DNA of 64,000 nt. Source: Ferroacidibacillus organovorans (GTDB lineage Bacteria > Bacillota > Bacilli > Alicyclobacillales > SLC66). The position numbers were made by a program, and so were the translations under genes. The number at the start of each line of letters is the position of its first letter. Positions within the stretch are counted from its first letter, which is position 1. The stretch is from assembly GCF_001642725.1 (NCBI RefSeq), contig NZ_LSUQ01000003.1:62001-126000 (forward strand), in the 5' to 3' direction. The notes beneath the pieces were generated by a model, which saw only the letters and a list, made by a program, of their open reading frames with translations, was not told the origin of the DNA and searched no databases. Of the stretch, positions 1-64,000 are shown in pieces.

Positions 1-806
1 ACATCGACGACGATCAGACTACCTGAAAAAGGTGTGCGCTCATGCGCTTGGAGCAGGGATTTCCAGGCGTGCCGATTCTCGATTCCGGTGAGGCCATCTG
101 TCCATGCCGATTTTTGAAGCGATTTAACCTTGTTGTAGTCATTGATCGCACCAAAGATGCCCACTTGAATCGCACTTGTCAAAAAGACGGCGATCATGGG
201 GAATTGTCGGGAGAGCAGTGCGCCCATGAAGACGAGTAGATAAGAGTTTAGATAGCCCCAATGCAGCTCCTTAACTGTGAGACGGAGTTGATCAAGAATG
301 GAGCGCTCTTCACGTTTGGCGACGATCATGGCAGAGATGAAACGGTTGATGAGCAAATGCAGCATCAGTGTCGTCAAGATGGAGATGAAAAGCGCAGGGG
401 ATGAGCCGCCCAGGCGGTTTTGAAGGTATGAATAGGCGCTCGCGCTAATGAAGAGGCCAAGCGCCACATGGGCAAACGTTTCCAAGTATTTTGTAAAGCG
501 GCTGTGCGCCCGTGCAGTGATCCAAATCAATCCTGGCAAAGGGATTAACATGGCGAGTTCTCGCGGCAGCGTATAGATACCAAGCATCAACAGCGGAATG
601 CCTGGTCGCCACGAGGCACCGCTTGGCATGCGAATCGACCAAGGCGCGAGCATTGTGCAGAGAACACTGATTTCGATCATGAGCAGCGCATTGTGGTACG
701 TCAAATGATGAAAGAGAAAAACAATGCTGAAGAGAAGGAGCACATTTCCAAACAGAGTAAGGAGAAAAAGGACGAGATGTAATGGCCGTTTGGCGAGCGT
801 GATCAT
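1..806 (-). CDS. membrane GGDEF diguanylate cyclase, C-terminus cut by window edge
   Basis: The reading frame is open from an ATG at 806 to the left edge without a stop, giving about 268 codons. The first 220 or so residues are very hydrophobic, with roughly six membrane segments, the first near residues 8-34. A charged linker follows, then DGLTGIENRHAW at about residue 237. That is the usual opening of a GGDEF domain (consensus DxLTGLxNR), and the visible part ends in SLIVVDV. The family makes cyclic di-GMP from two GTP at the inner membrane face. The GGDEF signature itself lies beyond the window, so catalytic competence cannot be judged. A sigma-A-like promoter sits upstream at 839-867. The N-terminal sensor resembles no named MASE domain that I recognise. 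Confidence 0.85.
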   Translation of the reverse strand, partial: MITLAKRPLHLVLFLLTLFGNVLLLFSIVFLFHHLTYHNALLMIEISVLCTMLAPWSIRMPSGASWRPGIPLLMLGIYTLPRELAMLIPLPGLIWITARAHSRFTKYLETFAHVALGLFISASAYSYLQNRLGGSSPALFISILTTLMLHLLINRFISAMIVAKREERSILDQLRLTVKELHWGYLNSYLLVFMGALLSRQFPMIAVFLTSAIQVGIFGAINDYNKVKSLQKSAWTDGLTGIENRHAWKSLLQAHERTPFSGSLIVVD

Positions 807-838
807 GATGGACACCGTCCAAAACAGAAGTTACTCCC

Positions 839-867
839 TTTATACCTTAAGCCTACCTGGGAAACAA
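839..867 (-). promoter_or_regulatory. sigma-A-type promoter for the GGDEF gene
   Basis: Read on the minus strand there is a -35 TTGTTT (867-862), a 17-base spacer and a -10 TATAAA (844-839). It lies 33 bases before the ATG at 806. Match and spacing are good; there is no experimental support. Confidence 0.6.
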
Positions 868-920
868 GCGATTGCATACTAGAATCAGGGAAGGCGCGCG
901 GCCCACCCAGGTAAATGTTA

Positions 921-2477
921 TCAAAAAACTTTTGTGGTGAACTGCTCACCATTCCACACAGCAGTGACGAGCGTTTCATAAAAATCAGGCTCGTGACTGA
1001 TCAATAGAATGCTCCCCCGATACGCGCGCAACGCTTGATAGAGAGAGGCTTTAGCGTCCACGTCAAGATGGTTCGTTGGCTCATCGAGCAGGAGGAGGTT
1101 GCTCGGTTTGTTCATCAGCTTGCAGAGGCGCACTTTCGCTTTTTCGCCCCCGCTCAAAACGCGCACCTGACTCTCAATGTGTTTGGTCGTCAGTCCGCAC
1201 TTGGCGAGTGCGGCGCGAATCTCATGCTGTCCCATGTGCGGAAACGCTTCCCAAACCTCTTCGATACACGTTCGTGTGTTGTGTTCATCCGCTTCTTGCT
1301 CGAAGTATCCAATGTGCAAATAATCGCCTCGCTCTACGTCTCCCGAAAACGCAGGAATCATTCCGAGCAAGCTCTTTAACAGCGTCGTCTTGCCGATGCC
1401 GTTGGCGCCGACGAGCGCAATCTTTTGACCGCGCTCCATGCGCAGATCGAGCGGTTTTGAGAGCGCCGAATCGTAGCCGATGACCAAGTCACGCGTTTCA
1501 AAAATTGTCTTGTCGGATGTGCGCGCCTCAAGAAAGGAGAACTGTGGCTTTGGTTTTTCCTTTTCGAGTTCAATCACGTCCATCTTGTCCAGTTTCTTTT
1601 GGCGTGACATGGCCATGTTGCGCGTTGATACGCGCGCCTTGTTGCGGGCGACAAAATCTTCTAATTCGGCAATTTCCTGCTGTTGGCGTTTGAAGGCAGA
1701 CTCCTGTTGCTGTTTTTTCATCTCAAACGCCTGCAAAAAGTTGTCATAGTTTCCGACATAGCGGTTTAACTCGCGATTGTGCATGTGATAGATAAGGTTG
1801 ATCACCTGATTGAGAAATGGGATATCGTGTGAGATGAGAATGAATGCATTTTCGTAATTCTGAAGATAGCGCGTCAACCAAGCGATATGCTCTACATCAA
1901 GGTAGTTCGTCGGTTCATCAAGCAGCAAGATATCCGGTTTCTCGAGAAGCAGTTTGGCAAGCAGGACTTTTGTGCGTTGACCGCCGCTCATCTCGTCGAC
2001 AGCCTTTTGCAGGATCGTCTCATCAAAACCGAGTCCGCGCGCGACTTCGTCGATCTTGATGTCGATGAGGTAGAAGTCTTGTGCCGTGAGTTGATCCTGA
2101 AGGGCGCCTGCCTCCTCAAGCAGAGCATCCATGGCGTCCGGATCCTGCTCTGAGAGTGTTTCATAGATTTGGTTGATGCGCGCCTCCGCGTCGAACAGGT
2201 ATTGATACGCACTGCGCATGACATCGCGGAGTGTCATGCCGCGCGCTAAGGCGGCGTGCTGGTCGAGGTAGCCGACGCGCACGTTTTTTGACCACTCGAT
2301 CACGCCTTCATCCGGTTCCAGCTTTCGGGTAATGATGTTCATGAAGGTGGATTTTCCTTCGCCATTCGCGCCGATCAACCCGATGTGTTCTCCTTTTAAC
2401 AGCCGAAAGGATACATGATCAAAGATTGCGCGATCGCCAAATCCGTGGGTTAAGTTTTGAACGGTTAGGATGCTCAC
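921..2477 (-). CDS. ABC-F family ATPase, YkpA/YbiT type
   Basis: A soluble protein of 518 residues with two ABC domains and no membrane segments. Walker A motifs are GANGEGKST (about residue 36) and GANGIGKTT. Signatures are MSGGQRTK and LSGGEKAK, and both Walker B motifs read LLLDEPTN. The linker between the domains is charged and Gln/Lys-rich with an RNKARVSTRNMAMSRQKKLD stretch, as in the YkpA/YbiT branch. ABC-F proteins act on the ribosome E site and assist translation or resist antibiotics; the specific role of YkpA-type members is not settled. An in-frame ATG exists at 2486, but it overlaps the Shine-Dalgarno AAGGA. The GTG at 2477 has proper spacing (about 9 bases) and gives the expected MSILTVQNL start, so it was chosen. 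Confidence 0.9.
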   Translation of the reverse strand: MSILTVQNLTHGFGDRAIFDHVSFRLLKGEHIGLIGANGEGKSTFMNIITRKLEPDEGVIEWSKNVRVGYLDQHAALARGMTLRDVMRSAYQYLFDAEARINQIYETLSEQDPDAMDALLEEAGALQDQLTAQDFYLIDIKIDEVARGLGFDETILQKAVDEMSGGQRTKVLLAKLLLEKPDILLLDEPTNYLDVEHIAWLTRYLQNYENAFILISHDIPFLNQVINLIYHMHNRELNRYVGNYDNFLQAFEMKKQQQESAFKRQQQEIAELEDFVARNKARVSTRNMAMSRQKKLDKMDVIELEKEKPKPQFSFLEARTSDKTIFETRDLVIGYDSALSKPLDLRMERGQKIALVGANGIGKTTLLKSLLGMIPAFSGDVERGDYLHIGYFEQEADEHNTRTCIEEVWEAFPHMGQHEIRAALAKCGLTTKHIESQVRVLSGGEKAKVRLCKLMNKPSNLLLLDEPTNHLDVDAKASLYQALRAYRGSILLISHEPDFYETLVTAVWNGEQFTTKVF

Positions 2478-2665
2478 AAATTCCATTCCTTTTTCAAGTT
2501 GTCTGGTTTTCCGTTTCGAGTATAGACGATCTTTCTCCGTGATCCTAGTATTGGTTTTCTGGCCGCGCTGTGCATTGTCTACCTATATGTTGTGATAAGA
2601 TAGAGGGGACTGTAAATTTCAAAGTTTTTATGCATCCTTTATGTGGAAGTGTCAGGTGATCGATC

Positions 2666-3865
2666 ATGGCAAAGCGGCAGGGTTCCGGTGGAATGATTTT
2701 TGCGGCCAGCGTGCTGACCGTCGTTGCACTGGGAACGTTTGCGTATAAAATGGCTCCGTCTTTTCAACAAGGATTTAATCAATTTTTTGGGTTATCAAGT
2801 GGCGTGACAAGCCACAATTTGGCGATCACAAACAGTGCGAATACGAATCCAAGCGTTGACTCGGGCTCTGGGCTATCAAGGACAAAAGCACCCAATTTTA
2901 CGCTTACAGACCAGTTTGGCGCGCGCGTTTCTCTCACTGATTTTCGCGGGAAAGTGATCATCATGGCGTTTGTCGACAGCACGTGCACAAACATTTGCCC
3001 TCTCACGACAGCGAGCATGCTAGCTGCCGTTCGGCAACTCGGTGTGGCTGCTTCAGATGTGCAGTTGCTCGGGGTCAACGCCAATCCGATCAACACGTCC
3101 GTTGCGGACGTGCGGGCGTACTCCGAGGCGCACGGCCTGATGAATCACTGGTTGTTTTTGACTGGCTCGAAGCAGCAATTGAGCAAGGTCTGGCAATCGT
3201 ATCACATGTATTCAGGGATCGTAAATGGTCAGATTGATCATACGGCGGGACTCTTTGTGATTGATCAAAGAGGAAGAGAGCGAAAACTCTATTTGACACA
3301 GATGTCCTATGCGGGAACCGCCGCGCAAGGACAGATTCTGGCAAACGAAGTGGCGACACTGTTGCCAAAAGGATCTGCAAATCTACACAAGCCTGTTCAG
3401 CTTCCACCGCTCACGCCGACACTGCCTGGGCAACTCGTTTCAGTCAACGGCAAAAGCGGTGGGTCGACGGTGCAAGGGCAATCTGCACAGGTCGCAAACA
3501 AGGCTCACTTGCTCATGTTTTTTGGCACATGGCTAACGCCGACTGCAACGGTACGCGCGTCACTGCTCGCGTTGAATCAGTACGCCAGCGATGCCAAAAA
3601 ACATGGATGGCCGCAGCCGATGCTTGTCGATGAGGCCGCAACTGAAGGATCGCCAAACGCGTTGAGAACCTATGTAAGCACGTTGCCGACGCTGCATTAT
3701 CCTGCGGTGATCGACGTGACAGGTGAGGCGGCTGACGCGGTCACCGCGCAGGATTTACCGTGGATTGCGCTTGTGAACGCGCAAGGTAAAGTGCTCTACA
3801 CGCATGACGGTTTCCTGCCGCTCAAAACGCTTGAACAACAAATTGCGAAACACGTTCGCTCTTGA
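2666..3865 (+). CDS. SCO1/SenC-type thioredoxin-fold protein with an extra C-terminal domain
   Basis: 399 residues. An N-terminal membrane anchor (about residues 10-28) is followed by a Ser/Asn/Gly linker and a SCO1-like domain (about 70-235). That domain carries the copper ligands: Cys107 and Cys111 in CTNICP, and His192 in DHTAGLFVID. SCO proteins deliver copper to the CuA site of cytochrome oxidase or act as extracytoplasmic thiol reductases. A typical family member would end near residue 235. Here about 160 further residues follow. The stretch AHLLMFFGTW...PWIALVNAQGKVLYTHDG looks like a second thioredoxin fold, but the usual CxxC position reads WLTPT, so it would be redox-inactive. The Shine-Dalgarno AGGTGA is 6 bases before the ATG. 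No cytochrome oxidase genes are nearby. Confidence 0.8.
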   Translation: MAKRQGSGGMIFAASVLTVVALGTFAYKMAPSFQQGFNQFFGLSSGVTSHNLAITNSANTNPSVDSGSGLSRTKAPNFTLTDQFGARVSLTDFRGKVIIMAFVDSTCTNICPLTTASMLAAVRQLGVAASDVQLLGVNANPINTSVADVRAYSEAHGLMNHWLFLTGSKQQLSKVWQSYHMYSGIVNGQIDHTAGLFVIDQRGRERKLYLTQMSYAGTAAQGQILANEVATLLPKGSANLHKPVQLPPLTPTLPGQLVSVNGKSGGSTVQGQSAQVANKAHLLMFFGTWLTPTATVRASLLALNQYASDAKKHGWPQPMLVDEAATEGSPNALRTYVSTLPTLHYPAVIDVTGEAADAVTAQDLPWIALVNAQGKVLYTHDGFLPLKTLEQQIAKHVRS

Positions 3866-3901
3866 GGCGAAACACGTTCGCTCCTGAGGCGAAACACGTT
3901 C
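3845..3901 (+). repeat. 22-bp tandem repeat across a stop codon
   Basis: GCGAAACACGTTCGCTCTTGAG (3845-3866) is followed directly by a copy with one change (3867-3888) and a partial third copy (3889-3901). The first unit contains the last codons and TGA stop of the SCO-like gene. The second repeats that stop out of use. This is a local duplication between the SCO-like gene and the ABC operon. Confidence 0.9.
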
Positions 3902-3931
3902 ATCGAATCATGTGAGGATGAGAGGTGAAGT

Positions 3932-4828
3932 ATGAGCCTGAGTGTCGAAGGTGTGACAAAGCGGTTTGGTGCAGAGTGCGCTGTGGAGAATCTATCATTT
4001 ACCGCGCGCTCTGGAGAGCCATTTGCGCTTCTCGGGAGCAATGGCGCCGGCAAGACGACAACCATTCGCATGATACTAGGGCTTTATCCAGTTGACCAGG
4101 GTCATATCCGATGGAATGGTGAACGGCTTACGCGCAAACGCGTCAAGATCGGCTATTTGCCAGAAGAGCGGGGGCTCTATCCTAAAAGTACAGTGATCGA
4201 ACAATTGACATACTTTGGTGTCTTGCGCGACATGTCGGCGCGCGCTGCGGTGACGTCCGCAGAATCCTTGCTTGAACGCCTTCAGATGATCGAACACAAA
4301 GGCAAGAGGGTCGAAGAGCTGTCGAAGGGCAATCAACAAAAGATACAATTAGCGGCTACGCTGATCAATGATCCTGATTTGATCATCCTTGATGAGCCGT
4401 TTAGTGGGCTCGATCCGCTGAACGCAGAGATGTTGCGCGACGTGGTAACGCACTATGCAAAAAAAGGACGCGTCATTCTCTTTTCGAGCCACCAGATGGA
4501 TTCCGTCGAAAATTTGTGTCGCGATATGGTCATTTTGAGGCAAGGTAAAACGATGGTGCGCGGTACGATTCGCGATGTAAAAAAGGCGTATGGGCGAACG
4601 AGGTTGCTCGTCACGGCAGAAGAGGACGTTGTCACGAGACTGCGCGTGGACGGTGTGGTATCGATTGAACAAGCTGCGAATGGGATCCATCTCACATTGA
4701 CGGATGAGGCTGTGGCGCTGCGCGTGTTTAAGATCCTCGCAGATCACAATGTATTCGTATCCCGCTTTGAACTGCAGGAGCCTACCTTGCGAGAGATTTT
4801 TATTGAGAAGGTGGGTGGGGGTACATGA
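3932..4828 (+). CDS. ABC exporter ATP-binding protein, NatA-like
   Basis: 298 residues. It has a Walker A GSNGAGKTT (about residue 35), a signature LSKGNQQK, a Walker B LIILDEPFSGLDP and an H-loop SSHQMDSVE. The long C-terminal tail after about residue 220 is typical of NatA/DrrA-type subunits paired with ABC-2 permeases. NatAB in Bacillus subtilis exports sodium; other relatives export drugs or lipids, so the substrate here is open. The Shine-Dalgarno GAGAGGTGA precedes the ATG. The stop overlaps the start of the permease gene as ATGA, which points to translational coupling and a two-subunit exporter. Confidence 0.9.
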   Translation: MSLSVEGVTKRFGAECAVENLSFTARSGEPFALLGSNGAGKTTTIRMILGLYPVDQGHIRWNGERLTRKRVKIGYLPEERGLYPKSTVIEQLTYFGVLRDMSARAAVTSAESLLERLQMIEHKGKRVEELSKGNQQKIQLAATLINDPDLIILDEPFSGLDPLNAEMLRDVVTHYAKKGRVILFSSHQMDSVENLCRDMVILRQGKTMVRGTIRDVKKAYGRTRLLVTAEEDVVTRLRVDGVVSIEQAANGIHLTLTDEAVALRVFKILADHNVFVSRFELQEPTLREIFIEKVGGGT

Positions 4829-6054
4829 GATCATTTCTAACGGTGATTTCATTCACGTATCGCCAGGCAACGCGATTGCGCAGTTTTCGGATCAGCACGC
4901 TCCTGCTCTTGGTCTTGGTTGTCGCGGGAATCGTCATTCCAAGTATTCTAGCCAAACGCGCTGCCGAAAGGGCTCCTGTGAATCGCATTGTCATTTTGTA
5001 CGATCGTCAAGCGCCCATTCCGGTTCAGACGGGTGTGATGAATCAAATCTTTGGTGGGGCGTTCGAAATATCAACGGGCACGCTCGCGCAAAAATCAGAG
5101 GATCTAAAGGCACTGCATGACGGGAAACTCAGTGGTGTCATCGTACTCTCAGGTTCACAACGGTATCCTTATGTGGTAAACTATCCTACAAAAGGTGCGA
5201 CGGCGTATTGGCCCGCGCTTTTGGCGTATTTCCAGGAAATGCACAGCGTTCAAGCGCTAAAACACGCAGGTCTCAGTGCTTCTGTGATTCGGTCGGCACT
5301 AGGTCCTCTTACGCATGAACAGGTCTCCATTCCGTCTTCCGCGCAACCTTTTCACTCCACTCACTACGTTACGACGTATGCGCTAGAGTTTGCGATTTAC
5401 ATGTTTGTGCTCCTTTATGGGATGAATATTATGATGTCTGTCGCGTCTGAGAAAAGCTCGCGCGTTCAAGAATTGCTGATCAGCAGCGTACCAACGACGC
5501 CGCTGATGTTTGGAAAACTTGTCGGAACATGTCTCGTCGGGTTAACGCAGTTTGTGCTGCTTCTCGCCGCGGGATTTGCGACGAATCAGATGGTGGGGGG
5601 TATTCCTTCTTTCCATCTCGCGAGAATTTTGACACCTGAAATCTTCATGCTTTTTGTTCTCCTCTTCATGTTGGGGTATTTCCAGTACGCTACGCTTTAC
5701 GCGGCGGCGGCGTCGCTTGTGAGCCGTGTGGAAGAGGTGTCGGCAAGCGCGCAACCCTTTACAACGTTATTTGTGCTCTCCTTTGTGGCTGGATTGTTTA
5801 CACTGCAAATGCCAAACGCACAGTGGGCCACAATTCTTTCCTTTGTTCCACTCTTTGCGCCGACGGTTTTGTTTGCGCGTGTCGGCATGGCAACCGTCCC
5901 CGTGTGGCAAGTTGTCGTGTCTGTCAGTCTCTTACTGACTTCCACCATTGTGACTGGTGTGGTGGCCGCAAACGTTTATCGAATGGGTGTCATGTTTTAT
6001 GGCAAACGTCCCAGTTTCAGACAAGTCCTTGGCTGGCTTCGCCAGTCGCGTTGA
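4825..6054 (+). CDS. ABC-2 type permease, NatB-like
   Basis: 409 residues. One N-terminal membrane helix (about 22-42) is followed by a large extracytoplasmic region to about residue 185. Five or so further helices follow, including VTTYALEFAIYMFVLLYGMN. The segment ASEKSSRVQELLISSVPTTPLMFGKLVG is a hallmark of the NatB/YhaP-like ABC-2 group. It forms the membrane half of the exporter with the upstream ATPase, whose stop codon it overlaps by four bases. The transported substrate cannot be read from the sequence. Confidence 0.88.
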   Translation: MRSFLTVISFTYRQATRLRSFRISTLLLLVLVVAGIVIPSILAKRAAERAPVNRIVILYDRQAPIPVQTGVMNQIFGGAFEISTGTLAQKSEDLKALHDGKLSGVIVLSGSQRYPYVVNYPTKGATAYWPALLAYFQEMHSVQALKHAGLSASVIRSALGPLTHEQVSIPSSAQPFHSTHYVTTYALEFAIYMFVLLYGMNIMMSVASEKSSRVQELLISSVPTTPLMFGKLVGTCLVGLTQFVLLLAAGFATNQMVGGIPSFHLARILTPEIFMLFVLLFMLGYFQYATLYAAAASLVSRVEEVSASAQPFTTLFVLSFVAGLFTLQMPNAQWATILSFVPLFAPTVLFARVGMATVPVWQVVVSVSLLLTSTIVTGVVAANVYRMGVMFYGKRPSFRQVLGWLRQSR

Positions 6055-6171
6055 GCCTGAATGCTTGCTCCTGTCCGAGAAAGCAAAACACGTTGGGATC
6101 GTGTATGATGTCAAAATAGATGGTTGATTCGGATGAGTTGCTTTTGAAGGGTTGCAGATGCATTCAAAACC

Positions 6172-6417
6172 ATGGGGGGTATTCCTTTGTATTTTCGAAA
6201 AGAAGCGGCTGAAGAAGTCATCCAAGAGGTTACCTCAGTCTGGCTTTGTACAAAAGACTCGTGCAATGGTTGGATGCGTGACAATTTTGCGTTTGATGAA
6301 AGCCCGGAATGTGGTCTGTGCCATTCTCCGATGGTCAAGGATACAAAGCTTTTGCCTCAACTCCAGAATTCGAATATGGACATGAAGGCGAGCAAGCGCG
6401 GTGTAAAAATCAATTGA
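6172..6417 (+). CDS. YdjO-family cold-inducible-type small protein
   Basis: 81 residues. The pattern WLCTKDSCNGWMRDNFAF...PECGLCHSPM gives two Cys pairs (CxxxxC and CxxC) around a GWxRxNF core. This matches the YdjO family of Bacillota, annotated as cold-inducible from Bacillus subtilis; the four Cys suggest a small zinc-ribbon. Molecular function is unknown. The ATG has no strong Shine-Dalgarno directly before it, so the exact start is uncertain. A hairpin follows about 35 bases after the stop. Confidence 0.75.
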   Translation: MGGIPLYFRKEAAEEVIQEVTSVWLCTKDSCNGWMRDNFAFDESPECGLCHSPMVKDTKLLPQLQNSNMDMKASKRGVKIN

Positions 6418-6452
6418 AGAATGCGAACAATTCGTTTGCTCGATTTTACAAT

Positions 6453-6492
6453 AAAGGAGATCCGGGCGCCGTTATGCGCAAGGATCTCCTTT
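6453..6492 (+). terminator. stem-loop after the YdjO-family gene
   Basis: AAAGGAGATCC (6453-6463) pairs perfectly with GGATCTCCTTT (6482-6492) around an 18-base GC-rich loop. The downstream side is TCATCTTCC, without a clean T-run, so termination strength is uncertain. It lies between the YdjO-family gene and the MFS gene. Confidence 0.55.
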
Positions 6493-6636
6493 CATCTTCC
6501 GTTTCAGCCCTCTCTAACAGGTTTATGGGTTGTGGATCGCGAATCTTACGAAACGATGCTAGCATGTGGAAATAGAGAGATCGAGGGAATGCTTTAAATT
6601 TGGCAACGCTTTGCCGGTTTGGAAAAGGTGTGTTGG

Positions 6637-8064
6637 ATGGACGCTCAAAAGCGATGGATCGCATTTTCAGCCGTAACGGCATCAACCTTCATGGTCAATC
6701 TCGACAGCAGCATCGTCAACGTCGCGCTGCCGACGCTTTCCCGCGAGTTTCACCTCTCCGTTGGCGCACTGCAGTGGACGGTGAGTTTGTATTTACTTGT
6801 TATCACGGCTTTCTTGCCTGTCGCATCGAAGCTCGCAGACGCATTAGGTCGGCGCCGCGTGTTTGTCACTGGCCTCACCATTTTTGTCGCGAGTTCAATG
6901 CTATGCGGAATCTCTCACCAGTTTGACCTGCTCGTGTTCGCGCGCGGTCTGCAAGGGCTTGGCGGAGCCATCATGCAGGCGAGTGTCATGGCGATTGTCA
7001 CGCTCATGTTTCCCGCAGAGCAGCGCGGAAGGGCACTCGGCGTGATCGGCAGCATCGTCGCAGGCGGCACGCTGATGGGTCCTATTCTCGGAGGTCTGCT
7101 CATTGCAGCCTTTGGTTGGCCGAGCATTTTCTTTGTCAATGTGCCGGTAGGAATCTGGGCTATTTTTGGCACGCTTCGCTTCGTTCCCAATTTTCCCGGA
7201 AAACCGCTCACGCACACATTTGACTGGTTTGGCGGCGTGCTTTTCGCTGTCTTTACCGTCACTGCGCTAACGCTTTTGGCTGATCTCTCAGGAACACCTG
7301 AACTTTGGCGGGAGCTTGGTTTAGCGGTTACCTCGCTGCTCTCCCTCGTACTCTTCATACGCTGGGAACTCGCTCGACCCGAACCGCTCATCCATCTTCC
7401 GGTGTTTAAAAACAGAGGATTTTCAGTCGCCATGGGCGCGGGACTCATTTACTGGATTCTCATGCTCTTTCCATCGTATCTCTTTCCAATTTATTTTGGC
7501 CGCGTGCTACACATGCACGCACTGCAAATCGGCCTCATGATGATGCCGCTTTCTGTCAGCATGTTGGTGGTATCGCCCCTTGGCGGGTATCTCTCGGATC
7601 ATGTCGGCACGTTCAAACCAGCGTTGTTCGGCATGCTACTCTTTCTCATCGCAGACGCAGTGAGCGCGACCTTGCGGGCAAATACTCCGCTTTTACTGGT
7701 CGCCGTTGTATTAGCGCTTCAAGGCGCCGCCGCAGGTCTTTTTAGCTCGCCAAACAACACGGAAATCTTCTCCCACTCTGAGCCATCTCAGGTCGGGATC
7801 ATCAGTGGCTTGATTGCGTCGGAGCGAAACTTTGGGAGATCGCTCGGCGTGACGCTCTCCTCGTTTGCACTCTCTCTCGGCATTTCCATGGCGGGTGGGG
7901 CGCATGCCTCCGTTGAGATCGCGCGCGTGCCCACGTCTGTTTTCTCGTCCGGTTTTTCACTCGCTTGGGGGATTGCCACGCTGTTTTGCGTCCTAAACGT
8001 TGTGCTCGTGATCTTACCCTTTGCAGCAAAACGAAGACACAGGCGGGAGTCAAACGCATTGTAA
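6637..8064 (+). CDS. MFS drug exporter, DHA2 (14-TM, EmrB/QacA) family
   Basis: 475 residues of alternating hydrophobic segments consistent with 14 membrane helices. The N-terminal motif LDSSIVNVALPTLSREF is the DHA2 family motif D1 (LDxTIVNVALP). GxLADxxGRRRVF-like motif A appears as SKLADALGRRRVF, and GGTLMGPILGGLL is motif C, characteristic of antiporters. The family exports drugs, dyes or metabolites in exchange for protons across the cytoplasmic membrane. A TTG at 6619 is in frame, but the ATG at 6637 has AAAAGGTG at correct spacing. The gene ends only 18 bases before sbcD, so the two may be co-transcribed, though their functions look unrelated. Confidence 0.88.
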   Translation: MDAQKRWIAFSAVTASTFMVNLDSSIVNVALPTLSREFHLSVGALQWTVSLYLLVITAFLPVASKLADALGRRRVFVTGLTIFVASSMLCGISHQFDLLVFARGLQGLGGAIMQASVMAIVTLMFPAEQRGRALGVIGSIVAGGTLMGPILGGLLIAAFGWPSIFFVNVPVGIWAIFGTLRFVPNFPGKPLTHTFDWFGGVLFAVFTVTALTLLADLSGTPELWRELGLAVTSLLSLVLFIRWELARPEPLIHLPVFKNRGFSVAMGAGLIYWILMLFPSYLFPIYFGRVLHMHALQIGLMMMPLSVSMLVVSPLGGYLSDHVGTFKPALFGMLLFLIADAVSATLRANTPLLLVAVVLALQGAAAGLFSSPNNTEIFSHSEPSQVGIISGLIASERNFGRSLGVTLSSFALSLGISMAGGAHASVEIARVPTSVFSSGFSLAWGIATLFCVLNVVLVILPFAAKRRHRRESNAL

Positions 8065-8082
8065 AGTGAAGGGGTGAAGCTC

Positions 8083-9342
8083 GTGCGCATTCTCCACACG
8101 GCAGATTGGCATTTTGGAAAGACGCTTGATGGTCGCGATCGCATCGCAGAACAGCAGCGTGTGATTCGCGAGATGGCTGAGATTTGCCGCGCTGAAGCGA
8201 TCGACGTTGTCCTGATGGCGGGCGACGTGTTTCAGACGGTCAATCCGAGTGCGCAGGCAGAGCAGTTGTACTACGAGGCGCTTGCGTCACTCTCCGATGG
8301 CGGGAAACGCGGTTTGATCGTGATTGCGGGAAATCACGACAACCCGGAGCGTATCGCGGCCGCCCGCCCACTCGCAGAACCGCGCGGCATCACGCTGTTG
8401 GGGCTGCCAAAGAGCGCGGCGGATGCGACGGAGAAACGGAGTGGACAGGCGTATCGCGTGCGCGGCGGGGTGGGGCATTTGGAGTTGGCGCTTCCTGCGA
8501 CGCGCGAAACGCTCATGATGCTCGCGCTGCCGTATCCATCCGAGTCAAGGATCAGCGAGGTACTGTCTGAGGTGCTTGATGAACGTGTGATGCGCGAACA
8601 GTACAATGCTCGCTTGCGGCGCTGGTTTGAAGAGCGCGCAGCGCATTTTCGCGATGACACGGTGAACATCGCGATGAGCCATCTCTATCTCCGCGGGGGC
8701 GTCGAGTCAGAGTCAGAGGTGCAAATTCAAATCGGCGGCGCTTACGCGGTTGACGCCAGCGTTTTTCCCGACACAGCGCAGTATGTGGCGCTCGGGCATC
8801 TTCATCGACCGCAAGATGTGGGCGGCGCGCGCATGCCGATTCGCTATGCCGGGTCACCGCTTGCATACAGTTTTTCAGAGGCGTCGCAAGAGAAATCGGT
8901 CACGATCCTGGAGGTACATCCGGGTCAACCGGCGGTGATCAAAACGGTGCCGCTGCACAGTGGTCGTCCGCTTGTTCGCTGGGTTGCGCCAGAAGGACTT
9001 CGTCAGGTGTACTCGTGGATTGACGAGGGACGGGATCGGGATGCGTATATCGATCTGGCAGTTCACGTCCACAGTGGACTTGAGTTTGAAGAGATTCATC
9101 GCTTGCGAGCGCTGCATGAAGGCATCGTACAGATTCGACCGATTCTTATGCACAACGGATCTGAGCAGATGCTAAAGGATGAAGGGAACCGCGCGACGCG
9201 CTCGCTTGAGGAGCACTTTGCGCAATTCTATTTTGAGCGCAATGGCGTACCGCCGGATGACGCGCTGGTGCGGCTTTTTCTGGCGCTTGCCAGTGAGACG
9301 CGCGACGCCGACAGGATTCAGGAAGGGGAGGCGTCTGCGTGA
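8083..9342 (+). CDS. sbcD: SbcD exonuclease subunit
   Basis: 419 residues. The Mre11-type metallophosphoesterase motifs are in order: ILHTADWHFGK, MAGDVFQ, IAGNHDN, MSHLYL and ALGHLHRPQ. SbcD is the nuclease of the SbcCD complex, which opens hairpins and degrades double-strand ends in an ATP- and Mn-dependent manner. The GTG at 8083 has AAGGGG 8 bases upstream and gives the classic MRILHTADWH start; an in-frame GTG at 8074 lies too close to that site. The last codons overlap the sbcC start by four bases (GTGA). Confidence 0.95.
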   Translation: MRILHTADWHFGKTLDGRDRIAEQQRVIREMAEICRAEAIDVVLMAGDVFQTVNPSAQAEQLYYEALASLSDGGKRGLIVIAGNHDNPERIAAARPLAEPRGITLLGLPKSAADATEKRSGQAYRVRGGVGHLELALPATRETLMMLALPYPSESRISEVLSEVLDERVMREQYNARLRRWFEERAAHFRDDTVNIAMSHLYLRGGVESESEVQIQIGGAYAVDASVFPDTAQYVALGHLHRPQDVGGARMPIRYAGSPLAYSFSEASQEKSVTILEVHPGQPAVIKTVPLHSGRPLVRWVAPEGLRQVYSWIDEGRDRDAYIDLAVHVHSGLEFEEIHRLRALHEGIVQIRPILMHNGSEQMLKDEGNRATRSLEEHFAQFYFERNGVPPDDALVRLFLALASETRDADRIQEGEASA

Positions 9343-12300
9343 GGCCACACTCACTCTCGATACGCGGGTTGCACAGCTTTCGCGAGAAACAGGTGATCGA
9401 TTTTGACGCGCTCACAGAGGCTGGCATGTTCGGGATTTTTGGGCCGACCGGGAGCGGAAAATCATCGATTCTCGACGCGCTGACCCTCGCGCTTTATGGA
9501 AAGATTGAGCGTGCGGGTTCGTCGATTCAAGGCATCGTTCACCAAATGGAAAAACAGATGGAAGTGAATTTCACGTTTTCCATCGGCCGCGCGAGTGACC
9601 AAAAAACCTATCTGGTCGAGCGACTCTATCAGGTGCAAGCGAGCGGCAACGTTCAACTCCACACGTGTCGCCTTTTTGGTTTGGAAAAAGCGGAGGATGG
9701 ACACGTCGGCAAGCTTCCGCTCGCAGAGGGGCGCACCGCGGTTGATGCGCAAGTGCAGCATATTCTTGGGCTGTCGATGCATGATTTTACACGGGCGGTC
9801 GTTCTCCCACAAGGAAAATTCGCGGAATTCCTCCAACTCAAAGGCAGAGAGCGCAATGAGATGACGGAGCGGCTGTTTGGCCTTGAACGGTTTGGTCGAA
9901 ACCTCTTTGATCTGACGAGAGTGCATCTTGGTGAAGAGCAAAACACGTTGGCGCAGCATCAGGCAGCGCAGGCAGAACTCGCGGACGCCACGGCAGAAGC
10001 GGTTGCGGTGGCACAAAAGGAGCGAGTGGACGCCCGCACGACGTTTGATCTGTGCGATGTCGCGTATCGCGAAGCGTGTGTCGCATACGAAAAGGCGCGT
10101 GAACAGTGGCAACTGCAGACGGATTATGCGCAGGCGCGCCGACAGGCTGAGAAACATGAGACGATGGAGAAGTCGATCGATGAATTGCGCGCGACGCTCG
10201 AGAATAGTCGACGCGCAGAGACGATCTGGCCATTGGTGGAAGCGCAAAGCGCAACACGTCAAAGGCAGGATGAGGAAGCGAAGCGATTTGCTGATGGGGA
10301 GCTTCATGAACGGTCGGCGCGTCAGCAGCGCGACGTTTTGGGCCACGCTTTGGAGGAGGCGCGGCTTAAACGTCTGGCCGATGAACCTGAGTGCCTAAAG
10401 CAGCTCGGAGCGCTCGAAGCGGGACGTATAAAAGAAGAAGAGCGTGAAAGCGAAGTGAATCGTCTCGCGCTGTTGCAGAATTTGCGCGCGCACGCATTGC
10501 AAGAGGCAGGGGATGTTCGCGCGCAGGTGCAGGCGCAAGACGAGGCGTGGCAGCGGGATCGGGAGCGCGCAAAGGCGTGCGATGCACAGGAGTTGGCGCA
10601 CCACGTAACCCGCGAGCGCCGCATAGCTGTAGAGCGTGCGGACCGCGCATTTGAGCGCTGGTCTGCGACATCTGCGGCGCTTATGGATGCGATAGAGCAA
10701 CGAGAGCGTGGACAAGCGTACGCTGCGCTTGCCGAGACGGAGTACGAGAAGGAAGAGCGTGCGCGGCAAAAGGTTTTGTTGGAAGTGGAAGCGCTTTTGC
10801 GGCGATTGAATGCGCTACAGGAGAATCTTGCGGAGGAGATTGACGAGCGCGAGATCGAGTTGTGGATCGCTTCCCTGCGCATGAATGGAGAACAACTGCG
10901 CGACGCGGAGGAGCGCTTTGGCGAGGCGCAAAAGCGTGTGCGTCTTCTCGAAGAACAACGCATACAGGTCGTGACTGTTGAGGAATGCACCGCGCGCGAG
11001 GCAGAGCGCGCACGCGCTCTTTACGAAGAGGCGCAGATTGAAAGCACGCAGAGCGCACACGCGGACCGTCGCGCAGTTTTTTCGCAAGCGGCACAGACGC
11101 TGCGCGCCGGGGAACCGTGTCCGGTGTGTGGTTCGCTTCATCACCCCCAGTTAGCGACGAGTGACGAACTCAGGCGAGGGGATGATGAACACGCGAGATG
11201 GGCGGCTGCGCGGACATCTGAGCTTGCTGCGCGCGCGGCATACGAACGCACACGTGACACACATGATCAGGCGCGCCTTGCGATGAATACGGTTGCGGCA
11301 GAAATAAAACTGGTCGCGGCGCACGAAGCGGACTGCGCGCGCGGATGGGAGGAGGCGTGGCGGCGGCTTACAACGTGCTTTGAAGACGGCCGCTCAAACG
11401 CTCATTTTCATCAGGATCTGTTGCGTGCGTTTGCAGGTGGAATTAAAAAGCGCGCCATTGATTTTTTTCGCGACTACGAAACACTTGTGGGAATCTATGA
11501 GGGCATGTGTGAAAAGCGAGTGCACACGCAAAAGGACTTGCGAGACCTGCAAGCTGTGCGAGAAACGCATCAAGAAGCGCTGCGCCAATTCGCCACACGC
11601 TTGGCGACATTGCAAGAGAGACTGTCGCTTGCCAAGACGCGCGTAGAGGAGTTGTCTTTGCGACAGGCAGAAGCGGAGCGCGAGCAGGCAGATGCAGCAA
11701 AACAGTGGGAGTTTTCGGTGCAATCTTTTGACGTACATGTGACACAGGACGTAGCGATGACTGCGGAGTGGATGGAGCGCTTGCGTAAAAGGCTACTGGA
11801 TGATGAGCAACGCTCTGAAAAAGCGCGCCTTGAAGCGGCGGAACTGCGCGCTGGAAACGAGGCGCGTCAGGTGACGCTCGATGCGCTGAGAAAGGAGCTG
11901 GCACTGCGAGAAGCGGCGTGCGAGAGCGCGACAAGCGAAGGTGTCGGCGTAGCGCAACGTGTGGCAAAGCTTGAGCGTGAACTGATCGAACTCACAGGCG
12001 GAATCCCCATCGCCGAGAAAATAGGCGAAGTAAACGCGTTGCTCGCGGCGCTTCGCGAACAGGAAGAGGCCACGCTCCACCGCTTTACGGCAGCGAGCGA
12101 GGCGGCGCAGGCGGCGCAGCGTGCACGCGAGGCGCTTGCGGTTAGACTGAGTCTGGCGAAAGACGATGCGCGCCGCGCGTCGTCTGCATTGGCTGAAGGA
12201 CTAAGAGATATTGGGTTTTGCGATGAGGAGCAGGTGCGGCAGGCGAGACGAACACCGCGCGAGCGCGCGGCGTGGGAGGCAGAAATTCGCACATTTGAGG

Positions 12301-13043
12301 ATGAACGCCTACGCTTGCGTTCGATCGTGGCGGAACTCGCCGCGCAGATGGGAAAAACGATCGTCTCAGAGCAGGCGTGGCAAGAGATCTGCTCGGCGCG
12401 CGACGAAGCGCAGACACGCTTTGAGAACGCGCGGCAAATGAGGATCGAAAAAGAGATCCAGGAGCGCGACACGCTTGTGCGGCATCAGCGCTTTGCGGAA
12501 CTGGATGCGCTGCGCAAAGAGGCGCAGGCGCGCGTGCAGCAATTGGAGTCGCTCAAAGCGCTTTTAACGGGGAATCGGTTTGTTGAGTACATGGCGCGCG
12601 AACAGATGAAACAGGTTGCGGCAGTCGCCACGCAGCGACTGTCCGTACTTACGCGTGGTCGCTATGGGCTTGAACTGGAAGGCGACGGCAGCTTTGTGAT
12701 GCGCGATGATCATCACGGGGGGATGCGGCGCGCTGTCTCCACGCTTTCGGGTGGAGAAACCTTTCTTACTTCGCTGGCGCTGGCGCTTTCGCTCTCTGCG
12801 CAGATTCAACTGCGCGGTCGCCATCCGCTGGAATTTTTCTTTCTCGATGAAGGATTTGGCACGCTTGATCAAGAGCGACTCGACACCGTCATCTCAGCGC
12901 TTGAGCGTCTACACATGGATGAGATGTTCATCGGTCTGATCAGTCACGTCCCCGAGTTGCGCGACCGCATGGTGCGAAGACTGATTGTGACACCAGCTGA
13001 ACCAGCAGGTCGCGGTACGCGCGTGACGCTTGAACGGGCGTAG
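9339..13043 (+). CDS. sbcC: SbcC, SMC-like ATPase subunit of SbcCD
   Basis: 1234 residues. Walker A GPTGSGKSS lies near residue 32. Very long coiled coils follow, rich in Arg, Glu and Ala. A zinc hook CPVC sits at Cys594 and Cys597, and a second coiled coil leads to the C-terminal signature STLSGGETF and Walker B FFFLDEGFGTLD. The hook lies almost exactly mid-protein, as expected for Rad50-type dimers. The ATPase head works with SbcD in hairpin and double-strand break processing. AGGGGAGG precedes the GTG start inside the 3' end of sbcD. It is somewhat longer than many homologues (about 1000-1150), which reflects coiled-coil length. Confidence 0.95.
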   Translation: MRPHSLSIRGLHSFREKQVIDFDALTEAGMFGIFGPTGSGKSSILDALTLALYGKIERAGSSIQGIVHQMEKQMEVNFTFSIGRASDQKTYLVERLYQVQASGNVQLHTCRLFGLEKAEDGHVGKLPLAEGRTAVDAQVQHILGLSMHDFTRAVVLPQGKFAEFLQLKGRERNEMTERLFGLERFGRNLFDLTRVHLGEEQNTLAQHQAAQAELADATAEAVAVAQKERVDARTTFDLCDVAYREACVAYEKAREQWQLQTDYAQARRQAEKHETMEKSIDELRATLENSRRAETIWPLVEAQSATRQRQDEEAKRFADGELHERSARQQRDVLGHALEEARLKRLADEPECLKQLGALEAGRIKEEERESEVNRLALLQNLRAHALQEAGDVRAQVQAQDEAWQRDRERAKACDAQELAHHVTRERRIAVERADRAFERWSATSAALMDAIEQRERGQAYAALAETEYEKEERARQKVLLEVEALLRRLNALQENLAEEIDEREIELWIASLRMNGEQLRDAEERFGEAQKRVRLLEEQRIQVVTVEECTAREAERARALYEEAQIESTQSAHADRRAVFSQAAQTLRAGEPCPVCGSLHHPQLATSDELRRGDDEHARWAAARTSELAARAAYERTRDTHDQARLAMNTVAAEIKLVAAHEADCARGWEEAWRRLTTCFEDGRSNAHFHQDLLRAFAGGIKKRAIDFFRDYETLVGIYEGMCEKRVHTQKDLRDLQAVRETHQEALRQFATRLATLQERLSLAKTRVEELSLRQAEAEREQADAAKQWEFSVQSFDVHVTQDVAMTAEWMERLRKRLLDDEQRSEKARLEAAELRAGNEARQVTLDALRKELALREAACESATSEGVGVAQRVAKLERELIELTGGIPIAEKIGEVNALLAALREQEEATLHRFTAASEAAQAAQRAREALAVRLSLAKDDARRASSALAEGLRDIGFCDEEQVRQARRTPRERAAWEAEIRTFEDERLRLRSIVAELAAQMGKTIVSEQAWQEICSARDEAQTRFENARQMRIEKEIQERDTLVRHQRFAELDALRKEAQARVQQLESLKALLTGNRFVEYMAREQMKQVAAVATQRLSVLTRGRYGLELEGDGSFVMRDDHHGGMRRAVSTLSGGETFLTSLALALSLSAQIQLRGRHPLEFFFLDEGFGTLDQERLDTVISALERLHMDEMFIGLISHVPELRDRMVRRLIVTPAEPAGRGTRVTLERA

Positions 13044-13062
13044 AGCCTGCGCGTCGCAGATG

Positions 13063-13084
13063 CTTTTCATCTCCTTTTCATGTT
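13063..13084 (+). promoter_or_regulatory. 11-bp direct repeat, candidate OmpR-type operator
   Basis: CTTTTCATCTC and CTTTTCATGTT stand head to tail, with the first 8 of 11 bases identical. OmpR/PhoB-class regulators bind direct repeats with an 11-bp period, and one is encoded 1.8 kb downstream. The site is 49 bases before the first secreted-protein gene. This is an inference only. Confidence 0.4.
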
Positions 13085-13132
13085 GCCGTTCCATACTCTG
13101 GGTGTGAGGCAGAAATGAAAGGGGATCTTGAG

Positions 13133-14065
13133 ATGAATAAGAAACGTGTAACGCGTACGATTGCAGCGGTTGGTTTTGCAGGCAGCCTGTTTGGATTGAT
13201 GACCACGGGCGCATTTGCGCAGGAGACAAGCGCCACAAGTTCATTCCAAGCTCGCTATGCACACAATGTTCAAGTGGAAAATACGCTTTTAGCAAAGGCG
13301 CAAGCCGCGATGCCGGGCGGCACTACGTCAACGTACGCAGCTTCGGTTCAATCAATCAACGCGCAGAGCGCGGCGCTCTATAGCGCGTATCAGACGCTTC
13401 TCGCAACGCGCACGGCGATTCCCAAGGCGCCGACCATCAAAACGAATCGCGAACATATGTTGCAAGAGCGAAACCATCTCGAACTCGTGATTAACCAGGA
13501 CAAAAATCACTACAATTACGATCAACACCATCACGCGCGGATCGCAGCGCGGGTTACCGCGAATGATCTTCACCTCGCGCTGTTGCAATTGAATTCTGTG
13601 AATTATCAGTTGGAACATAGGGATACGGCCAGCTCGACGTGGAATGTGCATCCGCTTGACAATGGTGTCACAGCGCTTGAGCAGTCTATTCTTGATTTGC
13701 AAATGTCGGCCATGCACTACACGAATGTGTGGATCGGTCAAGAGCACGCAGCCGCGAGTTCTACTGTACCGGCGAGTGTCTATGGCCTGGCGTACCAATC
13801 GTCAACCGTGACGCTCCCGGCTGTGGGCGCGCCGACGGTGGTTGACGCTGTCGCAGCGCAACCTGTGGTTAAAACGCAGACCGGCGCTGTTCTTCAGAAT
13901 CAGGGCGTATACTCCCTCAGTGGTCCGACGGGCGCGACGGGCGTATCCATTGAGAGCGCAAACGGCACACTCCTGGTTGCACCTGGTGCGACGGCCGGAC
14001 TGTACACGGTGACGTATACGCAGCAAGGCGTCTCTGAAACGGTGCAAGTGAACGTGGCTCCGTAA
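13133..14065 (+). CDS. secreted helical protein A with Ig-like tail, unknown function
   Basis: 310 residues. A signal peptide with a cut after GAFA (about residue 29) leads into a helical region with the motif FQARYAHNVQVENTLLAKAQA. A His cluster (YDQHHHARIA) follows, and the last 65 residues look like a beta-sandwich, ending YTVTYTQQGVSETVQVNV. The short collagen-like GPTGATG is probably incidental. The N-terminal part resembles the next gene, so the two are likely paralogues. Function is not recognised. An in-frame ATG at 13115 exists, but the ATG at 13133 has AAAGGGG at the right distance and starts the signal peptide correctly. The gene lies upstream of a two-component system, which suggests a role in envelope sensing. 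Confidence 0.7.
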   Translation: MNKKRVTRTIAAVGFAGSLFGLMTTGAFAQETSATSSFQARYAHNVQVENTLLAKAQAAMPGGTTSTYAASVQSINAQSAALYSAYQTLLATRTAIPKAPTIKTNREHMLQERNHLELVINQDKNHYNYDQHHHARIAARVTANDLHLALLQLNSVNYQLEHRDTASSTWNVHPLDNGVTALEQSILDLQMSAMHYTNVWIGQEHAAASSTVPASVYGLAYQSSTVTLPAVGAPTVVDAVAAQPVVKTQTGAVLQNQGVYSLSGPTGATGVSIESANGTLLVAPGATAGLYTVTYTQQGVSETVQVNVAP

Positions 14066-14114
14066 GGCGGCAGAAATAGCACATCTTGATAGAGAGCATT
14101 CCATTCTGCTTGAC

Positions 14115-14155
14115 GAGCGCGGTCTTCCTCCCCGTCGACCGCGCTCTTTTCTTTT
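14115..14155 (+). terminator. intrinsic terminator after secreted protein A
   Basis: GAGCGCGGTC (14115-14124) pairs perfectly with GACCGCGCTC (14137-14146), followed by TTTTCTTTT. It separates the first secreted-protein gene from the second. Confidence 0.85.
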
Positions 14156-14185
14156 GGGCTCTTGATCATTACGTCTGTACGATGC

Positions 14186-14215
14186 AAACTTGATAGAATA
14201 GAATAGGATAGAATG
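14186..14215 (+). promoter_or_regulatory. AGAAT-rich promoter region of secreted protein B
   Basis: The stretch AACTTGATAGAATAGAATAG continues as a run of overlapping TAGAAT-like hexamers, any of which could serve as a -10. It lies just after the terminator at 14115-14155 and 20-50 bases before the TTG start. No good -35 was identified. Confidence 0.35.
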
Positions 14216-14233
14216 GTGTGAGGAGGGAGCGCG

Positions 14234-14863
14234 TTGAGGCGAGTATTCTCGGCCCTCATCTTGACTGCGATTCTCCTTATTGGAGGTATAGCGCCAGAGA
14301 TTGCGCAGGCAAAAGATTTGAATGCGGCGTTTCTCGCTCGCTATGAACAAAATGCGCAATTGGAAGCGGTTCTACTTGGCCGTTTACAAGCGGTGCAAAA
14401 CCTTGTGCTGAAATCCCCGAAGATGCAAATTCTTGAAACGCGCGTAAACGATTTGAATGTACAGGCAGCTCAACTCTTTACGGTACAGCAGTATTTGGAA
14501 GGCAACGGATCTGCGTCAGGGTTACAGCAATCACTCGTGACACGGCTGAAGGCGCAAAGCTTTTCGTGGCGAACCCTTCACGCGCAAATGGTATTCGCAT
14601 GGGATCATCTCGGTCGCGGAAAGCGATTTTCAGAGGCGCGCATGCTTGATCGCGCGGCGATCGATTTTGACGCTCAAGCGATCAAAAGGATGGTTGATTT
14701 GCAACATCGGTGTGCGTATCTTTTCTCTCACCACCACGCAGACAAAATGATGGGCTTTCTTGAACATGCGATTGATTCACTGCAACACCAAGCGATCACT
14801 GTGACACAACAAGAAATTCGTCTCACGGAGACGCTTCAGGGGTCTGTTCTTAAAAGGGGTTAA
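14234..14863 (+). CDS. secreted helical protein B, paralogue of protein A
   Basis: 209 residues from a TTG start preceded by AGGAGGGAG. A signal peptide (cut near IAQA, residue 26) is followed by FLARYEQNAQLEAVLLGRLQA. This aligns with FQARYAHNVQVENTLLAKAQA in the upstream gene, and LNVQAAQLF aligns with INAQSAALY. A His cluster FSHHHADKM occurs here as well. The rest is predicted helical, with no domain that I recognise. Size, export and helix content recall CpxP/Spy/ZraP-type accessory proteins of envelope stress systems, but no LTxxQ motif is present, so that is analogy only. It ends four bases before the response regulator gene and is probably in its operon. Confidence 0.65.
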   Translation: MRRVFSALILTAILLIGGIAPEIAQAKDLNAAFLARYEQNAQLEAVLLGRLQAVQNLVLKSPKMQILETRVNDLNVQAAQLFTVQQYLEGNGSASGLQQSLVTRLKAQSFSWRTLHAQMVFAWDHLGRGKRFSEARMLDRAAIDFDAQAIKRMVDLQHRCAYLFSHHHADKMMGFLEHAIDSLQHQAITVTQQEIRLTETLQGSVLKRG

Positions 14864-14867
14864 GTAG

Positions 14868-15563
14868 ATGCGCTTTTTGCTCATCGATGATGAAGAGAAT
14901 CTCGTGAACGCGTTGCGCGCTGTTTTGCGTGAAAAACAGTATGTTTGCGATGTGGCGCTGGATGGAGAAGAAGGACTTGATCTCGCGCGGGCAGGCATCT
15001 ACGATCTGTTGATCGTCGATGTCATGTTGCCGCGTCTTTCTGGCTTTGAACTGGTGAAGACACTGCGCGAAGACGGAGATAAAACGCCGATCTTACTTTT
15101 GACAGCGCGCGCCGCAGAGGATGATCGCGTGACGGGTCTCGACTGCGGGGCGGATGACTATCTCATCAAACCGTTTGGCGTGAATGAACTCATGGCGCGC
15201 ATTCGCGCGCTTACCCGTCGCGTGGGAGAGCTGCGGGGAACGGATCAGATCGCAGTGGGTGATTATTCTCTTGATCTCATTCAACGCCGCGTGGCGTTTC
15301 GGGGTGATTTTCTCGAATTGACACAGCGTGAGTTTCAATTGATGGAGCTTTTTATGCGCAATGCTGGGCGTGTTCTCGCAAAAGACACGCTCTTTGATCG
15401 CGTGTGGGGATTTGACAATGATGTGGATAGCAACGTCGTGGAGGCGTATGTCCATATTTTGCGAAAGAAGCTCGACGCCCAGCGCAAGCGCTTGGCAGGC
15501 GAGAATGTGGGAACAACGATTCAAACCGTTCGCGGCATGGGCTATTTATTCAAGGGGATGTAA
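14868..15563 (+). CDS. OmpR/PhoB-family response regulator
   Basis: 231 residues. The receiver domain has acidic residues Asp7 and Asp8, phospho-acceptor Asp51 in LIVDVMLP, a Thr in LLTARA and Lys in DYLIKPFG. A C-terminal winged helix follows, with LTQREFQLMELFMRNAGRVL and VEAYVHILRKKLD. It would be phosphorylated by the kinase encoded three bases downstream, then bind direct-repeat DNA. The best local candidate is the 11-bp repeat at 13063-13084. AGGGG precedes the ATG. Confidence 0.92.
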   Translation: MRFLLIDDEENLVNALRAVLREKQYVCDVALDGEEGLDLARAGIYDLLIVDVMLPRLSGFELVKTLREDGDKTPILLLTARAAEDDRVTGLDCGADDYLIKPFGVNELMARIRALTRRVGELRGTDQIAVGDYSLDLIQRRVAFRGDFLELTQREFQLMELFMRNAGRVLAKDTLFDRVWGFDNDVDSNVVEAYVHILRKKLDAQRKRLAGENVGTTIQTVRGMGYLFKGM

Positions 15564-15566
15564 TTC

Positions 15567-17072
15567 ATGTTTCAGACCATTCGCATTCGATTGACGGCGA
15601 TGCTGGTCTTGCTCTATCTCATCCTTTATCTGGTGAGCTCTACCGTGATCTACGCGTTGACAGCCAATCTCTCGATCGGGAATTTGGATGCGATTTTGAA
15701 AGAGACGGCGGACCCACTCGCCGCACAGATTGCCGCGACGCTTGATCACGGGTATTTTCCTGAGCAGTTTGTTTCGCTTACCAAAACCGCGTCCATGTAT
15801 CCAAAAGTAACCTCGCTTGTGTTGCGTGACGCGACAGGGGGGATCCTTGCGTCGACGAATCCTACGATTACGAAAGGGTTTGCGTTTGCGGCTACACGTT
15901 CTGCTTCCTATACGTCTCAATACAATACGATAACGGATGGCTATTTTCGCATCTATACCGTTCGGCTGACGACACTTTATCACCAAACTTCTGGCTATTT
16001 GCAGGTTGCACTCGATATGAACTCGATCCAGGGAGCGCTCATGACACTGCGGCGTGTTCTCTTTTTCGTTGGCGCTGCGGGATTTTTTCTTGCGTCGGTT
16101 TCAGGATTCATCATGTCGCGCATCTTTCTTCGCCCAGCGGTGCGCTCTTTTGAACAACAGCAACGTTTTGTGGCTGACGCATCCCACGAATTGCGAACGC
16201 CGATTGCAACACTCCAGCTGCATTTGGAAATGATCAAAGCGCGACAGGATGAACCTATGATTCGCCATCGGGTGTGGATCGACGGTATGGAGCGGGAAGT
16301 TGAGCGTTTGACGCGACTGACGAACCACCTGCTGCTGCTCGCGCGCTCGGATGCAAAACGCGTGATGGCACAGCCGATGAAACTGAATGTGCTAGAACTC
16401 GTGGACGAGATGTGGAATGCTTTTCTTCTCGCGGCAACCGCCAAAGGGCTTTCTCTTGAGATGCAACCGACCCTCGATGAGATGTATGGTGGGATTGAGA
16501 ATGAGAATGAGAATGAGAATGAGGATGAGGATGAGGATGAGGATGAGGATGAGGATGAGGATGAGGATGAGGATGAGGATGAGGATGAGGATGAGGATGA
16601 GGATGAGGATGAGGATGAGGATGAGGATGACGTAGCGAAGGCGATGTCAGCGTATCAGATTCAGGCTGATCCGGAGCGCCTGGAGCAAGTGTTGACGATT
16701 CTGCTCGATAACGCGATTAAATATACAACGCACGGGACTGTGCGGATTTCAATTGAGCGAGAGAGGCACTGGATGGTCATCGCGATTTGCGATACAGGCA
16801 TCGGCATTCGCAAAGAGCAGCAACCGTTTGTGTTTGACCGATTTTTTCGCGCAGATCAGGCGCGCTCTGGCAGCGCGTCGGGGGCAGGGCTTGGATTATC
16901 CATCGCGCATGAAATCGTGCGCGAGCACGGCGGTTGGCTCACGATGAAGAGCGAGCACGGCGTGGGTACGACCTTTTATGTCGCGCTGCCGATTACACAG
17001 CGTGCAAAAAGTAGTTTCAGGAGAGTTCCGCGGCGGGTGTTTGAACTTGATCATCGTGGAAGGAGCATGTGA
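15567..17072 (+). CDS. sensor histidine kinase with a repeat-encoded acidic insert
   Basis: 501 residues. TM1 (about 10-32), an extracytoplasmic sensor (33-150) and TM2 (about 155-178) lead through a short linker, with no clear HAMP, into the DHp domain. The phospho-accepting His207 is in FVADASHELRTP. The ATPase domain has an N box LLDNAIKYT, G1 DTGIGIRKE, F box FDRFFRAD and G2 GAGLGLSIAHEIV. Between DHp and ATPase domain, residues 311-354 are purely (Glu-Asn)4(Glu-Asp)18, encoded by a perfect hexanucleotide array. No related kinase that I know has this insert. Because the unit is six bases, length changes keep the frame and alter only the linker. The partner is the adjacent response regulator. 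Confidence 0.9.
   Translation: MFQTIRIRLTAMLVLLYLILYLVSSTVIYALTANLSIGNLDAILKETADPLAAQIAATLDHGYFPEQFVSLTKTASMYPKVTSLVLRDATGGILASTNPTITKGFAFAATRSASYTSQYNTITDGYFRIYTVRLTTLYHQTSGYLQVALDMNSIQGALMTLRRVLFFVGAAGFFLASVSGFIMSRIFLRPAVRSFEQQQRFVADASHELRTPIATLQLHLEMIKARQDEPMIRHRVWIDGMEREVERLTRLTNHLLLLARSDAKRVMAQPMKLNVLELVDEMWNAFLLAATAKGLSLEMQPTLDEMYGGIENENENENEDEDEDEDEDEDEDEDEDEDEDEDEDEDEDEDEDEDDVAKAMSAYQIQADPERLEQVLTILLDNAIKYTTHGTVRISIERERHWMVIAICDTGIGIRKEQQPFVFDRFFRADQARSGSASGAGLGLSIAHEIVREHGGWLTMKSEHGVGTTFYVALPITQRAKSSFRRVPRRVFELDHRGRSM
16497..16628 (+). repeat. in-frame hexanucleotide array (GAGAAT)4(GAGGAT)18
   Basis: 132 bases made of 22 perfect six-base units: four GAGAAT then eighteen GAGGAT. The array lies within the kinase gene in its reading frame and codes for Glu-Asn then Glu-Asp dipeptides. 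No interruption occurs inside the run. Such arrays change length by replication slippage, so copy number may differ between strains. Assembly from short reads could also miscount it. Confidence 0.97.
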
Positions 17073-17115
17073 TGATGAGAACGCGTCAAGAGTGAGTGAT
17101 TTCCAATTGGATCCA

Positions 17116-17144
17116 TTGCATTTGTAGCTCAAGTCGGATAAAAT
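17116..17144 (+). promoter_or_regulatory. promoter of the c-di-AMP riboswitch transcript
   Basis: A -35 TTGCAT (17116-17121), 17-base spacer and -10 TAAAAT (17139-17144). The transcript would begin just before a perfect 8-bp hairpin (GCAGAGAG...CTCTCTGC, 17149-17170) that would cap the leader. Confidence 0.55.
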
Positions 17145-17182
17145 AATTGCAGAGAGGTAAAGCTCTCTGCTTACAATTGAAA

Positions 17183-17320
17183 ATCACACGCTTAATTTCG
17201 ATGCAGATCGGAAGCGGGGGAACCAATCTTTTGGGGTGTATCTGGCTTGCGCCAGACGGAGAGCTCTTTCTCCCAACCCGACAGCTAACCTCGTCAGCGG
17301 AAAGAGAGGTGACAGGTTAT
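17183..17320 (+). ncRNA. ydaO/yuaA-type c-di-AMP riboswitch
   Basis: Two conserved blocks of the ydaO class are present: GGGGGAACCAA with TTTTGGGGTG about 17217-17238, and AACCCGACAGCTAACCTCGT (17275-17294) followed by CAGCGGAAAGAGAGG. Pairs around GGCTTGCGCC and GAGAGCTCTTTCTC fit the internal helices. The class binds cyclic di-AMP and usually turns off cell-wall or osmolyte genes. An intrinsic terminator (17352-17379) follows before the next gene, so the expected logic is termination when c-di-AMP is high. Boundaries are approximate. Confidence 0.85.
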
Positions 17321-17351
17321 GTCCTATACCTTCACGCTTCATTTCGCGCTT

Positions 17352-17379
17352 CCGTGATGAGTCTCGTCACGGTATTTTT
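17352..17379 (+). terminator. expression-platform terminator of the c-di-AMP riboswitch
   Basis: CCGTGATGA (17352-17360) pairs with TCGTCACGG (17364-17372) through a triloop, with one G-T wobble, and is followed by TATTTTT. It lies 33 bases before the start codon it controls. Confidence 0.75.
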
Positions 17380-17411
17380 GTGCGCAAAATTGAAAAACGG
17401 GAGTGACTGAC

Positions 17412-17906
17412 ATGGATTTTGAATTTCGCCAAAGCTTAGTTAACGGAATTGAGTCTCAAGAAACATCTTCGGAGACGTGTTTGTGTCCTATCATTACTCA
17501 TGAAGTGGCGATGTACTGTAATACATTGCATGATGACTCTTCAAAAATGACAATGCAGGCAAAAAGCATCGAAGAGATTCCGCAGATTGCACGTAGCATT
17601 GTCGCCGGGGTGCTCGACAGTCGCGTGCCGCTACACACATTTGCGATTTCGGAGTTGACACGTGGAATGCTTCACGGCCTTATGGCGGTGGGACACGACA
17701 TTTCTTTTATCGCCCCTAAAGCGATGCGCGCATTGCGAGAGGCGCTCGAAGCATTATCCATGTCTGGAAAACAGAGTGAAATTGCCTTGCGAAAAGGGCT
17801 TCAGCAAACACTGATGGATCTCGGGATGAGGCGTGTGGATGAAGATCCGTCGATTGAGCTTCAGAAATACTTCAAAGATCAGCATATCCGATTTGGGATC
17901 GCGTAA
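17412..17906 (+). CDS. unknown cytosolic protein under c-di-AMP riboswitch control
   Basis: 164 residues with no signal peptide and no membrane segment. A Cys-containing N-terminal region (SSETCLCPIITHEVAMYCN) is followed by a mostly helical stretch with ARSIVAGVLDSRVPLHTFAI and alternating Ala/Leu/Arg helices. I recognise no domain. The ATG at 17412 has GGGAG 8 bases upstream; an in-frame GTG at 17403 lies closer to it and is less likely. Its leader holds a riboswitch and terminator, so expression should fall when c-di-AMP is high. Most ydaO targets are exported wall enzymes or transporters, so a soluble orphan target is unusual. A bidirectional terminator ends the gene. Confidence 0.7.
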   Translation: MDFEFRQSLVNGIESQETSSETCLCPIITHEVAMYCNTLHDDSSKMTMQAKSIEEIPQIARSIVAGVLDSRVPLHTFAISELTRGMLHGLMAVGHDISFIAPKAMRALREALEALSMSGKQSEIALRKGLQQTLMDLGMRRVDEDPSIELQKYFKDQHIRFGIA

Positions 17907-17937
17907 AAAAAGGCCGACACCTGTCGGCCTTTTTTTA
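17905..17937. terminator. bidirectional terminator between convergent genes
   Basis: AGGCCGACA (17911-17919) pairs with TGTCGGCCT (17922-17930), with A-runs on the left and T-runs on the right. It can stop transcription from both the riboswitch gene and the sedolisin gene. Confidence 0.92.
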
Positions 17938-17956
17938 TTGGGGCGAGATGCCCCCA

Positions 17957-19945
17957 TTAATTTCCGCTTGCATTTTGTGCGGATGTAAAACTTGCGGCGA
18001 GTTTTGCGAAATCAGGAATTCCGAGCCCTGTACCCGGATTGAAAAGCGCGCCTTGCTGACCGGTGTAGTATAGATTGTCATTGCTTGTTCCGGATGCATC
18101 AAGCGGTGTGAAAGGTGAATTACTGGTTTGCGCGAATTGATAAATCTGCGGATTCCAGAAGCCGACACGTCCGCCCTGGCTCTGATTGATCAGCGCAGCG
18201 ACGCCGGCGAGTTGAGGCGCGACGAAGCTCGTGCCTCCGTACTGCGCCCACGGCGAGCCGTATGCGGAAGTAAATAAGGTAGAGTACACCGCATAGCCTG
18301 TCTGTGGATCTGCATTCATCGCGAGATCAGGCATTGCGCGGCCAGGTGAACTGCTCGTGATCACAGAGGGTGTGGGGTTAAATAGCCACGCGGTATTTCC
18401 ACTGATCGGTTTAAGATAAGGAACGGCGGAAAACTGACTTAGGCCGCTTGCGTGTTGCTCCTGGTGCATTGCTGTTGAAGAATTGTTAAAGGATGACTGA
18501 TACCAAGGCGCTGCGTACATCGAACTGTATCCGCCTCCACCGCCCGCCACCAACGCCTCAGCGAAACTTGTCTCACTTGACGCGCCAAACTGTTGCCAGT
18601 ACGGCCAGAGATAATCCCATCCCCACGCGCGTTCTTGTGGAACAGTGACGGAAAAACTTCCGTAATTTTGCGTTCCGGCAATCGTTGTTCCACCGGCTGC
18701 CGTGATATAAGGGCTGTCTGCGGGTGCATCGACAGAGCGTTGCGTCGTCCCCACATCCCGGCTGGCATCGTACGCCCCCGCGTCGCCCGCCGCCGCAAAC
18801 ATCGAGATGCCCTGCGCCGCCGCTTCCATCGCAATTTCATTGAAGACTTGATTGTAATTCGGTGATTCTTGTCCTGAAGCGATCGTTGCCTGAATGGCCG
18901 GCTCGCTCTCGCCCCAACTCGTAGAAATCGAACCTGCTTGATTGTCACTGACGGCCTGAAAGAATGCGTCGGCAAACCCATAATCCGTGTTCGGCGCTTG
19001 ATAAACGATGATGTTTGCCTGAGGTGCGAGGGCGCCCGACTGTTCGACGTCAAGGGTTGTTTCATCAGAACCGGTCTGAAGGGATACGGGGCCAGCACCG
19101 CCGTCGACATTCACCAGATTGATGCGATTGGGGGATGTCGTGAGTCCGAGAGTGTTCCAAAAGCTGTAAACGTCACTCGGGTTTACACTCGCGAGTGTCA
19201 CGATGCCGATCGTCTGCCCTTGTCCATAATCATTTGCCTTGTAGAGTGGATTCACATTGTAGTGAGATGCGACGAACGCTGGCGTCAATTCACCTGGTGG
19301 GACAGACGTTGACGAGGTTGACTTTGCTCGCACGAGTTGAGGCAGCGGTTTTACAGCGTGACTCGCGAAATTACCATAATTCGTAAGGCCGAGTACGGCA
19401 AGAATTGGCTGCGCAAGATTTCCAGGCATTTTCGGCGCTTCTTTTGTACCGTGGAACTTCTTGCCGCCAAAAATCATGTTTTGTAGCTGCACGGAAAATG
19501 CCTGATTAAATTGCCCGGCGGTTCCGTTTGCAGTGATCGCGAGATGATTCGCAAAAACGGTTGTGGAGATTCCATACTGGGAAAGATAGTTGGTGATCGC
19601 CTGAATGACGACTTCAGGCTGACCGAATTGATTCGCGAATTGCTCGACGCTTAAGAATTGGTGGTAGTTTGAACTTCCCGGTGTGGTCGTCTGCTGAATG
19701 TAGGATTGAAGCGCCTGCGTGTTAACGGTGTTTAGCGCGATGGTTACGGTGACTGGGGTATTTGCAGGCGTTGTTCCAAAGACGGTCGCGTTGTTTAAAA
19801 CGGCGTCGCCAACGCCTTGCGGCACATTCACATCTTGTGTGTCTGCGTGTGCGGCGGTCAGTCCCGCCAGCGGCCAGATGGTGCTTGCCAGAAGCGCACT
19901 CGTCGCAGTCAGGGTACGCAATTTTCGCGTGATGGTCAAGAACAT
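17957..19945 (-). CDS. sedolisin (S53) acid protease precursor, kumamolisin-like
   Basis: 662 residues. A signal peptide ending near TAAHA is followed by a pro-domain (about residues 40-200) with the prokumamolisin pattern. The catalytic domain has Glu295 and Asp299 in DETTLDVE, oxyanion Asp388 in AAAGDAGAYD and nucleophile Ser573 in YGGTSFVAPQ. S53 enzymes are secreted carboxyl-serine endopeptidases active at low pH, suited to an acidophile. Spacing from Asp388 to Ser573 is 185 residues; as I recall it is 114 in kumamolisin (Asp164 to Ser278), so about 70 residues are inserted before the nucleophile. The ATG at 19984 is in frame, but the one at 19945 has GGGAGG upstream and starts a normal signal peptide. 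The nearest neighbours are unrelated. Confidence 0.92.
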   Translation of the reverse strand: MFLTITRKLRTLTATSALLASTIWPLAGLTAAHADTQDVNVPQGVGDAVLNNATVFGTTPANTPVTVTIALNTVNTQALQSYIQQTTTPGSSNYHQFLSVEQFANQFGQPEVVIQAITNYLSQYGISTTVFANHLAITANGTAGQFNQAFSVQLQNMIFGGKKFHGTKEAPKMPGNLAQPILAVLGLTNYGNFASHAVKPLPQLVRAKSTSSTSVPPGELTPAFVASHYNVNPLYKANDYGQGQTIGIVTLASVNPSDVYSFWNTLGLTTSPNRINLVNVDGGAGPVSLQTGSDETTLDVEQSGALAPQANIIVYQAPNTDYGFADAFFQAVSDNQAGSISTSWGESEPAIQATIASGQESPNYNQVFNEIAMEAAAQGISMFAAAGDAGAYDASRDVGTTQRSVDAPADSPYITAAGGTTIAGTQNYGSFSVTVPQERAWGWDYLWPYWQQFGASSETSFAEALVAGGGGGYSSMYAAPWYQSSFNNSSTAMHQEQHASGLSQFSAVPYLKPISGNTAWLFNPTPSVITSSSPGRAMPDLAMNADPQTGYAVYSTLFTSAYGSPWAQYGGTSFVAPQLAGVAALINQSQGGRVGFWNPQIYQFAQTSNSPFTPLDASGTSNDNLYYTGQQGALFNPGTGLGIPDFAKLAASFTSAQNASGN

Positions 19946-20125
19946 CAAACCTCCCGATCTTAGACAATTTTTTGAAAGTTTCATTCCAAGAAAATGTATT
20001 CGCGATCAGGGCGCAGATTCCTGCAAACCAGGCATTCTTTGTGCCGAGAATAGAAAAATGGGCTGGCACGCATATTGATACCGTTTTAACGATCAGGATC
20101 GACGCGATCAAGGGGTTGATGGACA

Positions 20126-21772
20126 GTGACGATGACGGTTGAGGAGAGGCTTTTGCTCGGCAAGCGATACGAAGGCATCAGTCCGTTTGAGTTTAAAAAT
20201 GAACTCATCTCGCTCGCTGAGGGCAAACAGAAAAAGAGCGCGCGCGCCATGCTAAACGCGGGACGCGGCAATCCGAACTGGATCGCGGCCACGGCGCGCG
20301 AAGCCTTTTTCGCGTTGGGCCAGTTTGCGGTGGATGAGGCAAAATTGACCCTTGAGGCGGGTGATCTTGCAGGGATGCCCAGTCGCCGCGGTGTTTTTGC
20401 GCGATTTGAAGCGTATCACGCGAGTCATCGCGATCATCCGGGGATGGATCTTCTCGCAAAAATCATCACCTATGGGATCCATCAGTTCGATTTTGACCCG
20501 GACGATTGGCTCTTTGAATTGGTGGATGGGATTATCGGCGATCACTATCCCGTGCCTGATCGCATGTTGCGATACACGGAACGCGTGGTAAACGCGTATC
20601 TCATGCAAGAACTCTGTGACAATAAGCCGCCAGAGGGTGAATATAAACTCTTTGCAGTAGAGGGTGCCACGGCGGCAATGTGTTACATTTTTCAGTCTCT
20701 GCTTGAGAATGAGTTGCTTGCACGCGGCGATCGCATCGCGATCATGGTGCCCATTTTTCCACCCTATGTCGAGATCCCTCATCTCGCCGAGTACCATTTT
20801 GACATCGTAGAGATTCACGCGTCAGGAACAGCGGATGACGGTGAACACACCTGGCAGTATCCGGCGCAAGAGATTGACAAATTGAGAGATCCCTCGATTC
20901 GCGCGCTCTTTTTGGTGAATCCAAGCAATCCACCATCGGTTGCCATCGACCAAAGTACGATGAGCTCGCTCATCGACACGATTAAGCGTCACAACCCACA
21001 GCTCATGATCATCACCGATGACGTGTACAGCACGTTTGTCGAACATTTTCGATCGCTTATGGCGGATTTGCCGTATCACACGATTGGCGTCTATTCTTAT
21101 TCCAAGTATTTTGGCGTGACAGGGTGGCGCCTCGGAGTAATTGCGATTCACGAGAAAAATGTGTTTGACGATCGGCTTTTGCAACAAACAGAACCACAAA
21201 AAAAGCGACTCAACGCGCGCTACTCTTCACTGACAACTACGCCTGAGCAATTGCGCTTCATTGATCGGATGGTCGCCGACAGTCGGCAAGTCGCACTCAA
21301 TCACACCGCAGGGCTATCGACGCCCCAGCAGGTGCAAATGGCACTGTTTTCAGTATTCGCCATGTTGCCAGAAGGGCTTTCGTACCGAAAGCAGACACGC
21401 GAAATCTGCCACAAACGCATGCGATTGCTCTATGAAGGGCTTGGTCTTCCCCTTCCACAGTTGCCGAATGACGCCGACTATTATACGCAGTTTGATCTCG
21501 CGAAATGGGCCGTAATGCACTACGGACAAGGGTTTGCTGACTATCTCACTGCGACGTACAGTCCCGTAGATATCTTGCTTCGCCTTGCCGAGCAATCTTC
21601 CATTGTCCTTTTAAACGGTGGGGGATTTTATGGACCCGCGTGGTCGATTCGCGTTTCGCTTGCGAATCTGTCTGATGACGACTATGCCAAAATCGGTCGT
21701 GCGCTTCACGCGGCACTCGAAACGTATGTGCTGGAGTGGCGCGAAGCGGGTGGAACGACGGGCGGTTCGTAA
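20126..21772 (+). CDS. aspartate 4-decarboxylase (bifunctional with transaminase activity)
   Basis: 548 residues, the usual length of the PLP-dependent L-aspartate beta-decarboxylase family (EC 4.1.1.12, fold type I). Family features include NAGRGNPNW near the N-terminus, VNPSNPPS, and the PLP lysine Lys327 in SYSKYFGVTGWRLG. The enzyme converts aspartate to alanine and CO2, consuming a proton. With an aspartate:alanine antiporter this makes proton-motive force and resists acid, but no such antiporter is in the window. The start may be GTG at 20126 or ATG at 20132; AGGGG spacing favours the GTG. The gene seems monocistronic. Confidence 0.9.
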   Translation: MTMTVEERLLLGKRYEGISPFEFKNELISLAEGKQKKSARAMLNAGRGNPNWIAATAREAFFALGQFAVDEAKLTLEAGDLAGMPSRRGVFARFEAYHASHRDHPGMDLLAKIITYGIHQFDFDPDDWLFELVDGIIGDHYPVPDRMLRYTERVVNAYLMQELCDNKPPEGEYKLFAVEGATAAMCYIFQSLLENELLARGDRIAIMVPIFPPYVEIPHLAEYHFDIVEIHASGTADDGEHTWQYPAQEIDKLRDPSIRALFLVNPSNPPSVAIDQSTMSSLIDTIKRHNPQLMIITDDVYSTFVEHFRSLMADLPYHTIGVYSYSKYFGVTGWRLGVIAIHEKNVFDDRLLQQTEPQKKRLNARYSSLTTTPEQLRFIDRMVADSRQVALNHTAGLSTPQQVQMALFSVFAMLPEGLSYRKQTREICHKRMRLLYEGLGLPLPQLPNDADYYTQFDLAKWAVMHYGQGFADYLTATYSPVDILLRLAEQSSIVLLNGGGFYGPAWSIRVSLANLSDDDYAKIGRALHAALETYVLEWREAGGTTGGS

Positions 21773-21864
21773 ACGCATACCTGCGTCAATAAATACCTCT
21801 TGTGTCCAATCCTTCTGTACCGTACGATGAGAGAGAGGGATATGGTAAAAGAAGGGGTTCTCGC

Positions 21865-22383
21865 ATGACTTCGCTTCACGCAAGTGTCGGTATACTCTTT
21901 GGTGTAATCGCAGTTTCGATTCTTTTGCGCGTGCGGCGTTTGACGACGTTTCGTCCACTGATCCCTGTTCAAGTGATGACGAGAATTGTCGTCAGTACGA
22001 TTCTTTTAGCGATACCACTCGTCACCCAGGGCGCCCTGCGCTTTCCAGGGTTCGTCGGATATGGAATGGGGATTCTCGGCGGCGCTGTCCTGAGCACGCT
22101 TGCACTAAAAACAGCCGTTTTTCAAGACCGCGAAGGAACGCTTACCTACCGGGTTCACGGTGCGATCGGCAGTGTTGTGACACTTTTGTTTCTTGTGCGG
22201 ATCGCCTTTCGCTATTTGCTTCCTTCCTCCTCGCTGCACACCTCACTCATGAATGATCCGTGGAGTCTTGGAACGTACGCACTTTTGTTCAGTTATAATG
22301 CTGCACTCTCTGTGCGGCTGTGGCAAAAACTAAAAGCGAGAAAAAACGCGATCGCCTTTTCAGATCAGGGGATGGATCAATGA
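21865..22383 (+). CDS. four-TM membrane protein, possibly CcdC/DUF1453-like
   Basis: 172 residues with four or five membrane segments. The helices are separated by short basic loops (LLRVRRLTTFRP) and a central FQDREGTLTYR loop. Size, helix number and the position of that charged loop recall the CcdC/DUF1453 family, but I cannot confirm it. An in-frame ATG at 21802 was rejected because the ATG at 21865 has GAAGGGG 7 bases upstream and removes a hydrophilic lead-in. The stop overlaps the next start as ATGA, so it is probably co-translated with the nitronate monooxygenase. Confidence 0.6.
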   Translation: MTSLHASVGILFGVIAVSILLRVRRLTTFRPLIPVQVMTRIVVSTILLAIPLVTQGALRFPGFVGYGMGILGGAVLSTLALKTAVFQDREGTLTYRVHGAIGSVVTLLFLVRIAFRYLLPSSSLHTSLMNDPWSLGTYALLFSYNAALSVRLWQKLKARKNAIAFSDQGMDQ

Positions 22384-23444
22384 ATACTGCGTTTACAGAT
22401 CGTTTTGGTATTCGCTATCCAATCGTTCAGGCGCCGATGGCAGGCGGGCCGACGACGCCTGAGATGGTGATTGCAGTGAGTGAAGCTGGGGGGCTCGGTT
22501 CGCTTGCGGGCGGATATGTGACGCCGGATGTTCTATCACAGCAGATTAGCGTGGTGCGAGCGAACACAGACAACCCGTTTGCGGTCAACCTTTTTGTGCC
22601 TGCAAATCCGGACGTGACCGCTGACGCACAGGCGATGTGGGATGCATTGCAAGGTGCGCGCGAAGCGCTCGGCATTTTTACTTCAATGCCTGCGTGGAGT
22701 GCGGATGACCACTTTTTGGAAAAGGTGCAGATTGTGCTGAGTCAGCGCGTGCCGATCGTCAGTTTTACATTCGGCATTCCAGACGCTGCGGTGCTGCATC
22801 GTTTTAAAGAAGAAGGCCGATTGCTCGTCGGCAGCGCGACATCTGTGGCCGAAGCGCGCCAGCTTGAGGCGAGCGGAATGGATGCGATTGTCGCGCAGGG
22901 AAGTGAGGCAGGGGGACACCGCGGAACGTTTTTCGGAGATAGGCGCCCGACACTCATCGGAACGATAGCGCTCACGCCGCAGATCGTTGACGCGGTAAAC
23001 ATTCCTGTTCTCGCGGCAGGCGGCGTGATGGATGGGCGGGGGCTTGCGGCGGTGCTCGCGCTTGGCGCGGCTGGAGCGCAGATGGGTACGGCTTTTTTAC
23101 GGGCCAAAGAGAGTGGTGCGAGTGCGTTATTACAGCGTGCGCTGGTCGAACGTGAGGAGACGGAGACGGTTGTGACGCGCGCACTCACTGGGAAGTACGC
23201 GCGCGGGTTTCACACAACCTTTATCGAGCAGTTGGAAAAGGGCGAAGTTCCTATTCCTGATTACCCGATTCAGCACGCGTTGACAAGCCCAATTCGCAAG
23301 GCGGCCGCCGCGTCTGGAGAGGTATCGTTTATGTCCCTGTGGGCGGGTCAAGGGCATCGGATGGCAGCGTCACTGGGCGCCGGCGATCTCGTTGTGCGCT
23401 TTGCGCAGGAAGCGGCAGAGATTTTTGCACGGTTCTCTGAGTGA
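22380..23444 (+). CDS. nitronate monooxygenase (2-nitropropane dioxygenase family)
   Basis: 354 residues, an FMN-dependent TIM barrel. It shows YPIVQAPMAGGPTTPE at the N-terminus, the GSEAGGHRG motif, and phosphate-binding segments PVLAAGGVMDGRGLAA and GAAGAQMGTAFL. The family oxidises alkyl nitronates such as propionate-3-nitronate. Relatives in fatty-acid synthesis (FabK) look similar, but the GGHRG region and length fit nitronate monooxygenase better. The start at 22380 overlaps the stop of the membrane-protein gene. Its last 116 bases are antisense to the 3' end of the convergent transporter gene. Confidence 0.88.
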   Translation: MNTAFTDRFGIRYPIVQAPMAGGPTTPEMVIAVSEAGGLGSLAGGYVTPDVLSQQISVVRANTDNPFAVNLFVPANPDVTADAQAMWDALQGAREALGIFTSMPAWSADDHFLEKVQIVLSQRVPIVSFTFGIPDAAVLHRFKEEGRLLVGSATSVAEARQLEASGMDAIVAQGSEAGGHRGTFFGDRRPTLIGTIALTPQIVDAVNIPVLAAGGVMDGRGLAAVLALGAAGAQMGTAFLRAKESGASALLQRALVEREETETVVTRALTGKYARGFHTTFIEQLEKGEVPIPDYPIQHALTSPIRKAAAASGEVSFMSLWAGQGHRMAASLGAGDLVVRFAQEAAEIFARFSE

Positions 23445-24501
23445 GTGACAGAATGAGCTCACGGATTGTCTGTGCAATGACGATCAGGAAGAAACCCCAG
23501 AGTAGATAGAATTGTAGCGCTCCTGCGACGCGCAAAACAGCAGGCTCACCTAACAGCATTGCGAGTGAGAATGTCCCTGTCGTAAAGCTGCCGAGCGGAA
23601 AGACATAACTCCACCAGCCGAGGTGGTGTTTGAGACCATCTCCGCGGCGTGTGAGATGATAGATCGAGAAAAAGGACGCGGTGATGATCCACCAGAATCC
23701 GATCCCATACATGCCGCAAGAGACGAGAATCGCGAGTGTTTTTAGCACACTGCCGCTGAGAACGGACAGTGCAGACGAATGAATTGCGAGATTGGAGAGC
23801 GTCGCCATGGACATGCCGATGGGGCCGATTTCAATAAAGAGACTGGGCGCTTCAAAGCCGCCGATGCGCGCATGGTGTGTGAGGCGCGATACAACGAATA
23901 CGCTCATGACAAGAAAGAAAAAGAGGGTCAGGCCAAACAAGGCAAGGATGGCAAGTGTCATGTCAAGGCGCATGGACGAATTTACGAAATACGGCAGTAG
24001 ATTTGCTCCTGTGGCTGCCGCAACGATCGGCGGTACAACGGGAATCAGCCATGCTGCGCGTGTGTGCTCTAAGGATTTTTCACGGCGTAAAAAGAGTACG
24101 ATCGGTACAGCGAGCACGGAGAATAAAGAAGCGACACAGCCAATCAACCAAATCGCCTTGCTGAGCGCGATGGCAAATGATGCGTAGGTGGCGTGAGCAC
24201 CAAGGATGAGCACGTCGTTTCCGACAACGTTGATTGCCATGGCAAACGCGCCGTAAAACAAGGTGCGCGCCGGATCGAGAAAGTCTTTCAGAGATTTCCT
24301 TGGGTGAATCACCAGTTGAAAGAGGAGAATCAGTGTCGCCGCGACAAGCAGTGTGCCGTCGATCCCTGCCAGCGTATTTGACAGTAGCGCGCGCGCCGGT
24401 ACATAAAACGGAGCGGTGGCAGAGAGCCCAGCGACAATCCCGATGCCCATGACGATCGTGAACCATTGGGTGTGAAACTCAAAAAGCAATCGCTTCATCA
24501 T
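23329..24501 (-). CDS. TDT family transporter (TehA/SLAC1-like)
   Basis: 390 residues, with about ten membrane helices starting at FTIVMGIGIVAGLSA. The pattern FYVPARALL, HPRKSLKDFLDPARTLFYGAF and GMYGIGFWWIITA is typical of tellurite-resistance/dicarboxylate (TDT) transporters. Relatives move malate, sulfite or anions. The last 40 residues after the final helix are hydrophilic, and their code overlaps the 3' end of the nitronate monooxygenase gene. The first of two adjacent ATGs has GGAGG at 8 bases. The gene is divergent from a LysR regulator, which is likely its regulator. Confidence 0.85.
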   Translation of the reverse strand: MMKRLLFEFHTQWFTIVMGIGIVAGLSATAPFYVPARALLSNTLAGIDGTLLVAATLILLFQLVIHPRKSLKDFLDPARTLFYGAFAMAINVVGNDVLILGAHATYASFAIALSKAIWLIGCVASLFSVLAVPIVLFLRREKSLEHTRAAWLIPVVPPIVAAATGANLLPYFVNSSMRLDMTLAILALFGLTLFFFLVMSVFVVSRLTHHARIGGFEAPSLFIEIGPIGMSMATLSNLAIHSSALSVLSGSVLKTLAILVSCGMYGIGFWWIITASFFSIYHLTRRGDGLKHHLGWWSYVFPLGSFTTGTFSLAMLLGEPAVLRVAGALQFYLLWGFFLIVIAQTIRELILSLTQRTVQKSLPLPAQSAQRDRRRPVTLPSDALDPPTGT

Positions 24502-24593
24502 CCTTGTAACCTCCAGCAATGAGTTGTTATGAATACTTTAAAGCGTATCGAAGAATAAGTAAAATAGATATAACGTATATAATTTATAACTAA

Positions 24594-24611
24594 ATCTTAT
24601 CGATCTTATCG
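24594..24611 (+). repeat. perfect 9-bp tandem repeat in the TDT/LysR divergent region
   Basis: ATCTTATCG occurs twice in direct succession (24594-24602, 24603-24611) in the AT-rich region between the TDT gene and the LysR gene. It lies immediately upstream of the LysR ribosome-binding site. It could be part of an autoregulatory site, or just slippage. Confidence 0.6.
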
Positions 24612-24628
24612 TGCTGAGGAGAATGAAA

Positions 24629-25558
24629 ATGGATGATCGTTTACGCGTCTTTTTAACGGTGTCCGAATGCAGGAGTTTTTCCAAGGCGGCAGAGCGTCTG
24701 CCCATGTCTCAGCCTGCGGTCACACAGTGCATCAAAAGCATCGAGCGCGATCTGGACGTGCAGTTGTTCGATCGTTCGCACCGCACGGTGCGTCTGACAC
24801 GTGCGGGAGACATCGTTCTTGCATACGCAGAACAGATGGATCGCTTGGATCGACAAATGCGTTCTGTCCTTCAAGAGATGACGACAGGAATCTCAGGACT
24901 TTTCTCGGTCGGCGCAAGTTTTACCTATGGCGAGTACGTACTTCCGCGTGTGCTTGCCGCTTTCCGTCTCAAACACGCTGAAGTCTTACCGAGTGTGACC
25001 ATTGGAAATTCGCAAAAGGTTGAGCAGTTGCTTCACGATGGGAAATTAGATCTGGGCATCATTGAGGCAGACCCAAAGCTTGCGGGTCTCGCGCAATACA
25101 CCCTTTTCTCTGATCGACTTTATGTGGTACGTTCAGGCGAATTGGATCAAAGTCGTGAGAGAGGGCACAAAGCCCATGCGCTTCCTGAGGAGACGTGGCT
25201 CGTACGCGAGGCTGGATCAGGAACGCGGCAAGTGTTTGATGCTTGGCAGTCTGAGTCTTTGGTGACGCCGCATCGTTTGATTGAATTGGGGAGCACACAG
25301 GCGATAAAAGAGGGGGTGGCGGCGGGGCTCGGAATTGCGATTCTGTCAGAGTTGTCGATTCAAGATGAGTTGCGCCAAGGCACCTTTAGGATCGCCGATG
25401 TGAAGGGGTTTCCGCGGGTGAGGAATTTTACGATGCTGTCTGCGGAAAACACATTTGAACCGATGGTGGTCAAAGCGTACAGAGACTTTACCATGGCGTG
25501 GGGACATCCGGTGATCCACGCATTACATGAAACATCCGACAAGGAGGGTGAGGTATGA
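24629..25558 (+). CDS. LysR-family transcriptional regulator
   Basis: 309 residues. The N-terminal winged helix has FLTVSECRSFSKAAERLPMSQPAVTQCIKSIERDLDVQLFDR, with a substrate-binding domain after about residue 90. Similarity to the CysL/CbbR/YtlI group is suggested by VGASFTYGEYVLPRVLAAF. The ATG at 24629 has GAGGAG at 7 bases; two earlier in-frame starts lie on or before that site. The stop overlaps the next start as ATGA, so regulator and oxidoreductase are coupled. The gene is divergent from the TDT transporter. The inducer is unknown. Confidence 0.9.
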   Translation: MDDRLRVFLTVSECRSFSKAAERLPMSQPAVTQCIKSIERDLDVQLFDRSHRTVRLTRAGDIVLAYAEQMDRLDRQMRSVLQEMTTGISGLFSVGASFTYGEYVLPRVLAAFRLKHAEVLPSVTIGNSQKVEQLLHDGKLDLGIIEADPKLAGLAQYTLFSDRLYVVRSGELDQSRERGHKAHALPEETWLVREAGSGTRQVFDAWQSESLVTPHRLIELGSTQAIKEGVAAGLGIAILSELSIQDELRQGTFRIADVKGFPRVRNFTMLSAENTFEPMVVKAYRDFTMAWGHPVIHALHETSDKEGEV

Positions 25559-26538
25559 AACCGATTCGCTTTGGCATTCTCGGCGCGGCGCGCATTGCCG
25601 CAAACCAGTTAATTCCTGCCATGAGAGACACGCCGGGCGTAGAAGTCACCGCGCTCGCGAGTCGCGATGAGGCGCGAGGTCTCGCATTTGCAAAGAGGTT
25701 TGACATTCCGAATGTATATTCATCGTATGAGGCGCTCCTGCGTGATCCACACATTGATGCTGTCTATATTCCACTGCCGAATCACCTGCACGCTCCGATG
25801 ACCCTGCTGGCGGCAGCGCACGGGAAACACGTTTTGTGTGAGAAGCCGGCTGCGCGAAGCGCGACCGAGGCGGTGCAGATGATCGCCGCATGCCGAGAAC
25901 ATGGTGTGATTTTTCGCGAAGCGTTTATGTATCCGCATCATCATCAGTGGAAGAGGGTCCACGAAATTGTCGCGTCTGGAGAAATCGGCACAATCCGCGC
26001 CGTACACGCCGCGTTCTCTTTTCCGCTAAACCGTGATGTCGACATTCGTCTGAATTCGGAGATGGGAGGCGGCGCGCTCTATGACGTAGGATGCTATGCG
26101 GTGCATGCTGTGCGTACTTTTTTGGGAAAGGAAGAGCCGGAGAGCGTGACGGCGTCAGGTTTTTTTTATGAAGATGGCGTGGTGGATCAGACCATTGTTG
26201 CGATTCTCCAATTTTCAGGAGGGCGCTTTGGCTATCTCGATTGTTCTTTTTCTTTCGCGGATCGTCAACGCGTAGAAATTATCGGAGATCAAGGCTCCAT
26301 CGTCGTACGCTATCCATTTCGCCCAGATAAAGGATCGCCGGATTTGCGCATCGACACACCACACGCTCAGCGCGTGGAGACCTTGGCGCATGACGCGATG
26401 TATCGCGCGATGGTCGAGTCGTTTGCGGATGCGATCCGAACGGGCCGCTCTCTCACGGAGGAAGAAGAGGGAACGATTCAAAACATGATGTGGATGGATT
26501 TGATTTATGATGCTGCAGGAAGGAAGATGAAAGAATAG
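25555..26538 (+). CDS. Gfo/Idh/MocA-family NAD(P)-dependent oxidoreductase
   Basis: 327 residues. The Rossmann nucleotide motif is GILGAARIA, and the EKP motif appears as VLCEKPAARSATEA. The C-terminal alpha/beta domain starts near residue 125 with REAFMYPHHHQW. The family oxidises or reduces sugars, inositols, biliverdin or dihydrodiols. Substrate is not readable from sequence, although FREAFMYPHHHQW is shared with trans-dihydrodiol and glucose-fructose oxidoreductase-like members. It is translationally coupled to the LysR gene upstream. Confidence 0.88.
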   Translation: MKPIRFGILGAARIAANQLIPAMRDTPGVEVTALASRDEARGLAFAKRFDIPNVYSSYEALLRDPHIDAVYIPLPNHLHAPMTLLAAAHGKHVLCEKPAARSATEAVQMIAACREHGVIFREAFMYPHHHQWKRVHEIVASGEIGTIRAVHAAFSFPLNRDVDIRLNSEMGGGALYDVGCYAVHAVRTFLGKEEPESVTASGFFYEDGVVDQTIVAILQFSGGRFGYLDCSFSFADRQRVEIIGDQGSIVVRYPFRPDKGSPDLRIDTPHAQRVETLAHDAMYRAMVESFADAIRTGRSLTEEEEGTIQNMMWMDLIYDAAGRKMKE

Positions 26539-26608
26539 TCGTTAGTACAAGACATAAATGCATGCGTCTTGAATCTTGTCGATGAGTGGTTTGGAGAGGG
26601 TGAGAAAC

Positions 26609-27115
26609 GTGGTTGAAAATGAACAGTTGGAGATGAATTCTACGTCGCCAGACTCTGATGAACGACAGGAGTCCAATATGATTCGGGATTTTTTACGCAG
26701 AATAAGAAATTGGATTCGCCAAGGTCTAAACAGAATAGGAAATAAGATCCGCCAAATTAATGGGTGGATTTCGGAGCGACTCTCGAATTGGCTAGCGACC
26801 ATGTGGACGTTCTGGATCTTAACGTTACTGATTGTTTCGACGCTGCTGATCCAGCTTCCGAATGGAGCGCAGGGCTGGATTCTCTTTGTCGTATCCGTGT
26901 TCTTTCAGGGTGTTGCTCTTCCGGTGCTGGCGCTTGTCAGCAACCGTCAGGGCGATCGAATGGAGTCCGTTTTGCGCGAGACGCACGACGTGGTTCTCGA
27001 TGAATTGCGTGAGCTTCGCGCCATGCACGAAGAATTGGCCGCGCGAAACAACGACCTGCTTGCGCGTTTTGAAAGGCTGTCTTCTGTAGAAGCGAAGATC
27101 GACAAAGACGCATAA
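26609..27115 (+). CDS. two-TM protein with C-terminal coiled coil, unknown function
   Basis: 168 residues. An acidic disordered head (ENEQLEMNSTSPDSDERQES) is followed by an Arg-rich amphipathic segment (IRDFLRRIRNWIRQGLNRIG). Two membrane helices (about residues 72-92 and 98-120) and a charged coiled coil (RMESVLRETHDVVLDELREL onward) complete it. The layout resembles small two-TM families related to low-affinity iron permease, but I cannot name it. Earlier starts at 26576 (TTG) and 26582 (ATG) lack a ribosome-binding site; the GTG at 26609 follows GAGAGGGTGAG. Confidence 0.55.
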   Translation: MVENEQLEMNSTSPDSDERQESNMIRDFLRRIRNWIRQGLNRIGNKIRQINGWISERLSNWLATMWTFWILTLLIVSTLLIQLPNGAQGWILFVVSVFFQGVALPVLALVSNRQGDRMESVLRETHDVVLDELRELRAMHEELAARNNDLLARFERLSSVEAKIDKDA

Positions 27116-27156
27116 ATGCGCTGTGCCGATCTTCGCAAGATGACCTTCCGCTTTCT

Positions 27157-28386
27157 TTAGTTGGCAATCGCCTGCGCCTCAATAGAACTCGCGGGGCCAA
27201 AGAATTCGAAGGTAATGTTCTCCTGTTTTACGCCAAGTTTGGTGAGCAAATGATACATCGCACGCATGAATGGCTCTGGACCACAGATGAAAAAGAGACC
27301 TTCAGGGTGGAAGCCAGCTTCGCGCAGGACATCTGCGGTGATGTAGCCTTTTGCGTCGAATTGTTTATCGCGTTCATCGCGATCTGTAGGACGCTCATAT
27401 ACGACACGTTTGGTCAAATGAGTCAAGCGCTCCGCCAGTTGCTCGGATTCTTCTGCAAAGGCATGGACATCGCCGTTTAGCGCGGCGTGGATCCAAACGA
27501 TGTGGCGCTCGCTCGCTTGGTCTGCCGCAGTGTTCATATAACTCATAAAGGGAGTCATGCCGACGCCGCCACTGAGCAGCGTGAGCGGCTGCGTGTTTTC
27601 TGGGATGATAAATTCGCCTGCTGGAGCGGCGACTTCGACGGTGTCACCGACGGACAGGCTGTGGATGTAACGAGAAATTAAACCGCCGGGTGTGGTGTCT
27701 CGTTCGTCTTCCCGCTTGACGCTGATTCGATAGTAGGATTTGTTTGGACTGTCAGACAAGCTGTAGTGACGCATTTGCGCGTAATCGACACCAGGCGCTT
27801 TCAGTTGGAGAGTCAGGTACTGTCCAGGTTGAAACGCGGCAATCGACTTTTGATCAAGCGGTTCAAGATAAAATGAATCGATGACATCACTCTCTTTGAT
27901 ACGTCGCGTGATGCGGAAGCTGCGCAAACCCTCCCAACCGCCAGGTTGTTCTGCCGCTGCCTCATACAGTTCTTTTTCAACGTCGATGAATGCTTGTGCA
28001 ATGATTCCGTACGCTTCGGCCCATGCGGAGATAATCTCATCAGTCGCATTCTCCTGAAGAACATCACGCATCGCACCGAGCAAATGTTCGCCGACAATTG
28101 GGTAGTGGGCAGGCAGTACGCCGAGACTGCGGTGTTTTGCGCCGATTTGTTTGACAACCGGGATGATCGTATCGAGTTTTTCAATATGAACGGCTGCAGC
28201 GTAAACGGCGTTTGCAAGCGCAGCTTGTTGGCGCCCTTGACGCTGATTGTTGATGTTAAAGACATTGAGAAGTTCTGGGTGCGCCTCAAACAGCCGCTCG
28301 TAAAAACGACGCGTGATCGCTTCTCCGTGCACTTCAAGTACAGGAACAGTCGCTTTGATGATAGCGATGGTTTTTTCTTGCAACAT
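27157..28386 (-). CDS. hmp: flavohemoglobin, nitric oxide dioxygenase
   Basis: 409 residues. The globin domain (1-150) includes FNINNQRQGRQ and the proximal-His region GAKHRSLGVLPAHYPIVGEHL. The ferredoxin-reductase-like part has FAD-binding RHYSLSDSP and NAD-binding GGVGMTPFMSY and FICGPEPFM. It converts NO and O2 to nitrate with NAD(P)H in the cytoplasm. Starts upstream of 28386 are in frame, but AAGGTGATTATC precedes this ATG and MLQEKTIAIIK matches the family start. It is divergent from nsrR, the expected repressor. Confidence 0.95.
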   Translation of the reverse strand: MLQEKTIAIIKATVPVLEVHGEAITRRFYERLFEAHPELLNVFNINNQRQGRQQAALANAVYAAAVHIEKLDTIIPVVKQIGAKHRSLGVLPAHYPIVGEHLLGAMRDVLQENATDEIISAWAEAYGIIAQAFIDVEKELYEAAAEQPGGWEGLRSFRITRRIKESDVIDSFYLEPLDQKSIAAFQPGQYLTLQLKAPGVDYAQMRHYSLSDSPNKSYYRISVKREDERDTTPGGLISRYIHSLSVGDTVEVAAPAGEFIIPENTQPLTLLSGGVGMTPFMSYMNTAADQASERHIVWIHAALNGDVHAFAEESEQLAERLTHLTKRVVYERPTDRDERDKQFDAKGYITADVLREAGFHPEGLFFICGPEPFMRAMYHLLTKLGVKQENITFEFFGPASSIEAQAIAN

Positions 28387-28432
28387 GATAATCACCTTTC
28401 TGTGGCGGAGTTCGACACGCGACACAAAAAGT

Positions 28433-28462
28433 AGTATATCAAATGCATGTTTTATAGTGCAA
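28433..28462 (-). promoter_or_regulatory. hmp promoter with candidate NsrR operator
   Basis: On the minus strand there is a -35 TTGCAC (28462-28457), 18-base spacer and -10 TATACT (28438-28433). The spacer contains AAACATGCATTT (28452-28441), a near-palindrome that resembles NsrR half-sites (AAGATGCATTT-like). Binding there would block RNA polymerase. The assignment is by similarity and position. Confidence 0.55.
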
Positions 28463-28532
28463 CCTTAGTTGGTGACGAATCGTTCACAACAAATGAGCTA
28501 AATTCGCATTTACAGAGGAAGGTGAGTCGTCG

Positions 28533-28982
28533 ATGAACTTGACGCTTTTTACAGATTACTCTTTGAGAACATTGATCTATCTAGGAAGTTTAGAAGGGCA
28601 GCAAAAGGCCAGTGTCGAGCAGATCGCAAAAGCGTATGGCATTTCCCATCACCATCTGGTGCGCGTCGGGCAACGTCTCGCAAAGTTAGGGCTCATCAAA
28701 ACGCTGCGGGGGCGCAATGGCGGCATTGAACTCGCCAAAGAGCCAGCCGATATTTCAATCGGCTGGCTCGTGCGGGAACTTGAAGATAACATGAACTTGG
28801 TCGACTGTTTTTCAGGCGAACAGATGTGTGCGATTCAAGGGGCGTGCGGCCTTCAAGGCATGCTCGCAGCGGCTCTTCACGCATATCTTCAAGTTCTTGA
28901 CCGGTATACGCTGGCCGATGTGATTCGCAATCGTTCAGCGATCGCCAAGCTGTTCGCAGACGCGTCAGAATGGCCGTCGTAG
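28533..28982 (+). CDS. nsrR: NsrR, Rrf2-family nitric-oxide-sensing repressor
   Basis: 149 residues. The Rrf2 winged helix has LFTDYSLRTLIYLG and RVGQRLAKLGLIKTLRGRNGGIELA. Cluster cysteines are Cys92, Cys99 and Cys105 (CFSGEQMC...C), the spacing of NsrR proteins, where they hold a 4Fe-4S cluster destroyed by NO. It is divergent from hmp across 146 bases. GAGGAAGGTGAG lies upstream of the ATG. Repression of hmp is inferred from orientation and the candidate operator. Confidence 0.93.
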   Translation: MNLTLFTDYSLRTLIYLGSLEGQQKASVEQIAKAYGISHHHLVRVGQRLAKLGLIKTLRGRNGGIELAKEPADISIGWLVRELEDNMNLVDCFSGEQMCAIQGACGLQGMLAAALHAYLQVLDRYTLADVIRNRSAIAKLFADASEWPS

Positions 28983-28985
28983 CGA

Positions 28986-30227
28986 TTAGCCGACGACAGG
29001 GCCGCTGCCGTTTCCTTGAATCTGAAGCGGCGGCAAATTGCTCAGTTTATCTGTGAGCACCAGTTTTTTTGACCCGCGGTAAATGGTCACTTGCACATCT
29101 TGGCCAGGCATGTAGTTTGCCAGGATGTTCTGTAGGCTCGTCAAACCTGTGACTTTCTTTCCGTTCACGGCGACGATGATGTCCCCGTGCTGAATTCCGG
29201 CCGCTTTTGCGTTCGGATTGTCTGTCGCGTCGACCCATACTCCGTAAGTAACGGGTACGTTTGGTGAGTAATAGCTAGGAATATTTGACAGAGATGCGCC
29301 AGAAATGCCGAGTGCCGCGTGTTGCGCATGGCCAGATGTCAGGATTTGATTGACGATCTTTTTCACTGTATTAATCGGAATGGCGAATCCCATGCCGGAA
29401 AAGTTTTGGGCGGCGATCTTGCTGCTCGCAATGCCGACAACCTGTCCGAGAATGTTTAAGACAGGACCGCCACTGTTACCTGGGTTAATCGCTGCATCTG
29501 TTTGCAAAACGGTTTCGTTGCCGAGCGTTTGTCCAGTCAATTCATCTTGCACGGGCATCGTGCGCTGTGTCGCGCTGATGATTCCAGCGGTTGCAGTATC
29601 AGCGAACTGTAGTCCGGCTGGATTGCCAATGACGACATCTGGTTCACCGACCTGCAGCGTGTTTGAATTTCCGAGGACGGCGACATTCGCTGCGGTGATG
29701 TCTGACGCAGGAACCTTGAGGACGGCCAGGTCGGTGTATGGATCGGTGCCAACGACGCTTGCAATCACTCGTTTGCGCTGATCGATCACGACTTGCACTT
29801 GGTTTGCGCCTTCGACGACGTGGTTGTTGGTGACAATGTAACCGGCGGAACTGATGATGACGCCGGAGCCGATCGCTGCTTCTTGAAGGCTCATCCCCAC
29901 ACCGTTTGCATTTGGTTGATTTTGCATGTTTAAAACGCCAACGACAGTCGGGGTTGCTTTTTTTACGGTGCTGACAATTCCGTCTGACACGGAAACGTTG
30001 ACCGTTTGTGTCGCGGCAGGTGGTGTTGTATAGCTCATGTTAGCAATCGCTTGCGCGGATTTTGAATTGTTGAGGGTCGCTGCCTGGGTAGTGTTGACAA
30101 GGTTTGTTGTGAGCAACGTTGATCCAGCGCCAATGGATGCGGACAAAACCGTCAATGCGATGACTGCAGAGAGTGGAACGCGGCGCTTAACGCGACGGCG
30201 AAGTTTGCGATACGTAGACTGACTCAT
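28986..30227 (-). CDS. htrA: HtrA-like membrane-anchored serine protease with PDZ domain
   Basis: 413 residues. An N-terminal anchor (about residues 19-40) is followed by a linker and a trypsin-like domain. The triad is His in VTNNHVVEGA, Asp in YTDLAVLKV and Ser in NPGNSGGPVL. One PDZ domain follows, with VWVDATDNPNAKAAGIQHGDIIVAVNGK. HtrA/DegP-type proteases degrade misfolded exported proteins. AGGGGAG precedes the ATG. No CssRS-type two-component system is directly adjacent. The gene converges with nsrR with only three bases between the stops. Confidence 0.93.
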   Translation of the reverse strand: MSQSTYRKLRRRVKRRVPLSAVIALTVLSASIGAGSTLLTTNLVNTTQAATLNNSKSAQAIANMSYTTPPAATQTVNVSVSDGIVSTVKKATPTVVGVLNMQNQPNANGVGMSLQEAAIGSGVIISSAGYIVTNNHVVEGANQVQVVIDQRKRVIASVVGTDPYTDLAVLKVPASDITAANVAVLGNSNTLQVGEPDVVIGNPAGLQFADTATAGIISATQRTMPVQDELTGQTLGNETVLQTDAAINPGNSGGPVLNILGQVVGIASSKIAAQNFSGMGFAIPINTVKKIVNQILTSGHAQHAALGISGASLSNIPSYYSPNVPVTYGVWVDATDNPNAKAAGIQHGDIIVAVNGKKVTGLTSLQNILANYMPGQDVQVTIYRGSKKLVLTDKLSNLPPLQIQGNGSGPVVG

Positions 30228-30401
30228 CGAGATTCTCCCCTATCCTATTGATAAGCTTGAGACTATCGTACGTCTTCATTCTTGCAAAAAGCTTGAAAAA
30301 TGGTCTTTTGGCCCAAAAATATACGATTAGACACTAAAAATTCATAAATAGCGCACGAAGTTGAGCAATGATAGCGCTGAAAAATTATTTCTTTCAGGTA
30401 G
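30228..30401. other. AT-rich divergent intergenic region, htrA side
   Basis: 174 AT-rich bases between the htrA start and the LacI promoter. They must carry the htrA promoter on the minus strand. I see no convincing hexamer pair, riboswitch or small gene. Confidence 0.5.
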
Positions 30402-30430
30402 TTGACAAATAGATTACAAAAATGTACTGT
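30402..30430 (+). promoter_or_regulatory. promoter of the LacI/CUT2 sugar operon
   Basis: A perfect -35 TTGACA (30402-30407), a 17-base spacer and -10 TACTGT (30425-30430). The operator TAAACGTTTA begins 13 bases after the -10, around or just past the start site, where repressor would block transcription. Confidence 0.65.
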
Positions 30431-30442
30431 TGGAAACATAGT

Positions 30443-30452
30443 TAAACGTTTA
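30443..30452. promoter_or_regulatory. LacI-type operator O1, TAAACGTTTA
   Basis: A perfect 10-bp palindrome with the central CG typical of LacI/GalR-family operators. It lies between the promoter and the start of the LacI gene. A longer perfect copy (GTAAACGTTTAC) occurs at 31431-31442. Confidence 0.65.
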
Positions 30453-30481
30453 CTTTTTTAATGGATGAAGAGAGATGACTC

Positions 30482-31489
30482 ATGGAGCGCAAATCTTCAG
30501 CAACTCTCCACGATGTTGCGCGAGAAGCGAACGTATCGATTGCCACAGTCTCGCATGTCATTAACAATTCACGCGTGGTGAAAGCGTCTACACGAGCGCG
30601 TGTTGAGGCGGCGATTCAGATGATCGGCTATCGACACAATATGGTTGCTCGTGAGCTTAAGATGGGGTCCTCTGGTCTGATTGGCGTCTTGATTGTCGAT
30701 TACAATCCGTTTTATACAGACGTCCTTCGCGGAATCGAAAAACGACTTGAAACGATGGGGTACAAGTTTGTAGTGGCAAGTACGGGTGAACAGTGGGAGC
30801 GTCAGCGCGAACTGATTCATTTGATGGTAGCGCGCCGAATGCAAGGCATACTGATCGCACCGGTGGCAGGATTTGATGCAGAGTATGTTTTACGTTATGT
30901 GCCTGAGCAATGTCCAGTCATTCTGTTTGATCGTGAGGTTAGTGGATTACCTTCTGTCACCTCAGAGACGCGCGATGCAACAAAGCGCCTGGCTGAACAC
31001 CTTGTAGATCACGGGCATCGTCACGTTGGGATGATTCTTTCAACGGATGAAATCTCGACCATGCGGGATCGTCAATTCGGCATGGAAGAGGCGTGCAGGG
31101 AATTTTCATTAAAGCTCTCTATGGAGCGGACTTCTCCGGATGATCGCGGAGGTTACGAAGCAACGCGGAAATTGTTCAGTCGCTTTGCGCGAGAAGACCA
31201 ACCGGATGTCGTCTTTGCGGCAAACAATGTAATGCTGCTTGGCGTCCTGAGATATATGAAAGAGTATGGATTTTCTATTGGAAAAAACCGAGCGGTAGTC
31301 GGCTTCGATGATCAGATCTGGTGTGAGGTGTTTGAACCTCCAATCACCGTGCTTGATCAAAACGCGTACGGCATGGGGGAAGCGGCGGTTGATTTATTGC
31401 AAGCTGCGCTGCATGGGGAAGCGGTTACAAGTAAACGTTTACCTGTGCGTCTGACGATAAGGAGGTCATGTGGATGCCCAATGGAGTGA
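30482..31489 (+). CDS. LacI/GalR-family repressor of the sugar ABC operon
   Basis: 335 residues. The helix-turn-helix is TLHDVAREANVSIATVSHVINNS and the hinge helix is near ARELKMGSSGLIGV. The ligand domain is of periplasmic-binding-protein type, with LFDREVSGLPSV. It heads an operon with ABC ATPase, permease and binding protein, and probably senses their substrate. The 3' end of the gene contains the perfect palindrome at 31431-31442, and its last 16 bases overlap the ATPase gene. The ATG follows GAAGAGAG. Confidence 0.92.
   Translation: MERKSSATLHDVAREANVSIATVSHVINNSRVVKASTRARVEAAIQMIGYRHNMVARELKMGSSGLIGVLIVDYNPFYTDVLRGIEKRLETMGYKFVVASTGEQWERQRELIHLMVARRMQGILIAPVAGFDAEYVLRYVPEQCPVILFDREVSGLPSVTSETRDATKRLAEHLVDHGHRHVGMILSTDEISTMRDRQFGMEEACREFSLKLSMERTSPDDRGGYEATRKLFSRFAREDQPDVVFAANNVMLLGVLRYMKEYGFSIGKNRAVVGFDDQIWCEVFEPPITVLDQNAYGMGEAAVDLLQAALHGEAVTSKRLPVRLTIRRSCGCPME
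31431..31442. promoter_or_regulatory. second LacI-type operator O2 inside the regulator gene
   Basis: GTAAACGTTTAC, a perfect 12-bp palindrome 32 bases before the ATPase start and about 990 bp downstream of the promoter operator. Its core is identical to O1. Repressor bound to both could loop the DNA or block elongation. Confidence 0.55.
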
Positions 31490-32241
31490 GTTCACCTTAC
31501 GTACTACAGGCGCAGGGAATCTCCAAAAATTACGGCAAGATCCAGGCGCTTGCTGCTGTCGATTTTGCTATCGGGGCGGGCGAAGTCGTGGGACTTGTTG
31601 GTGACAATGGCGCAGGGAAATCGACGCTCATCAAAGTGTTGTCGGGTGCGATTATGCCTGATGCGGGGGAACTCCAATTAAAAGGAGAAAACGTTCGCCT
31701 GAAGTCTCCGGCAGATGCGCGACGCCGTGGCATTGAAACGGTCTATCAGGATCTCTCGCTCGCGCCACATTTGACGATCGCTGACAATTTATTTCTCGGC
31801 CGCGAGATGTTTCATTCCAACTTTAGCAGGATGTTCGGCGTCCTGAATCGCAAGCACATGATGGAGCGTGCGCAGCAGATTCTCGATGAGCTTCACGTGA
31901 CAGTGCGGTCGATGAAGTCGTCAATCGCTGAACTTTCGGGTGGTCAGCGTCAAGCGGTTGCCGTCGCGCGCGCCGTGCTTTGGGGCGATAGTATGATCAT
32001 CCTTGATGAGCCCACGAATCACTTGGGAGTAGAAGAAGTTGAGATGGTGTTAAACCTGATTCGCCGTGTGCGAGAACGGGGAATTCCAGTTGTTTTCATC
32101 AGTCACACCCTTCCACACGTGCTTGAAGTGACCGATCGCATTGAAGTGATGTTTTTGGGGCGTAAAGTAAAATCATTGATCACGAAGGACACCACATTGG
32201 ATGAAGTGATCGCGTATATCACAGGATCGCGCGTAGCGTGA
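31474..32241 (+). CDS. sugar ABC transporter ATPase, single-domain CUT2 type (FrcA-like)
   Basis: 255 residues with one ABC domain. Walker A is GDNGAGKST, Q-loop YQDLSLAPHL, signature LSGGQRQAVAVARA, Walker B MIILDEPTN and H-loop VFISHTL. RbsA-type ATPases of this transporter class have two ABC domains (about 500 residues), while FrcA of the fructose system has one; this is the one-domain form. AAGGAGGT precedes the ATG at 31474. An in-frame ATG at 31468 is too close to it. It powers the permease encoded directly downstream. Confidence 0.9.
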   Translation: MPNGVSSPYVLQAQGISKNYGKIQALAAVDFAIGAGEVVGLVGDNGAGKSTLIKVLSGAIMPDAGELQLKGENVRLKSPADARRRGIETVYQDLSLAPHLTIADNLFLGREMFHSNFSRMFGVLNRKHMMERAQQILDELHVTVRSMKSSIAELSGGQRQAVAVARAVLWGDSMIILDEPTNHLGVEEVEMVLNLIRRVRERGIPVVFISHTLPHVLEVTDRIEVMFLGRKVKSLITKDTTLDEVIAYITGSRVA

Positions 32242-33263
32242 GTGTCACAGAGGGAGGTGCGCCAATAAGGGTGAAACAACAGCTGCCTTTGCAAAGACGC
32301 GGCACATGGCTGCAGGATTTAGGCGATTGGTGGACATTTTTGATTCTCATTCTTCTTGTCATCATCTTTTCCATTACAGCGCCAGGGTTTGCCACAGGTC
32401 AGAACTTCGTCAGCACGACCGTAAGCGCGTCAAATACAGTCATCCTGGCAATCGCAGAAACGTTTGTCATCATTACCGGAGGCATTGACCTTTCTGTTGG
32501 CGCGATTCTCGGTCTGTCCGGAATTGTGGGAGCAACGGTCATGCAAAACATGATGGTTCACGGTGACATGCCTGCGCTGATTCTTGGCGTGCTCGCAGGT
32601 CTTGGCACAGGGATTGTGGCAGGCGCCGTCAACGGGTTTGTCATCTCGTTCATGGAGATTACTCCGTTTATTGCAACGCTCGGCATGCTTGGCATCGGAA
32701 CGGGACTGACGTATCTCGTTTCAAACGGGACAGACATCGTGAATATTCCGCCTGAGTTGTCCACGTTTGGCGATGCAGTTCTCTTTAACTTTCTTGGGAT
32801 TCCAGCCTTGCTCGCGCTGGTTCTGCTGTTGCTCGCCTGGTTTTTTCTGACCAAGACACGGTTTGGAAAATACACATACGCGATTGGCAGCAATGCAGAA
32901 GGTACGCGGCGGTCAGGGGTTAATGTCAAAGCTCATCTTTTTAAGATCTACACGCTTTCCGGTTTGCTCAGCGGTTTTGCAGGTGTTCTCATTGTCGCAC
33001 GTCTCGCGACAGGGTCACCGCTTGAGGGAACCAATGATGAGTTAAATGCGATTGCGTCCGTCGTCATCGGGGGCGCCAGTCTCTTTGGTGGTCGCGGAAC
33101 GCTGTTTGGGTCGACGGTTGGCGCGCTTGTCATCTCCGTGCTTGTGTCGGGGCTTGTCATCATGGGTGTTCAACCGTATTGGCAGCAAGTGACCATTGGG
33201 GTGATCATCATCCTCGCGGTCTATGTGGATCAGCGCAGGTATCGCAACCGTGTGCTGAAGTAG
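32238..33263 (+). CDS. sugar ABC transporter permease, ribose/fructose (CUT2) type
   Basis: 341 residues and eight to ten membrane segments. The conserved EAA-like region is ITGGIDLSVGAILGLSG, and GANAEGTRRSG-type motif appears as GSNAEGTRRSGVNV with GFAGVLIVARLATGSP. This places it with RbsC/FrcB permeases. The GTG at 32238 overlaps the ATPase stop by four bases. A later GTG at 32271 is an alternative start, because GGGAGG lies between the two. It forms the channel for the sugar delivered by the next gene product. Confidence 0.88.
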   Translation: MSVTEGGAPIRVKQQLPLQRRGTWLQDLGDWWTFLILILLVIIFSITAPGFATGQNFVSTTVSASNTVILAIAETFVIITGGIDLSVGAILGLSGIVGATVMQNMMVHGDMPALILGVLAGLGTGIVAGAVNGFVISFMEITPFIATLGMLGIGTGLTYLVSNGTDIVNIPPELSTFGDAVLFNFLGIPALLALVLLLLAWFFLTKTRFGKYTYAIGSNAEGTRRSGVNVKAHLFKIYTLSGLLSGFAGVLIVARLATGSPLEGTNDELNAIASVVIGGASLFGGRGTLFGSTVGALVISVLVSGLVIMGVQPYWQQVTIGVIIILAVYVDQRRYRNRVLK

Positions 33264-33309
33264 GTTTCCTGACGGTAGTGCGATTTTATATAAACAGGGG
33301 GTTTCTACA

Positions 33310-34311
33310 TTGAATTTGAAAAAGGTTGGCGCCGTAGTCAGCAGCATCTCGCTGCTCGCCTCACTTGCCGCAGTTGCACCTGCTTTTGCACACGGTGCGA
33401 AAACCGCATCTCACGTCGTAAAGCATGCCAAAAGCAAGCCGATTGTCATCGGTTTTGTACCCGGTGTGACTACGGACCCATTCTTTATTAGCATGGAGTA
33501 CGGCGCGCAGATGGAAGCCAAAAGGCTCGGAGTACAGTTGGTCTATGAAGGCGGAGTGACGTACAGCCCGTCCAATCAGACCCCGTATGTTAACGCGATG
33601 GTTGCGCGCAAAGTTTCGGCACTCGCAATTGCACCGACCGATTTGCAAGCAATGATTCCGCCGATTCGTAACGCGGTTAAATCAAAAATTCCTGTGATCA
33701 CGGTTGATTCCACGATCAGCGATACGGCACTGCTCGCATCGCGCATCACATCGAACAATGCGCAGGGCGGTGCTGCCGCTGCCGACTTTATTGGCGGCTT
33801 TGCAAGAGGCAAGGGGGTCGTTGCCATTCTCTCGCCATCGCCAGGAATTTCGACAGACAAAGCGCGTGTCGCTGGATTCACGGCAGAGCTTAAGAAAAAA
33901 TATCCACATATGCAAGTGGTCGTCGAGTATGATAATGAACAGAGCACGCAAGCAATTCAATTGGCGCAAGACCTGTCGCTGCGCTTTGGCAATAAACTCG
34001 TCGGTATCTTCGGAACTGATGACACGTCAGCGTCTGGCGCCGCTGAAGGAATTCGGGCGTCTGGCAAACTCGGTAAAGTGAAAATCGTCGGCTATGACGC
34101 AGAACCGGCGGAGGTTCAGGATCTGAAACAGGGCCTAATTTCAGCGCTGATCGCACAAAAACCGATGGAAGAAGGCATGCTGGCGGTTCAATATGCGGTT
34201 GCCGCCGCGAAAGGGCAGAAAGTGACGAAGTTTGTCCAGCTTGCTAATGTTACGATTACCAAGGCGAATCTCGCGAAAAATGCACAGTGGGAGTATCGCT
34301 CCACGATATAA
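33310..34311 (+). CDS. sugar-binding protein of the CUT2 transporter
   Basis: 333 residues from a TTG with GGGGG 8 bases upstream. A signal peptide (to about APAFA, residue 27) is followed by the ribose-binding-protein fold: KPIVIGFVPGVTTDPFF, VARKVSALAIAPTDLQAM, PVITVDSTI and VKIVGYDAEPAEVQDLKQG. There is no lipobox cysteine, unusual in a Gram-positive, so retention at the membrane needs another explanation such as an uncleaved signal or capture by the permease. The sugar is not readable; no kinase or isomerase gene is in the operon. Confidence 0.88.
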   Translation: MNLKKVGAVVSSISLLASLAAVAPAFAHGAKTASHVVKHAKSKPIVIGFVPGVTTDPFFISMEYGAQMEAKRLGVQLVYEGGVTYSPSNQTPYVNAMVARKVSALAIAPTDLQAMIPPIRNAVKSKIPVITVDSTISDTALLASRITSNNAQGGAAAADFIGGFARGKGVVAILSPSPGISTDKARVAGFTAELKKKYPHMQVVVEYDNEQSTQAIQLAQDLSLRFGNKLVGIFGTDDTSASGAAEGIRASGKLGKVKIVGYDAEPAEVQDLKQGLISALIAQKPMEEGMLAVQYAVAAAKGQKVTKFVQLANVTITKANLAKNAQWEYRSTI

Positions 34312-34334
34312 TTCGCAACTCGATTCAAACGATT

Positions 34335-34367
34335 GCCGCGCCCGAGGGGGTGCGGCCTTTTTTTTTT
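34335..34367 (+). terminator. intrinsic terminator of the sugar ABC operon
   Basis: GCCGCGCCC (34335-34343) pairs with GGGTGCGGC (34348-34356), one G-T wobble, loop GAGG, followed by a run of ten T. Confidence 0.92.
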
Positions 34368-34522
34368 GCAAAAAAAAGGCGAACTACCGCGAAAGAGGAG
34401 GAGAATCAGCGGATCATGTCGAAATCTATGAATTGGCTATGAGACAGCCCGGTTTTCTAGTAAACGGAATCCGTATTCTTTACGTAAATGATTTGCCGAT
34501 CGATCTCAATTGGGGTGACAGT

Positions 34523-35680
34523 GTGAAATTGGTAAAACGCGTCTGTGTGACCATGATTTGCATGGCCACTCTTCTCAATTCGCAAGTCAGTTTTGCAACC
34601 ACGCTGGCAGGGGCGAAACAACAGGCGGCGGCGCTTAAAAATCAAATCTCTTCGACGACACTACAAATCCAACAAGATCAAGTGCGCGTGGAAACCCTCA
34701 AGACGCGACTCGGCTTGATCAACCACTCTTTGCAAAATGTGCGCGTGGCAATGTCAGCGAACCTTGCTCATATGCGTGTCGTAAATCATCAACTCGTCGT
34801 TCTTGGCAAGCGGATCAAGGTTAATGAACGCCAATTGACAACGACGCGCACGGAACTCCAAGGACAGCTAAAAACGATGTATGAACATGGGACGGTATCG
34901 TATTTGCAGGTGTTGTTTCAATCGACGAGTTTCCAAGACTTTTTGACGAGATTGAATATGCTTGTCACCGTTGCCAATGCGGGGCAGGCGCTCGAAAAGC
35001 GATTTCAAGCTCTTAAGCAAACCCTCGCAGTACAACATCGACAAACCGTCTCTTATTACGGAGAATTGATCCACACTCAAGTTTCGGATAATGTGTTGCA
35101 ACAAGCGGACGTCCTTCTCCAACAAGAACAGCAGCAGTCGATCCAATCCATTCAGACGAATATGAGCAACCAGCAACTGCGTCACGGCGAATTGGAGAGC
35201 CAGTTGCAGCTCACGCAACAGCAAATTGCTTCGATTGAGGCGGCGACGGCGCGCGCAGAGCAATTGATGCACAACACCACGTACGTCAGCCAGACGGTTG
35301 CGGGAATGCCTTCGATCAATCTGCAGAACATGTTGAAGTACGCAGAAGGGTATTTGGGAACACCATATTCATGGGGCGGCACATCGCCTTCAGGATTTGA
35401 CTGTTCTGGGTTTACTCAATACGTGTTTGCACATTCGGGCGTTTCCATCTTGCGCACGTCAGAACAGCAGTTTGCAGAAGGCGTGAGCGTGAGTTACCCG
35501 AATCTATCGCTCGGAGACCTTGTCTTTTTCTCGACGTATGCGCCCGGTGCGACACATGTCGGAATTTATATTGGCAATGGGTTGATGATCGATGCGCAGG
35601 ATTACGGTGTGAGTATCGATAACATCTCGAACTCGTATTGGGGGCCGAAATACCTCGGCGCGCGTCAACTCGTAAAATAA
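34523..35680 (+). CDS. secreted NlpC/P60 peptidoglycan endopeptidase with coiled coil
   Basis: 385 residues. A signal peptide (to about SFA) leads to two long coiled coils (roughly residues 27-260) of the PcsB/CwlO type. An NlpC/P60 domain follows, with catalytic Cys294 in FDCSGFTQYVF and His345 in ATHVGIYIG. These enzymes cut the D-Glu to diamino acid peptide bond of the wall; the coiled coil usually keeps the domain inactive until FtsEX or similar partners act. GGGGTGA precedes the GTG at 34523. Longer in-frame starts would add a hydrophilic head before the signal peptide. No ydaO riboswitch was found in its leader. Confidence 0.88.
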   Translation: MKLVKRVCVTMICMATLLNSQVSFATTLAGAKQQAAALKNQISSTTLQIQQDQVRVETLKTRLGLINHSLQNVRVAMSANLAHMRVVNHQLVVLGKRIKVNERQLTTTRTELQGQLKTMYEHGTVSYLQVLFQSTSFQDFLTRLNMLVTVANAGQALEKRFQALKQTLAVQHRQTVSYYGELIHTQVSDNVLQQADVLLQQEQQQSIQSIQTNMSNQQLRHGELESQLQLTQQQIASIEAATARAEQLMHNTTYVSQTVAGMPSINLQNMLKYAEGYLGTPYSWGGTSPSGFDCSGFTQYVFAHSGVSILRTSEQQFAEGVSVSYPNLSLGDLVFFSTYAPGATHVGIYIGNGLMIDAQDYGVSIDNISNSYWGPKYLGARQLVK

Positions 35681-35725
35681 TCAGTGGCTTGGCGCATCGC
35701 TTGTAGATTTCGTTGTGAGCAGTCG

Positions 35726-35754
35726 TTTACAAAGCGACATACGCGTGATAAAGT
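35726..35754 (+). promoter_or_regulatory. promoter of the TPP-riboswitch operon
   Basis: A -35 TTTACA (35726-35731), 17-base spacer and -10 TAAAGT (35749-35754), placing the start site about 15 bases before the aptamer. Confidence 0.5.
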
Positions 35755-35773
35755 TTAGTTGAAAACCTATCGT

Positions 35774-35870
35774 AAGGCGCTAGGGGTGCCATTGGCTGAG
35801 AGGCGAAATGAACGTTTTGCCAACCCTTCAGAACTCGATCTGGGTCATACCAGCGGGAGGAAGTGCCGTA
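35774..35870 (+). ncRNA. TPP (THI-box) riboswitch
   Basis: All conserved THI blocks are present in order: AGGGGTGCC, GGCTGAGAGG, AACCCTTCAGAACTCGATCTG and GGTCATACCAGCGGGAGGAA. The closing P1 helix is GGCGCT with AGTGCC. It binds thiamine pyrophosphate and controls the downstream thiamine/HMP transporter operon. A terminator follows, so this is an OFF switch acting on transcription. Confidence 0.96.
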
Positions 35871-35876
35871 TTCCGG

Positions 35877-35928
35877 AGATGCTTCTGCCAATTGCGCCTT
35901 GAATGCGATTGGAGAGATGCGTCTTTTT
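35877..35928 (+). terminator. expression-platform terminator of the TPP riboswitch
   Basis: AGATGC (35877-35882) pairs with GCGTCT (35919-35924), with an inner helix CCAAT (35888-35892) and ATTGG (35908-35912), followed by TTTTT. It ends 52 bases before ykoE. Confidence 0.7.
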
Positions 35929-35979
35929 GTTTGCGCGCGTTCTGACATGCCCAAGCGATGGTCAAAAGGGGGCATTTTG

Positions 35980-36546
35980 ATGTGGAAGTTGCGGGATATT
36001 GTCGTCGCCGCCATTCTGTCGGTGGTCTGCGGAGCAATTTATTTGAGCTGGGATCTTCTTACGGGGATTTTTGCGGCGGCCTGGTCACCCATTGCGTACG
36101 GACTCCTAAACGGTCTTTGGTGGCTCGCGGCGGGTCTTGTCCCTTATATCATACGGCGGCCTGGCGCTGCATTTTTTGCGGAGGTTGTCAGCGCCTTTTG
36201 TGAATTTGCGTTTGGCAGCCCCTATAAATGGGGAGCTGTCATTTCCGGGCTGCTGCAAGGCGCTGGGGCGGAACTCGGCTTTGCGATGGGAGGCTGGAAA
36301 AAGTACAATACAGCATTCATGATGCTCTCAGGCGCGCTCGCGGGCGTCGGGAATAGTGTTCAATACTATTTTCAATACGGTGGGAACAAGGTTGCGCCGG
36401 ATCTTTTCATTGGCTACGTCGTCACGACGATGATCAGCGGTGCGTTCGTAGGCGGTCTCGTGCCAAAGTGGATCGGGGACGCGCTTAAACGAACAGGCAG
36501 TCTGCGCAACTTCGAATTGGGAAAAAGCGGGCAGGCTGGTCGCTGA
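35980..36546 (+). CDS. ykoE: YkoE-type substrate component of a thiamine/HMP ECF transporter
   Basis: 188 residues with five to six membrane helices. MWKLRDIVVAAILSVVCGAIYLSWD is the YkoE start pattern, and NGLWWLAAGLVPYIIRRPGAAFFAEVVSA is highly characteristic. The TPP riboswitch upstream supports thiamine or hydroxymethylpyrimidine as ligand. AGGGGG is 7 bases before the ATG; the longer reading frame reaches into the riboswitch and is not used. Its stop overlaps the start of the fused ATPase/T-component gene by one base (TGATG). Confidence 0.92.
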   Translation: MWKLRDIVVAAILSVVCGAIYLSWDLLTGIFAAAWSPIAYGLLNGLWWLAAGLVPYIIRRPGAAFFAEVVSAFCEFAFGSPYKWGAVISGLLQGAGAELGFAMGGWKKYNTAFMMLSGALAGVGNSVQYYFQYGGNKVAPDLFIGYVVTTMISGAFVGGLVPKWIGDALKRTGSLRNFELGKSGQAGR

Positions 36547-39011
36547 TGCAAACGGATCGGGCACTGCCACTGCATGCGTTGGCAGAAGAAGAGGGCGTCA
36601 CGGATCTTGATCGAGGGATGAGTATGGGGGGCATCATCGAGGAGTGCCCTGACGTGCTCGTTTCACTTGACTGTGTGACCGTGCAGTATGAGGGGGCTGA
36701 TCGCCCCGCATTGAACGATGTGTCGCTGACGATCAAAAAGGGCGAGGCTGTCTTATTGCTTGGACCCAGTGGATGTGGAAAAAGCACAGTTGCGCGCCTC
36801 CTGTCGGGACTGATTCCCCGGGCGATGGAGGCGAGTGTCCAGGGACGTGTCACGCGCGCGCCTGAACTCGCGCGAATGGGTGCGATCGGGTACGTCTTTC
36901 AGGATCCTGACGCCCAGTTTTGCATGATTGAACAGGATGATGAGATCGCGTTTGGACTGGAGAATCAGAGAATTTCTCAAGCGGATATGCTTGCGCGCAT
37001 TCAGGAACAGCTTCAGAGAATGGGCCTCCCTGATCTTCCGCATGTAAAACATGATCGATACTCTGGCGGAATGAAACAGAAACTTGCGTTGGCGAGCGCC
37101 TTGGCGATGCAACCAGAGTGGCTTATTTGTGATGAACCGACGGCGAATCTCGACCCACAGGCCACTGGAATGGTTTTTGACGAGTTGATGCGCGTTCGTG
37201 AGCGTGGACAGAGCTTGCTTTTAATTGAACATAAATTTGATCGCATTCTCCCCGCGATGGATCGCGTTATTCTCTTTGACCAAGTCGGTCGCATTCTTCA
37301 TCAAGGAACGCCTGGCGAGATGATGGAAAACTGGTGGGAGGAGATGCTTCGAATTGGCGTGATTGCGCCTTGGAAGGCGCGACCGTTTCAATGCAACGAA
37401 GTACGGCTTGGTCAGAAAGTGGTCTTGGAAGAACCAAAAATGGCGGAGCTTAAGAGCCAGGGTGACGCGTTCGCACTGAAAAACGTCGAGGTGACGTACC
37501 GCAAGACGCCTGTTTTGCGTGTCGACTCGCTGCACATCAAGGCGGGCAGTTTCACTGCGATTGTCGGCCCGAACGGGGCGGGCAAGACGACACTGCTTCA
37601 GGCGATGGCAGGCCTGATTTCGCATCGAGGTGGGCATTTGGCGCGCTTTGGGGCACACTCGCATAAGGCGGAGCATGACGCGCGCTTGGCGTATAGTTTC
37701 CAAAATCCAGAGTATCAGTTCGTGTATGGTCGCGTCGTGGATGAGTTAGGCAATCGCGTTCAGGCAGACGAGACTGATCCTAAACTTCACGAGTTGTTGA
37801 CGCGTTTCGGGCTCGATGGGTATGAGGATGCCAATCCTTTTGAGCTGAGTCAGGGTCAAAAGAGGCGTTTGAGCGTCGCTTCTATGCTCAGAGAACCGCG
37901 CGCCGCCTACCTGCTTGATGAGCCGACGTTTGGACAGGATGCAAAGACGCAGCAGGTACTCTTAGAACAGCTGGAGACGCTCCATCGCGATGGACGAACC
38001 ATTGTCCTGACGACGCACGATATGGACCTCGTCAGACAATACGCGACACAGGTGGTCGTTGTCATCGCTGGTGAAGTGGTCGCATCATGCGCGCCAGAGC
38101 GTTTGTTCGCAGATGAAGAACTGATGAAGCGGGCGCATCTGCTCGATGACCAGGCGGATAGCCGCTTGCTTTTGGAGGTATGGAATGGGCGCTCACGGGG
38201 CGAGCGTGCAGATTGGGCGACCGCAAAGAACACTGTGGCGACGCCGTGGGTTGAGCGCCCGCGCAGTGCGCCCGCGCGCTCGCTCAATCCGACGATGCAA
38301 CTGGTTATGGTACTCATGGTCATGATCATCGGAGTTTTTGCGAACAATCTTCACCAAGCGATTGCTCTCTTTCTTCTCCCGGTCGCGCTGATGCTACTTG
38401 TCGCGCGTCTGACACCGTGGCAGATTCTCAAGCGACTGTCCCCATTTCTCGGCTTTTATCTGCTCTACGTCTGGACGCCGACCGCCTACGGCCCTGTCGC
38501 GCCGCATGAGCCGACGATTCACTTTCTATGGATGCATCCGACGGTTGCGGGCTTTAAAAATGGCTTGGTGCTCGCGTTTCGCATGCTCTCCGCCGTGTGC
38601 TTTGGCGTGCTGTTTGCATCGGAGGTTGACGTCACCGACTTGATCATCAGCCTCTGCCAGAACGTCCGCGTCTCGCCGCGCTTTGCTTACGGAACACTCG
38701 CCGGCATTCGCGTGATTCCGTTGTTTCAAACAGAGTGGGTAAAGCTTCGCCAGGCGCGGGCGCTGCGCGGAAAAGAGGGCCGTATTGCAGTGCTGCGCCC
38801 GATTCACTATGCGTTGCCGCTGCTCACGCAAGCGATTCGCATGAGTGAGCGCGTCGCCATCGCGATGGAGGCGCGCGGGTTTTATGGCGAGGTGGCGATG
38901 AAAGCGACGGCGCGTAGCTATTATCGGATCATTCCGTTTCGCGCGCGCGATGTGCTCTATCCGCTCGCCATCGCGCTGCTTGCGGTTAGTCTGATTGTCA
39001 TCTTTCAATGA
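36546..39011 (+). CDS. fused YkoD-YkoC: double ATPase plus EcfT membrane component
   Basis: 821 residues. ABC domain 1 (about 38-275) has GPSGCGKST, YSGGMKQKLA and LICDEPTANLD. ABC domain 2 (about 305-520) has GPNGAGKTT, LSQGQKRRLS and YLLDEPTFGQD. A linker of about 60 residues leads to an EcfT domain (about 575-821) with several helices and the coupling motifs RQARALRGKEG and AMEARGFYG. In Bacillus subtilis YkoD and YkoC are separate genes; here one polypeptide joins both, giving a two-gene transporter with YkoE. The substrate is inferred from the TPP riboswitch. The first 35 residues are an extra acidic head. Confidence 0.92.
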   Translation: MQTDRALPLHALAEEEGVTDLDRGMSMGGIIEECPDVLVSLDCVTVQYEGADRPALNDVSLTIKKGEAVLLLGPSGCGKSTVARLLSGLIPRAMEASVQGRVTRAPELARMGAIGYVFQDPDAQFCMIEQDDEIAFGLENQRISQADMLARIQEQLQRMGLPDLPHVKHDRYSGGMKQKLALASALAMQPEWLICDEPTANLDPQATGMVFDELMRVRERGQSLLLIEHKFDRILPAMDRVILFDQVGRILHQGTPGEMMENWWEEMLRIGVIAPWKARPFQCNEVRLGQKVVLEEPKMAELKSQGDAFALKNVEVTYRKTPVLRVDSLHIKAGSFTAIVGPNGAGKTTLLQAMAGLISHRGGHLARFGAHSHKAEHDARLAYSFQNPEYQFVYGRVVDELGNRVQADETDPKLHELLTRFGLDGYEDANPFELSQGQKRRLSVASMLREPRAAYLLDEPTFGQDAKTQQVLLEQLETLHRDGRTIVLTTHDMDLVRQYATQVVVVIAGEVVASCAPERLFADEELMKRAHLLDDQADSRLLLEVWNGRSRGERADWATAKNTVATPWVERPRSAPARSLNPTMQLVMVLMVMIIGVFANNLHQAIALFLLPVALMLLVARLTPWQILKRLSPFLGFYLLYVWTPTAYGPVAPHEPTIHFLWMHPTVAGFKNGLVLAFRMLSAVCFGVLFASEVDVTDLIISLCQNVRVSPRFAYGTLAGIRVIPLFQTEWVKLRQARALRGKEGRIAVLRPIHYALPLLTQAIRMSERVAIAMEARGFYGEVAMKATARSYYRIIPFRARDVLYPLAIALLAVSLIVIFQ

Positions 39012-39039
39012 TGGGTGAGGAGAGAGGGGATCTGTTGAC

Positions 39040-39684
39040 GTGAAACAGCGCTACTACGACCTATCGATGCCGCTTTGTGAAAAAACGGCGCCATTTCCTT
39101 CGGATACGCCGTTTTCACGCGTCGAGACGATGCGTATGACGGACGGTGATGTCTGCAATGTGACGGCGATCACGATGAGCGTTCACGTTGGCACGCATGT
39201 CGATGCGCCTTATCACTATGATGAGCAAGGAATGCGCATCGATGAGGTGGCGCTTGATCGCTATATGGGGAAGGCGCACGTGTTTACCGTGATGTCACGC
39301 GGGGGCGACGGGGTTCACGTCATCTCGGCGAATGACGTGCAGCGACTGGACATCAGCGCAGAGCGCGTGCTCCTGCGAACGCTGACATACCCAGAGTATG
39401 ATGCGTTTCACGCAAACTTTGCGTCGATTGCGCCTGACGCGATCGACGTTTTGGCAGAGCGCGGCGTGCGTTTGATCGGGGTGGATACTCCATCGGTCGA
39501 TGAGGCGACAAGCAAAACGCTCCCCGCGCATGCGCGCTGTCGGGAGCGTGGAATCCTTATTCTTGAAAATCTGAGATTAGAGCACGTGCCAGACGGCATC
39601 TATGAATTGATCGCATTGCCGCTGCGCATCATCGGAGGCGACGCTTCACCTGTGCGCGCCATATTGCGTGAGTGTTCCGAGTGA
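39040..39684 (+). CDS. cyclase-family (kynurenine formamidase-like) metal hydrolase
   Basis: 214 residues. The hallmark motif HVGTHVDAPYHY (family HxGTHxDxPxH) binds metal. YYDLSMPLCEKTAPFPSDTPF, VDTPSVDEATSKTLPAH and LIALPLRIIGGDASPVRAIL fit KynB/cyclase (PF04199) proteins. KynB hydrolyses N-formylkynurenine. It sits 28 bases after the thiamine transporter gene, in the same orientation, inside a TPP-regulated operon, and no other kynurenine gene is nearby. A role on a formylated pyrimidine from degraded thiamine is therefore possible but unproven. The GTG start has a weakly placed GAGGGGA. Confidence 0.82.
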   Translation: MKQRYYDLSMPLCEKTAPFPSDTPFSRVETMRMTDGDVCNVTAITMSVHVGTHVDAPYHYDEQGMRIDEVALDRYMGKAHVFTVMSRGGDGVHVISANDVQRLDISAERVLLRTLTYPEYDAFHANFASIAPDAIDVLAERGVRLIGVDTPSVDEATSKTLPAHARCRERGILILENLRLEHVPDGIYELIALPLRIIGGDASPVRAILRECSE

Positions 39685-39704
39685 CATCGCATTTTTTGCG
39701 GTGA

Positions 39705-40190
39705 TTACGGGTGAATGCGGCCGAGACCGACGGCGTTTACGCCGACACCGTGATCGTAGACAAGGGCGCCACCCAAATGACCCACATAGGTGAGTAGGGC
39801 AAGTCCTATCAGAGAGAGAATCAGGGACGGACCAAAGACGCGCCCGCTCTTTTTGTAACGCGTCATCAAGCGTACGACCCACGCGGCGAGAAAGACAATT
39901 CCCGTCAATTCACCAAACGAAGCATGCGTATGAATCAGTGCGACAGCTTGCGGTGTCAATTTGTCAGCATTCTCGCTGAGAACTCCGGCGAAACCGGCGG
40001 CGATCGTTGCGAGCACGCCGAGGCCGAGCATAATGAAGCCCGCGCGTTCGTAGAATTCGCTCTTCCAGAAGAATCCGATCAGATCGGCGAGCACGGCGAG
40101 ATACAAAATGGCGATTGTAAAGTGCACGACCATCGGGTGAATGGTGGTCGGGATGAACATGTAAAGAATGTGGTACACAGACGCGAGCAT
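39705..40190 (-). CDS. DUF2231 membrane protein
   Basis: 161 residues and four membrane helices. Conserved His in IHPMVVHFTIAIL, LIHTHASFGELTG and YVGHLGGALVYDHGVGV match DUF2231 proteins, thought to bind haem or act in redox membranes, without proven function. GGGGG precedes the ATG at 40190. A large inverted repeat lies in the leader (40207-40251). The gene converges with the cyclase gene. Confidence 0.8.
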   Translation of the reverse strand: MLASVYHILYMFIPTTIHPMVVHFTIAILYLAVLADLIGFFWKSEFYERAGFIMLGLGVLATIAAGFAGVLSENADKLTPQAVALIHTHASFGELTGIVFLAAWVVRLMTRYKKSGRVFGPSLILSLIGLALLTYVGHLGGALVYDHGVGVNAVGLGRIHP

Positions 40191-40206
40191 GGTGAACCCC
40201 CAAGAT

Positions 40207-40251
40207 GATTTTGGTTAAACGTCTCTTTGAGAGATTGGAAGAACCAAAATC
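40207..40251 (-). promoter_or_regulatory. inverted repeat in the DUF2231 gene leader
   Basis: GATTTTGGTT (40207-40216) and AACCAAAATC (40242-40251) are perfect 10-bp arms around 25 bases that contain a smaller TCTC/GAGA hairpin. A TAGGAT element lies just upstream on the minus strand, so the repeat would sit at the 5' end of the mRNA. Its function is unknown: protein binding, mRNA stability or attenuation. Confidence 0.5.
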
Positions 40252-40302
40252 CATCCTATCACGAAAACCTGACAGATGACTGGACATGTTACAATTTTTT
40301 TC

Positions 40303-40331
40303 TTGCGGGCAATCGGGTGGCGTGGGATAAT
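40303..40331 (+). promoter_or_regulatory. promoter of trpEG
   Basis: A -35 TTGCGG (40303-40308), 17-base spacer and -10 GATAAT (40326-40331). The leader of about 45 bases has only a small hairpin (CAGGG/CCCTG near 40342-40355). No T-box, TRAP site or Trp-rich leader peptide is visible. Confidence 0.6.
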
Positions 40332-40380
40332 ACGGCGTAGGCAGGGGTAGCCCTGTCAGATGTAGAGGAGATGAGCTGAG

Positions 40381-42564
40381 ATGAGCAGAGCACAGCCTGC
40401 ACTTTTTTCTTATGCCACAAAAGGTGGCACCACCGTTTTTCGAACGGTTCGAAACGTCCCGGTTATAGGGGCGCTTGATCCCATACTCGCCGCACTGGAC
40501 ACGAGGCGCGGCGCACTTTTCTCGAGCAGCTACGAGTATCCCGGTCGCTATACGCGGTGGGAATTCGGATTTGTCGACCCTCCTCTCCTTCTTGAATCTA
40601 AAGAGCGAACGTGCACACTCCGTGCGCTTAATGAGCGCGGAATCCGCATGTTGCCACTTCTAGCAGAAATTTTACATGGACTTGAAGCTGTGTCAGACCT
40701 TGCGCATGACACACGCGAGTTGGTCGCCACGATCGCAAACCCTGCGCGTTTTTTTCCGGAAGAGGAGCGCAGCCAACAACCTTCTGTATTTTCTGTGATC
40801 CGCGCGATACAGGATGCTTTCTTTTCTCCTGAAGATGAACACCTCGGCTTTTATGGCGCATTTGGTTACGATTTGGTTTTTCAATTTGAAGAAATCGAAA
40901 AACACCAAACGCGCGAATCAGCGCAGTCTGATCTGATTCTCTATCTACCGGATCACCTTGTGGTCGTCGATCACCGTTTGGATCACGCGATGGAGATCAA
41001 GTATGATTTTCTAAACGGTGACGTCGATACGCGGGGAATCATCGGTGACGAAACCCCGTCTCAACGAAAGCGTGCGCGCGTGCGCGAGGTTCTTCAGGGA
41101 AGTGACCATGCTGCTGGTCAATACGCGGCGCAAGTCAGGCGCGCGACGGAGTATTTTCGACGCGGCGATCTGTTTGAGGTCGTCCCTGGCCAAACGTTGT
41201 CGGAGCCGTGTGATGTGTCACCAGCGGAACTTTTCACACGTCTCAAACAAAAAAATCCCAGCCCTTATGGCTTTCTTATCAATCTTGGCCGTGAGCATTT
41301 GATCGGCGCGTCTCCGGAGATGTACGTGCGAGTTGAAGGGCGACGCGTTGAAACCTGCCCGATCTCAGGAACCATCAAACGTGGGCGTAACCCGCTTGAA
41401 GATGCGGATAACATTCGTGAATTGCTCAACTCGCAAAAGGATGAGTCGGAGCTCACCATGTGCACGGATGTGGATCGCAACGACAAATCGCGCATCTGTG
41501 AACCCGGCAGCGTGCGCGTGATCGGTCGCCGTCAGATTGAAATGTACTCGCGTGTGATTCACACCGTCGATCACGTCGAGGGAATGCTGCGCGACGGATA
41601 CGATGCGATCGACGCGTTTCTCACGCATATGTGGGCGGTGACCGTTACGGGTGCACCGAAGCGTGCGGCGATTCAATTTCTTGAAGAATTCGAGTTGTCA
41701 CCGCGGCGCTGGTACGGTGGGGCGGTCGGTAAACTCGGGTTTAACGGCGATATGAATACGGGACTCACACTTCGCACGATACGTCTCGAAAACGGGGTTG
41801 CCGAGGTGCGCGTCGGCGCTACGCTGCTCGCTGACTCGGATCCGGAGGAAGAAGAACGCGAGACGCGGACGAAAGCGTCGGCACTTCTAGACGCAATTCG
41901 CGATCAAAAGGCTCTGCCAATCACGTCGGCGCGATATTCAAACGTCGGCGCAGGACTCAACGTCCTTTTGGTTGACCATCAAGATTCGTTTGTGCATACG
42001 CTCGCCAACTACATTCGCCAAACGGGCGCGAACGTGGTGACGCTGCGGGCGGGTTTTGCTGAAGCGATGTTGGATGAGATTGCGCCAGACCTCGTTGTAC
42101 TCTCACCGGGGCCAGGGGCGCCCTCTGATTTTCATTTGAGCGACACGCTGTCTGCGGTGTGTAAACGTCAATTGCCTGTGTTTGGAGTGTGTCTTGGCCT
42201 GCAAGGTATCGTCGAATACTTTGGTGGAACACTCGATGTGCTTGAGGAGCCGATGCACGGGAAGCCGTCGCAGATTCAGGTCATCGCGCCGGATGCGCTG
42301 TACGACGGACTGCCCGACGCATTTCAGGTCGGGCGCTATCACTCGCTCTATGCGCGCGATGATTCGCTGCCGAGCAGTTTGGTTGTTACTGCGCGTTCGG
42401 AAGATGGCGTGATCATGAGTGTGAGTCACCGCGACTTGCCAATTGTCGCGGTGCAGTACCATCCGGAGTCAATTTTGACGATGGCGGATGATCACGGTTT
42501 GCGCTTGATTGAGAATGCGGTGTATGCGCTCAAGCGGGCGGTTGAACCTGCACTAAAATCGTAA
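40381..42564 (+). CDS. trpEG: anthranilate synthase, fused TrpE-TrpG
   Basis: 727 residues. The TrpE part (about 1-510) starts with the rhizobial-type YATKGGTTVFR and SSSYEYPGRYTRW, carries the tryptophan feedback motif LLES (70-73) and chorismate-site motifs PYGFLINLG, GASPEMYVRV, CPISGTIKRG and DVDRNDKSRICEPGSV. The TrpG part (about 520-727) has Cys604 in GVCLGLQGI and the His/Glu of QYHPES. The fusion makes anthranilate from chorismate and glutamine. It is known mainly from alphaproteobacteria and some others, and is unusual in Bacillota, which use separate TrpE and TrpG/PabA. No other trp gene is nearby. GAGGAG lies upstream of the ATG. Confidence 0.92.
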   Translation: MSRAQPALFSYATKGGTTVFRTVRNVPVIGALDPILAALDTRRGALFSSSYEYPGRYTRWEFGFVDPPLLLESKERTCTLRALNERGIRMLPLLAEILHGLEAVSDLAHDTRELVATIANPARFFPEEERSQQPSVFSVIRAIQDAFFSPEDEHLGFYGAFGYDLVFQFEEIEKHQTRESAQSDLILYLPDHLVVVDHRLDHAMEIKYDFLNGDVDTRGIIGDETPSQRKRARVREVLQGSDHAAGQYAAQVRRATEYFRRGDLFEVVPGQTLSEPCDVSPAELFTRLKQKNPSPYGFLINLGREHLIGASPEMYVRVEGRRVETCPISGTIKRGRNPLEDADNIRELLNSQKDESELTMCTDVDRNDKSRICEPGSVRVIGRRQIEMYSRVIHTVDHVEGMLRDGYDAIDAFLTHMWAVTVTGAPKRAAIQFLEEFELSPRRWYGGAVGKLGFNGDMNTGLTLRTIRLENGVAEVRVGATLLADSDPEEEERETRTKASALLDAIRDQKALPITSARYSNVGAGLNVLLVDHQDSFVHTLANYIRQTGANVVTLRAGFAEAMLDEIAPDLVVLSPGPGAPSDFHLSDTLSAVCKRQLPVFGVCLGLQGIVEYFGGTLDVLEEPMHGKPSQIQVIAPDALYDGLPDAFQVGRYHSLYARDDSLPSSLVVTARSEDGVIMSVSHRDLPIVAVQYHPESILTMADDHGLRLIENAVYALKRAVEPALKS

Positions 42565-42578
42565 GGATTGATTTTGAC

Positions 42579-42616
42579 CATGGGCCTGCGTTCTCACACG
42601 AGAACGCGGGCCCATG
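42579..42616. terminator. long hairpin between trpEG and the MFS gene
   Basis: CATGGGCCTGCGTTCTC (42579-42595) pairs with GAGAACGCGGGCCCATG (42600-42616), one wobble in 17 bp, with loop ACAC. T-runs are weak on both sides. It stands between convergent genes and probably terminates both or protects 3' ends. Confidence 0.65.
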
Positions 42617-42628
42617 CATGTCAACCGA

Positions 42629-43819
42629 TCAGGTACGCACGGGACGAACGTCGCGGCCGAGGGTGAGGACGACGAGAAGTCCGATGAACGTGATCACAAA
42701 AAAGATGGAGAAGACAACGCTAAAGCTGGTTTGACTGGCGATCAACGCGCCGACGAGAAACGGTGCGAGAAAACCCCCGATTTTTCCAAACCCCATCGCA
42801 AATCCGAGACCTGTACCGCGAACGTCCTCGTCATACTGTTCAGCGGAAAAAATGTAGGTTGCGCCCCACGCGCCGAGGTTGCTGAAATTGAGGAGCAGGC
42901 CAAAGATCAGAAGTTGCGAGGTGCCTGTCGCCAAACCGAACAGAAGTGCAGATACTGCGCTCACGAGTGAAAAAAGGATCAGCGTCCACTTGCGACCGAT
43001 GCGCTCGACGAGCCACGCTGCGCTCAGATAGCCGGGTAACTGCGCCAAAGCCATGATGAGAACATAGCCGAAACTGTGAATCAGGGAGAACCCTTTTAAT
43101 GTTAGGACGCTTGGCAGCCAGATGAACATGCCGTAATACGCGAAGTTTGCGGTGAACCAAATCACCCACAGCACGATCGTGCGCGAGCGAAGCGGACGCG
43201 AGTAGAGCCGACCCAGGTTCGCCGTCAGGCTTACGGGCGCCTTTCGCGACTGAAAGTGGGGCGTCTCAGGAAGCGCCCTGCGCAAGTAGAGCGTGTAGAG
43301 TGCGGGCAAGACGGTGATGGCGAATGCGGCGCGAAAGCCAAAGGTTGGAATGATCAAAAAGCCGATCAATGCGGCGACGACTGCGCCGACGGCCCAGAAG
43401 GATTCGAGATAGACAGTGCGCTTTCCGCGCTCTTCTGGCGGCGATGATTCTAAAACGTACGCTGTTGCGACAGGCAATTCGCCGCCGAGGCCGAGACCGG
43501 TAAAAAATCGCAGGACGAGCAATATGCCGATGCCCCCGGCAAGCGCGCTGAGTCCGCTTGCCATCGAGTACAACACGATGGTGATGAGAAACGCGCGCTT
43601 CCTCCCAATGCGATCGGAGAGAAGTCCAACGACCGCCGAGCCGATGGCCATGCCGATCAGGGTGATGCTGCTGAGCCAACCGGCCTCGATCGGCTGGATG
43701 TGCCATGTGACAAAGAGTGCGGCGATGATGAATCCCAAAAGGCCAACGTCCATGGAGTCAAACAGCATTCCGATGCCGCTTGCAAATAACAGACGTCGTG
43801 CCGACGGCGCCGCCTTCAT
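42629..43819 (-). CDS. MFS transporter, sugar/aromatic-acid:proton symporter type
   Basis: 396 residues and about twelve helices. It shows FDSMDVGLLGFIIAAL in TM1, GLLSDRIGRKRAF in loop 2-3 and FFTGLGLGGELPVATAYVLESSPPEERGKR, the pattern of the AAHS/SV2-like branch of MFS transporters. Substrates in that branch are aromatic acids, sugars and other carboxylates. A longer reading frame reaches 44128, but the ATG at 43819 has GGGAGG at 7 bases and starts right before TM1. No catabolic gene nearby hints at a substrate. Confidence 0.85.
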   Translation of the reverse strand: MKAAPSARRLLFASGIGMLFDSMDVGLLGFIIAALFVTWHIQPIEAGWLSSITLIGMAIGSAVVGLLSDRIGRKRAFLITIVLYSMASGLSALAGGIGILLVLRFFTGLGLGGELPVATAYVLESSPPEERGKRTVYLESFWAVGAVVAALIGFLIIPTFGFRAAFAITVLPALYTLYLRRALPETPHFQSRKAPVSLTANLGRLYSRPLRSRTIVLWVIWFTANFAYYGMFIWLPSVLTLKGFSLIHSFGYVLIMALAQLPGYLSAAWLVERIGRKWTLILFSLVSAVSALLFGLATGTSQLLIFGLLLNFSNLGAWGATYIFSAEQYDEDVRGTGLGFAMGFGKIGGFLAPFLVGALIASQTSFSVVFSIFFVITFIGLLVVLTLGRDVRPVRT

Positions 43820-44020
43820 GAAGGTACCTCCCCATCCATTCAATTCGCCTAGTTTGCGGGCTCCTATCCCATATGCGCGTAAGCTTCTGTTGGTGACACG
43901 AAGTGCGGCAATCACGCAGTGTTTGAACCAAGGCTGCATGGATTGCATAGGCTGAGTGTAACCGTGCCGGGTTTCGCCTGGCATTGAACATAGGGAAGAG
44001 GACATGCGGGAGGGATTGTG

Positions 44021-44698
44021 ATGCAACTGGACGCCGAAGAGGTGCGCGGGCAGATCGATGATCTGGCTGGTCAGATTCAACGCGCATTTGCATCCGAACA
44101 GACCGTTTCGGGAGCTTCCCTCATCCAAGAGTTAGAGGGATTGCGCAAGGCGATGGAGACAGCAACGCCTGATGTAATCGGCGCCTATTACGGTTTTTTG
44201 CGCGTCAACGAATCGTTTGAGCAGATCATTGCGCGAAATGCGTGGGCGCATAAGCGCTTTTGGCCGATTTATCTGATTGAAATGTCGCTTTTGATCATCT
44301 TGCTCGGCGGTGGCGCGACGCTTGACGTTTGGTCAACGCATAACGCTTGGCTGTCGTCTCTTCTCGCGCACCCCGCCATCACATGCGCGTGGTGGGGTGC
44401 GGTCGGGGCGACCATCGCGGCGCTTCATCTGCTCTACTACAATCGGATTCACGGCACGCTTTCGCAAACCATAGACGCGTGGATTGCGACGAAGCAGATT
44501 GCAGGTGGGGTGCTCGGCGTCGTTGCGTCGATGCTGCTGCAGGTTACGGCACTTACCACAACGGGGAGTCACGCAGTATCTTCTGGCATGCTCCCGGCGC
44601 TCACTGCGTTTCTCGCCGGATTTAGCGAAAGGAAATTTCTCACATATCTTCAAACGAAGTTGGGGAATCTGTTGCCGATGGCAAAAGGTTCACTGTGA
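44021..44698 (+). CDS. membrane protein of unknown function
   Basis: 225 residues. A helical cytosolic head of about 85 residues (MQLDAEEVRGQIDDLAGQI, then YYGFLRVNESFEQ) precedes four membrane helices: WPIYLIEMSLLIILLGGGA, WWGAVGATIAALHLLYY, GGVLGVVASMLLQVTAL and MLPALTAFLAGFSERKF. The motif LAGFSERKF in the last helix recalls transporter-like or polymer-anchoring membrane proteins, but I do not recognise the family. GGGAGGG precedes the GTG/ATG pair at 44018/44021. It lies 54 bases before the DUF2515 gene on the same strand. Confidence 0.65.
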   Translation: MQLDAEEVRGQIDDLAGQIQRAFASEQTVSGASLIQELEGLRKAMETATPDVIGAYYGFLRVNESFEQIIARNAWAHKRFWPIYLIEMSLLIILLGGGATLDVWSTHNAWLSSLLAHPAITCAWWGAVGATIAALHLLYYNRIHGTLSQTIDAWIATKQIAGGVLGVVASMLLQVTALTTTGSHAVSSGMLPALTAFLAGFSERKFLTYLQTKLGNLLPMAKGSL

Positions 44699-44752
44699 GG
44701 CGATGGGTGTGAGTAATCAGGACGTGCAGGTCACGCGTGGCGAGGGAACTCC

Positions 44753-45964
44753 GTGAGGGGAGCGGACGACAAGCAACTCGAGTTTGCGGCAATCCTTCGT
44801 CTATTGCGCATGGCCACATCCGTTCCATCGACCGTGTGGATCGATCTGCGCAAGCGCTATCGCTTGAAACACCCACGGATACCAGGGCATAAGGCGCTCG
44901 TGGAGGAGATCGCTTTGTTTCGCGAAACTCTGCAGGCGCGACTCGCGGGCGATGATCGGGCGTCCGCAACGCAACAGGCGATCTCAGCGGAAGATGAAGA
45001 TCTTCTTCGCCTGATTCGCGAGGAAACGCGTCAAATGACCAGAAACAATCTCACGCGTACGGACGCCTATTATGCGATCTTTAAAGCGTGTCGCGAATTG
45101 CACTGGGCGCTTCTGGCGCATCTCGTTTCGCGCAATGGCGGGTATAACATGACGGATCTTCATCGACGTGCGGTGAAGGCAATCACATCCGAGGCGGACC
45201 GCGTGGCGTTTTTTTCTTTTCTGGAGCGTTGTAACGATGTCATCTTTCGCGACGCTTATCCGCAACTGCGACTCTATCAACTGGGTGTGCAGCGAAATCG
45301 ATCGTACCTTCATCTGTTGCCACACTTTCAAATCTCCATGTTTATGCAAGTGGCGTGGAAACTCTTTCAAAAAAATATGGACGAACGCCTGTTGACTGTT
45401 GCGCTGATCATCAATGAACAAAGGCGGATTGAGGCGGCGATTGTCGATCATGAAGCGGTGATCCGGCGCGTCTTCGCATCCCCCGCGTTTAGTGCGCAGT
45501 CACTCATGCACATTTCAGCCGTTCTTTTTGCCGCGCGTGACATTCGCTTGCGGCAGTGCGGATTGTATGGCAACTATGTGCGGGATTTTACGTCTGTTAC
45601 GGAACGCATCGAGGCGGGGAAGAGTTTATACGCGCTGCTTTTTGCCAATCAGAATCAGCCGCGCGATGAATTTTTGCGCGCCGTAGAGTCGGTTCCACAC
45701 ACGGCGTCTCGTGAAGACATCCTGCCACAGATTTTTACACATGAAGCGACGAGTCGGGGGCTGATTTATAGTCCCCGACTCGTCGATGTTTGGCCTGACG
45801 TTTTAGCGTGGCCGATCACGGTGGGGGAGTGGTGCGTTGATCTCACCGCGCTTGACGATTTGCTTCCTGCGCCGACTTTAAAAATGCGGGATTTCTCGAA
45901 ACGGTATACACGCCAACTGCGTCGATTAGAGCGTATGGCGACTACCCTCGGGTCGCCCCCTTGA
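44753..45964 (+). CDS. DUF2515 (YppC) family protein
   Basis: 403 residues, soluble and helix-rich. NNLTRTDAYYAIFKACRELHWALLAHLVSRNGGYNMTDL is the core signature of DUF2515/YppC, restricted to spore-forming Bacilli and without known function. The GTG at 44753 follows GAGGGAAC. Near the 3' end (45747-45785) the coding sequence contains a perfect 13-bp inverted repeat. It converges with leuD with 11 bases between stops and no separate terminator. Confidence 0.85.
   Translation: MRGADDKQLEFAAILRLLRMATSVPSTVWIDLRKRYRLKHPRIPGHKALVEEIALFRETLQARLAGDDRASATQQAISAEDEDLLRLIREETRQMTRNNLTRTDAYYAIFKACRELHWALLAHLVSRNGGYNMTDLHRRAVKAITSEADRVAFFSFLERCNDVIFRDAYPQLRLYQLGVQRNRSYLHLLPHFQISMFMQVAWKLFQKNMDERLLTVALIINEQRRIEAAIVDHEAVIRRVFASPAFSAQSLMHISAVLFAARDIRLRQCGLYGNYVRDFTSVTERIEAGKSLYALLFANQNQPRDEFLRAVESVPHTASREDILPQIFTHEATSRGLIYSPRLVDVWPDVLAWPITVGEWCVDLTALDDLLPAPTLKMRDFSKRYTRQLRRLERMATTLGSPP
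45747..45785. repeat. perfect 13-bp inverted repeat inside the DUF2515 gene
   Basis: CGACGAGTCGGGG (45747-45759) and CCCCGACTCGTCG (45773-45785), loop of 13 bases. It is about 180 bases before the DUF2515 stop and 190 bases past the leuD stop. As RNA it would fold strongly from either strand; no T-run follows. Confidence 0.85.
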
Positions 45965-45975
45965 GCTACAGAAGA

Positions 45976-46581
45976 TTACGAGGTGATCGAAACGGCAAAC
46001 GGTGCGCTGATTTCATAGGTGGTAATCGCATCTTCGTGTTTCATGGTCAGTCCGATATCATCGAGCCCTTCCATCATGAGATGCTTTCGATACGGGTCAA
46101 TCGAAAAATTGTGCGTCTCGCCGCTTTGGAGCGACACGCGTTGCCCTGCAAGATCGATCGTCAGTTCAAGCGGTGCTTCACTCGCTTGGGCGAGGATCGA
46201 AGAAACGGCATCCTCTGGAAGAACGATCGGGAGCACGCCATTTTTGAAACAGTTGTTGTAGAAAATATCGGCAAATGACGGTGCAATCACGACTCGAAAA
46301 CCAAAATCGAGAAGCGCCCAAGGCGCGTGTTCACGCGATGAACCGCAGCCGAAATTGGGGCCAGCAACGAGAACGGTGGCGTAGCAGTGCGGTTCTTGAT
46401 TTAAGATGAAATCCGGATTGGGTTTCTCACGCTCGTCAAAACGCCAGTCATAAAAGAGGTACTGACCAAACCCCGTTCGCTCAATTCGCTTTAAAAATTG
46501 TTTTGGGATGATCGCGTCTGTGTCAATGTTTGCGCGCGGCATGGGCGCGACAAGTCCGTGGTGTTTTAAAAAGGCATCCAC
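45976..46581 (-). CDS. leuD: 3-isopropylmalate dehydratase small subunit
   Basis: 201 residues, the usual LeuD size. MPRANIDTDAIIPKQFLKRI, YLFYDWRFDE, GPNFGCGSSREHAPWAL and FADIFYNNCFKNGVLPI are family motifs. With LeuC it isomerises 2-isopropylmalate to 3-isopropylmalate in leucine synthesis. The start is GTG, with AAGGTG 7 bases upstream. It follows leuC after 29 bases in a two-gene operon. Confidence 0.95.
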   Translation of the reverse strand: MDAFLKHHGLVAPMPRANIDTDAIIPKQFLKRIERTGFGQYLFYDWRFDEREKPNPDFILNQEPHCYATVLVAGPNFGCGSSREHAPWALLDFGFRVVIAPSFADIFYNNCFKNGVLPIVLPEDAVSSILAQASEAPLELTIDLAGQRVSLQSGETHNFSIDPYRKHLMMEGLDDIGLTMKHEDAITTYEISAPFAVSITS

Positions 46582-46610
46582 TTCGCTGCACCTTCTCTCG
46601 ATTTTATAGA

Positions 46611-48011
<1,401 letters not shown>

Positions 48012-48125
48012 GAACATCCTCCTAAGCTTGATCTAACTTCGCGTATGAAGCGTCTGAATTTCATCTGTACGGGTAGCGTAGCGTATTCTTGCTATTACGT
48101 CCAATGGATGTTTACTATGAATGCG

Positions 48126-48140
48126 ATAGGTATTAACTAT
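48126..48140. promoter_or_regulatory. candidate LysR box between leuC and the LysR gene
   Basis: ATAG-N7-CTAT (ATAGGTATTAACTAT) fits the T-N11-A pattern of LysR-family sites. It lies 12 bases before the LysR start, where autorepression would be expected. Confidence 0.4.
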
Positions 48141-48151
48141 GGGGTGATTAC

Positions 48152-49069
48152 GTGGATTTTCGTACGCTTGAGTATATTCTGGCCGTAGCAAAGGCTCGCA
48201 GCTTCACGAAAGCGGCGCTCGCGGTGAATGTCGCGCAACCCAGTTTGAGCCAGCAGATTGGAAAGTTAGAGCGGGCACTCGGCGTGACGCTCTTTGTGCG
48301 CAGACAAAGTGGCGTACTCTTGACGCCAGAGGGGGAGCGCTTTGTCGCACAGGCGGAGCAACTTTTGCGACAGCGCGATGACTTGCTGCGCGAAATGGCG
48401 GAGCGCAGCGGCGGCATGGCGAGTGAACTGATTCTTGGCGCACCCGCCATTACTGGCGGGCATATGCTTCCACCCATCCTTCGTCGTTTCACAGACCTTT
48501 ATCCGCAAGTGCGCGTTCATCTTCTTGAGGAGACGACAGAGCGCCTGGAAGAGTTGACCGTAACAGGCGCCACTGATTTGACGATTTTGGCGCTGCCGAT
48601 TCACGATTCTCGACTTTCTGTAAAGCCGCTGCTCACAGAGCGAATCGTGATCGCGTTGCCGACCGCTGCGCCTTCGTGGGGAAAAGCGTATCTGCCCGCT
48701 GCGCCGTTTGAAATTGATTTGGAACAGGTGGCCGCTGCGCCGTTTATTTTATTGAAGCGTGGGTATGGATTTCGCCAGACCTGCCTGACGCTGTGCGCAG
48801 AGCGCGGCTTCACCCCCAAAATTGCCTTTGAGACAAGCAGTGTGGAAACGGCGCAGGCGCTTGTGGCGGCGGGGCTTGGCGTCACGATGATTCCAGAGAT
48901 GGTCATGCGGACGGATGACCCTGCTTTGCATTTTGCAGAGCTTTCGACGCGACCGACGCGGACGCTTGTTTTTGCGTACGTCAAGGATCGTTTTTTGAGT
49001 ATGGCGGCACGGCGTTTTATGGCGCTTTACGAAGAGACTCAGGATTCGCTGCGTGCGCCACGCTCATGA
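48152..49069 (+). CDS. LysR-family transcriptional regulator beside leuCD
   Basis: 305 residues. The winged helix has MDFRTLEYILAVAKARSFTKAALAVNVAQPSLSQQIGKLER, followed by a substrate-binding domain. It starts at GTG with GGGGTGA upstream. The divergent position with leuC, 140 bases apart, suggests it regulates leucine genes. Its last 53 bases overlap the end of the convergent Sm-like gene. The ligand is unknown. Confidence 0.9.
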   Translation: MDFRTLEYILAVAKARSFTKAALAVNVAQPSLSQQIGKLERALGVTLFVRRQSGVLLTPEGERFVAQAEQLLRQRDDLLREMAERSGGMASELILGAPAITGGHMLPPILRRFTDLYPQVRVHLLEETTERLEELTVTGATDLTILALPIHDSRLSVKPLLTERIVIALPTAAPSWGKAYLPAAPFEIDLEQVAAAPFILLKRGYGFRQTCLTLCAERGFTPKIAFETSSVETAQALVAAGLGVTMIPEMVMRTDDPALHFAELSTRPTRTLVFAYVKDRFLSMAARRFMALYEETQDSLRAPRS

Positions 49070-49541
49070 CGCTGCTGAGTGGAAGTGAAATGTCTTCGAC
49101 GCCGTGAAGTTTGATTTGTGTTCCGTCAAATCCTGAAAAAACACCTTGAAAGCGTCCACCTTGTGTCAGGATGGAGACGGGTTTTTGCTGGAATTGATCC
49201 ATCAGGTAGCGCGCGATGGTTCGCATGTGTGGGGGGAGCGTTTTCCACGCCCCGTCTGGCGTATTCTGCGAGAGGCTGACAGGACTGGATGCGGTGACGA
49301 TACGCCCTCTTCCGTCCTTGCTGCGCGGGCGAGTGGCGAGTGGCGTGCCCATCTGCTCCTTTTTTTTGAGAAAAGACTGTAAGGGCTCTGACGGAGTTTC
49401 GTCGCGCTTTACTTCAGGATCTCTTACGTGGCGCGCGGAGTTTGGTGTACGCTCTTCTGTTGCGTCGATCGTGTCTGAAGTTGCGGAGGGTTTTGATACA
49501 GCAAGAAAGACGGTAGGCCGCGAAGGGGTTGATCGTTTCAC
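49017..49541 (-). CDS. protein with disordered head and Sm/Hfq-like C-terminal domain
   Basis: 174 residues from the chosen GTG. The first 100 are Ser/Thr/Pro/Glu-rich and look disordered. The last 75 read RYLMDQFQQKPVSILTQGGR, then FQGVFSGFDGTQIKLHGVED and an ISLPLSSVMSV strand. The pattern of two short motifs resembles the Sm fold of Hfq or DUF2642/YuzF proteins. RNA binding or a spore-coat role are both possible. The GTG at 49541 has GGGAG 10 bases upstream; GTG at 49550 is an alternative, and the frame stays open to 49631. The 3' end is antisense to the LysR gene. Confidence 0.5.
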   Translation of the reverse strand: MKRSTPSRPTVFLAVSKPSATSDTIDATEERTPNSARHVRDPEVKRDETPSEPLQSFLKKKEQMGTPLATRPRSKDGRGRIVTASSPVSLSQNTPDGAWKTLPPHMRTIARYLMDQFQQKPVSILTQGGRFQGVFSGFDGTQIKLHGVEDISLPLSSVMSVAHAANPESLRKAP

Positions 49542-49696
49542 TCGTCTCACGCTCCCGGAATAAACCTCGTAGTGATAGGATCTTGCTAATCTTATGCCGC
49601 ATCGTCTTCCGCTGTGAATCAGACGGATCACTTTCTCTCGCGATGTTCCTTTGGAGGCAGGAATTCAGTGGAATTGTGACGAATTTCTTAGGGTGA

Positions 49697-49712
49697 GTGC
49701 AATCGATTGCAC
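49697..49712. promoter_or_regulatory. LacI-type (MalR-like) operator before the glucoamylase gene
   Basis: GTGCAATCGATTGCAC, a perfect 16-bp palindrome with central CG, 86 bases before the GH15 start. It shares GCAA-N4-TTGC with sites upstream of malE, so the MalR encoded nearby is a likely binder. Confidence 0.6.
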
Positions 49713-49797
49713 AACGCGCTTTTCAGGTCCCATCGCAGCGTTGAAAAAATGTCGATTCTGCGCTGTGAAGTGTTGATGTGGTTGGCAGTGAGAAGGG

Positions 49798-51774
49798 ATG
49801 AGAGTCTTGCAAAAGCCGCACCTCTACAGTGGAATTATCGGGGATGGACAGATGTTAGCCGCGCTTTCAGCGCGAGGTGAACTCTTGCGTATTTTTTGGC
49901 CGCACATCGATTATGCACAACAGCTTGAGAGGTTTCACGTCGGTGTGCATGAACCTGATCAACCGATCGAATGGTTTCATACGCAACCGGCGTTTCAGAC
50001 CTATCTTGGCGAGAGCAATGTTCTCGTGACAGAGTATGAGATTGGCACGCTTTCGCTTTCCGTGACGCAACAGGATGTTATCGCGCATCGCGCGAACGGT
50101 GTGGTGCGCCACGTGACGATGAAAAATACGGGAACAAACGCTCGCCAACTCATAGGGAAGGCACTGCTGGTCACGCAATTGGGAGAGCATGAACGTAGTC
50201 AAGCGGTACGCTACAATCCAGCGGAATCTATGATTGTGCACTATCGACGCGACACGTTCTGTGCTTTCTCGATGCGAGAAGCGGTGTTCGGTTTCTCATG
50301 CGGTGACACGTCAGAAGCACTCGCCTATGACACGCTGCTTGGCACGCTCGAGAACCTGGGAGCGGACAGTGTGCTCGCGACCTCGTTTGGCGTGATTGAA
50401 CCCGGCGAGACGCGCACATGGACGATGTATTTGGCATTTGGCCGCGATCAAAAAGAGGCGGCGGCGCGAATGGCGCATTTGAAAGCGACGCCCGCGCACA
50501 CATGGATCGAAAGGAGCGTGCAGGAGAGCGCGCAGTTTCTCGCTCAGGCAAAGTCGATCTCGAGTGGGAATGAACGACTGGATCGTCTCTATCGGAGATC
50601 ACTCCTCGCGTTTTCGCTGTTGCTTGATCACGAGCGCGGCGGAATGATCGCGGCGCCTGAGTTTGATCCAGCCTGGCAGGCGTGCGGAGGATACGGATAC
50701 TGTTGGGGGCGCGATGCGGCGTATATAGCGACGGCGCTTTTGCAGGCTGGGTATACCGCACAGAGTGAAGCATTTTACGCGTGGATGCTCACCGCGCAGG
50801 ATGAGGACGGAAAATGGGATCATCGTCACTGGCTGAACGGAACGGTGGCGCCGTCCTGGGGCTATCAGGCTGACGAGACAGCAAGCGTTGTGTGGGGGAT
50901 GTGGCGGCACTTTCAGGTGACGCGTGATGCTGCTTTTTTACGACGCGTGTATCCGGCCATGCAGCGCGCGGCGAACCATTTGCTCGCGACGCTTGATGTG
51001 GAGAGCGGTTTGCCGCGCGAATCAATCGACTTGTGGGAAGAACGGTTTGCGCAGCACACCTATTCATCCGCAGCCGTGCACGCCGCGCTTTTATGCGCGG
51101 TGGAAGCATCTTGTGAAGTAGCGGGGGACAAAGTGTCGCGTAACGCGTGGCGAGAGGCAGCTGAGCGGATCGGCAGGTCCATCGATCAAACGTTGTGGAA
51201 TGAAGCGCGCAGCTGTTTTTATCGGAGTCGGCGTCTTCATCTTCGCGATGCGCACACCCATAGACCTGTCGTAGATGGTAAAGTCGTTTTCACGGAGCTT
51301 GACGTGTATGGGTATACGCGCGTGATTCAGTCGTTTGATGAAGTCGTTGACGCGAGTTTGCTCGGACTGTCCTATCCGTTTGCATTCTTGAAACCTTCTG
51401 ATCAGCGCGCCGTGCAGGTTGCAGATGCCGTACGAGAAGCGCTCTGGGCACCGCGCGTGGGTGGGATCCTGCGCTACGAGAATGATGCGTATGTCGGTGG
51501 AAATCCATGGATTTTGACCACGCTGTGGATGGGGTTAGATGCACTTCGTCGCGCGGATGAGGCAACGGCTGACGAGATGCTATCCTGGGCGGCAGAGCAC
51601 GCGACGGAGCTTGAACTCTTCCCAGAACAGGTCGATCGAGAGACGGGTGAGACGCGGTGGGTTGTACCCCTCACATGGTCGCACGCGATGTTCGTTTTGC
51701 TTATGCTTGAGCGCTATGGAAAGAAGGATCAATCAGCCGCGCTGTCTTCGTCTGCACTCCTACATCAATCCTGA
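49798..51774 (+). CDS. GH15 glucoamylase-type alpha-glucosidase
   Basis: 658 residues with no signal peptide, so cytoplasmic. The N-terminal beta-sandwich (about 1-255) precedes an (alpha/alpha)6 barrel. GYCWGRDAAYIATALLQAG and WDHRHWLNGTVAPSWGYQAD carry the subsites. The likely general acid is Glu360 in QADETAS and the base Glu610 in LFPEQVDRETG. GH15 enzymes remove glucose from the non-reducing ends of malto-oligosaccharides; trehalase and glucodextranase activities also occur. The ATG at 49798 touches its GAAGGG site, so TTG at 49807 may be the true start. It faces the mal operon and shares its operator type, which suggests it degrades imported maltodextrins. Confidence 0.9.
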   Translation: MRVLQKPHLYSGIIGDGQMLAALSARGELLRIFWPHIDYAQQLERFHVGVHEPDQPIEWFHTQPAFQTYLGESNVLVTEYEIGTLSLSVTQQDVIAHRANGVVRHVTMKNTGTNARQLIGKALLVTQLGEHERSQAVRYNPAESMIVHYRRDTFCAFSMREAVFGFSCGDTSEALAYDTLLGTLENLGADSVLATSFGVIEPGETRTWTMYLAFGRDQKEAAARMAHLKATPAHTWIERSVQESAQFLAQAKSISSGNERLDRLYRRSLLAFSLLLDHERGGMIAAPEFDPAWQACGGYGYCWGRDAAYIATALLQAGYTAQSEAFYAWMLTAQDEDGKWDHRHWLNGTVAPSWGYQADETASVVWGMWRHFQVTRDAAFLRRVYPAMQRAANHLLATLDVESGLPRESIDLWEERFAQHTYSSAAVHAALLCAVEASCEVAGDKVSRNAWREAAERIGRSIDQTLWNEARSCFYRSRRLHLRDAHTHRPVVDGKVVFTELDVYGYTRVIQSFDEVVDASLLGLSYPFAFLKPSDQRAVQVADAVREALWAPRVGGILRYENDAYVGGNPWILTTLWMGLDALRRADEATADEMLSWAAEHATELELFPEQVDRETGETRWVVPLTWSHAMFVLLMLERYGKKDQSAALSSSALLHQS

Positions 51775-51783
51775 TTTGGTTTG

Positions 51784-51834
51784 AATCACAAAGCCCCTCT
51801 GCGTGCTGCATGCACACAGAGGGGCTTTGTGATT
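51784..51834. terminator. bidirectional terminator between GH15 and malR
   Basis: AATCACAAAGCCCCTCTG (51784-51801) pairs perfectly over 18 bp with CAGAGGGGCTTTGTGATT (51817-51834). The loop holds a second small GTGC/GCAC helix. It serves both convergent transcripts. Confidence 0.88.
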
Positions 51835-51859
51835 ATGCGTCGATGGGATCTTGGCGCAG

Positions 51860-52918
51860 TCACTTTGATTTAGATTCGTCACCTTGCAACTGGGTGAGCG
51901 GATCCCAGGCGCCGCATGAGCGCCGAATGACAAGCTGGTGTTCGATGATTTGGTGCTTCGGTCCACGCACGCTCCCCTGAATTTCATCGAGCAGCAGATG
52001 GGTCGCCTGTACACCTAATTCATAGATGTTTACATTGACGGTTGTCATCGGTGGATTGGACAATTTCGCGAGAGGAATATCGTTAAATCCGACGATTGCC
52101 AGGTCATCCGGGATGCTATAGCCAAGCTCTCCCGCTGCACGCATCGCGCCAAACGCGAGCACGTCATCTGACGCGACGACGGCCGTCGGCCGCTCAGCGA
52201 GGGCGAGCAGGCGCATCATTCCGGAGTAGCCCACATCTTCCAGAAATTCGCCAGAAACGATACACTGCGGGTCAAGTTTCAGGTCTGCTTCAAAAAGCGC
52301 GTCACTATAGCCGCGCAAGCGATCGAGGCTGACGACGAGTTCCTGGGAGCCACCGATGTACCCGATTCGTCGATGCCCCATGCGAATGAGATGCTGGGTC
52401 ATATCGTGTGCGGCTAGACGGTTGTCATTGTTGATCCAAGAGATCGGCAAGGAATTGAAGGGTCGTCCAATCAACACGGACGGAATTCTCAGTTCTGTGA
52501 CCAATTCAAGCAACGGATCGGTTGTTCTTGAGGTCAGAAGGATCATGCCGTCAACGCGCTTGCTGCGGATCAGTTTTTCCAAGCGATCGACATCGTTCAA
52601 CCCGTGTAGCGCGGTCGACAAGAAGATGTCGTAGCCGGCGTGTTGGGCGACTTGAGTAATGCCGCGCAGCACCTCCGGGAAAAAGGGATTCAGATAAAAT
52701 TGTTCGATGGTGCTTGGAATTAAGAGCCCGATGACTTCGGAACTTCGTTTGACAAGACTGCGCGCGATGGCATTCGGGTGATAGTCCATCTCTTTCATGA
52801 TCAGGCGAACGCGGTCGCGCGTCTCTTGACTAATGCGCGGGTGGTTCGCGATGACACGTGAAACAGTGGATGGACTGACCCCGGCCTGCATCGCGACGTC
52901 TTTGATGTTAACGCCCAT
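51860..52918 (-). CDS. malR: LacI-family repressor of maltodextrin genes
   Basis: 352 residues. The HTH is NIKDVAMQAGVSPSTVSRVIANHP, followed by a ligand-binding domain with GLLIPSTIEQFYLNPFFPEVLRG. It is the last gene of malE-malF-malG-nplT-malR and overlaps nplT by 11 bases. The predicted sites are GCAA-N4-TTGC palindromes before malE and the GH15 gene, close to the streptococcal MalR operator CGCAAACGTTTGCG. The start at 52918 gives the standard LacI length; the Shine-Dalgarno is weak, as expected for coupled translation. Confidence 0.88.
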   Translation of the reverse strand: MGVNIKDVAMQAGVSPSTVSRVIANHPRISQETRDRVRLIMKEMDYHPNAIARSLVKRSSEVIGLLIPSTIEQFYLNPFFPEVLRGITQVAQHAGYDIFLSTALHGLNDVDRLEKLIRSKRVDGMILLTSRTTDPLLELVTELRIPSVLIGRPFNSLPISWINNDNRLAAHDMTQHLIRMGHRRIGYIGGSQELVVSLDRLRGYSDALFEADLKLDPQCIVSGEFLEDVGYSGMMRLLALAERPTAVVASDDVLAFGAMRAAGELGYSIPDDLAIVGFNDIPLAKLSNPPMTTVNVNIYELGVQATHLLLDEIQGSVRGPKHQIIEHQLVIRRSCGAWDPLTQLQGDESKSK

Positions 52919-54686
52919 ACGGATCACGGCCTGTCTTTGCGTAGAGTAGCGCGGTATACGGCGGAATGGAAAGCGATTTGCCTTTTGATAATGTTTCCGG
53001 TCCATCGCCCGTGACACGAGTGTACATCACATCTCCGATGAGCGCATCCGTTACAGTGATCACCTGTTCATTTGCGGTGCTGTTCACGAGTGCGACCAAC
53101 TGTTCAGCGCTCTGTTCACAGCGGCGCAGATAGGCACATACGTTTAGATTGTCGCGTGACAAAAGGGGGCGGTAGGCACCGTCGCGCAATGCGCGAAACT
53201 GCTTTCGCAGCGCGATCAGCGTCTGATAGTGCTCGAACAGCGAAAGGTTTTGCCGAACATGTTCCCACACCATCCCGCCGCGACAAAGCGGGTCATTTTC
53301 GCCCGTCATGCCGACCTCGTCGCCATAATAGAGAAGCGGCGCGCCGAACATGGTGAACTGGATAAAACTCGCGAGTTTTGCGCGCGCTGTGTCCCCATCG
53401 CAGAGCGTGAGCAGTCGTGCCGTGTCGTGTGAATCGAGTAGACACCAGAGGGTTTTAAGGACATGCTCTGGATAGAGGGAACGTATTTTTTCGACGCGAT
53501 ACAGAAATTCTCCAGCGTGGATGGTCGCGGTCGCAACGTAGTCGAGGATGGCGCGACCGAGCGGGTAGTTCATCACAGCGTCAAATTCGTCTCCGCGTAG
53601 CCACGGCGTGGCAACTTGCCAAATTTCGCCACAAATCAATGCGTCAGGGTTTTCCGCTTTGATCGCTCTGCGGAAGATTTTCCAAAAGGTGTGCTCCACT
53701 TCATCGGATACGTCAAGGCGAAAGCCGTCGACGCCTGTCTCGCGCATCCAGTGCGTGCCGACGTTACAAAGCATCTGCTCTACAGCGGGGTGTGCCGTTC
53801 GCCACTTTGGCATGTTTGCCACGTAGCCGAAGGTCTCGTAATTTAAGGCTTCGGGAGAGAGCGGCCAGTTGCGCGCGATAATCTGTGAAGCATAAGGGGA
53901 GTCTGCACCTTTCTCAAGTAAATCTTGAAAAACGGGATGCTGTGCGCCCATGTGATTGAATACGGCGTCGAGCACGACGCGAATGCCACGATCATGGCAC
54001 GCGTCGACGAGACGCTTTAGGTCTTCTGTGCTGCCAAAATGCGGATCAATGTGAAAATAGTCGACGGTGTCATACTTGTGATTGGACGGAGCGTGAAACA
54101 CAGGCGTCATGTACAAGACATCTACGCCGAGGGCGGTAAGGTGATCCAGTTTCGCGAGGATGCCTGGTAAATCACCGCCAAAAAAGGCGTCCGCAGTCGG
54201 CGTCGCATCCCAGTCAGATAAGGTGTGATCGTTTGGGACTGTGCCACTTCGATAAAACCTTTCGGGGAAAATTTGGTAATAAACAGCGCCTTTCGTCCAC
54301 TCTGGCGGTGAAAAGTGATCCCGTTCGCCAAGATAGGGAACTTCAAAAGCGTCCGCGTCACTCGGTTCTTCACGAGAAACACCGTTGCGAGAGTAGAAAT
54401 ATGTCTCTTCAGTCGTGTGAATGCGGAAAAAATAGCGGAAACGTTTGCTGACGCGCGCAAGCTGTGCTTGAAACTGCACGAGTTCTTCGTCTTCATAGGC
54501 ATACAATTGTGCCGAAATGTCTTCGCTTGTCGCTTCGCGTTTGAATTTATCGTAGTGGGTTACGGTGACAGAGTCGACAAGCGAGGGCACGCGAAGACGA
54601 ACCACGAGAGTTTCGCCGTCCGCATAGGCATAAGGTTCAACGGATTCGTGATAGGTTGCGAGACGAAGGTCGCGTAAAACTGACAC
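52908..54686 (-). CDS. nplT: neopullulanase/cyclomaltodextrinase (GH13)
   Basis: 592 residues. An N-terminal CBM34-like domain (1-125) leads to a GH13_20 barrel. Motifs include DAVFNHMG, nucleophile Asp325 in GFRLDVSDE, acid/base Glu354 in GEIWQ and Asp421 in LLDSHDTARL. WTKGAVYYQIFPERFYRSG is diagnostic of the neopullulanase subgroup. It has no signal peptide, so it works in the cytoplasm on cyclodextrins, pullulan fragments or maltodextrins brought in by MalEFG. The GTG start has AAGGAGG at 8 bases. Confidence 0.93.
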   Translation of the reverse strand: MSVLRDLRLATYHESVEPYAYADGETLVVRLRVPSLVDSVTVTHYDKFKREATSEDISAQLYAYEDEELVQFQAQLARVSKRFRYFFRIHTTEETYFYSRNGVSREEPSDADAFEVPYLGERDHFSPPEWTKGAVYYQIFPERFYRSGTVPNDHTLSDWDATPTADAFFGGDLPGILAKLDHLTALGVDVLYMTPVFHAPSNHKYDTVDYFHIDPHFGSTEDLKRLVDACHDRGIRVVLDAVFNHMGAQHPVFQDLLEKGADSPYASQIIARNWPLSPEALNYETFGYVANMPKWRTAHPAVEQMLCNVGTHWMRETGVDGFRLDVSDEVEHTFWKIFRRAIKAENPDALICGEIWQVATPWLRGDEFDAVMNYPLGRAILDYVATATIHAGEFLYRVEKIRSLYPEHVLKTLWCLLDSHDTARLLTLCDGDTARAKLASFIQFTMFGAPLLYYGDEVGMTGENDPLCRGGMVWEHVRQNLSLFEHYQTLIALRKQFRALRDGAYRPLLSRDNLNVCAYLRRCEQSAEQLVALVNSTANEQVITVTDALIGDVMYTRVTGDGPETLSKGKSLSIPPYTALLYAKTGRDPYGR

Positions 54687-54717
54687 GGAGAAAACCTCCT
54701 TGCATGGAATGGCTCAA

Positions 54718-55596
54718 TCAGCCTTTGACAGAACCGGCGACGAGACCGGAGACGATCCATTTTTGAAATACGGCGTAGAGCACTGTGAGCGGGACGGCGG
54801 CGAGCAGCGCTGCGGCAGAGAACTCCGTCCAGTTTTTCGCGAATTGCCCTTGGATAAATTGGAAGAGCCCAATCGGAAGCGTATAGTTTGATGGTGATTG
54901 AAGGATCGTCGAACCGAGCAGAAACTCGTTGAATGAACCGATAAACGTGAAAAGAAAGATGACGACAAGCATCGGGACGGATAACGGCAGAATGATCCGC
55001 AAATAGATCTGCATCGAGTTTGCGCCATCCATCACGGCTGCCTCGTCCAGTTCGCGCGGAATTGTATCGAGGTAACCTTTGAGCAGCCAGATGTTAAACG
55101 CGCTTCCTCCAGCTTGAACAAGCACGTAGATGTACAGATTGTCCAGCAGATTGAGCTGAGTCAAGACGGCGAGAATCGCTGAGACGGCGAGAGCATTTGG
55201 AAACATTTGCAGAAGTAAAAGGGTCATCAATCCGTATTTGCGACCAAAAAACCTCATGCGACTAAAGGCGTACGCAGAGGTTGCCGTAAATGCAAGCTGT
55301 ACAGCGCCTAGGAGTATACCGACGATGAGACTGTTTTTCATCCACGTCAAAAAACTTGTCTGTGTAAGCAGTGCCCAATAGTTTTGCAGTGTGATGGAGC
55401 GCGGAAAGAGATTTCCTGAAAAGAAGGATTGTCCTCCCTTGAGAGACGCGAGAAGAACAAAATAGATAGGGAACATCGCGAGAAGGATAAAAAACCAGAC
55501 AATGATTCGCGACACCCACAAAACGAAACGTTGGCCGGGCGCGAGCGATTTTTTCTTTGGCGAAAGGGTGGGAGCGCTTGTTGCAAGGGATGACAT
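54718..55596 (-). CDS. malG: maltodextrin ABC permease MalG
   Basis: 292 residues, six helices. The EAA loop reads DEAAVMDGANSMQIYLRIILPLSVP, which contacts the ATPase. A disordered N-terminal tail (SSLATSAPTLSPKKKS) is typical. It pairs with MalF, whose gene ends one base upstream. The matching MsmX-type ATPase is not in the window, as is common in Bacillota. Confidence 0.92.
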   Translation of the reverse strand: MSSLATSAPTLSPKKKSLAPGQRFVLWVSRIIVWFFILLAMFPIYFVLLASLKGGQSFFSGNLFPRSITLQNYWALLTQTSFLTWMKNSLIVGILLGAVQLAFTATSAYAFSRMRFFGRKYGLMTLLLLQMFPNALAVSAILAVLTQLNLLDNLYIYVLVQAGGSAFNIWLLKGYLDTIPRELDEAAVMDGANSMQIYLRIILPLSVPMLVVIFLFTFIGSFNEFLLGSTILQSPSNYTLPIGLFQFIQGQFAKNWTEFSAAALLAAVPLTVLYAVFQKWIVSGLVAGSVKG

Positions 55597-55597
55597 A

Positions 55598-56557
55598 TCA
55601 ATCCGCCTCCTGAAATGCGCCAGACGCCTTCATCTGAATGAGGCTGATGACGCCAACGAGAATGAAAACCATAACAGAGAGTGCTGCCGCGATTTCAAAT
55701 TTGTTGAAGGTGAGCGACATCTTGTATGCGGCGCTGATCAGTATGTCGGTATACCCGGCAAACTGTGTGTCTGGTCGCGCTGGGCCGCCTTGGGTCAACG
55801 CGTAGATTGCATTGAAGTTATTAAAGTTAAACGCAAAACTCGGGATGATCAACGGAATGGTAATCTTCCAGATGGCCGGGATGGTGACGTAAAAAAACTG
55901 CTGCCACCAATTGGCGCCGTCAATCTGTGCAGCTTCATACAAATCTTTCGGGACAGCCTGAAGCGCGCCAAGACTAACACTCATCATATAGGGATAACCG
56001 AGCCATAAATTGACGAGCAGCACAGAGATTTTTGCCCAGAATGGATCGGTGAGCCACGGAATTGCATGGATTCCGAAAAGGTGTAGAAATTGATTGATCG
56101 GTCCATAATCTTTATTGAGCAGGTTTGACCAGCTTAATTGGGTAATTAGAGCTGGAACGGCCCAAGGAACGATAAGGATGGCGCGATAGATGTTTGACTC
56201 TTTCATGTGTTCATTGTTCAGCAGCACTGCAACGAACAGCCCGACCAGATAGTTTGCCAGCGTCGTCGTTACTGCAAAAACGATCGTCCAGACAAAGACC
56301 GGTTCGAAGACGCTCAGATAGGGTCCATTGATAATGTCGATAAAATTTTGCAGTCCAACAAATTGATAGGATGTAAAATGATACATGTCAAAGTTTGTAA
56401 ACGCGATATACACGGTGTACAGAAGGGGTGCAATTCCGAGTATCGCGATGGAGATCAACGCGGGCCCTAAGTAAAGATAGGCGACGGGTTGGTTTTTACG
56501 TCGCGTCTTCTTTTTTTGTGCGGGTGAAACTTCGGGTGTTGCGGTCATCATCGCCAC
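55598..56557 (-). CDS. malF: maltodextrin ABC permease MalF
   Basis: 319 residues. Helices start at VAYLYLGPALISIAILGIAPLLYTVYIAF. The EAA motif is YEAAQIDGANWWQQFFYVTIPAIW. A typical Gram-positive MalF without the large periplasmic loop of Escherichia coli. Start is GTG with GGAGG at 7 bases. It lies 139 bases after malE, across an intrinsic terminator. Confidence 0.92.
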   Translation of the reverse strand: MAMMTATPEVSPAQKKKTRRKNQPVAYLYLGPALISIAILGIAPLLYTVYIAFTNFDMYHFTSYQFVGLQNFIDIINGPYLSVFEPVFVWTIVFAVTTTLANYLVGLFVAVLLNNEHMKESNIYRAILIVPWAVPALITQLSWSNLLNKDYGPINQFLHLFGIHAIPWLTDPFWAKISVLLVNLWLGYPYMMSVSLGALQAVPKDLYEAAQIDGANWWQQFFYVTIPAIWKITIPLIIPSFAFNFNNFNAIYALTQGGPARPDTQFAGYTDILISAAYKMSLTFNKFEIAAALSVMVFILVGVISLIQMKASGAFQEAD

Positions 56558-56637
56558 GGCAGGGCCTCCTTTATCTCCGCGGAGTTTTGTAGCACATCTA
56601 GGTGTGCTGGTTCAATTCGTGTCGTACAGGATGGTTT

Positions 56638-56675
56638 GAAAAAAGAGCAGAGACACCCGCATGCGATGTCTCTGC
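56638..56675 (-). terminator. intrinsic terminator between malE and malF
   Basis: On the minus strand GCAGAGACA (56675-56667) pairs with TGTCTCTGC (56655-56647), followed by a T-rich tract TCTTTTTTC. It would end many transcripts after malE, giving more binding protein than permease. Confidence 0.82.
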
Positions 56676-56696
56676 ATCTCGTTTCGAGCGGTAGTA

Positions 56697-57929
56697 TTAG
56701 TTGCCCATGATGCTTTCGCCTTGAAGAATCTGTTTGACCATGTTGTGAGCGGCGACAGCCGGACTCTCTTGCCCTTTGGTCACGAAGCCAAGCGCATTTC
56801 CAGCAGGTGTCCAAACGGCTTGCATCTGCGGCACGTTTGGCATCGGAACACCGTATTGTGCGGCGATGGCGAATGGATAGGCGTAAGGATTCGAAGAAAC
56901 CATTTTGCTGTGCACATCTTTGATGAGCACTGGAATGCGATCGCCGACTGCAAGTTCCTGCGCCGCCGCGTGTTGCGAGATGAATCTAACCAAATTCCAG
57001 TCGAGCGCTTGATTGTGGCTGCGGGCGTTCACGATCATTTCTTGGAAACCCTCAAAAGTGACTGGGTGCTTGCCGTTTGGCAAAAGCGGAAGCGGCTCGA
57101 TGCCAAAGTTGACATGCGCCTGAAGCAAAGAGGTTACATCCCAAGGGCCAGAGATGTAGAATGCGGATTTGCCATTTTGGAAGAGCGATTTTGCGATATC
57201 TCCGGTAATCGATGCAGGCATGAAATGGTATTGGGAGACGAAGCTCTTGATGATGCTAAGGCCTTTAATCGAGCCCGCGTTGTCAAGGCCAATTTGGCCG
57301 ACGTTTGCGACGCCGTGATTGTTGCCAAAGACATAACCGCCCATGCCGCCCAAGAAGGCATAACTGTAATAGAAGTTGTTGATGTCATAAGCAAATCCGT
57401 GCGCTTTTGCTTCGGAAATAAACTGTGCCCACGTTTTGGGCGGTGTCTTGATGATCTTTTTATTGTAAAAGAGTCCATACGTTTCAGAGGAGAGGGGAAT
57501 GCCATAGAGCTTACCGCCAATCGTGCCGGCTTGAATGGACGGCGCGATATAATCTTTCGTGTTGATCAGACCGGTAGGGACTGGCGCCATGACGCCCTCA
57601 ATCGCAAAGGTGCCAAGGTTGTCTTGCGGAATGCCAAGTTCAATGTCAGGGCCTTTGCCACTGCGCGATGCGGTAGCGAAGTTTTGGAATGAACTGTTAT
57701 CTTGAACGACGGTGACTGTGTTTCCTGTCTGTTTACCCCAGACATTTGCGAGTTTTTGCATGACACTCTGCTCTTGGGGTGTCAAATGGGAGAATACGGT
57801 GATGTGCTGTCCTGTGGGTAAGCTATCGTGCCGCGTTGCTGCGAATGCGCCTCCGCTGACGCTGGCAAGTAGAGTTCCTGCGGTTCCGAGCGCCAGTGCC
57901 ACAGATGTTACTTTGTTAAGGCGTTTCAT
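56697..57929 (-). CDS. malE: maltodextrin-binding protein MalE
   Basis: 410 residues. A signal peptide with cut near GGAFA is followed by the extracellular solute-binding fold, including LSSETYGLFYNKKIIKTPPKTWAQF and AFYISGPWDV. It lacks a lipobox cysteine, whereas most Gram-positive MalE proteins, including as I recall that of Alicyclobacillus acidocaldarius, are lipoproteins. First gene of the mal operon. AGGGG lies 9 bases before the ATG. Confidence 0.9.
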   Translation of the reverse strand: MKRLNKVTSVALALGTAGTLLASVSGGAFAATRHDSLPTGQHITVFSHLTPQEQSVMQKLANVWGKQTGNTVTVVQDNSSFQNFATASRSGKGPDIELGIPQDNLGTFAIEGVMAPVPTGLINTKDYIAPSIQAGTIGGKLYGIPLSSETYGLFYNKKIIKTPPKTWAQFISEAKAHGFAYDINNFYYSYAFLGGMGGYVFGNNHGVANVGQIGLDNAGSIKGLSIIKSFVSQYHFMPASITGDIAKSLFQNGKSAFYISGPWDVTSLLQAHVNFGIEPLPLLPNGKHPVTFEGFQEMIVNARSHNQALDWNLVRFISQHAAAQELAVGDRIPVLIKDVHSKMVSSNPYAYPFAIAAQYGVPMPNVPQMQAVWTPAGNALGFVTKGQESPAVAAHNMVKQILQGESIMGN

Positions 57930-58048
57930 GTAAACATACCCCTCTCTATGATTGGGCGGCAGGTATCCGTCTGAACGCTACCGTTTGACCCCTGGTGGTT
58001 TGTTAGACGCTTACATGATGCGAGCGAAAAGCATGCGCTTTTCATGCT

Positions 58049-58076
58049 GTTCTATCGCTTCATAGCGTGCGAACAA
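58049..58076 (-). promoter_or_regulatory. malE promoter
   Basis: On the minus strand, -35 TTGTTC (58076-58071), 16-base spacer, -10 TAGAAC (58054-58049). The MalR-like operator overlaps the -35. Confidence 0.5.
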
Positions 58077-58086
58077 TCGTTTGCAC
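58067..58086. promoter_or_regulatory. MalR-like operator over the malE -35 box
   Basis: GTGCGAACAATCGTTTGCAC; 8 of 10 positions match between the two halves. Location over the -35 fits repression. Confidence 0.6.
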
Positions 58087-58301
58087 ACACGTCTGCTTGA
58101 TGAATTCTATGTGACGGATTCTTTTTCCTGCTATGATCCTACATTTTATTTGTAGAATTTATATGAAATGGTCGAATAAAGGTTGAATAAGAAATGAGAA
58201 AACCCTTACATCGATGAAAATGGAAGGATTGAGGAAAAATTCATTCATCGAAGTTGATGAATGATCGGGAAATCCGATCTGAATTCAAATGGGTCAATCG
58301 T

Positions 58302-58313
58302 GCACACGTTTGC
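58302..58313. promoter_or_regulatory. second candidate MalR site upstream of malE
   Basis: GCACACGTTTGC matches the GCAAACGTTTGC consensus at 11 of 12 positions. It lies 216 bp above the main operator. Confidence 0.4.
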
Positions 58314-58394
58314 GCGTAAACAGTATTATTTCGTCCGTCGTGCACGAATGTGGCGCATCTATGCCGTATATGTGCGTGCTTTTTCAGTCTCCAT

Positions 58395-59888
58395 TCAAAT
58401 CTCAAAAGAGTACGCCCTTCGCAAGCCTTTAGGATAGTGATTTTTTAATTGATTTTTTACGCGCTTTACCCAACCGAGGGGTAGATGCTCAAGAAAGACG
58501 ACCGTCCAGCCGTCTGGTCCTTCCTGCGAGATTACCTCACCACTCAGATAGGCGATGATACGTGTGTCTCCGTAGGAAAAACATACTGGAGCGCGCAGAT
58601 TTTCCGGTTTTGTCGCGAGCGCGAGTGCGTGGTGAGGTGTTATGTGGTGATGCTTGGTTTCAAGGAGCGGTAATCCAGGCCGAAGGACATTTCGTGAGGG
58701 GAGGGGCCGGTGGGACGCCGCAAAAAGGACGTTTGGTGACGAGATAAAATCACGCCGATAAAGATCATCTATCCATGTTACGTGATCAACAAAAGTCTCA
58801 TTGGCGAAAGCGGCAAATTGTTTCTGCTGTGCGAATCCGGATGGCATTCTGCTGGCGCGCAGAGAATTTCCCCTTTTTTTCTGGGAATATCCTGTAGTAT
58901 TGGTTTTTTGATAGGACGGGTTTCCGTCAAGAGCAAATTTCGCGACGAAATGACCTTCAGCGTATCCCGCTTGTGGCATGATGCGAATCGTTCTCTCAAG
59001 CGCTGGGAGGGGTTCTGAAAACGAAGACGCAACCGCTTGAAGTTCAGGAATGAGCTTAGCGAGTTTTGTAAACCTCTCGGCGGTAAGTCCGGCGCGCGCG
59101 CCTGGCAGTTGAATAGGGGAGAGCGAGAGAGTCGGTTGGTCGCGTAGGAGTGTAGCGCACACAGCCTCGTTTTCAATAGGATTCAGGGTGCAGGTCGAAT
59201 AAACAAGTCGACCGCCGGGGCGAAGCATGGCGATTGCGGCGTGTAAAATGGAACTCTGACGTAATGCGTAAGCGGAAAGTTGTTCGCGTTGCCACATGCG
59301 TATCGCGTCATCGTCCTTCCGAAACATCCCTTCGCCGCTACAGGGGGCATCAACGAGGATCGCGTCAAAATAGGCAGGATAGGTGTCACGTAACTCATCT
59401 GGATCGAGCTGCGTGACAGTGGCGTTTGTGACGCCGAGACGCTCAAGGTTCTCAGCGAGAATCGCGCAGCGCTCGCGGTTCGGCTCATTCGCGATGAGAA
59501 TCCCTTCATTTCTCATGCGCTGAGCAATTTGGGTGGTTTTTCCTCCCGGTGCTGCACAGAGATCGAGTACACGCTCGCCGGGTACAGGGGCAAGAACAGG
59601 AACAGGCGCCATCGCGCTTGGCTCTTGCAAATAGTAATACCCTGTCGCGTGAAGTGGATCGCGTCCGAGATGAAGATCTTGATGAATATAGAATCCTTCC
59701 ATTTCCTTTGTCCAAGGAACGGGGTCTGCCAAAAGAGAATTTATGACGGAAGGGATTGCCCCTTTTAAGGTGGAGACGCGAAACCCTTTTGCGGGAGGTT
59801 TGTGAAATTGTTCAAGATATTCGTTCCACGCCTCTTGACCGAAGCAGTGGAGAAAAAGGGATTCAAATTCTTTCGGTAATGCGAACAC
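58395..59888 (-). CDS. rsmF: rRNA cytosine-C5 methyltransferase, RsmF/NOP2-Sun family
   Basis: 497 residues. The SAM site is LDLCAAPGGKTTQIAQ. The two catalytic Cys are Cys183 in DAPCSGEGMFRK (releasing base) and Cys233 in YSTCTLNPIENE (nucleophile). The C-terminal part has a PUA-like region as in RsmF (YebU), which methylates 16S rRNA; the exact target base is inferred. The GTG start has GGAGG at 9 bases. Lone gene between mal and GerP-like loci. Confidence 0.9.
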   Translation of the reverse strand: MFALPKEFESLFLHCFGQEAWNEYLEQFHKPPAKGFRVSTLKGAIPSVINSLLADPVPWTKEMEGFYIHQDLHLGRDPLHATGYYYLQEPSAMAPVPVLAPVPGERVLDLCAAPGGKTTQIAQRMRNEGILIANEPNRERCAILAENLERLGVTNATVTQLDPDELRDTYPAYFDAILVDAPCSGEGMFRKDDDAIRMWQREQLSAYALRQSSILHAAIAMLRPGGRLVYSTCTLNPIENEAVCATLLRDQPTLSLSPIQLPGARAGLTAERFTKLAKLIPELQAVASSFSEPLPALERTIRIMPQAGYAEGHFVAKFALDGNPSYQKTNTTGYSQKKRGNSLRASRMPSGFAQQKQFAAFANETFVDHVTWIDDLYRRDFISSPNVLFAASHRPLPSRNVLRPGLPLLETKHHHITPHHALALATKPENLRAPVCFSYGDTRIIAYLSGEVISQEGPDGWTVVFLEHLPLGWVKRVKNQLKNHYPKGLRRAYSFEI

Positions 59889-60038
59889 GTGATCGATCCT
59901 CCAGCGTTTTGCGATCTCCCTGACTCATATGTGCGATAAGCTTCACTGTTTGGGGCAGAAAAGGGATACCCAGGAGCCACCGTGAAGTCTGGTTCATAGT
60001 ATACCGAGTGTGCAACAAAACCAAAAGGAGAATCGCAT

Positions 60039-60227
60039 GTGGAGCGCGAGTTGAATGTTCACATCAAGGTTGTAGAGATTGATGACACGGATGGCGGACT
60101 TGTGCTGATCGGACTCAGTGCGGCGGTGCTCCCGCGCGCGTGGCGCGCCAAAAAGCGTACGCCCACTTGCCGTCTGCGCGCCGAGTATTTGGAGAGAAAA
60201 GGTGGGGGAGCGGGTGCATCCGAGTGA
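60039..60227 (+). CDS. small GerPD-like protein (tentative)
   Basis: 62 residues from a GTG with AGGAG at 8 bases. ELNVHIKVVEIDDTDGGLVLIG resembles the start of GerPD-type spore germination proteins (ELKVGxIKxxxVxSSxLxLIG). The C-terminal 30 residues are Arg-rich and unlike GerPD. Its end overlaps the next gene by 26 bases. Confidence 0.45.
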   Translation: MERELNVHIKVVEIDDTDGGLVLIGLSAAVLPRAWRAKKRTPTCRLRAEYLERKGGGAGASE

Positions 60228-60501
60228 GTGGGAGGATGTTCGGCAAATCTATGATGATCGGTTGCGCGCACTGGAGCGGGAGATTGAAACATTGAAAGAC
60301 GTGATAAGGCGTATGCGATATCAGAAGGTGGAGTATCGCATTGATTCACTGCACGTGGAGCGCTTGGAAGGGGTGCTTCATATTGGGCTTACAACGGAAG
60401 ACAGTGAGCGCGCGTGGTGCGAAGGCGTATTCGATCAGAGTGAGAATCAACCGCCTGATCGTGATCAAGCGAACGGTCAGACGGAGGAAGGGATGGACTA
60501 A
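60202..60501 (+). CDS. GerPC-like spore germination protein (tentative)
   Basis: 99 residues. A coiled coil (YDDRLRALEREIETLKDVIR) is followed by VEYRIDSLHVERLEGVLHIGLT, the core pattern of GerPC (KVERLDGTLNIG). The tail is acidic and Gln-rich. GerP proteins are needed for germinants to pass the spore coat. GTG at 60202 has GGAGAG at 5 bases; GTG at 60214 is an alternative. The rest of a gerPABCDEF operon is not here. Confidence 0.55.
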   Translation: MGERVHPSEWEDVRQIYDDRLRALEREIETLKDVIRRMRYQKVEYRIDSLHVERLEGVLHIGLTTEDSERAWCEGVFDQSENQPPDRDQANGQTEEGMD

Positions 60502-60558
60502 TTTGACAAGGGAATCAGACATAGGGTACGGTTAGGGCAAGAATAGGAGGAGTATGAC

Positions 60559-61767
60559 TTGCGGCTCCTGAAAGACCATGCCCTTTTTGTCGTTCTTCTT
60601 ATCCTTGTAGCCGCGTACCGCTTTCAGTTGTGGCATCACACGCCCGTGACGTTGTACGGTGACATGTTGCGTTATAACACGATGGCGCTGCACGTGATTG
60701 ATCACGGCTATCTCGGATTTAGAAATGGACCAGACGCCTATGTAATGCCCCTTTACCCGCTGTTTTTAGCTGTGATGTACAAATTGCTTCAGGCATTTCA
60801 TACTCATTTAACCATGCTTCGTATGGTTCACGAAACGTTCTTGCTGCAGCAGGGATTATCGCTTCTCTCCTTATGGCTTACGTATCAGTTGGGGTCGCTG
60901 TTCGCCGGGAAGCGCGCAGGTTTTGCGGCGGCCATTTTGTCAGCGCTCTATCTGCCTAATAGCTTTGTCGGACTCACGTTACTGACAGAGCCACTTTTTA
61001 TCCCCCTTTTGTTGGGGAGTCTACTTGCTGGAAGCTATGCGGTAAAGCGCGGATTCGTGTTTGACTACGCATTAACCGGGTTATTGATCGGTCTGACCGC
61101 GCTGGTCCGGCCGAATGTCCTTCCGCTCTTTCTTCTGGTCGTGCTCGTCGATTTGATTCATCGCCGAAACGCGGGTGTGATCAACGCCTTTAAGATGCAG
61201 TTTCGAATGTATGCGATCATGGTGGCGTTTGTCATTGTGCCTTTGATTCCGTGGTGGATTCGCAACGCGATCGATTTTCATCATTTTATTCCGCTCTCCA
61301 CAGAAGCTGGCAACCCACTCTTGGCTGGCGCTGATCCTTACTTTCTTGTCGGGATTAACACGCTCATCGAGGCGTCGCGCAAACTGCATGAATCGCAGCA
61401 AACGTATGCCATTCACTATATGCTGCACGGGCTTACGCATCAACCGCTGCTCTTTTTAGGCTGGTACCTTTTTGGGAAATTGCCTTATCTCTTTTGGACG
61501 CCATGGTTTTATAATTATCTGAGCGCTTTTGTGCTCTATCATCGCGTGTTGGTGATTCTTGGCGGCATCGCAATGATCGTTGGTTTGTGGTATCGCGAAA
61601 CTCGGTTTTTTGCGTTATCAACATTGTTTTTGCTTGCTGTGCAACTCGTCTTTCTACCGATTACACGGTACGGGTATCCTCTCGTTTTGATGACGACGAT
61701 CCTTGTGCCGGCGGTCATTTGCCACCTTCCAATTGTCACACGCTTTCGCCGAGGAGGCTTTCGATGA
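60559..61767 (+). CDS. GT-C type membrane glycosyltransferase
   Basis: 402 residues and about ten helices. An early acidic site in YGDMLRYNTMA (position typical of GT39/GT83-like catalytic Asp) and WWIRNAI after the eighth helix fit dolichyl/undecaprenyl-phosphate sugar-dependent transferases. TTG start with GGAGG at 8 bases. A TTGACA (60503-60508) upstream may be the -35. Coupled by ATGA to a GT2 gene, so the pair may make and use a polyprenyl-phosphate sugar on the wall or a protein. Confidence 0.75.
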   Translation: MRLLKDHALFVVLLILVAAYRFQLWHHTPVTLYGDMLRYNTMALHVIDHGYLGFRNGPDAYVMPLYPLFLAVMYKLLQAFHTHLTMLRMVHETFLLQQGLSLLSLWLTYQLGSLFAGKRAGFAAAILSALYLPNSFVGLTLLTEPLFIPLLLGSLLAGSYAVKRGFVFDYALTGLLIGLTALVRPNVLPLFLLVVLVDLIHRRNAGVINAFKMQFRMYAIMVAFVIVPLIPWWIRNAIDFHHFIPLSTEAGNPLLAGADPYFLVGINTLIEASRKLHESQQTYAIHYMLHGLTHQPLLFLGWYLFGKLPYLFWTPWFYNYLSAFVLYHRVLVILGGIAMIVGLWYRETRFFALSTLFLLAVQLVFLPITRYGYPLVLMTTILVPAVICHLPIVTRFRRGGFR

Positions 61768-62483
61768 AAGAAGCGTTGGTCATCATACCGGCGCTTAATG
61801 AAGAGCGCTCAGTTGGAAACGTTGTGAGGAGCATCCTCTCTTCTTGCCCTATGGTTGATGTGATCGTCATTTCGGACGGCTCTACAGACCAGACGGCCAT
61901 TGTGGCGCGAGAGGCGGGTGCCAAGGTTGTCGAGTTGCCGGTCAATCTAGGCATCGGCGGCGCGATGCAAACCGGATATCTGTATGCATGGCGTGCAGGC
62001 TATCACTATGCCATCCAGATTGACGCAGATGGACAGCATGATCCAGCGGATCTTCCAAAGCTGCTCGACGAGATGGGACGCGGAGATGCAGACATGATCG
62101 TCGGCTCACGCTATGTGGAGCGCACGGCATACCGATCGTCAGCGTCGAGACGCGTTGGTATGGTGATGTTAGCCACGCTGATTCGTATGGCGGTCGGTTA
62201 TCCGATCAAAGATACGACGTCCGGGTATCGCATCGTCAATCACAAGACGATTGAGCTATTCAGTCGTTTTTATCCGCATGACTACCCGGAAGTTGAAGTA
62301 CTCGTATTACTGCATCGCCATCGCCTGCGCATTCGCGAAGTGGCCGTGGAGATGAAAGAGAGGCAAGCGGGGCGATCGTCGATTACGATGATGCGCTCTG
62401 CGTACTACATGTTTAAAGTTTCTTTGGCCATTTTATTGGAAGTGATGCGCGGGAAAGAGGCGCGGCGGGAGGGTAAATCATGA
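61764..62483 (+). CDS. GT2 glycosyltransferase, DPM1-like
   Basis: 239 residues. VIIPALNEERSVGNVV, VISDGSTDQT, IQIDADGQHDPADLPKLL and VGSRY are the nucleotide-sugar and metal motifs of polyprenyl-phosphate sugar synthases. No C-terminal membrane helices are obvious, so membrane contact may come from the DUF2304 partner. The start overlaps the GT-C stop (ATGA), and its stop overlaps the DUF2304 start in the same way. A 5' extended frame to 61587 was rejected as it lies inside the upstream gene. Confidence 0.88.
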   Translation: MKEALVIIPALNEERSVGNVVRSILSSCPMVDVIVISDGSTDQTAIVAREAGAKVVELPVNLGIGGAMQTGYLYAWRAGYHYAIQIDADGQHDPADLPKLLDEMGRGDADMIVGSRYVERTAYRSSASRRVGMVMLATLIRMAVGYPIKDTTSGYRIVNHKTIELFSRFYPHDYPEVEVLVLLHRHRLRIREVAVEMKERQAGRSSITMMRSAYYMFKVSLAILLEVMRGKEARREGKS

Positions 62484-62863
62484 TCATCGATCTGGTCGGC
62501 TTCCTGGTTAGTCTGATCTTTTTAATCGTTGTCATTGATTTAATGAGGCGGCGTCTCCTCCTTGAACAATACGCGCTATTTTGGTTGGGAATGGGCATTG
62601 TGTTGACGATCTTGTCCGTTTCGCCAGGTCTCTTGAATCGCGTGGCAAAGGTACTCGGCATCTATTACGCGCCCTCTCTTCTATTCTTGGTAGGTTTTCT
62701 GTTTATGCTGGGCACAATGCTTCACCTCACGGTCGTATTGTCGCGCTTGACCAATCGAACGGTGCGGCTCACGCAAGAACTCGGCATGCTCAAGTCACAA
62801 TTGGAGATGGCAGATCATCGCACTGCATTGACAGAGCGATCAGAGCCTCTTTCCAATGGGTAA
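62480..62863 (+). CDS. DUF2304 small membrane protein
   Basis: 127 residues. Three helices (IIDLVGFLVSLIFLIVVIDL, then FWLGMGIVLTILSV and LLFLVGFLFMLGTML) are followed by a coiled-coil tail (VRLTQELGMLKSQLEM). It matches DUF2304, a family nearly always next to DPM1-like GT2 enzymes, so it is probably the membrane partner of the GT2. ATGA overlap with it. Confidence 0.82.
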   Translation: MIIDLVGFLVSLIFLIVVIDLMRRRLLLEQYALFWLGMGIVLTILSVSPGLLNRVAKVLGIYYAPSLLFLVGFLFMLGTMLHLTVVLSRLTNRTVRLTQELGMLKSQLEMADHRTALTERSEPLSNG

Positions 62864-62926
62864 TCTTTCATGGAAGTGACACAGCGAAATGATGAAAACA
62901 TGATGGAAACGAGGAGTGAATTAACG

Positions 62927-63283
62927 ATGTCGACAAAGCCGTCAAAAGAACTTGATCCGATCCCCAATCCGTACCCGCATCGCGACTATGAGATCACGAT
63001 CGAGGCGCCCGAGTTTACGACGCTGTGCCCAAAAACGGGACAGCCTGATTTTGGGACGATTACCATTCGCTATCGCCCGGGGCCGTTCATCATTGAATTG
63101 AAATCGCTGAAGCTCTATCTCTGGAGCTTTCGCGACGAAGGTCATTTTCACGAAGAAGTCTCCAACGTGATCGCGGATGACTTTATCAAATTTGCCAAGC
63201 CTAAGTATATGGAACTCATTGGGCGCTACAACGTGCGCGGAGGCATTTCGACGAATGTCCGTGTGGAGTATACGGAAGCGTGA
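62927..63283 (+). CDS. queF: QueF, 7-cyano-7-deazaguanine reductase
   Basis: 118 residues. Cys34 and Asp41 in TTLCPKTGQPDFG and the substrate motif LKSLKLYLWSFRDEG identify the unimodular QueF. It reduces preQ0 to preQ1 with NADPH for queuosine in tRNA. The product is shorter than the 165-residue Bacillus form, as both ends are trimmed. The ATG at 62927 has GGAG at 10 bases; earlier in-frame ATGs lack a site. No other que gene is near. Confidence 0.93.
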   Translation: MSTKPSKELDPIPNPYPHRDYEITIEAPEFTTLCPKTGQPDFGTITIRYRPGPFIIELKSLKLYLWSFRDEGHFHEEVSNVIADDFIKFAKPKYMELIGRYNVRGGISTNVRVEYTEA

Positions 63284-63325
63284 GGGGTGAACCCACGCGT
63301 GTGATTGTGAATCAAAGCTTGCTTC

Positions 63326-63350
63326 AACGCCCCGCGCGGGCGTTTTTTAT
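63326..63350 (+). terminator. intrinsic terminator after queF
   Basis: AACGCCC (63326-63332) pairs with GGGCGTT (63338-63344), loop CGCGC, then TTTTATT. Confidence 0.85.
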
Positions 63351-63456
63351 TTGTCGAATAGAAGGGCGCCATCTGCAATGGATTCGGGCGTAACGCTTGG
63401 GACCTCCTGGAACCATTCAACATATACTTCGTTGACATTGTGGAGGAGGCCGCATC

Positions 63457-64000
63457 ATGAGCCGTACAAAACTACTCGGTGTTGCGACAACGGTGAATCC
63501 CTTGATGCAGCGAGTGCGACCATCCTTTTTTTTCGAACTGGCTGATCACGCAAAACGTATGGATCATCGCGTTGTTTTGCTCGATCCGCGCGCGTATGGT
63601 GATGCAAAGAGGGGATTTACAGGACTATTAGATGAGGGAAGCAAAAATGATTCACACTTTGTGCGAAAGAGCGGTCTGCAACTGGATGCGATCTATGAAA
63701 ATGTTTTTGTTCATCTCGTCATGAAGGGGATGGCAAGGCCGCTGCGTCGCGATGCAGAGCATCTCCACATCCCTCTCTTCAACCCGCTTGTACCAGGAAA
63801 ATCGGTTATGAATGGGTGGGTGCAGAAACTGTCGGATGGCGTGATTCGCGCGCCGAAAACGATTGCTGTTCACGATGTCGAGCAAATCACGACGTTTTTC
63901 GAGCGCAATCAGACCGCCTATTTAAAACCGATTGGTGGCTATGGTGGGCGAAACGTGTTCCGCATTCTGAGAACGCCGCGCGGCTTCACGATGCAGTGTG
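63457..64000 (+). CDS. YheC/YheD-type ATP-grasp protein, cut by window edge
   Basis: About 181 residues are visible, with no stop. YLKPIGGYGGRNVFRI is the ATP-grasp nucleotide loop, and the N-terminal layout fits YheC/YheD (endospore coat-associated) proteins. Those are ATP-grasp ligases of unknown substrate found in spore coats. GGAGGAGG lies 7 bases before the ATG. The C-terminus and the metal-binding residues are outside the window. Confidence 0.8.
   Translation, partial: MSRTKLLGVATTVNPLMQRVRPSFFFELADHAKRMDHRVVLLDPRAYGDAKRGFTGLLDEGSKNDSHFVRKSGLQLDAIYENVFVHLVMKGMARPLRRDAEHLHIPLFNPLVPGKSVMNGWVQKLSDGVIRAPKTIAVHDVEQITTFFERNQTAYLKPIGGYGGRNVFRILRTPRGFTMQC

Follow-up and report, generated by a model that had tools for sequence, protein, structure and literature searches.

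In Ferroacidibacillus organovorans, an operon for thiamine uptake headed by a TPP riboswitch ends with a cyclase-family gene whose product is, by its sequence, a formamidase of the KynB family that has lost its tie to tryptophan breakdown, an arrangement found in one family of the order. A literature search returned no paper connecting TPP riboswitches with enzymes of the KynB type. We analysed the gene within a 64,000-nt stretch of contig NZ_LSUQ01000003.1 (the window) and in related genomes. The operon, the riboswitch, the conserved gene order, the catalytic residues, the lack of a tryptophan dioxygenase and purifying selection form the observed basis of our preferred reading, held tentatively and at rather less than even confidence, that the cyclase may serve as an accessory formamidase whose substrate is an N-formyl compound related to thiamine; the tie of the substrate to thiamine is one that we infer.

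A KynB-type gene ends a TPP-riboswitch operon

The riboswitch, a hairpin, ykoE, ykoDC and the cyclase gene lie in the same orientation as a single unit. The TPP riboswitch aptamer (THI element, 35772–35878, +) scores 63.6 bits with Rfam RF00059, against a gathering score of 54.3, and runs into a terminator-type hairpin with a U-run (35875–35928, +), the probable expression platform. The hairpin itself (35875–35926, 52 nt) has a folding energy of −23.4 kcal/mol and a z-score of −3.28, with 0 of 200 shuffles as stable, and is closed directly 3′ of the aptamer by a run of five U at 35924–35928. Because the aptamer is followed by a stable hairpin and a U-run, switching is likely to proceed by transcription termination. 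When tested for membership of a TPP riboswitch regulon, the genes thus have both an aptamer above the gathering score and an expression platform upstream. A candidate sigma-70 promoter lies 18 bases ahead of the riboswitch (35726–35754, +; TTTACA-17-TAAAGT, with TG ahead of the −10), a consensus match only, from a scan that gave 4 matches in the region where 2.1 are expected. The window also holds a c-di-AMP (ydaO/yuaA) riboswitch, at 17179–17313 (92.9 bits).

The first gene, ykoE (35980–36546, +), encodes the S component of a thiamine/HMP ECF transporter (PF09819, 117.3 bits, E 5.7e-34; match to the YkoE structure 5edl, E 3.8e-29). It shares one base with a ykoD–ykoC fusion of 821 aa (36546–39011, +), which carries two PF00005 (ABC_tran) domains and one PF02361 domain (CbiQ-type T component). 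A spacer of 28 bp (39012–39039, +) with a purine-rich, ribosome-binding-like stretch at 39017–39029 separates the fusion from the cyclase gene (39040–39684, +; GTG start, 214 aa; PF04199, E 3.3e-24; TIGR03035). An earlier note on this DNA had placed the cyclase 28 bases behind ykoDC, with no other start signal, in an operon under a TPP riboswitch. The gap is exact and all genes lie on one strand; the spacer contains no terminator, and a promoter scan of 38600–39040 found no promoter-like site; and the riboswitch is borne out by its score, by the hairpin and by conservation of the operon across genera. The cyclase gene would therefore be co-transcribed with ykoEDC and repressed by TPP.

The unit resembles the thiamine–HMP ECF transporter YkoFEDC/YkoEDC of Bacillus subtilis in TPP control, gene order and pyrimidine-binding residues, but it has ykoD and ykoC fused, lacks YkoF, has altered thiazole contacts and adds the cyclase gene at its 3′ end. 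In B. subtilis YkoE, Trp49, Glu77 and Gln95 hold the pyrimidine of thiamine, and Tyr46 and Asp131 hold the thiazole (PMC5037267). The window protein keeps W49, E77 and Q95 and has Asn in place of Tyr46 and Tyr in place of Asp131; with the pyrimidine contacts kept and the thiazole contacts lost, it fits a pyrimidine substrate. The contact changes are order-wide, which rules out a YkoE specificity tied to the cyclase and counts against a thiamine-related reading of the enzyme.

Catalytic residues are kept and the pocket is altered

The sole NCBIfam match of the cyclase protein is TIGR03035, arylformamidase (KynB), at 222.9 bits, 0.15 bit below the cut-off of 223.05. Its best PDB match is the KynB structure 4cog (E 1.2e-47), and the solved KynBs (4cog, 4cob, 4cz1) match at E 1e-47 to 1e-42, which puts the fold beyond doubt. 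Alignment to B. anthracis KynB, with residue roles from Diaz-Saez et al. 2014 (PMC4243253), shows the Zn ligands His50, His54, Asp56, His161 and Glu173 and the catalytic His60 and Ser149 intact in the window protein and all six of its relatives; the window protein, which is also of KynB length, keeps the supporting Pro148, Asp151 and Asp198 as well. The full KynB active site, with Pro148, Ser149, Asp151 and Asp198, is absent from other PF04199 groups. Since the catalytic set is complete, the cyclase should be a formamidase-type hydrolase: it is a KynB-type formamidase by sequence, as the earlier note had it, with a predicted hydrolase activity.

The protein departs from KynB in its pocket, where Trp20 is replaced by Phe, Val40 by Cys and Gly43 by Thr (Thr/Ser), and in its setting, at the end of a TPP-riboswitch ykoEDC operon rather than in a kyn operon and in a genome without tryptophan dioxygenase. 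The pocket of the three solved KynBs combines an aromatic residue 20 with Val40 and Val42, and Cys takes the place of Val40 in all seven cyclases of the family. Phe or Tyr occupies residue 20 in 17.8% of KynBs, so Phe20 is allowed (PMC4243253). The altered pocket at first seemed unique and a possible proof of a new substrate, but the Phe20/Cys40/Val51 signature, with one or two conservative variants, then appeared in 13 further loci, mostly planctomycete and including one from Candidatus Kuenenia (L055), which also have Ser or Thr at 43. Tryptophan dioxygenase is present in all 13 of those genomes, so the signature alone does not mark a non-kynurenine enzyme. The neighbours of these genes differ from those in the window, most having a divergent kynureninase-like gene directly upstream. 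In two such loci, L058:4796–7063 and L066:4784–8088 (uncultured/planctomycete), the genes for a divergent PLP enzyme resembling kynureninase and for a KynB-like enzyme form a conserved cluster, downstream of which L066 encodes a protein of the RidA type and a HAD hydrolase; in both genomes the dioxygenase is encoded elsewhere, away from the cluster.

In a tree, the family's cyclases join the Bacillota KynBs but fall outside them, with support of 93 for the joint branch and 97 for the KynBs without them; the monophyly of the family's cyclases themselves is not resolved. The cyclase is under purifying selection (dN/dS 0.14–0.20), although the constraint is 3–11 times weaker than on ykoE (0.02–0.05), a difference that we count against the thiamine-related reading.

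The operon is conserved within one family

The cyclase lineage, recognised by scores above 350 bits with the family alignment, where no other group in the order exceeds 232, occurs in 7 of 18 genomes of the family: the window genome (G000) and G001, G007, G010, G011, G015 and G017. Between genera, the cyclases are 49–54% identical. Riboswitch, ykoE, ykoDC and cyclase stand in this order on one strand, with gaps of about 20–75 bases, in the window genome and in G001, G010, G011, G015 and G017, the last being Sulfoacidibacillus thermotolerans; this recurrence argues that the unit is no chance arrangement. The coupling is not strict, and each part occurs without the other: in G007 the cyclase sits in the same surroundings, with no ykoE in the genome and no TPP riboswitch nearby, and in G009 and G016 riboswitch, ykoE and ykoDC are present but the cyclase is missing. 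Moreover, the wider region is syntenic throughout the family, which makes adjacency weaker evidence of joint function, and the conserved order may reflect plain vertical inheritance.

The earlier note had suggested surveying genomes for cyclases beside YkoE and TPP riboswitches. Such cyclases were found in the six family genomes and nowhere outside the family in the searches run: none lay within 6 kb among the best 80 loci of an 84,980-genome collection, and none in the 1.5-kb flanks of matches in a 398-genome sample of the phylum. Elsewhere in the order, ykoE–ykoDC has no constant third gene.

A functional link to the anthranilate synthase at 40381–42564 was considered and rejected, as the two adjoin only in the window genus. 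An MFS transporter of the aromatic acid/H+ symport type (42629–43828, −), which we take to resemble the niacin transporter NiaP, remains in the vicinity of the cyclase or of ykoDC in the family genomes. In several family genomes a selenocysteine tRNA gene, of which none was found in the window, lies near the ykoE/cyclase region, at L041:13173–13265, L045:13591–13683, L043:13506–13598 and L044:7318–7410.

Possible roles of the enzyme

On our preferred reading, the cyclase would be a binuclear-metal formamidase from an ancient side branch of the bacterial KynBs, a member of which became the last gene of the ykoE–ykoDC operon in the Sulfoacidibacillus thermotolerans family. When TPP is low, the terminator would open and transporter and enzyme would be made together. 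The enzyme would most likely hydrolyse an N-formyl compound, or a similar small amide, entering with or arising from thiamine and its pyrimidine; this would be an accessory step of scavenging or clean-up, and a formamide from thiamine breakdown is a plausible, unproven substrate. We count in favour of this reading the order conserved in six genomes, the catalytic set complete in all seven cyclases, the tryptophan-pathway genes described below, the low dN/dS, the kept pyrimidine contacts of YkoE and the lack of an apparent YlmB-type M20 gene. Besides the points already named, family-wide synteny, the exceptions G007, G009 and G016 and the pocket type shared with dioxygenase-bearing planctomycetes count against it.

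KynB is the enzyme that takes off a formyl group when tryptophan is broken down, and the closest characterised relatives of the cyclase are KynBs, whose catalytic residues it keeps in full. The enzyme could thus be a plain KynB that acts, without a dioxygenase, on N-formylkynurenine from outside or from oxidised tryptophan, its place in the operon being inherited and not functional. The same pocket in the 13 dioxygenase-bearing genomes, beside a kynureninase-like neighbour, speaks for this, as does a kynureninase domain encoded in the window genome. However, searches with two models found tryptophan dioxygenase in 0 of the 18 family genomes, which rules out an ordinary kyn operon and leaves N-formylkynurenine no obvious substrate. 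In the sister family, all seven genomes with a KynB above 200 bits have the dioxygenase, and the KynBs of these genomes carry Trp20 and Val40; in six, the two genes share one contig and lie about 1–4.5 kb apart. Kynureninase is missing from five of the seven cyclase carriers, occurring in the window genome and G015, and so does not track the cyclase; together with the missing dioxygenase, this leaves an ordinary kynurenine-pathway role unsupported. The lineage also lies outside the group of KynBs that Bacillota encode in kyn operons, and TPP control would make no sense for such an enzyme. We consider a plain KynB doubtful, though a serious contender; were it correct, it would warn against reading a kynurenine pathway into the TIGR03035 name. 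The kynureninase of the window genome (L038:7923–10175, −; G000:C16) is fused behind an aldo-keto reductase domain in one frame of 750 aa.

Unlikely, in our judgement, is a hydrolase that hitch-hikes on the operon and acts on some other small amide or a lactone with no relation to thiamine or tryptophan. The substrates of PF04199 members are diverse, the window genome has a second PF04199 subfamily adjoining zwf, and G007 retains the cyclase without the transporter; yet the full KynB active site, with residues that other PF04199 groups lack, and an operon order kept across several genera both speak against it.

A proposed YlmB replacement and the lack of TenA

YlmB is the deformylase of FAMP, and TenA turns the deformylated product, an aminomethyl-pyrimidine, into HMP. 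The formyl group of FAMP sits on an aliphatic aminomethyl group; the substrates of KynB are aryl formamides. The earlier note had proposed the cyclase as a non-homologous replacement for YlmB, and had taken a ylmB gene elsewhere in the genome as evidence to the contrary. None is apparent: none of the six strongest of eleven M20 matches in the window genome reaches the ArgE/DapE (YlmB-type) cut-off of 217.6 bits, the best scoring 104.5, and it is on this comparison that the absence of YlmB rests. The cyclase, a PF04199 protein, is unrelated in fold to the M20 (ArgE/DapE) metallohydrolase YlmB, and would share with it a possible reaction type, deformylation, and the thiamine context.

That part of the proposal stands, but the partner enzyme does not fit. 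TenA (PF03070) was not found in five of the seven carriers (G000, G001, G007, G010 and G011) and is present in G015 and G017 only, with no complementary distribution of cyclase and TenA. Where TenA is missing, the product of FAMP deformylation cannot reach HMP by the known route, which makes replacement of YlmB in a TenA-dependent pathway unlikely in the window genome; such a replacement could still apply to G015 and G017. A thiC gene under a second TPP riboswitch of the window genome (ThiC named by eye from its sequence) supplies HMP de novo. Overall, despite the TPP-controlled, pyrimidine-binding uptake operon and the formamidase-type enzyme, the lack of TenA, the presence of thiC and the aliphatic formyl group of FAMP make a FAMP deformylase quite improbable.

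On a bolder reading, the TPP-controlled enzyme of KynB type would recover a thiamine breakdown product that carries an N-formyl group, along a previously unseen pathway independent of YlmB and TenA; this we hold to be very improbable. A clear YlmB is absent from many marine organisms (PMC10470507), which raises the question of which enzymes are able to remove the formyl group of FAMP. If the cyclase acts on a thiamine-derived formamide, it would represent a new enzyme family for vitamin B1 salvage.

Finally, the second PF04199 protein of the window genome (L046:4146–4790, −; G000:C21) is 30% identical to the operon cyclase. Its gene shares 4 bases with zwf and faces a gnd-like gene, and zwf adjoins its subfamily in 18 of 22 distinct loci of the order, which makes the protein a candidate non-orthologous 6-phosphogluconolactonase.
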